Shown piece by piece: positions 1-20,269 of a DNA stretch of 20,269 nucleotides (position 1 is the stretch's first letter; each line of letters starts with the position of its first letter). Source of the DNA: an uncultured Kouleothrix sp. (GTDB taxonomy: Bacteria; Chloroflexota; Chloroflexia; Chloroflexales; Roseiflexaceae). The translations under genes were made by a program, and so were the position numbers. The stretch is from NCBI GenBank assembly GCA_937858455.1, contig CALLYN010000044.1, forward strand, positions 1-20,269. The letters are read 5' to 3'. Below the pieces are notes generated by a model. That model made no database searches. It saw only the letters and a list, made by a program, of their open reading frames with translations, and was not told where the DNA came from.

Positions 1-1
1 G

Positions 2-649
2 GGCTGCGCCGCCAGCCGCGAGCTCGCCGCGCAGCTTGGGCAGCTCGCCGCGCAGTACGGCGGCCAGCTGCTCGTGCTCTGGCTCGACGTCGAGCGCGCG
101 CACGTGCTGGCCGAGCAGTATGCCATTGGCGCCACGCCAACCCTGCTGGTGCTGCGCGACGGCGAAGAGCTGACGCGGGTCGTCGGCTTTGCGCCCGCGC
201 CGTTGGTACGGGTGCTGTTTGAGCAGATACTCGCGGATGCGCTGGCGCCGGGCCGCCTGTGGTGCCCAGTTGAGCAGGTGTTCGAAGACGCCGTGCTGAT
301 CCCGCTGCTCGACGCGTGGGGCTGGCGCTATCGCCGGCAGGTCGCCTGCCCGGGCGCCGCCAATCGCGGCCGGGTCGATATTCTGGTGTACGACGACAAC
401 ATGCTCGCGCCGCGCACGCTGTTCGAAAACAAGCGCCAGATCGGCTCGCAGGCCGCGCTTCAGCAGGCCGCTACCCAAGCGCGCCGCTACGCCGAGCAGT
501 TTGGCCTGCCCACGTTTGTGGTCGCTGCACCAGCCGGCCTGTGGGTATACCGCCTGGACGACGGCCAGGCCAGGCTGTTTCAGGCGTACTCAAGCCTGGA
601 TATCGCGCAGCACAGCGCGCGTATTCGCGAGGCGCTGCGCTGGGCGTGA
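2..649 (+). CDS. Thioredoxin-fold (CxxS) protein fused to HsdR-N-like PD-(D/E)XK nuclease domain; 5' partial
   Basis: The reading frame is open from position 2, so the gene begins before the window; a GTG at 74 exists but lies inside the thioredoxin fold. Visible residues 1-75 align with thioredoxin from its active site onward: GCAASRELAAQL sits where WCGPCK plus helix 2 would be, followed by the cis-proline loop ATPTLLVLRDG. The second active-site cysteine is serine (CAAS), which would leave a monothiol or non-redox fold. From about visible residue 85 the protein resembles the N-terminal domain of type I restriction R subunits: a conserved Glu near VEQVFED, LIPLLDAWGW, then GRVDILV and LFENK, matching the D...ExK core, and a Gln-rich helix ending QARRYAEQ. 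Reaction and partners are unknown. DNA cleavage is possible from the motif, but such domains also occur in non-cleaving proteins. The frame assignment is secure; the function is not. Confidence 0.75.
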   Translation, partial: GCAASRELAAQLGQLAAQYGGQLLVLWLDVERAHVLAEQYAIGATPTLLVLRDGEELTRVVGFAPAPLVRVLFEQILADALAPGRLWCPVEQVFEDAVLIPLLDAWGWRYRRQVACPGAANRGRVDILVYDDNMLAPRTLFENKRQIGSQAALQQAATQARRYAEQFGLPTFVVAAPAGLWVYRLDDGQARLFQAYSSLDIAQHSARIREALRWA

Positions 650-859
650 TCCCGCTTTTACGCGGCTGGAGCACGCCACGACAGCCCAAGGTGCAGGGCG
701 CTGTCTCACGGCACTGAGTGGGCTGCCAGCCGCAGCCACTCGCGCCAGGCTCTCGTGCGTGTGGCAGAGTTTGGCTTGGGCATCTCTTGTACGTTTGGAC
801 ATTGTCGCTTTGTGTATTTGTCGTCATTGGAGAATCTCTCCTCATTCTCCTGATGTATG

Positions 860-1300
860 TCAGATCTCCGTCATCTGCCTGACGATATTTTCGATGCGAC
901 GCGCTCTGGTCTCCGGCGTCTTAGCGTCTTCGACCTGACGAACGAACTCTTTACGTTTTGAGAATGCGAGCGCGTCAAACGTTGCTTCTGCCCCAGCCGT
1001 GGCGAGCGCCGCCCTCAGATCGTCGGGAACATGCGTAGTGCGGGGCGCTGTTTCCAATTCGAGCGTTACTTCTACTGTTTCGCCTGCGCTCAGCCCTGCC
1101 GCTTCACGGTGGGCTTTGCTCAAAGGAATCATAAACCTGCCGCCCATCACGGCAACGGTGCTTGAATAGCTGTAGCCAGAGACGTGTACTGTGACGGCTG
1201 GCTTTTTACTACTGCCGAGTTCTGCGACGTTCTCAGGTGGCACCTCGATGCCCGTATTGTTGCCGGTTGCTTGAATAGTGGTTGTAAACGTTGTTTTCAT
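860..1300 (-). CDS. YdeI/OmdA family protein (DUF1905 plus OmdA-type C-terminus)
   Basis: A 146-residue protein. Residues 1-85 form a DUF1905-like beta-rich domain (MKTTFTTTIQATGNNTGIEV; GRFMIPLSKAHREAAGLSAG; ETVEVTLEL). Residues 90-146 match the YdeI/OmdA (bacteriocin-protection-like) C-terminus, with VPDDLRAAL, FDALAFSKRKEFV and the KTPETRARRIENIVRQM block. The start was chosen at 1300 because AAGGAG lies five bases upstream on the minus strand; an in-frame start at 1408 would add 36 residues not typical of the family. The biochemical role of this family is poorly defined. Some members are linked to stress or antimicrobial resistance, but that is family knowledge and not shown here. It is a stand-alone gene, not coupled to its neighbours. 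Confidence 0.85.
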   Translation of the reverse strand: MKTTFTTTIQATGNNTGIEVPPENVAELGSSKKPAVTVHVSGYSYSSTVAVMGGRFMIPLSKAHREAAGLSAGETVEVTLELETAPRTTHVPDDLRAALATAGAEATFDALAFSKRKEFVRQVEDAKTPETRARRIENIVRQMTEI

Positions 1301-1345
1301 ACTATCTCCTTTAGGCCACACGACCCGCAGCCGATCATTTCGCAG

Positions 1346-1351
1346 AGTATA
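1346..1351 (-). promoter_or_regulatory. Possible -10 box for the YdeI-family gene
   Basis: The minus strand reads TATACT about 45 bases before the ATG at 1300. No good -35 hexamer lies at 16-18 bases, so this is only a weak candidate. Confidence 0.25.
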
Positions 1352-1433
1352 ACATAATGGCTCTCCTACCAGCTGCGTCGGTGGTCGCGCTGTTCTTCTG
1401 AGTATCATACGCTGTTCGCTTGAGCACGTATAG

Positions 1434-1476
1434 ATTGTGTTGCACGACGTGGCGAAGCCACGTCGTGCAACACAAT
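1434..1476. repeat. Perfect palindrome: 19-bp stem, 5-nt loop
   Basis: Bases 1434-1452 are the exact reverse complement of 1458-1476, separated by the loop CGAAG. The stem is too long and lacks the T-run expected of a simple intrinsic terminator. With the neighbouring palindrome it shares the centre GGCGAAGCC. It looks like a REP- or MITE-like palindromic element, or a strong RNA hairpin. It lies in the 302-base gap between the divergent YdeI gene upstream region and the end of the SnoaL-like gene; apart from the two palindromes and a weak -10 box I see nothing else in that gap. Confidence 0.85.
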
Positions 1477-1482
1477 ACGAAA

Positions 1483-1509
1483 TTTGGGGGCGGCGAAGCC
1501 GCCCCCAAA
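1483..1509. repeat. Second perfect palindrome: 12-bp stem, 3-nt loop
   Basis: Bases 1483-1494 (T-rich end then G5 and CGGC) are the exact reverse complement of 1498-1509, with loop GAA. It starts seven bases after the first palindrome and has the same GGCGAAGCC centre. It may be one half of a composite repeat element or act as a transcription barrier at the end of the minus-strand gene at 1603-2022, which ends about 95 bases away on the side towards the palindromes. Confidence 0.85.
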
Positions 1510-1602
1510 CCCCACCAAAGTGTCAGTAATCAAGCGAATTTGGTATCACATGGCATCGCATCGAGCGACTCTAGTGAAGGCGATCGTCGAAAAGAGGTGC
1601 GG

Positions 1603-2022
1603 CTAGCTTGATGCGCCTGCCTGAATCGTCGCACCAAGGCGAAAAAGCGCGGTCAGAAGGTCAAAAATATCCCAATCTTCCACAATTTGACCATTCTGGA
1701 TGCGGCAGTGGTAGATACCTGTAAAGCTACTCCGACTTCCATTGGGGGCAATGCCAAAGAATGAACCTTGCTGCGTTCCGGTAGCGTTCACATAGACGGC
1801 GGTAAGATCGCCCTCGGCAAAGAGATGCGAAATCGTGTAATGCATATCGGGGTAGGCGTGTAGCACGGCTGCAAACCCCTGCTGAAAACTGCTGAAGTCG
1901 ACGTGATCGCCAGCGCTGGTGTGATGCACATAGTTTGGGGCGACGAGCCCAGCTAATTGGTCAAGTGCGTGTTGGTTCCAGAGATCGAGCCAATGGCGTA
2001 CCAAGGCTTTGTTCGCTTCCAT
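1603..2022 (-). CDS. SnoaL-like (NTF2-fold) ester-cyclase family protein
   Basis: A 139-residue single-domain protein. It begins MEANKALVRHWLDLWNQ, then LVAPNYVHH, a central AYPDMHYTISHLFAEGDLTAVYV, GTQQGSFFGIAPNGS, and ends with IQNGQIVEDWDIFDLLTALFRLG. This is the standard pattern of the SnoaL-like polyketide-cyclase/ester-cyclase branch of NTF2-like proteins, including the H-T-S pocket region and the closing EDWD strand. The start at 2022 is supported by GGAGGA six bases upstream; the ATG five codons earlier overlaps that ribosome-binding site. Members range from aldol cyclases to proteins of unknown function; no polyketide genes are nearby, so the substrate cannot be inferred. Confidence 0.85.
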   Translation of the reverse strand: MEANKALVRHWLDLWNQHALDQLAGLVAPNYVHHTSAGDHVDFSSFQQGFAAVLHAYPDMHYTISHLFAEGDLTAVYVNATGTQQGSFFGIAPNGSRSSFTGIYHCRIQNGQIVEDWDIFDLLTALFRLGATIQAGASS

Positions 2023-2111
2023 GCCGATCCTCCACATACAGAGCGCTTCTCACTACTACTGCGACCAAAGGGTATGACGCGGATGTGCAATCGCCCGAAT
2101 GCCATGCCCTT

Positions 2112-2163
2112 GGCCTGTTCGAGAATGTGGAGTAGCCGAAAATCCACGGCCTGTTCGAGAATG
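2112..2163. repeat. 16-bp direct repeat pair inside the IS remnant
   Basis: GGCCTGTTCGAGAATG occurs at 2112-2127 and again at 2148-2163, with starts 36 bases apart. Read on the minus strand in the remnant frame both copies encode ILEQA, so the second copy probably arose by a local duplication or slippage within degenerating transposase DNA. Confidence 0.8.
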
Positions 2164-2310
2164 AAGAGGTGGGCGGGGTCCCAGGTTCCCGTCAAGGCCT
2201 TCGGGATCTCGGGTTCAGCGAGCTTGCTCCCGGTTGGGGCAATTGGGCGAGGCGTTGCGGGTCGCGCTCCCCGTCGTTAATCGCACGGCGGTTGCAGTGG
2301 CTGAGCTCGC
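2143..2310 (-). pseudogene. Frameshifted IS110-type transposase remnant
   Basis: Two minus-strand peptide pieces in different frames read like consecutive segments of IS110-family transposases. The upstream piece (about 2240-2300) reads RRAINDGERDPQRLAQL, matching the common RAI-x-GERDP-x-LA-L block. The downstream piece (about 2146-2217) reads AEPEIPKALTGTWDPAH then LFILEQAVDF, matching the LTGxWRxEHLFxLxQA block that follows in intact proteins. The first frame hits a stop soon after the junction. After AVDF the similarity is lost in the direct repeat. No RuvC-like catalytic half is present and no terminal inverted repeats were identified. The family match is from memory, without a search. 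Confidence 0.55.
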
Positions 2311-2422
2311 GGCGGCTGAACGCCCGCCCGTTGGGCGGCGATGCCCTGGCTGTACCAGATTAAGTTCTGTCGGTTATCTCTGGGCATACTCCTCGGCCTA
2401 CACAACCGTGTATACTCACTGC

Positions 2423-2451
2423 TTGACCTCGTAGATCATTTGTTCTATAAT
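2423..2451 (+). promoter_or_regulatory. Sigma-70-type promoter for the peptidase E gene
   Basis: TTGACC at 2423-2428 and a perfect TATAAT at 2446-2451 are separated by exactly 17 bases, a near-consensus housekeeping promoter. Transcription would start near 2458, leaving a leader of about 85 bases before the peptidase E start. The rest of the 2023-2543 gap holds the IS110 remnant and otherwise nothing recognisable. Confidence 0.75.
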
Positions 2452-2543
2452 CGAGCACGTCCACCCAACGTGCCTTGTATGGCTTAACTAAGGGCGCCTG
2501 GAAGCGTGGTTCGGCTCGCTTTAAATCGTCAAGGGGAGGAATG

Positions 2544-3233
2544 ATGAAATTGCTGCTCACGTCTGGAGGCGTCACAAACCCTCGTATCCGCGACGCGCTC
2601 ATAGACTTGCTGGGCAAGCCGATCGCCGAGTCCACCGCGCTGTGCATCCCGACGGCGCAATGGGGCCACCCGATGTGCGGGCCAGTCTCGGCGCGGGGCT
2701 TTGTCGTCGGCGAGCCTCCACACCACATGAGCGGCTTGGGCTGGAAATCGGTGGGCCTCCTCGAGCTCACCGCACTGCCTACCATCGGCGCAAAGCGCTG
2801 GATTCCTTGGGTCCGGGAAGCCGACGTTCTGCTCGTGGACGGCGGCGACGCCACGTACCTGTGCCACTGGATGCGAGAGTCCGGGCTGACTGACCTCCTG
2901 CCATCGCTGCTCAACACGGTCTGGGTGGGCGTGAGCGCCGGCAGCATGGTGATGACGCCCCGGATCGGAGCGTACTTCGTCGAGTGGCCGTCCGCGCCGG
3001 ACGACCGCACCCTCGGGGTTGTCGACTTCTCAATCTTTCCGCACCTGGACGCTTTCCCAACAAACACCCTGGCTGACGCCGAGCGATGGGCGGCCGACAT
3101 AGGCGTCCCGGCCTATGCCATTGACGAACAGACCGCTCTCAAAGTGGTCGACGGCGTGGTCGACGTGGTTTCTGAGGGGCATTGGAAACGGTTTGCACCC
3201 AAAGACGCTCACGCCTACGGCGCGCCTCAATAG
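2544..3233 (+). CDS. Peptidase E-like (family S51) serine dipeptidase
   Basis: A 229-residue cytoplasmic protein with a class I glutamine-amidotransferase-like fold. Seen: start MKLLLTSGG, ADVLLVDGGDATYL (about residues 93-106), the nucleophile elbow VGVSAGSM with Ser131, FPHLDAFPTN containing His167, and YAIDEQTAL containing Asp194/Glu195. These fit the Ser-His-acid triad of peptidase E, which removes N-terminal aspartyl residues from dipeptides. Cyanophycinase is the related alternative but is usually longer. Tandem ATGs occur at 2541 and 2544; 2544 gives the better spacing to AGGGGAGG, and the TTG at 2475 is rejected. It has its own promoter. Its stop codon overlaps the end of the convergent nitroreductase gene by seven bases. 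Confidence 0.85.
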   Translation: MKLLLTSGGVTNPRIRDALIDLLGKPIAESTALCIPTAQWGHPMCGPVSARGFVVGEPPHHMSGLGWKSVGLLELTALPTIGAKRWIPWVREADVLLVDGGDATYLCHWMRESGLTDLLPSLLNTVWVGVSAGSMVMTPRIGAYFVEWPSAPDDRTLGVVDFSIFPHLDAFPTNTLADAERWAADIGVPAYAIDEQTALKVVDGVVDVVSEGHWKRFAPKDAHAYGAPQ

Positions 3234-3739
3234 TGCTCGTCGCGAATGACCTCCGACAGCGGCTTGCGCCCGCCTAGCTTTGGCGCGCCCAATGCCTCAG
3301 CCGGGTAACCAAAGGTGATCGCCCAGCGGCAGCTCAGCTCAGGCGGAACGCCGAGGATCGCGCGCGCGGCGTCATGGTCATGGAGCACGATCACGCACGA
3401 GCCGACGCCATGCTCGAGCGCTGCGAGCTGGAGGTAGGCTGCAGCCTGCCCCAGGTCGAACTCGTTGGTTGCAGGCGCCACCAGCACCACAGTGAAGGCC
3501 GAATTCGGCACGTGGTTGGCATAGAGCCCGGTGCCTGCCAGCTTCCGCAGCTGCTCGCGCTCCTGCACCACGATGAAAACCCACGGCTGGCTGTTCTTGC
3601 TGCTTTGCGCGCGTCGGCCAGAGTCCAGAATCGCGCGGATGACCGGCTCAGGAACTGGCTCGTCACGATAGCTGCGCACAGCGCGCTTGGCGGCGATCGC
3701 CGCGTGGACGCTCAGCGGCGGCGGCTCGATCTGGCTCAT
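3227..3739 (-). CDS. Nitroreductase family flavoprotein
   Basis: A 170-residue protein of the FMN-dependent nitroreductase superfamily. Hallmarks: AIAAKRAVRSYRDEPVP (FMN-phosphate-binding Arg/Ser region, residues 14-30), ILDSGRRAQSSKNSQPW (residues 37-53, the usual A-x-S-xx-N-x-QPW block), DLGQAAAYLQLAALEHGVGSC, and WAITFGYPAE near the end. Members use NAD(P)H to reduce nitroaromatics, quinones or flavins; the physiological substrate here is unknown. The start at 3739 has GAGGG about eight bases upstream. A longer in-frame version to 3868 lacks family similarity and runs through the predicted promoter. It is monocistronic and convergent with peptidase E. Confidence 0.88.
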   Translation of the reverse strand: MSQIEPPPLSVHAAIAAKRAVRSYRDEPVPEPVIRAILDSGRRAQSSKNSQPWVFIVVQEREQLRKLAGTGLYANHVPNSAFTVVLVAPATNEFDLGQAAAYLQLAALEHGVGSCVIVLHDHDAARAILGVPPELSCRWAITFGYPAEALGAPKLGGRKPLSEVIRDEHY

Positions 3740-3793
3740 TAGTGCACCCTCTCTTGGTCGATCACCGCGATGCCCTGTGCGGTAATGCTGGCC

Positions 3794-3802
3794 ATTGTAG
3801 CA
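3794..3802 (-). promoter_or_regulatory. Extended -10 promoter candidate for nitroreductase
   Basis: The minus strand reads TGCTACAAT, an extended -10 (TGn plus TACAAT), about 55 bases before the ATG at 3739. No convincing -35 is present, which is tolerated in extended -10 promoters. Confidence 0.45.
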
Positions 3803-3871
3803 CACGCACAGGTATGGCATGGATCGGCAACATGGGCTGGTCGGCCAAGCGCTGCCGTACGTGGCCACACA

Positions 3872-3913
3872 AGCGAAGGGCCGCAGCCCATCACGGGGTG
3901 CGAGCCCTTCGCT
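3872..3913. terminator. Long hairpin, possible end of the eCIS transcription unit
   Basis: AGCGAAGGGC at 3872-3881 pairs perfectly with GCCCTTCGCT at 3904-3913. Inside, CGCA (3882-3885) pairs with TGCG (3899-3902) and CCC with GGG, giving an extended, slightly bulged stem. It lies about 15 bases past the stop of the small minus-strand ORF at 3928 and upstream of the nitroreductase promoter. There is no T-run on either side, so it may be a 3'-end stabilising or Rho-assisted structure instead of a classical intrinsic terminator. Confidence 0.45.
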
Positions 3914-3927
3914 GTCGGTTGGCTGTC

Positions 3928-4179
3928 TCAGCTCGCAGGTTGGCTGGCCAGCTCGAAAACCTCAGCGACCAACTCGTACGACCGGCGGCGCAGATCCACA
4001 TCGCCGAGCGGCGACGTGATCTGCAATTCGTCAGGGCCGAGCTTCTCCGCCAGCTCTCGGTGCTGGCAACGGCCGGCGTATTCAGCAGACCACAGATTAC
4101 CAACATAGGCAATCTGTCGCTTTGGGCGTTCCTGCTGACCTTCGTTGGCTTCGGGTTGCGCACTGATCTGCGAAATCAA
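3928..4179 (-). CDS. Small uncharacterised ORF downstream of the eCIS baseplate genes
   Basis: An 83-codon ORF, 58 bases after the stop of the last baseplate gene. The protein reads as plausibly soluble: Gln/Glu-rich start, then YVGNLWSAEYAGRC, HRELAEKLGPDELQI and DVDLRRRSYELVAEVFELA. I do not recognise a family. For it: codon choice looks coding (mostly G/C third positions, no rare-codon runs), it follows the operon direction, and a strong hairpin follows its stop. Against it: the only start is TTG at 4179, two codons after an in-frame TGA, and no Shine-Dalgarno is visible, so it may be a 5'-truncated remnant. The remainder of the 3740-4237 interval holds only the promoter candidate and hairpin listed separately. 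Confidence 0.35.
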   Translation of the reverse strand: MISQISAQPEANEGQQERPKRQIAYVGNLWSAEYAGRCQHRELAEKLGPDELQITSPLGDVDLRRRSYELVAEVFELASQPAS

Positions 4180-4237
4180 GCGTCAGGGATTGCGGACGTG
4201 TAGGTGGAGGTGCACCGTAAGTGGCCCTGAGCCGTAA

Positions 4238-6655
4238 TTAGTCGCCGTACGCCAACGCCAGCTCCCACCCCAGCGGCAGGTACTCGCGCAGGCGCGCTTC
4301 GAGGTTGCCCCTGCGCTGAGGTTGGTACAGGTTGTGGAACACCCCCAGCTCCGACTCGTCGTCGGCGCCTTGGCGGATCTCGAGCGCGCAGTTGTCCTCG
4401 GGCAGCGCGTTGCGGTCTTCGAGCCGGCAGTAGTCGGGCGTGCCGTAAGCAGTGCTCATGAACACGGGCGCCAGCCGCGCCGCAACCAGAGCGGGCGCCA
4501 GCGCGCCTGGCGCGGCGATCGCCATATCCGGCTGGCAGCTGTAGCGGCGTGGCGTGCGCGAGCCGAGCGGTACGGAGCAAAAGCGCAGGCAGCCCAGCTG
4601 GCGCCGAGCGACGTGCAGCGCCCCGGTGAAGATGCTGTTCTCGCCTAGCACGATCGCGTGCGCGCGCACCATGCCGATCACGGTGCTGCGTGCGATCGTG
4701 AGTGTGGCGTGGGCGTGGCGCACGTCGTCGGCTGGCACGGCCGGAGCCACCTGCTCGCCTGGGCCGCTGATCGCATACAGCTCGTCGGCGGTCGCGTCGA
4801 CAATGCTGTCGCTGATCAGCAGCTGGAAGGGCTCGGCGCGCACCTCGTGCCCGTCGATCAGGATTGACCCGAGGATGCTGTGCTCGATCCGCACCCGCAG
4901 CGTGGAGCTGGACGCGCCGTCGCGCGCCTCGGCGCCCTCGTCGCTCTGGGGAGCGTCGGTCAGGATCAGGCTGGGCTTCTCGCCGTGGCGCGGCCGGCAG
5001 CGCTCGTCGATCGCCCAGCCCGGCACGAACGTGCAGTGCCGGATGAGCACCTCGCCCGGCCGCCCAGCGATCTGTACCGCGCGCCCGGCTACCAGCAGGC
5101 CGTCGAGCACGACGCGGCTGCCCGGCTCGCACTCGATCAGCAGGTTGTCGTTGCTGTCCTCGGTCTCGGGCAGAACCAGCACCGGGCGGCAGCCGTCCTG
5201 CGCGCGCAGCTCGAGCGTCTGGCCGGCGGCGACGTAGATGCTGATTGGGTCGACGTACAGGCCGCTGTCGCGCAGCTCGATCAGGGCGTGGCGCGGCGGG
5301 CGCGGGTCGTTGTAGAACGCTTCTATCTGCTCGGCCAGCGGGTTGAGTGCGCGGGCCGGGCGGCGCGGGCGGCGGCTCAGGCCGCTGCGGGGCGCCTCCG
5401 GCGGCGCGGACACCACCGGGTACACGGCGTAGCTGCGCGCGATCGCCTGGGGAAGAGCGGCCTCGAGTAGCAGCCGGTTCAGACGCACCAGCCGCGGCCC
5501 GGCTGGGCCGCCGCTCAACAGGCGTAGGATGTCCTCGTCGAGCGGGAGATCGTCGATCGGCCCGGCGCTAAGGTCGGCGGCCTGCAGCACACGGTTGAGC
5601 TCGGCCATGAGCTGTCGCTCGAACGCCGCGAGCGGCCCGTGGTCGCCGGCATCGATCCGCGCCAGCAGCGCTGGGTCGAGCTGCGCGCGCAGGTGTAGCA
5701 CAAACGGCGAGCAATCTTCGCGCAGGGTGTCGAGCAGCGCAGCTCCGCGCGCCAGCAGGTGGCCGGGCCGGAACAGCGATACGCCGAACAGCGCATCGGG
5801 CACCGGCCGCTGGTACTCGCCGCCCCCCAGATCGGCGCCAAAGCCATACAGGTACGACACCACCAGCGCCGGCTGGGGCAGGCGGCGCGGTAGCATCATG
5901 CGGCCCATCTCGGGGTCGAGCGCCAGCCACTCGTCGCGGCCGCCGGTGCGCTGCTGCCACTCGCGCAGCTCGGCAGCGTCGAGCTGCCAGTCGTCAAGGC
6001 CGGTCACGATTAGGTGGCGGGCGCTGACCGGCCGGCCGTCGGCGTAGATCTGCAGGCTGCCGGCTGCTCCGTAGAAGGTTTCGAGCTGATCGCGGAGCAT
6101 GGCGCGCGTGAGCGGCTGGGGCTGATCGTGCGGCGGCACGCGCGCGAACAGCGGCGCGTCGTTGCCGAGCGTGTTGAGCCGGTAGCGCGCGGTGGCGGCG
6201 GCAGGCAGGGGAAACGGGCGGGCGTAGGTCAGCGGGTAGGCGCGCAGGCGCCAGAGCATAGCCGTCACGCGCGCCTGGGCCATGTTCTCTTCGACCTGCG
6301 CGGACCAGCCGGCTACGGCCGCCGCGAGATCCTCAAGCACCGCAAGGGTGCCCTTACGTCGGCGCATCCGCAGCGTGTCGGCGATGTCGCGGCGTGGGCG
6401 TAGCAGCCCGAGTGCGGCTGCTCCCACTGCGGGCGTGTACAGCGGCTTGTAGCCGACGAGGTCGCCGATATAGGGCGCGGCCCACGGCGCGCATGTTTCG
6501 ATGAACAGGTTCTCGTAGTTCTGGCTGATGTCGTCTTCGAGCAGATCGACCTCGGCCGCCACCACGCGCAGCAGATCGCGCAGCGGGTAGCCGCCCTGCG
6601 CATCGCGCACGCGGACGAGGGCAGGCAGCAACTCATACAGTTCGTCAGCGCTCAT
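4238..6655 (-). CDS. eCIS baseplate protein, Afp12-like position, tail-protein-I-like with beta-helix-like middle
   Basis: An 805-residue structural protein, the last baseplate gene. Residues 1-120 carry the family start: ELYELLPALVRVRDAQGG, LLRVVAAEVDLLEDDISQ, YENLFIETCAPWAAPYIGDL, then RRDIADTLRMRRRKGTLAVLE, as in phage tail protein I and its eCIS homologues. Residues about 480-720 are a run of short beta strands and turns (VLDGLLVAGRAVQI, LRVRIEHSILGSILI, LTIARSTVIGMVRAHAI, SIFTGALHVARRQLGCLRF) that looks like a right-handed beta-helix. The C-terminus (YGTPDYCRL, GADDESELGVFHNLY, LEARLREYLPLGWELALAYG) is typical of eCIS members. In Afp-type particles the protein after the J-like wedge caps the outer baseplate. 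Its start overlaps the stop of the preceding gene by four bases (ATGA). Confidence 0.85.
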   Translation of the reverse strand: MSADELYELLPALVRVRDAQGGYPLRDLLRVVAAEVDLLEDDISQNYENLFIETCAPWAAPYIGDLVGYKPLYTPAVGAAALGLLRPRRDIADTLRMRRRKGTLAVLEDLAAAVAGWSAQVEENMAQARVTAMLWRLRAYPLTYARPFPLPAAATARYRLNTLGNDAPLFARVPPHDQPQPLTRAMLRDQLETFYGAAGSLQIYADGRPVSARHLIVTGLDDWQLDAAELREWQQRTGGRDEWLALDPEMGRMMLPRRLPQPALVVSYLYGFGADLGGGEYQRPVPDALFGVSLFRPGHLLARGAALLDTLREDCSPFVLHLRAQLDPALLARIDAGDHGPLAAFERQLMAELNRVLQAADLSAGPIDDLPLDEDILRLLSGGPAGPRLVRLNRLLLEAALPQAIARSYAVYPVVSAPPEAPRSGLSRRPRRPARALNPLAEQIEAFYNDPRPPRHALIELRDSGLYVDPISIYVAAGQTLELRAQDGCRPVLVLPETEDSNDNLLIECEPGSRVVLDGLLVAGRAVQIAGRPGEVLIRHCTFVPGWAIDERCRPRHGEKPSLILTDAPQSDEGAEARDGASSSTLRVRIEHSILGSILIDGHEVRAEPFQLLISDSIVDATADELYAISGPGEQVAPAVPADDVRHAHATLTIARSTVIGMVRAHAIVLGENSIFTGALHVARRQLGCLRFCSVPLGSRTPRRYSCQPDMAIAAPGALAPALVAARLAPVFMSTAYGTPDYCRLEDRNALPEDNCALEIRQGADDESELGVFHNLYQPQRRGNLEARLREYLPLGWELALAYGD

Positions 6656-9561
6656 GGCAGCTCCTCTTCCTCGATCTGCTCGAGCAGCAGCATTCCAGCG
6701 GCGTCGCGCGCCAGGTAGACGATCGTGTCCGGGTCGGGCTGGTCGCCATCCATGCCGGCCCCGCCCTGGCTGCCGGGCCGCACCTTCAAAACCTCACGCA
6801 CCTGTGCGGCGATAGCGTCGGGCGAGCGTGGCTGGCCGGCGGTGCCCAGGTCGATCGCGCCGAGTGCGTCGAGGTCAACGAAGTCCACGCCGCGTACGTC
6901 CTGGATGGTGGCGATCACTTCGGCGGCATACAGCGGCTGGCCGAGGCCGCGCTGGCGAAAGCCAAACGCGGTGTACAGCGCGCCCTCGATCTGCGGGCGC
7001 ACCTGCTCCCACAGGAAATCAGGCCGCAGCCGCACTCGCGCGCTGAGCGCCAGCAGCTTGGCGCGCCGCACCTGCACTGTTACAGTCACCTCGGGGCTGC
7101 CGCGCGTTTGCAGGCGGAAGTCGGGCTGGTTGGCGTCGGCGGGGTGGCGCCGCATCTCGCCATAGCGCAGCAACGCCTCTTTCAGATTCGTGAGCAGCGC
7201 CGCATCGCGGGTGATCGGCGCGTCGTCGACGCCGGCGATCGTCAGGTGCAGGTCGGGCGGGATGTATTCCACGCTGGCTTTGCCGATGCCGGCGAAAGCG
7301 CGCGCGAAGTCGGCGATATCGTCGGCCGATACCAGGCGGTCGAGTGCGGCCAGGCCGAGTGGCGTGCGTGCACGGATCTCGTCGAGGCCGTCGCGGTCGG
7401 CGCCGCCGCTGGCTGCCAGCGGGTTGTTGACACCGATGACGCCGTTGGGCCGCGATGCCAGCACGCTGATCTGACCGGCGCGCACATTGCCGGCCGCGCC
7501 CAGGCCGCTGCGGTAGATCGCGCGCAGATTGTCCTGGCCGCTGGGTGGGCGCGCGCCCAGCCCAAAGACTAGCCGCGTCGCGCCCTCGTCGTTGTGCTGC
7601 ACGATATAGCGGCGCTCGTCGGGTCCGATCGCGGCGGCGTCGGGCGCTTCGTGCCAGCGCAGGTCGTTCACACGCACGTCGAGTGTGCTGGCAGCGCCGC
7701 TGGGCGTGGGCGCCGCGATATATGTGAGCGGTGAGTGGCGCAGGCCAAAGGCCTGCAGCGAGCGCGCGGCGCTGCCGCTGCCCAATGTCTCGGGGTGCTG
7801 CTCGCCGTGGGTCGCGTGCGCGACATTGCCGTAGATCGTGAGGCTGGCGGGATGATAGGTGTACTGGAGGCCGGGCGCGGCCAGCGTCAGGCGCGTGCGC
7901 AGCGCCTCGGTGGTCGCGGCGGCGGCGGGCGTATCGGCCGTGTGGGAGACGGCGGCGATCATCACCAGCTCGGCGCCGCGCACGCCGGTTACATGTTTCA
8001 GGTCGGCGCGCTCGCCCGCGACAATCAGCCGCCGCCCCGGCTGCAGGCCGTCGTAGAATCCGTCCAGTTCCAGCGTCGCGCCGCCCACCGGCGCGGTTAC
8101 CGGCTGCTCGGCCAGGCTCAGCTCCTCCGAGGCGGCATAGATCGTCTTGTTGCGCAGCACATCCAGCCAGCGCGCATTGGTGTTCAGCCACGGCCGATCC
8201 AGCGTTAGCTGGGTCACGCGTGCCGGAAGGTTGTAGTCGGTGCGCGAGACGGTTGCGACCGTCGCGACCGTGAACACGTATTTGTCATCGAATTTGATGT
8301 CAGGGTCGTCGATCGCGACCAGGCTGCCGGAGGCGATCTGGTCGTAGACCGCGTCGAGCGGCAGGGTATTGGTCTTGTACCCTTCAGCGCGGCGCTCGGG
8401 CGGATCGCCCAGCGACGTGCCCGAGCGGCGGGCGATCGTCTCGCCTATCACCCACTCGCGGCTGGTGGTGCGCCACTCGTCTGTGCGCTCGGGCGCCTCG
8501 GGGTCGCCCTCGCGCTCGGCCGCGCGCGAGAGCACGGCCGGCGGCTGGGCGTTGTGGCCATGGATGGCGGCTTTCACGCGCATGGCCCACACGCGCACCG
8601 CGCCGGTTGGCTCGGCGCGCACGGCGCCGGTGCGTGCAGCGGCCAGCGTGTCGCGCAGAGCTGGGTAGGCCACGCGCAGCAGCCCAAGCGGGGCGTATGA
8701 GTCGGCGCGGAAGATGTAGTCAGGGTTGAGCTTTAGCCGCGCCGCGCTGCTGGTGCGTAGCCCAGGCGCTTTGATCAGCGTGCGCAGGCGTTTCTGGCCC
8801 AGCCCGCGGCGCCCCGCGCCCGACAGCGCGCCAGCCGAGCGCCCGAGCAGCGGCTGGAGTGTCACGCGGGTGCGATTCTCGGTTGGCCGCGCCTCGGCGG
8901 CCTGCACCCGGCGTAGCTGGTACTGTCGGCCGCGTGCGCCGTTGAACTCGAACAGCAGGGTGTCACCCGCCCGCAGGCTGGCGCTTGCGCCCTTGATAAA
9001 CAGCTCCTCCGAGGCCGCGCTCAGCTGCTGCGGCGCGCTCAGCCGCGGGCGCATGGCGCTCCAGCGCGGCCGCCCACGCAGCGGCTCGATCGTCTCGAAC
9101 GGCTGCATTGTCTCGCCAGGGCCGGGCTGGCTGTAGGCGCGTGTGCTGCTGGCGGCCTCGATCTCGGCCTCTTTATTCAGATCGTCGAAGGTGAAAGCCA
9201 GGTACACGTCGGCGGCCAGGCCGGGACGCGGCGCGTAACCCACTAGTCGCGCCAGCTCGAGAGCCGAGCGTCGCTCGACGCAGGTGCGCAGGTAGCACTC
9301 GTTGATGATCCGCTCGTTGTAGAAGCCCAGCACCTCGCTGACGCAGGCCCAGGCGTCCAGCAGCGCCAGCGCCGGGTCGCTGGTGTCGCGCGGCGCCAGC
9401 GCGCGCAGGCCCGGCAGCTCCGCTGACGTCAGCCGGGTGCGCATGCGCTCCCAAGCGGCGGAGTAGGCGCCACGTCTGTACACCAGGGCTGGTTGATCGG
9501 GCGGGTTCGCGGGCGCGGCAGTGGAGCAGCCCGCGCAGCCGCAACAGCAATTGTCACTCAT
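6652..9561 (-). CDS. Second baseplate-J-like wedge protein of the eCIS (Afp11-like)
   Basis: A 969-residue protein of the large putative baseplate-assembly family (gpJ/gp6-like). The N-terminus has a tight cysteine cluster, CCCGCAGC at residues 5-12. Residues about 30-130 contain RMRTRLTSAELPGLRAL, SDPALALLDAWACVSEVLGF, YNERIINECYLRT and LARLVGYAPRPGLAADVYL, the conserved start of this family. The J-type core appears around residues 660-810: RLVFGLGARPPSGQDNLRA, GLGAAGNVRAGQISVLA, GVNNPLAASGGADRDGLDE, then DIADFARAF. It would pair with the preceding protein as the wedge arms around the spike. It starts and ends with 4-base ATGA overlaps. It resembles its upstream neighbour in architecture, probably an old duplication, but the two proteins are clearly diverged. 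Confidence 0.88.
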   Translation of the reverse strand: MSDNCCCGCAGCSTAAPANPPDQPALVYRRGAYSAAWERMRTRLTSAELPGLRALAPRDTSDPALALLDAWACVSEVLGFYNERIINECYLRTCVERRSALELARLVGYAPRPGLAADVYLAFTFDDLNKEAEIEAASSTRAYSQPGPGETMQPFETIEPLRGRPRWSAMRPRLSAPQQLSAASEELFIKGASASLRAGDTLLFEFNGARGRQYQLRRVQAAEARPTENRTRVTLQPLLGRSAGALSGAGRRGLGQKRLRTLIKAPGLRTSSAARLKLNPDYIFRADSYAPLGLLRVAYPALRDTLAAARTGAVRAEPTGAVRVWAMRVKAAIHGHNAQPPAVLSRAAEREGDPEAPERTDEWRTTSREWVIGETIARRSGTSLGDPPERRAEGYKTNTLPLDAVYDQIASGSLVAIDDPDIKFDDKYVFTVATVATVSRTDYNLPARVTQLTLDRPWLNTNARWLDVLRNKTIYAASEELSLAEQPVTAPVGGATLELDGFYDGLQPGRRLIVAGERADLKHVTGVRGAELVMIAAVSHTADTPAAAATTEALRTRLTLAAPGLQYTYHPASLTIYGNVAHATHGEQHPETLGSGSAARSLQAFGLRHSPLTYIAAPTPSGAASTLDVRVNDLRWHEAPDAAAIGPDERRYIVQHNDEGATRLVFGLGARPPSGQDNLRAIYRSGLGAAGNVRAGQISVLASRPNGVIGVNNPLAASGGADRDGLDEIRARTPLGLAALDRLVSADDIADFARAFAGIGKASVEYIPPDLHLTIAGVDDAPITRDAALLTNLKEALLRYGEMRRHPADANQPDFRLQTRGSPEVTVTVQVRRAKLLALSARVRLRPDFLWEQVRPQIEGALYTAFGFRQRGLGQPLYAAEVIATIQDVRGVDFVDLDALGAIDLGTAGQPRSPDAIAAQVREVLKVRPGSQGGAGMDGDQPDPDTIVYLARDAAGMLLLEQIEEEELP

Positions 9562-12557
9562 CGGCTGGCCTCCAAGATCAGCGTTAGCACGCCGTTTGCG
9601 GGAGCATCGGGGTCGTTGTCGAGCCGCACGATCTCGTTTTGGCCCACCGCGAGCAGACCGTCGTCGGGCAGCGACTGCGCCTCGCCCTGGCGGTGGAGCT
9701 GCGTGACGCTGACGGCCGCGACGCCCGGTACCTTCTGCGCTCTCGCCACCAGCGCGCTGATCGCGATACCTTGCCCGAAGGTCAGGGTGTCGGGGTGGAA
9801 GAAGCCGCGCCGTCCGCCGGGCAGCGCGCGGTTGCTGAATAGATCGTTCAGGGCCGCGTATACCGCGCCGCGCTCGCTATGCGGCAGCATCCGCACGCGC
9901 AGTGCGAGGCTGATGCCCACCGGCTTGGCCACCTCGACCGTCAGATCATGCCCGAGCCGGCGGAAATGCGCGAGGTGACCGCTGACGCGGCCGGCGATCT
10001 CCGCGTCGTCGGCCCCGCCACGCGTGTCGAGCAGTACCCGCACCGCGGCTCGGCCGCCTCCGCCGGGCTCGATCGCGGCGTGCGCACGCTGGATCTGAGT
10101 GCTGAAATCGCGCTCCACGATCGCGGCGTAGTCGTCGGCGGTGATCGCCCGCATCAGCGTCTGGCGGAAGGCGTGAGGCGCGCGCAGGCGGGCATCGGCC
10201 AGCGGCTCGGGCGCGCTGCCGCCGACGGCCGGCAACGGGTTGCGCACCCGAATAATCGCGCCGCCGCGTAGCATGCCGCGCAGCACCAGGCCGTCGATCT
10301 GCTCGGCGGCGATATTGCCGGCCGGCCCGCCGCCTACGCGGTAGGCCGCCAGGAAGCGTGCGCCCGGCGTTGGCGTAGCGCCGTGCTCGTCGTCGCCGAA
10401 GCGCACATAGGCGCGCTGGTCGTCGTCGACCTCCACGACAAAGTGGCGGTCGTCGGGGGCGCTCGCGAGCAGGTCGGGGCGCGGCTCCCAGCGCTCGTAG
10501 AGCAGCGGCAGCGGCGGCCAGCCGTCGAAGCCGGGCAGGCGCGTGACCGGCGGCTGGCGTGGGTGCGCGCGCTCGACCGGGCTGAAGAGCATGATCTGCG
10601 GGCGTGCCAGGCGCGGATCTTGCCGCAGCGCCAGGCTGGCTGGCATACCGGGCGCGGGCGGCGGCTCGGCGAACACCAGCGGGCCGCGCGCCAGTGTGGG
10701 CCGGTAACGGCCGGCCAGCATAAAACTTTCGGCCAGGCGGCCCTCGCCGTCGCAGCGCGCGCGCATCTCGGCCACCGGCACCAGATCGTCGGGCGGCTCG
10801 AACGGCACGGCCAGGATCGTCCGAGCGCTGTCGCGCAGCCGAGCCGGGTCGGGCTCGCGCAGCTTCTCGCCGTGGTCGGCCAACACCACATTGCCGCGCG
10901 CGACGCTCACATCTTCGAGCATCGCGCACTCGGGCGCCGGGCCGAGCGCCGAAAGACACAGCGCGAACGGCAATGCGTCGGCTGGATCCCAGGCGATCTC
11001 GACGATCGGCTGGTCGCAGAGCGGGTCAGTGGCCGGGTCGGCGCGAGTGAGACGTACCGCGTGGCGGTGGCGCGGGTCGGCGTCGGCAGCCTGGCCGCTA
11101 CGCGGGCCAAGCACTTCCTCGAAGATGAGCACGTCGCCTGGGCGCAGATAGCGCAGCGCCCGCCGCTCGGCTGCGCGGTCGACCCAGGCGTCGCGCAGGG
11201 TAGCGCTGGTGGCGCCGGCCGGCAGGCAGCACTCGGCCTGCTGCCAGGTGTAGAAGCGGATGCAGTTGTGGGCCTGGTAGAAGCGCAGCAGCGCCGGCTG
11301 GGCCAGCTCGGTGGGCAGGGCGTCTTCGAACGCCGGTCGGTTGTGCTGGCACAGGCACGCGCCGTGCAGCGCGTTGAGCGAGCCGTAGCGCGCGGCCACT
11401 TGCGCCGCTGCGTCGGCGTCGGCCAGCGCCAGACCGGGCTGGTTGAGCACCCGGTTCAGCTCGCTTGCCAGCGCGGCGATCAGGCGCGGCAGTTCCTCGG
11501 GCGGACCCTCAGCCAGCTCGAGCAGTGCGCGCGTCTCGGCGCCGAGCTGGGCGCGGATGTAAAGCAGCAGCCGCCCACGCTCGTTCGGGTCGCGCAGGCG
11601 GCGCGCCAACATACGCGGGCGGCGGATGTCGCGCTCGGTGATCGCGGCCGGCAGCGCCTCGATGATCGGCTCGAACAGCTCGTAGCGCTCGCGCGGCGTA
11701 TCGCGCAGCGCATCGGGCAGCAGCACCGGGCCGGTGCCGCGCAGGCCGGCCGGCCGGGTGATGAACGTCAGCGCATCGGCCGCGATCTCGGGATCGCCCT
11801 CGACTTCGAGGTAGACCCAAGCGCGCGCATTGCAGCCTTCGTGCAGCGCGTAGTCCACCAGCCGCACGTGGCGGCGAACCGAGATGCGCCGGCGCGCGGT
11901 TTCCAGGTAGGCCTCGGTCGCCACTGCGTCCTGGTAGTAGCTCAGCTGGTCGCCGGCGTAGGCCAGCAGCTCCACCAGCGTGAGGTACAGGTCTGGGCTG
12001 TGGCGCTCGCGCCAGCCTGGCAGAGTAAGCGCCAGCCGGTCAAGCAGCAGCTGGCGAAAGCTGGCGTAGTCCTTGGCGAGGTAGCTCAGCTCGGGCGTGG
12101 TGCCGACGTCGGGCGCGCAGCCCGGCGGTTGGCGGCAATCGATCTCGGCCGGGGCGTCGGGCACGAAGCTAAACCGCGCGGCACTGTAGCGCGCGTCGAA
12201 GCCCGGCAGCGGGCCATCGCCGGCCGCGCTGGCCAGCCGCAGCGTATAGGTCGCGCGGCCGCCCGGCGCGTCGAGCCGAATGATCGCCACATCGTCGACC
12301 GCCTCGTCGTTCGGGCGCTCGAAATCGAGCGCGAGCGCGCGTAGCCCAGGCGGGCGGCCACCCGTGATTCGCACATTCGCCAGCTCGAACGGCTGGGCAA
12401 GGTCGGGCGGGAATTTGGTCAAGAAAAACACCCGCAGGATCGGCCGCCCCTGGTCGTCGGTATCGGTTTCGACATAATCGATTCCATACCAGCAGCGTGC
12501 GCGCACAAGCGCGCGGCGGCGGTCGTCGCGGCAGGTGAGCTCGGTCGTATCGCTCAT
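9558..12557 (-). CDS. First baseplate-J-like wedge protein of the eCIS (Afp11-like)
   Basis: A 999-residue putative baseplate-assembly protein. Family signatures: LSYLAKDYASFRQLLLDRLA and LTLPGWRERHSPDLYLTLVE around residues 155-195, LLAYAGDQLSYYQDAVATEA and LVDYALHEGCNARAWVYLEV after it. Near residues 720-815 lies the gpJ core: RFGDDEHGATPTPGARFLAA, YRVGGGPAGNIAAEQIDGL, NPLPAVGG, then ITADDYAAIVERDF. It should form the inner part of the baseplate wedge, contacting gp25 and the hub. The start at 12557 overlaps the gp25 stop (ATGA), and its stop overlaps the next start in the same way. The middle (residues about 270-450) is rich in Arg/Ala/Leu and has no recognised domain. Confidence 0.9.
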   Translation of the reverse strand: MSDTTELTCRDDRRRALVRARCWYGIDYVETDTDDQGRPILRVFFLTKFPPDLAQPFELANVRITGGRPPGLRALALDFERPNDEAVDDVAIIRLDAPGGRATYTLRLASAAGDGPLPGFDARYSAARFSFVPDAPAEIDCRQPPGCAPDVGTTPELSYLAKDYASFRQLLLDRLALTLPGWRERHSPDLYLTLVELLAYAGDQLSYYQDAVATEAYLETARRRISVRRHVRLVDYALHEGCNARAWVYLEVEGDPEIAADALTFITRPAGLRGTGPVLLPDALRDTPRERYELFEPIIEALPAAITERDIRRPRMLARRLRDPNERGRLLLYIRAQLGAETRALLELAEGPPEELPRLIAALASELNRVLNQPGLALADADAAAQVAARYGSLNALHGACLCQHNRPAFEDALPTELAQPALLRFYQAHNCIRFYTWQQAECCLPAGATSATLRDAWVDRAAERRALRYLRPGDVLIFEEVLGPRSGQAADADPRHRHAVRLTRADPATDPLCDQPIVEIAWDPADALPFALCLSALGPAPECAMLEDVSVARGNVVLADHGEKLREPDPARLRDSARTILAVPFEPPDDLVPVAEMRARCDGEGRLAESFMLAGRYRPTLARGPLVFAEPPPAPGMPASLALRQDPRLARPQIMLFSPVERAHPRQPPVTRLPGFDGWPPLPLLYERWEPRPDLLASAPDDRHFVVEVDDDQRAYVRFGDDEHGATPTPGARFLAAYRVGGGPAGNIAAEQIDGLVLRGMLRGGAIIRVRNPLPAVGGSAPEPLADARLRAPHAFRQTLMRAITADDYAAIVERDFSTQIQRAHAAIEPGGGGRAAVRVLLDTRGGADDAEIAGRVSGHLAHFRRLGHDLTVEVAKPVGISLALRVRMLPHSERGAVYAALNDLFSNRALPGGRRGFFHPDTLTFGQGIAISALVARAQKVPGVAAVSVTQLHRQGEAQSLPDDGLLAVGQNEIVRLDNDPDAPANGVLTLILEASR

Positions 12558-12913
12558 AGCGTTCTCCGCTCGAACACCGCCACCTGGCGCTCGCCGCTGC
12601 GCAGCAGCACATACTGCACAAGCACCGCGAGCGTGCTGTCCTCACTGCGCACCTCGAGGCCCTCGAGCGACAACAGATCGCCCAATTCGCGCTGGATGGC
12701 GGCCTGCATCGTAAACTGCAGCGCCGCAGCCAGCTCGGGGCTGTTGGGCGCGAAGATCAACTGGCGCAGGCCGCAGCCAAAGCCAGGGCGGTTCACGCGC
12801 TCGCCGGGATCGGTGAAGATCAGCAGCTCGAGCATGTCGCGTACGTGCTCCGCATCGTCGGTCAGGCTGGTGCGCCCGCGCATCGCGTAGCTCCAGGGGT
12901 AGTCGATCTGCAT
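12554..12913 (-). CDS. GPW/gp25 family baseplate wedge protein (Afp9-like)
   Basis: A 119-residue protein with the gp25/GpW lysozyme-like fold signature. MQIDYPWSYAMRGRTSL, then DDAEHVRDMLELLIFTDPGE, RVNRPGFGCGLRQLIFAPNS (the counterpart of the conserved core wedge motif), and FTMQAAIQRELGDLL. In contractile systems this protein joins the wedge to the sheath and is essential for assembly. The ATG at 12913 was chosen because GAGGG lies about five bases upstream. A GTG six codons earlier (12931) overlaps the PAAR gene and adds atypical residues. Its stop overlaps the start of the first J-like gene by four bases. Confidence 0.9.
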   Translation of the reverse strand: MQIDYPWSYAMRGRTSLTDDAEHVRDMLELLIFTDPGERVNRPGFGCGLRQLIFAPNSPELAAALQFTMQAAIQRELGDLLSLEGLEVRSEDSTLAVLVQYVLLRSGERQVAVFERRTL

Positions 12914-12920
12914 AGCGCCC

Positions 12921-13271
12921 TCACATGGCAAACACGCGGCCCTGCAGCGCGCTCACCACTGGCGCGCCTTGGGGGATCTGCTCGATCGGCAGACATATGC
13001 CCTGGCCGGGGCCGGGCACCTGCACCACCGCCGGCTGGCCGTTGATCAGCACACGCGTGGCCGGCGCCCAGCGCAGGCTCACGCACGGCTGCGGCTTGGT
13101 GCCGGGCGGCACCGGGATCTGGAATGGGCAGCCGGCCACGTTCCACAGGTCGGCGACCGTCACCGCCGCCAGCGGGCCGACGAATACGCGCACGTTGCTG
13201 GTAGCGGCGCTGGCCGCCGCGCCGTGGAAGCACTGCACTCCCGCGCCGATATGCAATAGAAATCCGGGCAT
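12921..13271 (-). CDS. PAAR-like spike tip protein (Afp10-like)
   Basis: A 116-residue protein with the layout of PAAR-like/DUF4280-type tips: MPGFLLHIGAGVQCFHG at the start, VRVFVGPLAAVTVADLW, AGCPFQIPVPPGTKPQPCVS, ATRVLINGQPAVV, and a closing IPQGAPVVSALQGRVFAM. His and Cys residues (H7, C14, H16, C68, C83) are candidate metal ligands for the pointed tip. It would cap the spike encoded just upstream and sharpen the puncturing end; in related systems PAAR proteins can also carry effectors, but this one has no extra domain. AAGGAG lies about seven bases before the ATG. Confidence 0.82.
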   Translation of the reverse strand: MPGFLLHIGAGVQCFHGAAASAATSNVRVFVGPLAAVTVADLWNVAGCPFQIPVPPGTKPQPCVSLRWAPATRVLINGQPAVVQVPGPGQGICLPIEQIPQGAPVVSALQGRVFAM

Positions 13272-13284
13272 GCCTGCGCTCCTT

Positions 13285-13836
13285 CTACTTCACAATCAGC
13301 GCGCCGAGGTTCACCGTCACCACGCCGCCCATCAGCGTCACCATCGCGCCCTTGCCATCCGAGAGCGTGATGCCCAGGTCGTTCACCACGATCATCGCGC
13401 CCGAGCGGCTCTGCAGCACGATCCCGCCGCTGATCGGCGTCGGCGGGGCGTCGCTGAGCTGGATGCTGTTCATTAGCGGCGTGTGCATCGTCATGGTCGG
13501 GATTGGCGGCGGGAACAGCTGCACCAGCGGCGGCACCTCGGCGCGCGTGCTGTGGTAGCAGCCGGTCCAGATCGGCCGGTCGGGGTCGCCGCCCTCGAAC
13601 TCGATCCACACCCCTGCGCCGATCGGCGGCACGGCGATGAAGCCGCTCTGCATGCCGGCCACCGGGAAGCACGGCATGGCCCAGCTCGACGAGAGTGAGA
13701 TGATGCCGGTGACTTCCACCAGCACGCGGCCGATGCCCATCGGATCGAAGTTGTTCAGCACCGAGCCGCGATACTTGCCGAAGTAGTGCTTCTTGCCATG
13801 CGCCGGCTTGGGGCCGGGAGCTGTAGCTGTCGTCAT
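13285..13836 (-). CDS. gp5-like spike protein: OB-fold plus short beta-helix (C-terminal half of a split VgrG)
   Basis: A 183-residue spike protein. Residues 20-100 form the gp5/VgrG OB-fold: YRGSVLNNFDPMGIGRVLVE, WAMPCFPVAG, GFIAVPPIGAGVWIEFEGGD, then DRPIWTGCYH. Residues 130-183 are alternating hydrophobic strands (GGIVLQSRSGAMIVVNDLG, ITLSDGKGAMVTLMGG, VVTVNLGALIV) suggesting a trimeric beta-helix needle. Canonical eCIS Afp8/VgrG proteins have a gp27 part and this gp5 part in one chain. Here the gp27-like half is the separate gene immediately upstream, overlapping by four bases (ATGA). It should sit under the PAAR tip encoded next. Confidence 0.88.
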   Translation of the reverse strand: MTTATAPGPKPAHGKKHYFGKYRGSVLNNFDPMGIGRVLVEVTGIISLSSSWAMPCFPVAGMQSGFIAVPPIGAGVWIEFEGGDPDRPIWTGCYHSTRAEVPPLVQLFPPPIPTMTMHTPLMNSIQLSDAPPTPISGGIVLQSRSGAMIVVNDLGITLSDGKGAMVTLMGGVVTVNLGALIVK

Positions 13837-14969
13837 ACTGGGATCCTTTGCACTGTCGAGATCAGGCCGTTGCGCACCAGCTCAAAGCTCTGCTTGAACT
13901 CGCCGCGCTTGAGTGTGCTGACCACGCTCTCCACGTAATACAGGCCGTCGAAGGCTGTGCCGACGCCGCGCAGCCCTACCAGCCGGCGCGGCTTAAGCGC
14001 CTGCCCGTAGCGCAGCACATCCAGCGAGCCGCTGGCATGCGCGCTGCGGCTGCTGGTAGCCTGCTTGGCCCAGGCCAACATCAGCGCGCGCGGGAAGCTC
14101 CTGTTCGCGGCGCGGTACTCGATCTCGAAGCCCTTCGGGATCGGCGGCACCAAACCCAGCGGCGGGTCGAGCGGATTGATGAGCCCGACTGGGATCGGGA
14201 TGGGCGGGAAGCGCGTGATCGGGTTCTCGATCGCGACGATCGGCATGATCGCGCCGTTGTGATCGAACGTGCAGCTGATCTGCTCAACGTTGGTCTCCAT
14301 GTCCATATCGACGTTCAGCGCCTTCTGCACCGGCCCGACGCGCAGCATCGGCCCCCAGTAGGCCAGGTTGGCGCCCACCACCGGCCCAGGCTCGATGTAG
14401 AAGGTGTAGCCGACCTCGTCCGCCAGCCAGCGCAGGTACGTCAGATCGGTGCCCCAGTGCTGCTCGATCCGCTCGAGCGGGTTGTTGATGTCGATCGTCG
14501 GCGTCGGGATGATCAGCGGTACCAGGCCGAACAGCATGTACTTGGCGATGATCAGCGCCACGCGCGCTTCGACCGGCATGGCCGGGTAGGGCAGCAGGCC
14601 GGTGAAATCGACGTTGTCCATTACCTGGCTGATATCGCGGCCTTTGACGACGAGCTGGGTTGGGCCGGCGCCGGTGTCGGGCGCGATCTGCGTCTGGGTC
14701 ACCACGCCGTCCATCAGCACGTCGAGCGAGCCGTAGACGCTAACCGCCAGCACGACGCGGATGAGCGGCGGCATGGCGCCGCCCGAGAGCAGGAAGATCG
14801 TCTGGAGCAGGCCGGCGTTGTCGCTCAGGTTGAACTTCAGCTCGAAGCCCTCGTCGTCGCCGCTGCCGGCGCGCACCGTCACCTCGGTCAGCGCCTCGAC
14901 CAGCGCGCGCGGCGCGGGGATGGGCACCGCCGGGCCGACGTAGATCGACAGGTTGATGCCGCTATTCAT
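13833..14969 (-). CDS. Late-control-D/gp27-like spike hub protein (N-terminal half of a split VgrG)
   Basis: A protein of about 378 residues resembling phage late control gene D and VgrG gp27 modules. Seen: an N-terminal strand-rich domain (LVEALTEVTVRAG, GFELKFNLSDNAGLLQTIFL), VLMDGVVTQTQIAPD, LVVKGRDISQVMDNVDFTGL, then WGTDLTYLRWLADEVGYTFY, the most conserved D-type block, and a C-terminal SLDVLRYGQALKPRRLVGLR and YYVESVVSTLKRGEFKQSFE. It would form the trimeric hub between inner tube and spike. In-frame ATGs occur at 14975 and 14969; 14969 is preferred because GGGGAA then lies about six bases away. Both lie inside the end of the LysM gene, so translation is probably coupled. Its stop overlaps the gp5-like start (ATGA). 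Confidence 0.87.
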   Translation of the reverse strand: MNSGINLSIYVGPAVPIPAPRALVEALTEVTVRAGSGDDEGFELKFNLSDNAGLLQTIFLLSGGAMPPLIRVVLAVSVYGSLDVLMDGVVTQTQIAPDTGAGPTQLVVKGRDISQVMDNVDFTGLLPYPAMPVEARVALIIAKYMLFGLVPLIIPTPTIDINNPLERIEQHWGTDLTYLRWLADEVGYTFYIEPGPVVGANLAYWGPMLRVGPVQKALNVDMDMETNVEQISCTFDHNGAIMPIVAIENPITRFPPIPIPVGLINPLDPPLGLVPPIPKGFEIEYRAANRSFPRALMLAWAKQATSSRSAHASGSLDVLRYGQALKPRRLVGLRGVGTAFDGLYYVESVVSTLKRGEFKQSFELVRNGLISTVQRIPV

Positions 14970-15342
14970 CGCCATTCCCCGGCATACCTTCAGGCAGCGG
15001 CACGCGCAGCCGGCGGCCCAGCTCGGCCATCAGCTCATTTGGGTGCAGCGCGCGGTTGGCGTCGCACAGCCGCCAGAACAGCTCGGGGTCGCCGATCTCG
15101 GCCGCGGCGATGTGGTCGAGCCGCTCGCCCTGACGCAGCACGTGCTCGCGCAGCAGCGCCAGGCGCTCGGGCGCCGGCACGAAGCGGCGGCGCAGGTAGA
15201 TGATCGGTCGCTCGCCGTCCGGGTCGAGGATCGCGGTGGCCAGGCCGGCGTAGCGGCTGTTGGGCGGGAACAGCGTGGCGCTGAGTGGCAGCGGCTGGAG
15301 CAGCGCCTGCAGGCGCTGGTTCTGGTCGTCGTAGCTGGTCAT
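14962..15342 (-). CDS. LysM-type tail adaptor protein (tail protein X-like)
   Basis: A 126-residue protein. The C-terminal half has a LysM/tail-protein-X pattern: EHVLRQGERLDHIAAAEIGD, PELFWRLCDANRALHPNELM, LGRRLRVPLP. The N-terminal half (SRYAGLATAILDPDGERPII, YLRRRFVPAP) is common in eCIS and phage LysM proteins. It would join the tube end to the hub. In Afp/PVC the equivalent LysM segment is the C-terminus of Afp7/Pvc7, whereas here it is its own gene. Its start overlaps the tube-protein stop by four bases, and its stop lies within the start region of the hub gene. Confidence 0.83.
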   Translation of the reverse strand: MTSYDDQNQRLQALLQPLPLSATLFPPNSRYAGLATAILDPDGERPIIYLRRRFVPAPERLALLREHVLRQGERLDHIAAAEIGDPELFWRLCDANRALHPNELMAELGRRLRVPLPEGMPGNGDE

Positions 15343-16001
15343 GACGGCACCCCTTGGAGCCCTAGCGTGCCAGCCGCGGCGTCGCGGTGCATGGCCGCCA
15401 GGCGCTCTTTCTCCTTCTGATAGCGCAGGTATAGCGCGCCGCCGCGGTGAGCGAAGCCCAGGTCGCTGACGCTGAGGACGCGCAGGCCCAGGCTGATTTT
15501 GGCGCGGATCGGGTTGAGCTGCGGATCGAAAAACTCTTCGGTGATGCTGAAATCGGTAACACGCACCGGCGCGACGCGGCTGGTGCTCCAGACGAACAGC
15601 GCCAGCGGCGCCTGGATCGGCGCGATCTCCAGCTCGCCGCGCCCGGCCATGCGGTCGTACTCTTGCAGCTGCGCGCTGGTGGGGTACACCAGCAGCTCGA
15701 TCGCCGCCAGCTGCGGCAGCAAGCCCAATCGGCGCACCAGCGGGTCGCCGGCCTCGAGCTGGTCGGCCGCGTCGAGCTCGGCCTCGAGCTTGTAGGTCTC
15801 GACCGGCGGGCCCTTGAGGCGCAGCGCCATCGAGCGGTCGGCGCTGGCCTCGGCGCCGACCGACTGCGGCTGCAGGGTGCGGCTGAGCGTGTCCGGGTTA
15901 TACTGCAGCGCGATCACTCGTACCGGCGTGCCGGCGTCCGGGTCGATCAGCGCGATGCCGCCCTTGATCAGGCGCGGCGAGATTGGCGAGTCGGTGGGCA
16001 T
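15339..16001 (-). CDS. CIS tube/adaptor protein (N-terminal part of Afp7-type proteins)
   Basis: A 220-residue protein of the contractile injection system tube-adaptor family. Seen: LIKGGIALIDPDAGTPVRVI, ALQYNPDTLSRTLQPQ (the conserved F/LQYNP-x-T/S motif), GPPVETYKLEAELDAADQLE, LLPQLAAIELLVYPT, LFVWSTSRVAPVRVTDFSIT and EEFFDPQLNPIRAKISLGL. It should sit between the inner tube and the hub; the LysM part usually fused to it is encoded by the next gene. AAGGA lies about nine bases upstream of the ATG. It follows a 91-base gap after the second DUF4157 gene, the largest gap in the operon. Confidence 0.88.
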   Translation of the reverse strand: MPTDSPISPRLIKGGIALIDPDAGTPVRVIALQYNPDTLSRTLQPQSVGAEASADRSMALRLKGPPVETYKLEAELDAADQLEAGDPLVRRLGLLPQLAAIELLVYPTSAQLQEYDRMAGRGELEIAPIQAPLALFVWSTSRVAPVRVTDFSITEEFFDPQLNPIRAKISLGLRVLSVSDLGFAHRGGALYLRYQKEKERLAAMHRDAAAGTLGLQGVPS

Positions 16002-16092
16002 TGCTCGGTTCCTTCAGGTTTTAGCCTATGCCGCTAGGGTGTGTTCAGAAGCTCTCGAATATAGTGCGTTCGGCTCAAGCGAATTCCCCGTT

Positions 16093-17706
16093 CTACTGCG
16101 CTTTAGGCTTGGTTGGCTCGCCGCCGATATTGAGCGGGGGTGATTCAAAGCTTTTTGGATCGGGCATATTGGCCGGCGGAGCGGGCCGATTCTGGCTGAA
16201 CGATGCAGACTGAGCAAGCAATTGATCGATCATTTCGTACATTCGCTCGATCGCCAGCCGTAGCTCGTCGGTTGCGTCGGCCAGCATCCGGCTGCCCACA
16301 GGCGATTTTCCAAGGATCTCTTTTGTTGCGTTGGATAGATGGGCCTGGAATTTGCTCGCCAAGGCGCGTGCGTAGAGTCGGGCCACCGTGTTGTTCGACC
16401 GCTCGTGCTTTGTGGCAGCTTTGGTCGCTGTCTGCGATACGTATTTTTCCTGGGTGAGAAATTCAATCACTGCAGCCGGTGTAAGTTCCGGATCAGCATC
16501 GAAGGCCGCCTCTGCGCTAGCGTCCTTGTTGATATAGAACGAACGTAGCGCGCCGATCTTTGTCAGAACGACTTTCTCACGCTCCCAAAGGCCACTCACA
16601 ATCGGCAGCGCTCCATAGCTAGCTTTACTGTCAGTCGAATCGCGCTTGCCAAATGTGGCGCTTGGTAGCACCTCAGTCATCTCGTTGAGCTGAGCATACT
16701 CATTAAAAAAGCTCGACCGCTTCTCGGCGGGCAGGCGCCGGTCGATCATAATGCGCAGATGAATCAGCTCGTGCAGTGCCGTTTCAAGTGACGAGGCTTG
16801 CCCGCCGCGCAAGATAAACGTTTCTTGGTGCCGCATGGCTTTGCCGTCGGGTGTGGTGACGGTTTGTTCCGGTGCGATTGCGCCTCCGAAGGCGGCACCA
16901 CGGTACTGCTCTTCTTCGCTTAGCTCTATGATCTCGGTCTTCACTTCCCAGGTATGCTCGACGCCATCGATCAACTCTTTATGCACAGTGTGGAATGCGC
17001 CATCGGCGATAATCTGGTCGATCAACTCGTTCAGCTCGCCGCGCCCAAGCGCACGCAGCTTTTTACGCTCATCTGGCAAGAAGCGATTCGCACGCATCAT
17101 CTTTCGTTGGGGTTTGCGGTGAAGCGTCGGCTGAGCCGTACCGATGCTGCCGATGGCTTCGCCACTAGCCACACGTTGTGCCGCTTGAACGGCCGCATGC
17201 TCGCTCACGCTCGCCGCTGGCTCGACACGCAGATGCGCGGATGTTGCTTGCTCCCCCTGCTGCACCACGTGGGCGAGCTCGTGCGCCAGCAGGCGCTGCC
17301 CGGCACTGCTGCCCGGCTGGTACTCACCCGCGCCGAACGCAACATGGTTGCCGACGGTATACGCCTGCGCCTGCACGGCGTCGGCGCTGGCAGCCGCCTG
17401 CGCGTCGGTGTGCACGCGCACGTCGCCGAAGTCTTGGCCGAAGCGCGGCTCCATGGCGTCGCGCGTCGCATCGTCGAGTGGCTGGCCAGGCGCGCGCAGC
17501 ACATCGTGCACGATCGGCGGCGCTACGGCTGGCGCCTGGGCGATGGCCGCGCGTTGGAGCTGGCCCTGCGCGCGCTTCTGCGCGCACTCAGCGCACTCGC
17601 CGCCCGCGTCGGTATGCTTGCCACACGCACAGGCGCGCTGAAGGTTGATTGGTGGCGGTGTGGCCTTGGTGGAGTGAGCCGTCGCTTGTGTTTTCTCTTT
17701 GCTCAT
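16093..17706 (-). CDS. DUF4157 protein with a second HExxH metallopeptidase-like C-terminal domain; candidate eCIS cargo
   Basis: A 537-residue modular protein. Residues 26-41 hold a Cys motif (CAC...CAEC) that could bind zinc. Residues about 62-155 are DUF4157: PPIVHDVLRAPGQPLD, RFGQDFGDVRVHTDAQAAA, AYTVGNHVAFGAGEY, and LLAHELAHVVQQ with HELAH at 142-146. A linker leads to an unrelated C-terminal region with a second zincin-like motif, ALHELIHLRIMIDRR (HELIH at 312-316). Acidic residues in FFNEYAQLNEM (about 333-343) are possible third ligands. The tail is helical and ends Pro-rich. DUF4157 proteins are recurrent partners of eCIS loci, so a payload role is likely; peptidase activity of the C-terminus is inferred only from the motif. 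The C-terminal coding DNA is visibly less GC-rich than the N-terminal module. It starts five bases after the preceding stop. Confidence 0.8.
   Translation of the reverse strand: MSKEKTQATAHSTKATPPPINLQRACACGKHTDAGGECAECAQKRAQGQLQRAAIAQAPAVAPPIVHDVLRAPGQPLDDATRDAMEPRFGQDFGDVRVHTDAQAAASADAVQAQAYTVGNHVAFGAGEYQPGSSAGQRLLAHELAHVVQQGEQATSAHLRVEPAASVSEHAAVQAAQRVASGEAIGSIGTAQPTLHRKPQRKMMRANRFLPDERKKLRALGRGELNELIDQIIADGAFHTVHKELIDGVEHTWEVKTEIIELSEEEQYRGAAFGGAIAPEQTVTTPDGKAMRHQETFILRGGQASSLETALHELIHLRIMIDRRLPAEKRSSFFNEYAQLNEMTEVLPSATFGKRDSTDSKASYGALPIVSGLWEREKVVLTKIGALRSFYINKDASAEAAFDADPELTPAAVIEFLTQEKYVSQTATKAATKHERSNNTVARLYARALASKFQAHLSNATKEILGKSPVGSRMLADATDELRLAIERMYEMIDQLLAQSASFSQNRPAPPANMPDPKSFESPPLNIGGEPTKPKAQ
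17263..17607 (-). repeat. Copy 2 of the duplicated Cys-motif plus DUF4157 module
   Basis: This coding segment (GGECAEC through HELAHVV) closely matches 19917-20267 in protein and DNA. For example, the stretch encoding VRVHTDAQ and its flanks differs by one base over about 44. Confidence 0.85.
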
Positions 17707-17711
17707 TTCGC

Positions 17712-20267
17712 TCAGTCTTCGCGCAAGTTCGGATGTCGCGCCTGTTTCACCTCGCGCTCAGTATTGGGCTGGGCAAACTCAAGGCGCAGGTTGTCGGCGT
17801 CCAGCGCCTTTCGCCAGTTGTCCCCCTGCGCCTTCTCCGCGATATGATCCAAGCTGATGCGCGTTTCTTGCTCTGGTATGCTCGGATCGACCCCACCAAG
17901 CACCGGCGCAGTGGTGTTGCGACTCGGCAGCACAAAACCTGCGTCAGTCAGTATCTTTGTAGCTGCTGGGTCGCGGCGCACGTTGCGCCAGAACGCATCA
18001 CGGGTCTTGTCGTACAGTATGGTCTTATTGGCGTCAGTCAGTGTGTTGCTGCGCAGCACCTCAGCGCGGGCCGCGTCCCAGTGCCTCGATAGCTCAGGAA
18101 GATCGGACACCTTCTTGCCAATGACTGTTCGCACACGTGCCACGGCTTGGCGGCTCGTCTCTCCAGGCCGGAGCGGCACATCTTCGATGTCCATCCGCGT
18201 CTTTGGTTCCGGTGGGACACGGCGATCGCCAATCCGCTGGTTCGTCTTACCACCTGTGACGTTCGGCGTGGCCGCTTGGTTCTCCAATGCGCCCTCGAAC
18301 GCTTTCTCGACTGAGCGCTTCCATCGTTCTTGGCCGCTCTGCGCCTTCCACTGCTCGCGTGTGGTCGCTCGCTCGCCGGGTTGGGGCCGATAACCGCGAT
18401 CGGCCAGGCCAACATCGGTAGTTGCAGGCTTGTCGGCGGTAGCTGCGGGCTGTGGAGGCGTCGCGGCCGCCTGGGATTTCACAGCGTTCGCAACTTTCGC
18501 CTGTGCGGCTGTATGAACACCGCTGCCCAGCGCAACCATGAACCAGCCGGTTGGCTCCGAGAGCGCGTCAGCCAGGTGCTTCAGATAGTCGTCCCATGTC
18601 ACATTTTTACCGTGCAGCTGCTGGTAAACATCCGACACAGTAGTGCTAAAGGCTTGCGAGACAACGTGCGTCGCGGCGCCGCTCACAAGCGTCGCAATGG
18701 CTTGGCGAGCCAGCGTCTGGGTGGCCGGGTTGCCGGCGAGCTTGCCGGCGATACCGGCGCTGAGCTTGCCGCCAAACTTGGCTAGGACGATCTGCACCAC
18801 TGTTTCGACCACCAGCTGACCCCAATCGACCTTGTCGCCTTCTGCGACTTTGAGCCCCGCTACCCCAAGGTTGGCGACGATCGGCGCGCCCACCGAGACC
18901 ACCGTCGTAGTGGTCCCCAGGCTTAGGCCGCCGACCCCAGTCCCTACAACCCCGGCCTCTAGCCCCAGCGCGGCGCCGCCGGTGATAACCACGGCCAGCA
19001 CGCCAACCGTAATAAAGGCCGCGTCCCGGGTGTAGGTCAGCTCGGTCGCCAGGTTCTCGCCGCCCTCGATCAGCTGGTCGATATAGGCGTGCACAATGAT
19101 GCTGGTGCGCTCGGAGGCGGCGTCAGCCTCGGACACGAGCCGAATGGCTTCGGCGAAGCTGTCCTTTTCGATCACAGCCTTCGCGCGCGCGGCGCGGTCG
19201 TTCACAATCGCCGACTGGCCGTAGACCGACTCGCGCGGATTCGAGTAGCTGCCAAGCGATCTGATCCACGCGAACGCCTTCACCGCGCGCGATGTCACCG
19301 GGAAATCGTCGTTAACCTTTTCCTGGCCTTGGTAGCGCCCCAGCGCCTGGTTGCGCCGGCTGATTGATTTGTCCAGGGCGTCCTTCAGTGCCTTACGGGC
19401 ACCGGCGCGAACCTGCTCGGCCTGTTGTGTGGTCAGCGTGATTGTCTGGCCTTTGAAGCGTGTGGTGAACAAGCCGCCAGCAAGCTCGGACGGTTTGATC
19501 GCGTCGATCACCCGCATGACCTCGATGATCTCCTCGACACTGGCGCTCGGCGATATATTCAGCGCGGCGGCGGTGGGTGCGGCCTTCGTTGGCGCTACGG
19601 CGGTGACGTTCGAGGGACTGTTCGCGGCGGACGTGTTCTTGAGCAGCGCGCTCAGCTGGCCAAACTCCTCAGCTGCGGCCTTGCGCTCCGCCGCGCTGAA
19701 CCTTAGGTCGTTCATGACTACGTTGAGCTCTTCCAGGCGCTTATTGATCTGCTCCTGTGTCATGGCCTCGCGCCGTATCGCTGGCGCCTCGCCAGGCATT
19801 GCGGTGGGTGCCTGCCCTTGGGTCAATGCGCGCGCGGCATGTTCACCGGGCGAGGTCTCGGCAGTTATCAGCAGCGTAGACGCCGCTGGTTCCGATCGAG
19901 CAACCGGACTTGCTAGCACCACGTGCGCTAGCTCGTGGGCCAGCAACCGCTGGCCGGTGCTGCTGCTGGGCTGGTACTGCCCGGCGCCGAAGGCCACGTG
20001 ATTGCCGACGGTGTAGGCCAGCGCGCCGACCGATCGGGCGCTCTCGGCGGCCTGCGCGTCGGTGTGCACGCGCACGTCGCCGAAGTCCTGGCCGAAGCGC
20101 GGCTCTACGAACGCGCGGGTTTGCTCGTCCAGCGGCTGGCCGGGTGTGCGCAGTACGTCGTGCACGATCGGCGGCGCTACATCCGGCGCCGGGGCGGCCG
20201 CAATCGCCGCGCGCTGCAGCAGGCCCTGCTCGCGCTTCTGCATGCACTCCGCGCACTCGCCGCCCGC
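17712..20267 (-). CDS. DUF4157 protein with HNH-like nuclease C-terminus; candidate eCIS toxin; N-terminus beyond window
   Basis: At least 851 residues are visible; the frame is open to the window edge, where it reads AGGECAEC, the same Cys motif as its neighbour, so the start is missing and the ATG at 20243 is internal. Numbering from that Met, DUF4157 spans about 20-112 (PPIVHDVLRTPGQPLD, RFGQDFGDVRVHTDAQAAE, HELAH at 103-107). Then come a helical, Lys/Ala/Glu-rich part, a Gly-rich hydrophobic stretch at about 402-465 (two possible membrane-active segments), and a polar Pro-rich linker. The last 50 residues read ISLDHIAEKAQGDN, ALDADNLRLEF and AQPNTER. The DH (799-800) with later Asn residues (818, 828) fits an HNH/His-Me-finger nuclease. 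A polymorphic-toxin layout, probably a DNase payload; activity is inferred. Confidence 0.78.
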   Translation of the reverse strand, partial: AGGECAECMQKREQGLLQRAAIAAAPAPDVAPPIVHDVLRTPGQPLDEQTRAFVEPRFGQDFGDVRVHTDAQAAESARSVGALAYTVGNHVAFGAGQYQPSSSTGQRLLAHELAHVVLASPVARSEPAASTLLITAETSPGEHAARALTQGQAPTAMPGEAPAIRREAMTQEQINKRLEELNVVMNDLRFSAAERKAAAEEFGQLSALLKNTSAANSPSNVTAVAPTKAAPTAAALNISPSASVEEIIEVMRVIDAIKPSELAGGLFTTRFKGQTITLTTQQAEQVRAGARKALKDALDKSISRRNQALGRYQGQEKVNDDFPVTSRAVKAFAWIRSLGSYSNPRESVYGQSAIVNDRAARAKAVIEKDSFAEAIRLVSEADAASERTSIIVHAYIDQLIEGGENLATELTYTRDAAFITVGVLAVVITGGAALGLEAGVVGTGVGGLSLGTTTTVVSVGAPIVANLGVAGLKVAEGDKVDWGQLVVETVVQIVLAKFGGKLSAGIAGKLAGNPATQTLARQAIATLVSGAATHVVSQAFSTTVSDVYQQLHGKNVTWDDYLKHLADALSEPTGWFMVALGSGVHTAAQAKVANAVKSQAAATPPQPAATADKPATTDVGLADRGYRPQPGERATTREQWKAQSGQERWKRSVEKAFEGALENQAATPNVTGGKTNQRIGDRRVPPEPKTRMDIEDVPLRPGETSRQAVARVRTVIGKKVSDLPELSRHWDAARAEVLRSNTLTDANKTILYDKTRDAFWRNVRRDPAATKILTDAGFVLPSRNTTAPVLGGVDPSIPEQETRISLDHIAEKAQGDNWRKALDADNLRLEFAQPNTEREVKQARHPNLRED
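19917..20267 (-). repeat. Copy 1 of the duplicated Cys-motif plus DUF4157 module
   Basis: Partner of the module at 17263-17607; similarity stops just after HELAHVV, where the two proteins diverge into unrelated C-terminal regions. The copy runs off the right edge. Confidence 0.85.
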
Positions 20268-20269
20268 GG

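Follow-up and report, generated by a model that had tools for sequence, protein, structure and literature searches.

Does a cargo protein of an extracellular contractile injection system (eCIS), a phage-tail-like particle, contain two zinc peptidases if it carries two HExxH motifs, and if so, which of them would be the effector? This question is raised by a gene on the minus strand at positions 16093..17706 of the window, by which we mean the whole stretch of 20,269 nucleotides analyzed here. Its product of 537 residues comprises a disordered N-terminus, an eCIS_core (DUF4157) domain, a flexible linker and a C-terminal HExxH domain, and is hereafter a candidate eCIS cargo.

The two motifs and their operon

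The DUF4157 domain (PF13699, residues 76-153, 17248..17481, minus strand) was identified with an E-value of 4e-34 and a score of 117 bits against a cut-off of 22, and contains HELAH, the first zincin motif, at residues 142-146 (17269..17283, minus strand, within HExxHxxQ). The second zincin motif, HELIH, is at residues 312-316 (16759..16773, minus strand), in the putative payload domain formed by residues 199-537 (16096..17112, minus strand). An earlier interpretation made from the letters alone (the sequence-only reading) had the position and length of the open reading frame and both motifs right, and its view that the C-terminal region is unrelated to DUF4157 was borne out by a profile alignment of the two, in which just six residues around the motif were matched with a probability of 1.6% (the positive control, P0035, gave 100%). 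Any HExxH arose in the 339-residue C-terminal part in 1,530 of 100,000 composition shuffles, and two or more anywhere in the protein in 82 of 100,000. Between the domains lies the linker (residues 187-206, 17089..17148, minus strand) with a conserved [I/V/L]xR(Q/K)P motif that includes R197, a residue kept in all 26 rows having a letter there; this segment is a candidate release site.

The neighborhood supports the placement of the protein, from gene order and sequence matches, within an eCIS operon in a cargo setting. All of its genes are on the minus strand. Five bases upstream is a second DUF4157 cargo gene (851 residues, 17712..20267; PF13699, E-value 2.9e-31), whose start is lost at the contig end (20269). 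The middle of this 851-residue protein is hydrophobic and its C-terminus looks HNH-nuclease-like by eye; eCIS_core is its sole Pfam match. Ninety-one bases downstream of the 537-residue gene is that of a CIS tube-like protein (220 residues, 15339..16001), for which the PF19266 match (E-value 4.5e-4) was below the cut-off and which has a 61% identical counterpart in the same place in a Verrucomicrobia genome (locus L004). There follow a small baseplate protein (126 residues, 14962..15342; PHROGs baseplate matches at 4e-4 and synteny with L004), a hub-like protein (380 residues, 13833..14975; PHROGs tail protein phrog_52 at 0.0013 and L004 synteny), a spike with a Phage_base_V OB domain (13285..13836; 2e-17), a 116-residue protein that we label PAAR/tip by position (12921..13271; no Pfam match, 40% identical to its L004 counterpart in the same place) and a gp25-like baseplate wedge (12554..12931; 3.9e-14). 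The block continues with two large baseplate proteins, the first of 999 residues (9558..12557; L004 synteny) and the second, of 969 residues, Baseplate_J-like (6652..9561; PF04865 at 3.2e-4, just below the cut-off), and is closed by a tail protein of 805 residues (4238..6655), which at the corresponding position of locus L025 has matching pieces of 29-45% identity. The eCIS genes of L004 are in matching order and are 29-61% identical to those of the window.

The L004 copy of the cargo gene, whose product is 54% identical to the 537-residue protein, adjoins three further intact DUF4157 genes, so that four intact genes lie together, and one of the three has a sub-threshold match of anthrax-lethal-factor type (ATLF). 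At L004:4845-5984 and 9154-9291 we also noted the ATLF-matching DUF4157 gene, another that joins DUF4157 to a zincin-like payload, and, flanked by intact cargo genes, a fragment of DUF4157.

The genome of the window has a second eCIS operon, seen in L024 (G000:C663:14000-24074) and L028, whose genes were named partly by eye. It has an AAA ATPase end, a 231-residue DUF4157 protein lacking a long payload, Pvc16-like, sheath, tube and LysM-type genes, and more spike- and baseplate-like genes downstream; a further sheath gene of this genome is on contig C1079. Between tube-like genes of this operon (L024:873-4001) is a protein of 1042 residues in which a unit of about 23 residues recurs several times almost unchanged; judged by eye, it is possibly a tape measure.

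Conservation and predicted structure of the two sites

All 37 database proteins (P0002-P0039 minus P0030, where P0002 is the window protein's own record) retain the H-E-x-x-H of the C-terminal domain, at identities down to about 35%. The fourth position of the motif varies among I, L and V across the same proteins, and the fixed H, E and H around a shifting position are what make the motif resemble an active site. It is this conservation, more than rarity in shuffles, that is the decisive argument for the C-terminal motif, and it rules out HELIH as a chance occurrence. The comparison of homologs that the sequence-only reading had called for came out in favor of both sites, with the DUF4157 site present in 24 of 24 rows and no homologs found that lack the His and Glu residues of the C-terminal motif. 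In the DUF4157 domain the residues conserved in all 24 aligned rows are H142, E143, H146, Q149 and E169, which form the HExxHxxQ-E signature described for this domain by Zhang et al. 2012 (PMC3482391); by analogy with that signature, E169 (17200..17202, minus strand) is the likely third zinc ligand of the first site.

The third ligand of the second site was sought among downstream glutamates, as the sequence-only reading had suggested. Such glutamates exist, but those near the motif, which it had implied, are not invariant: in the 16-row alignment of the C-terminal domain, which includes the distant members, E342 (16681..16683, minus strand) is Asp in one row and Ala in one, and E345 is gapped in six, so the candidacy of either is weakened. 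Nine residues are invariant in the 16 rows, namely H293, H312, E313, H316, R318, D322, R388, E415 and E420. In a 33-row alignment H293 (16828..16830, minus strand) was found in every row, and E415 (16462..16464, minus strand) and E420 (16447..16449, minus strand) in all 31 rows that reach them. If the domain is a gluzincin, E415 or E420 is therefore a better candidate for third ligand than the variable near glutamates; E420 might alternatively support a ligand.

An AlphaFold model of the C-terminal domain (pLDDT 88.6, pTM 0.83) places HELIH on a helix of residues 307-322 with pLDDT above 90, following a beta hairpin and behind antiparallel strands, with H293 on the strand before the helix and E415 and E420 on a later helix, residues 410-432. 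The sequence-only reading had made its proposal depend on HELIH lying on a helix next to a third ligand, and as to the helix the model did not refute it. The pLDDT falls below 50 at residues 199-204 of the linker, and if DUF4157 does cut, the flexible linker with R197 would be a natural cleavage site.

Searches with the C-terminal model against solved structures gave no significant match, zincin folds included. Chains of lethal factor recur near the top of the searches for both halves of the model, again short of significance, a recurrence that is helped by the many deposited copies of that protein. Sequence searches likewise gave nothing convincing for the C-terminal domain in Pfam, NCBIfam, PHROGs (best E-value 0.047), PADLOC and PDB sequences, one PDB sequence search returning four non-peptidase rows at E-values of 0.05 to 0.2. 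For P0001 and P0030 eCIS_core was the sole Pfam match, and some relatives weakly match M91 (best E-value 0.065), M78 and SprT-like models, falling short of the cut-off wherever it was given. A profile comparison against seven groups of second HExxH domains (see below), the ATLF-like domain from L004 and DUF4157 revealed no tie, the nearest being L093 with a probability of 9%. The known toxin metallopeptidase families that we considered were ALF-type, HopH1/M91, Tox-MPTase1-5, M35 and DUF922, to any of which a distant tie is possible despite the lack of a match. The libraries thus left the C-terminal family as nameless as the sequence-only reading had found it.

These searches bear on the possibility that the protein is no protease toxin and that its C-terminal HExxH domain is the relict of a zincin, or depends on metal without being a peptidase, as another hydrolase or a domain with structural zinc would. 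The lack of a significant match to any solved zincin fold, a third ligand that is a candidate only and a large helical C-terminal half with no known relative would all be in keeping with this. We nevertheless consider it unlikely, as H, E and H are fixed in all 37 proteins while a neighboring residue varies, and E313, which corresponds to the catalytic base of zincins, is one of the three.

Relatives of the payload domain

With residues 190-537 as the query, 28 proteins including the window's own record were retrieved, most of them at 50-61% identity, and a profile free of DUF4157 (A4) together with a distant member added eight more, with identities down to the mid-thirties. Besides the Verrucomicrobia copy, named members of the C-terminal family are in a Lysobacter genome (L005) and a Terracidiphilus record. 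No member was found among viral contigs or among phage and plasmid records. In genome scans, which scored only the best few candidates per genome, 400 genomes of the window's own phylum yielded one full match (its own genome) and three weak partial matches, the phylum of the Verrucomicrobia genome one in 387 (the L004 locus itself) and the family of the Lysobacter genome one in 297 (the L005 locus itself). We conclude that the family is rare and patchy, since no full-length copy beyond the three known was seen in the 400, 387 and 297 genomes sampled. An alignment with DUF4157 in most rows was used in the first phylum scan, so its matches lie in the DUF4157 part, except for the row of the window protein itself.

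This distribution is pertinent to whether the cargo might act on the producer or the particle, for instance in the maturation of co-packaged cargo or in producer lysis or differentiation, rather than on an enemy. The four intact DUF4157 genes together in L004 mean that one peptidase could process the others in trans, and Tme, a Streptomyces cargo, functions within the life cycle of the bacterium that makes it (PMC11126660). That no candidate immunity gene was seen adjoining the 537-residue gene also counts for such a role. The Lysobacter copy, however, has no structural eCIS genes within roughly 10 kb on either side and the sheath gene of its genome is on another contig, which is unlike a maturation factor, and patchy spread is typical of payloads. 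A role in the producer or particle is thus in our judgment quite unlikely.

Comparison of 24 proteins (276 pairs) showed the payload domain to be more conserved than DUF4157, with mean pairwise identities of 59% vs. 52%, and the pairwise identities of the two domains to correlate (r 0.67). From these comparisons payload and chassis appear mostly to travel together. Two relatives, P0008 and P0016, have full-looking N-termini without DUF4157 and keep both the linker motif [I/V/L]xRQP and HELIH; they may have a DUF4157 neighbor in trans, and their contigs are short. The database protein P0032 joins the payload domain to a PIN domain within a single frame, probably because two neighboring genes were fused by a frameshift or an assembly error.

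The same data address whether DUF4157 itself could be the toxic peptidase, with the HELIH domain as a targeting or regulatory part. In VgrG2b the C-terminal domain, of a family annotated as DUF4157, depends on its HExxH to be toxic in the periplasm (PMC6899460), some DUF4157 copies may have toxin roles according to Zhang et al. 2012 (PMC3482391), and the full DUF4157 site is preserved in the family of the 537-residue protein. Against this, the C-terminal domain is better conserved than the N-terminal one and has a catalytic-type motif of its own in all 37 proteins, and P0008 and P0016 keep HELIH in proteins that lack DUF4157. We regard DUF4157 as the toxin of this cargo as quite unlikely. VgrG2b, a T6SS protein, is otherwise comparable in being a zincin on a contractile injection machine whose HExxH is essential and whose third-ligand Glu is on a later helix (PMC6899460); it differs in that its DUF4157-type domain is itself the toxin, whereas in the 537-residue protein DUF4157 is N-terminal to another HExxH domain.

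Recurrence of the architecture and a predicted role for the payload

A second HExxH was present in 20 of 65 DUF4157 proteins sampled from the window's own phylum, compared with 0.68 expected from composition shuffles; as a control, HExxH occurred in nine of 247 other open reading frames of at least 250 residues, spurious frames included. The sample consisted of 80 stretches around DUF4157 genes that represent 81 of 115 places outside the window's genome (two upper-rank places with an in-frame stop and 32 lower ranks were left out), ranked with a profile into which the C-terminal domain had gone as well, and matched in its DUF4157 part. These stretches held 100 DUF4157 open reading frames, 99 with HExxH in the domain, of which 81 were distinct; 16 with a C-terminal part of under 100 residues were dropped to give the 65, some of which are cut by the end of their stretch. 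The 20 proteins fall into eight of 43 C-terminal clusters, in seven of which (three of them single proteins) all members have the motif. Ten were scanned against families, with nine of the 20 sequences covered through other members: three pass the curated cut-off for Aspzincin_M35 and two that for DUF922, one more is just short of M35 and the others are weak or nameless. It follows that DUF4157 is repeatedly combined with a second HExxH domain, and the 537-residue protein is one nameless branch of this architecture. A second HExxH alone is no proof of a zincin, L090 being an example. The linker motif was only slightly over-represented among other DUF4157 proteins (12 of 65, where 3.3 were expected; 17 of 364 other sequence segments have it). 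The other two-HExxH DUF4157 proteins (among L011-L015 and L037-L116) are M35-like, DUF922-like or nameless, e.g., with HEMGHVWQYQ.

Such an architecture has precedent. In the proposal of Zhang et al. 2012, DUF4157, there named PVC-metallopeptidase, releases by autoproteolysis the toxins that follow it at the C-terminus, among them zincin-like ones of ALF type, HopH1 type and Tox-MPTase3 (PMC3482391). Those toxins share with the 537-residue protein an N-terminal HExxHxxQ-E zincin, a variable C-terminal toxin and an eCIS (PVC) operon; the difference is a C-terminal domain that matches no Pfam model significantly. The DUF4157 cargo with Aspzincin_M35 or DUF922 from the window's own phylum also has two HExxH domains, although the C-terminal families differ and have no profile relationship. 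A function of DUF4157 in loading or as a chaperone has been suggested as well (PMC11297309). The passages of the literature covered contained no count of second HExxH motifs in DUF4157 cargo and nothing recognizable as the C-terminal domain; such text is not searchable by sequence, and a supplementary table could hold a member. The sequence-only reading had suggested that DUF4157 could process or guard the protein and that the second site is the toxic enzyme, both of which are inferences, and it had raised the possibility of a new effector class. Its novelty stands at the level of the payload family and not at that of the two-site DUF4157 cargo, a kind known since 2012, and we read the C-terminal domain, from its sequence relationships, as a new payload family of an already known kind.

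A further described parallel is Cgo1 of AlgoCIS, which like Cgo2 is DUF4157 cargo shown to be loaded in the tube (PMC8894135). Cgo1 resembles the 537-residue protein in having DUF4157, a disordered N-terminus and two putative HExxH motifs, the latter drawn in the legend of Extended Data Fig. 9, and is a cargo of the tube lumen (PMC8894135); the likeness is taken from its description. Point mutants of the Cgo1 motifs still killed E. coli (PMC8894135), which speaks against a need for proteolysis.

We predict that the effector of this eCIS cargo is its C-terminal domain, active as a zinc peptidase. To this reading, which draws on the domain layout, the conservation of the two motifs, the helix that bears HELIH and the operon, we give a probability of a little under 60%. 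The disordered N-terminus and DUF4157 would be a common chassis that loads the cargo and may also cut it, and the C-terminal 340 residues the specific payload, a new zincin-like metallopeptidase. Zinc would be held by H312, E313 and H316 on one helix and by E415 or E420 on the later one. After the particle fires, the payload would perhaps be freed at the flexible [I/V/L]xR(Q/K)P linker and would then cleave proteins of the target cell. That target may be distant, perhaps eukaryotic, in keeping with the want of a candidate immunity gene beside the 537-residue gene, which has a gap of 5 bases upstream and of 91 bases downstream to a structural gene.

A bolder version, which is conceivable and in our view rather doubtful, is that the domain founds a separate gluzincin-like lineage. 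Its third ligand (E415 or E420) would then lie about 100 residues C-terminal to HExxH, on a bundle of helices with no known relative, and the linker would be cut by the DUF4157 zincin, one protease thereby releasing the other. This two-stage cargo would be one of many, given that about a third of the DUF4157 cargo sampled in the phylum has a second HExxH.

As its two active sites could be disabled separately, the protein allows the role of DUF4157 to be addressed in one molecule. Among the predicted eCIS toxins of Danov et al. 2024, 1,130 have DUF4157, which in 983 of these is the sole annotated domain, and 46 carry a protease or peptidase annotation (PMC11297309). That almost a third of the proteins sampled here have a second HExxH, and that the payload family described is new and sharply conserved, suggests that protease payloads are under-counted.

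A minor observation concerns the N-terminus, where LQR is followed by a CxCG-x(9)-CxxC knuckle (C26, C28, C38 and C41; residues 26-41, 17584..17631, minus strand). A zinc-knuckle-like LQR plus CxCG-x(n)-CxxC precedes eCIS_core in nine of 70 sampled DUF4157 proteins and in none of 741 other open reading frames, and this cysteine knuckle could be a loading tag of DUF4157 cargo.
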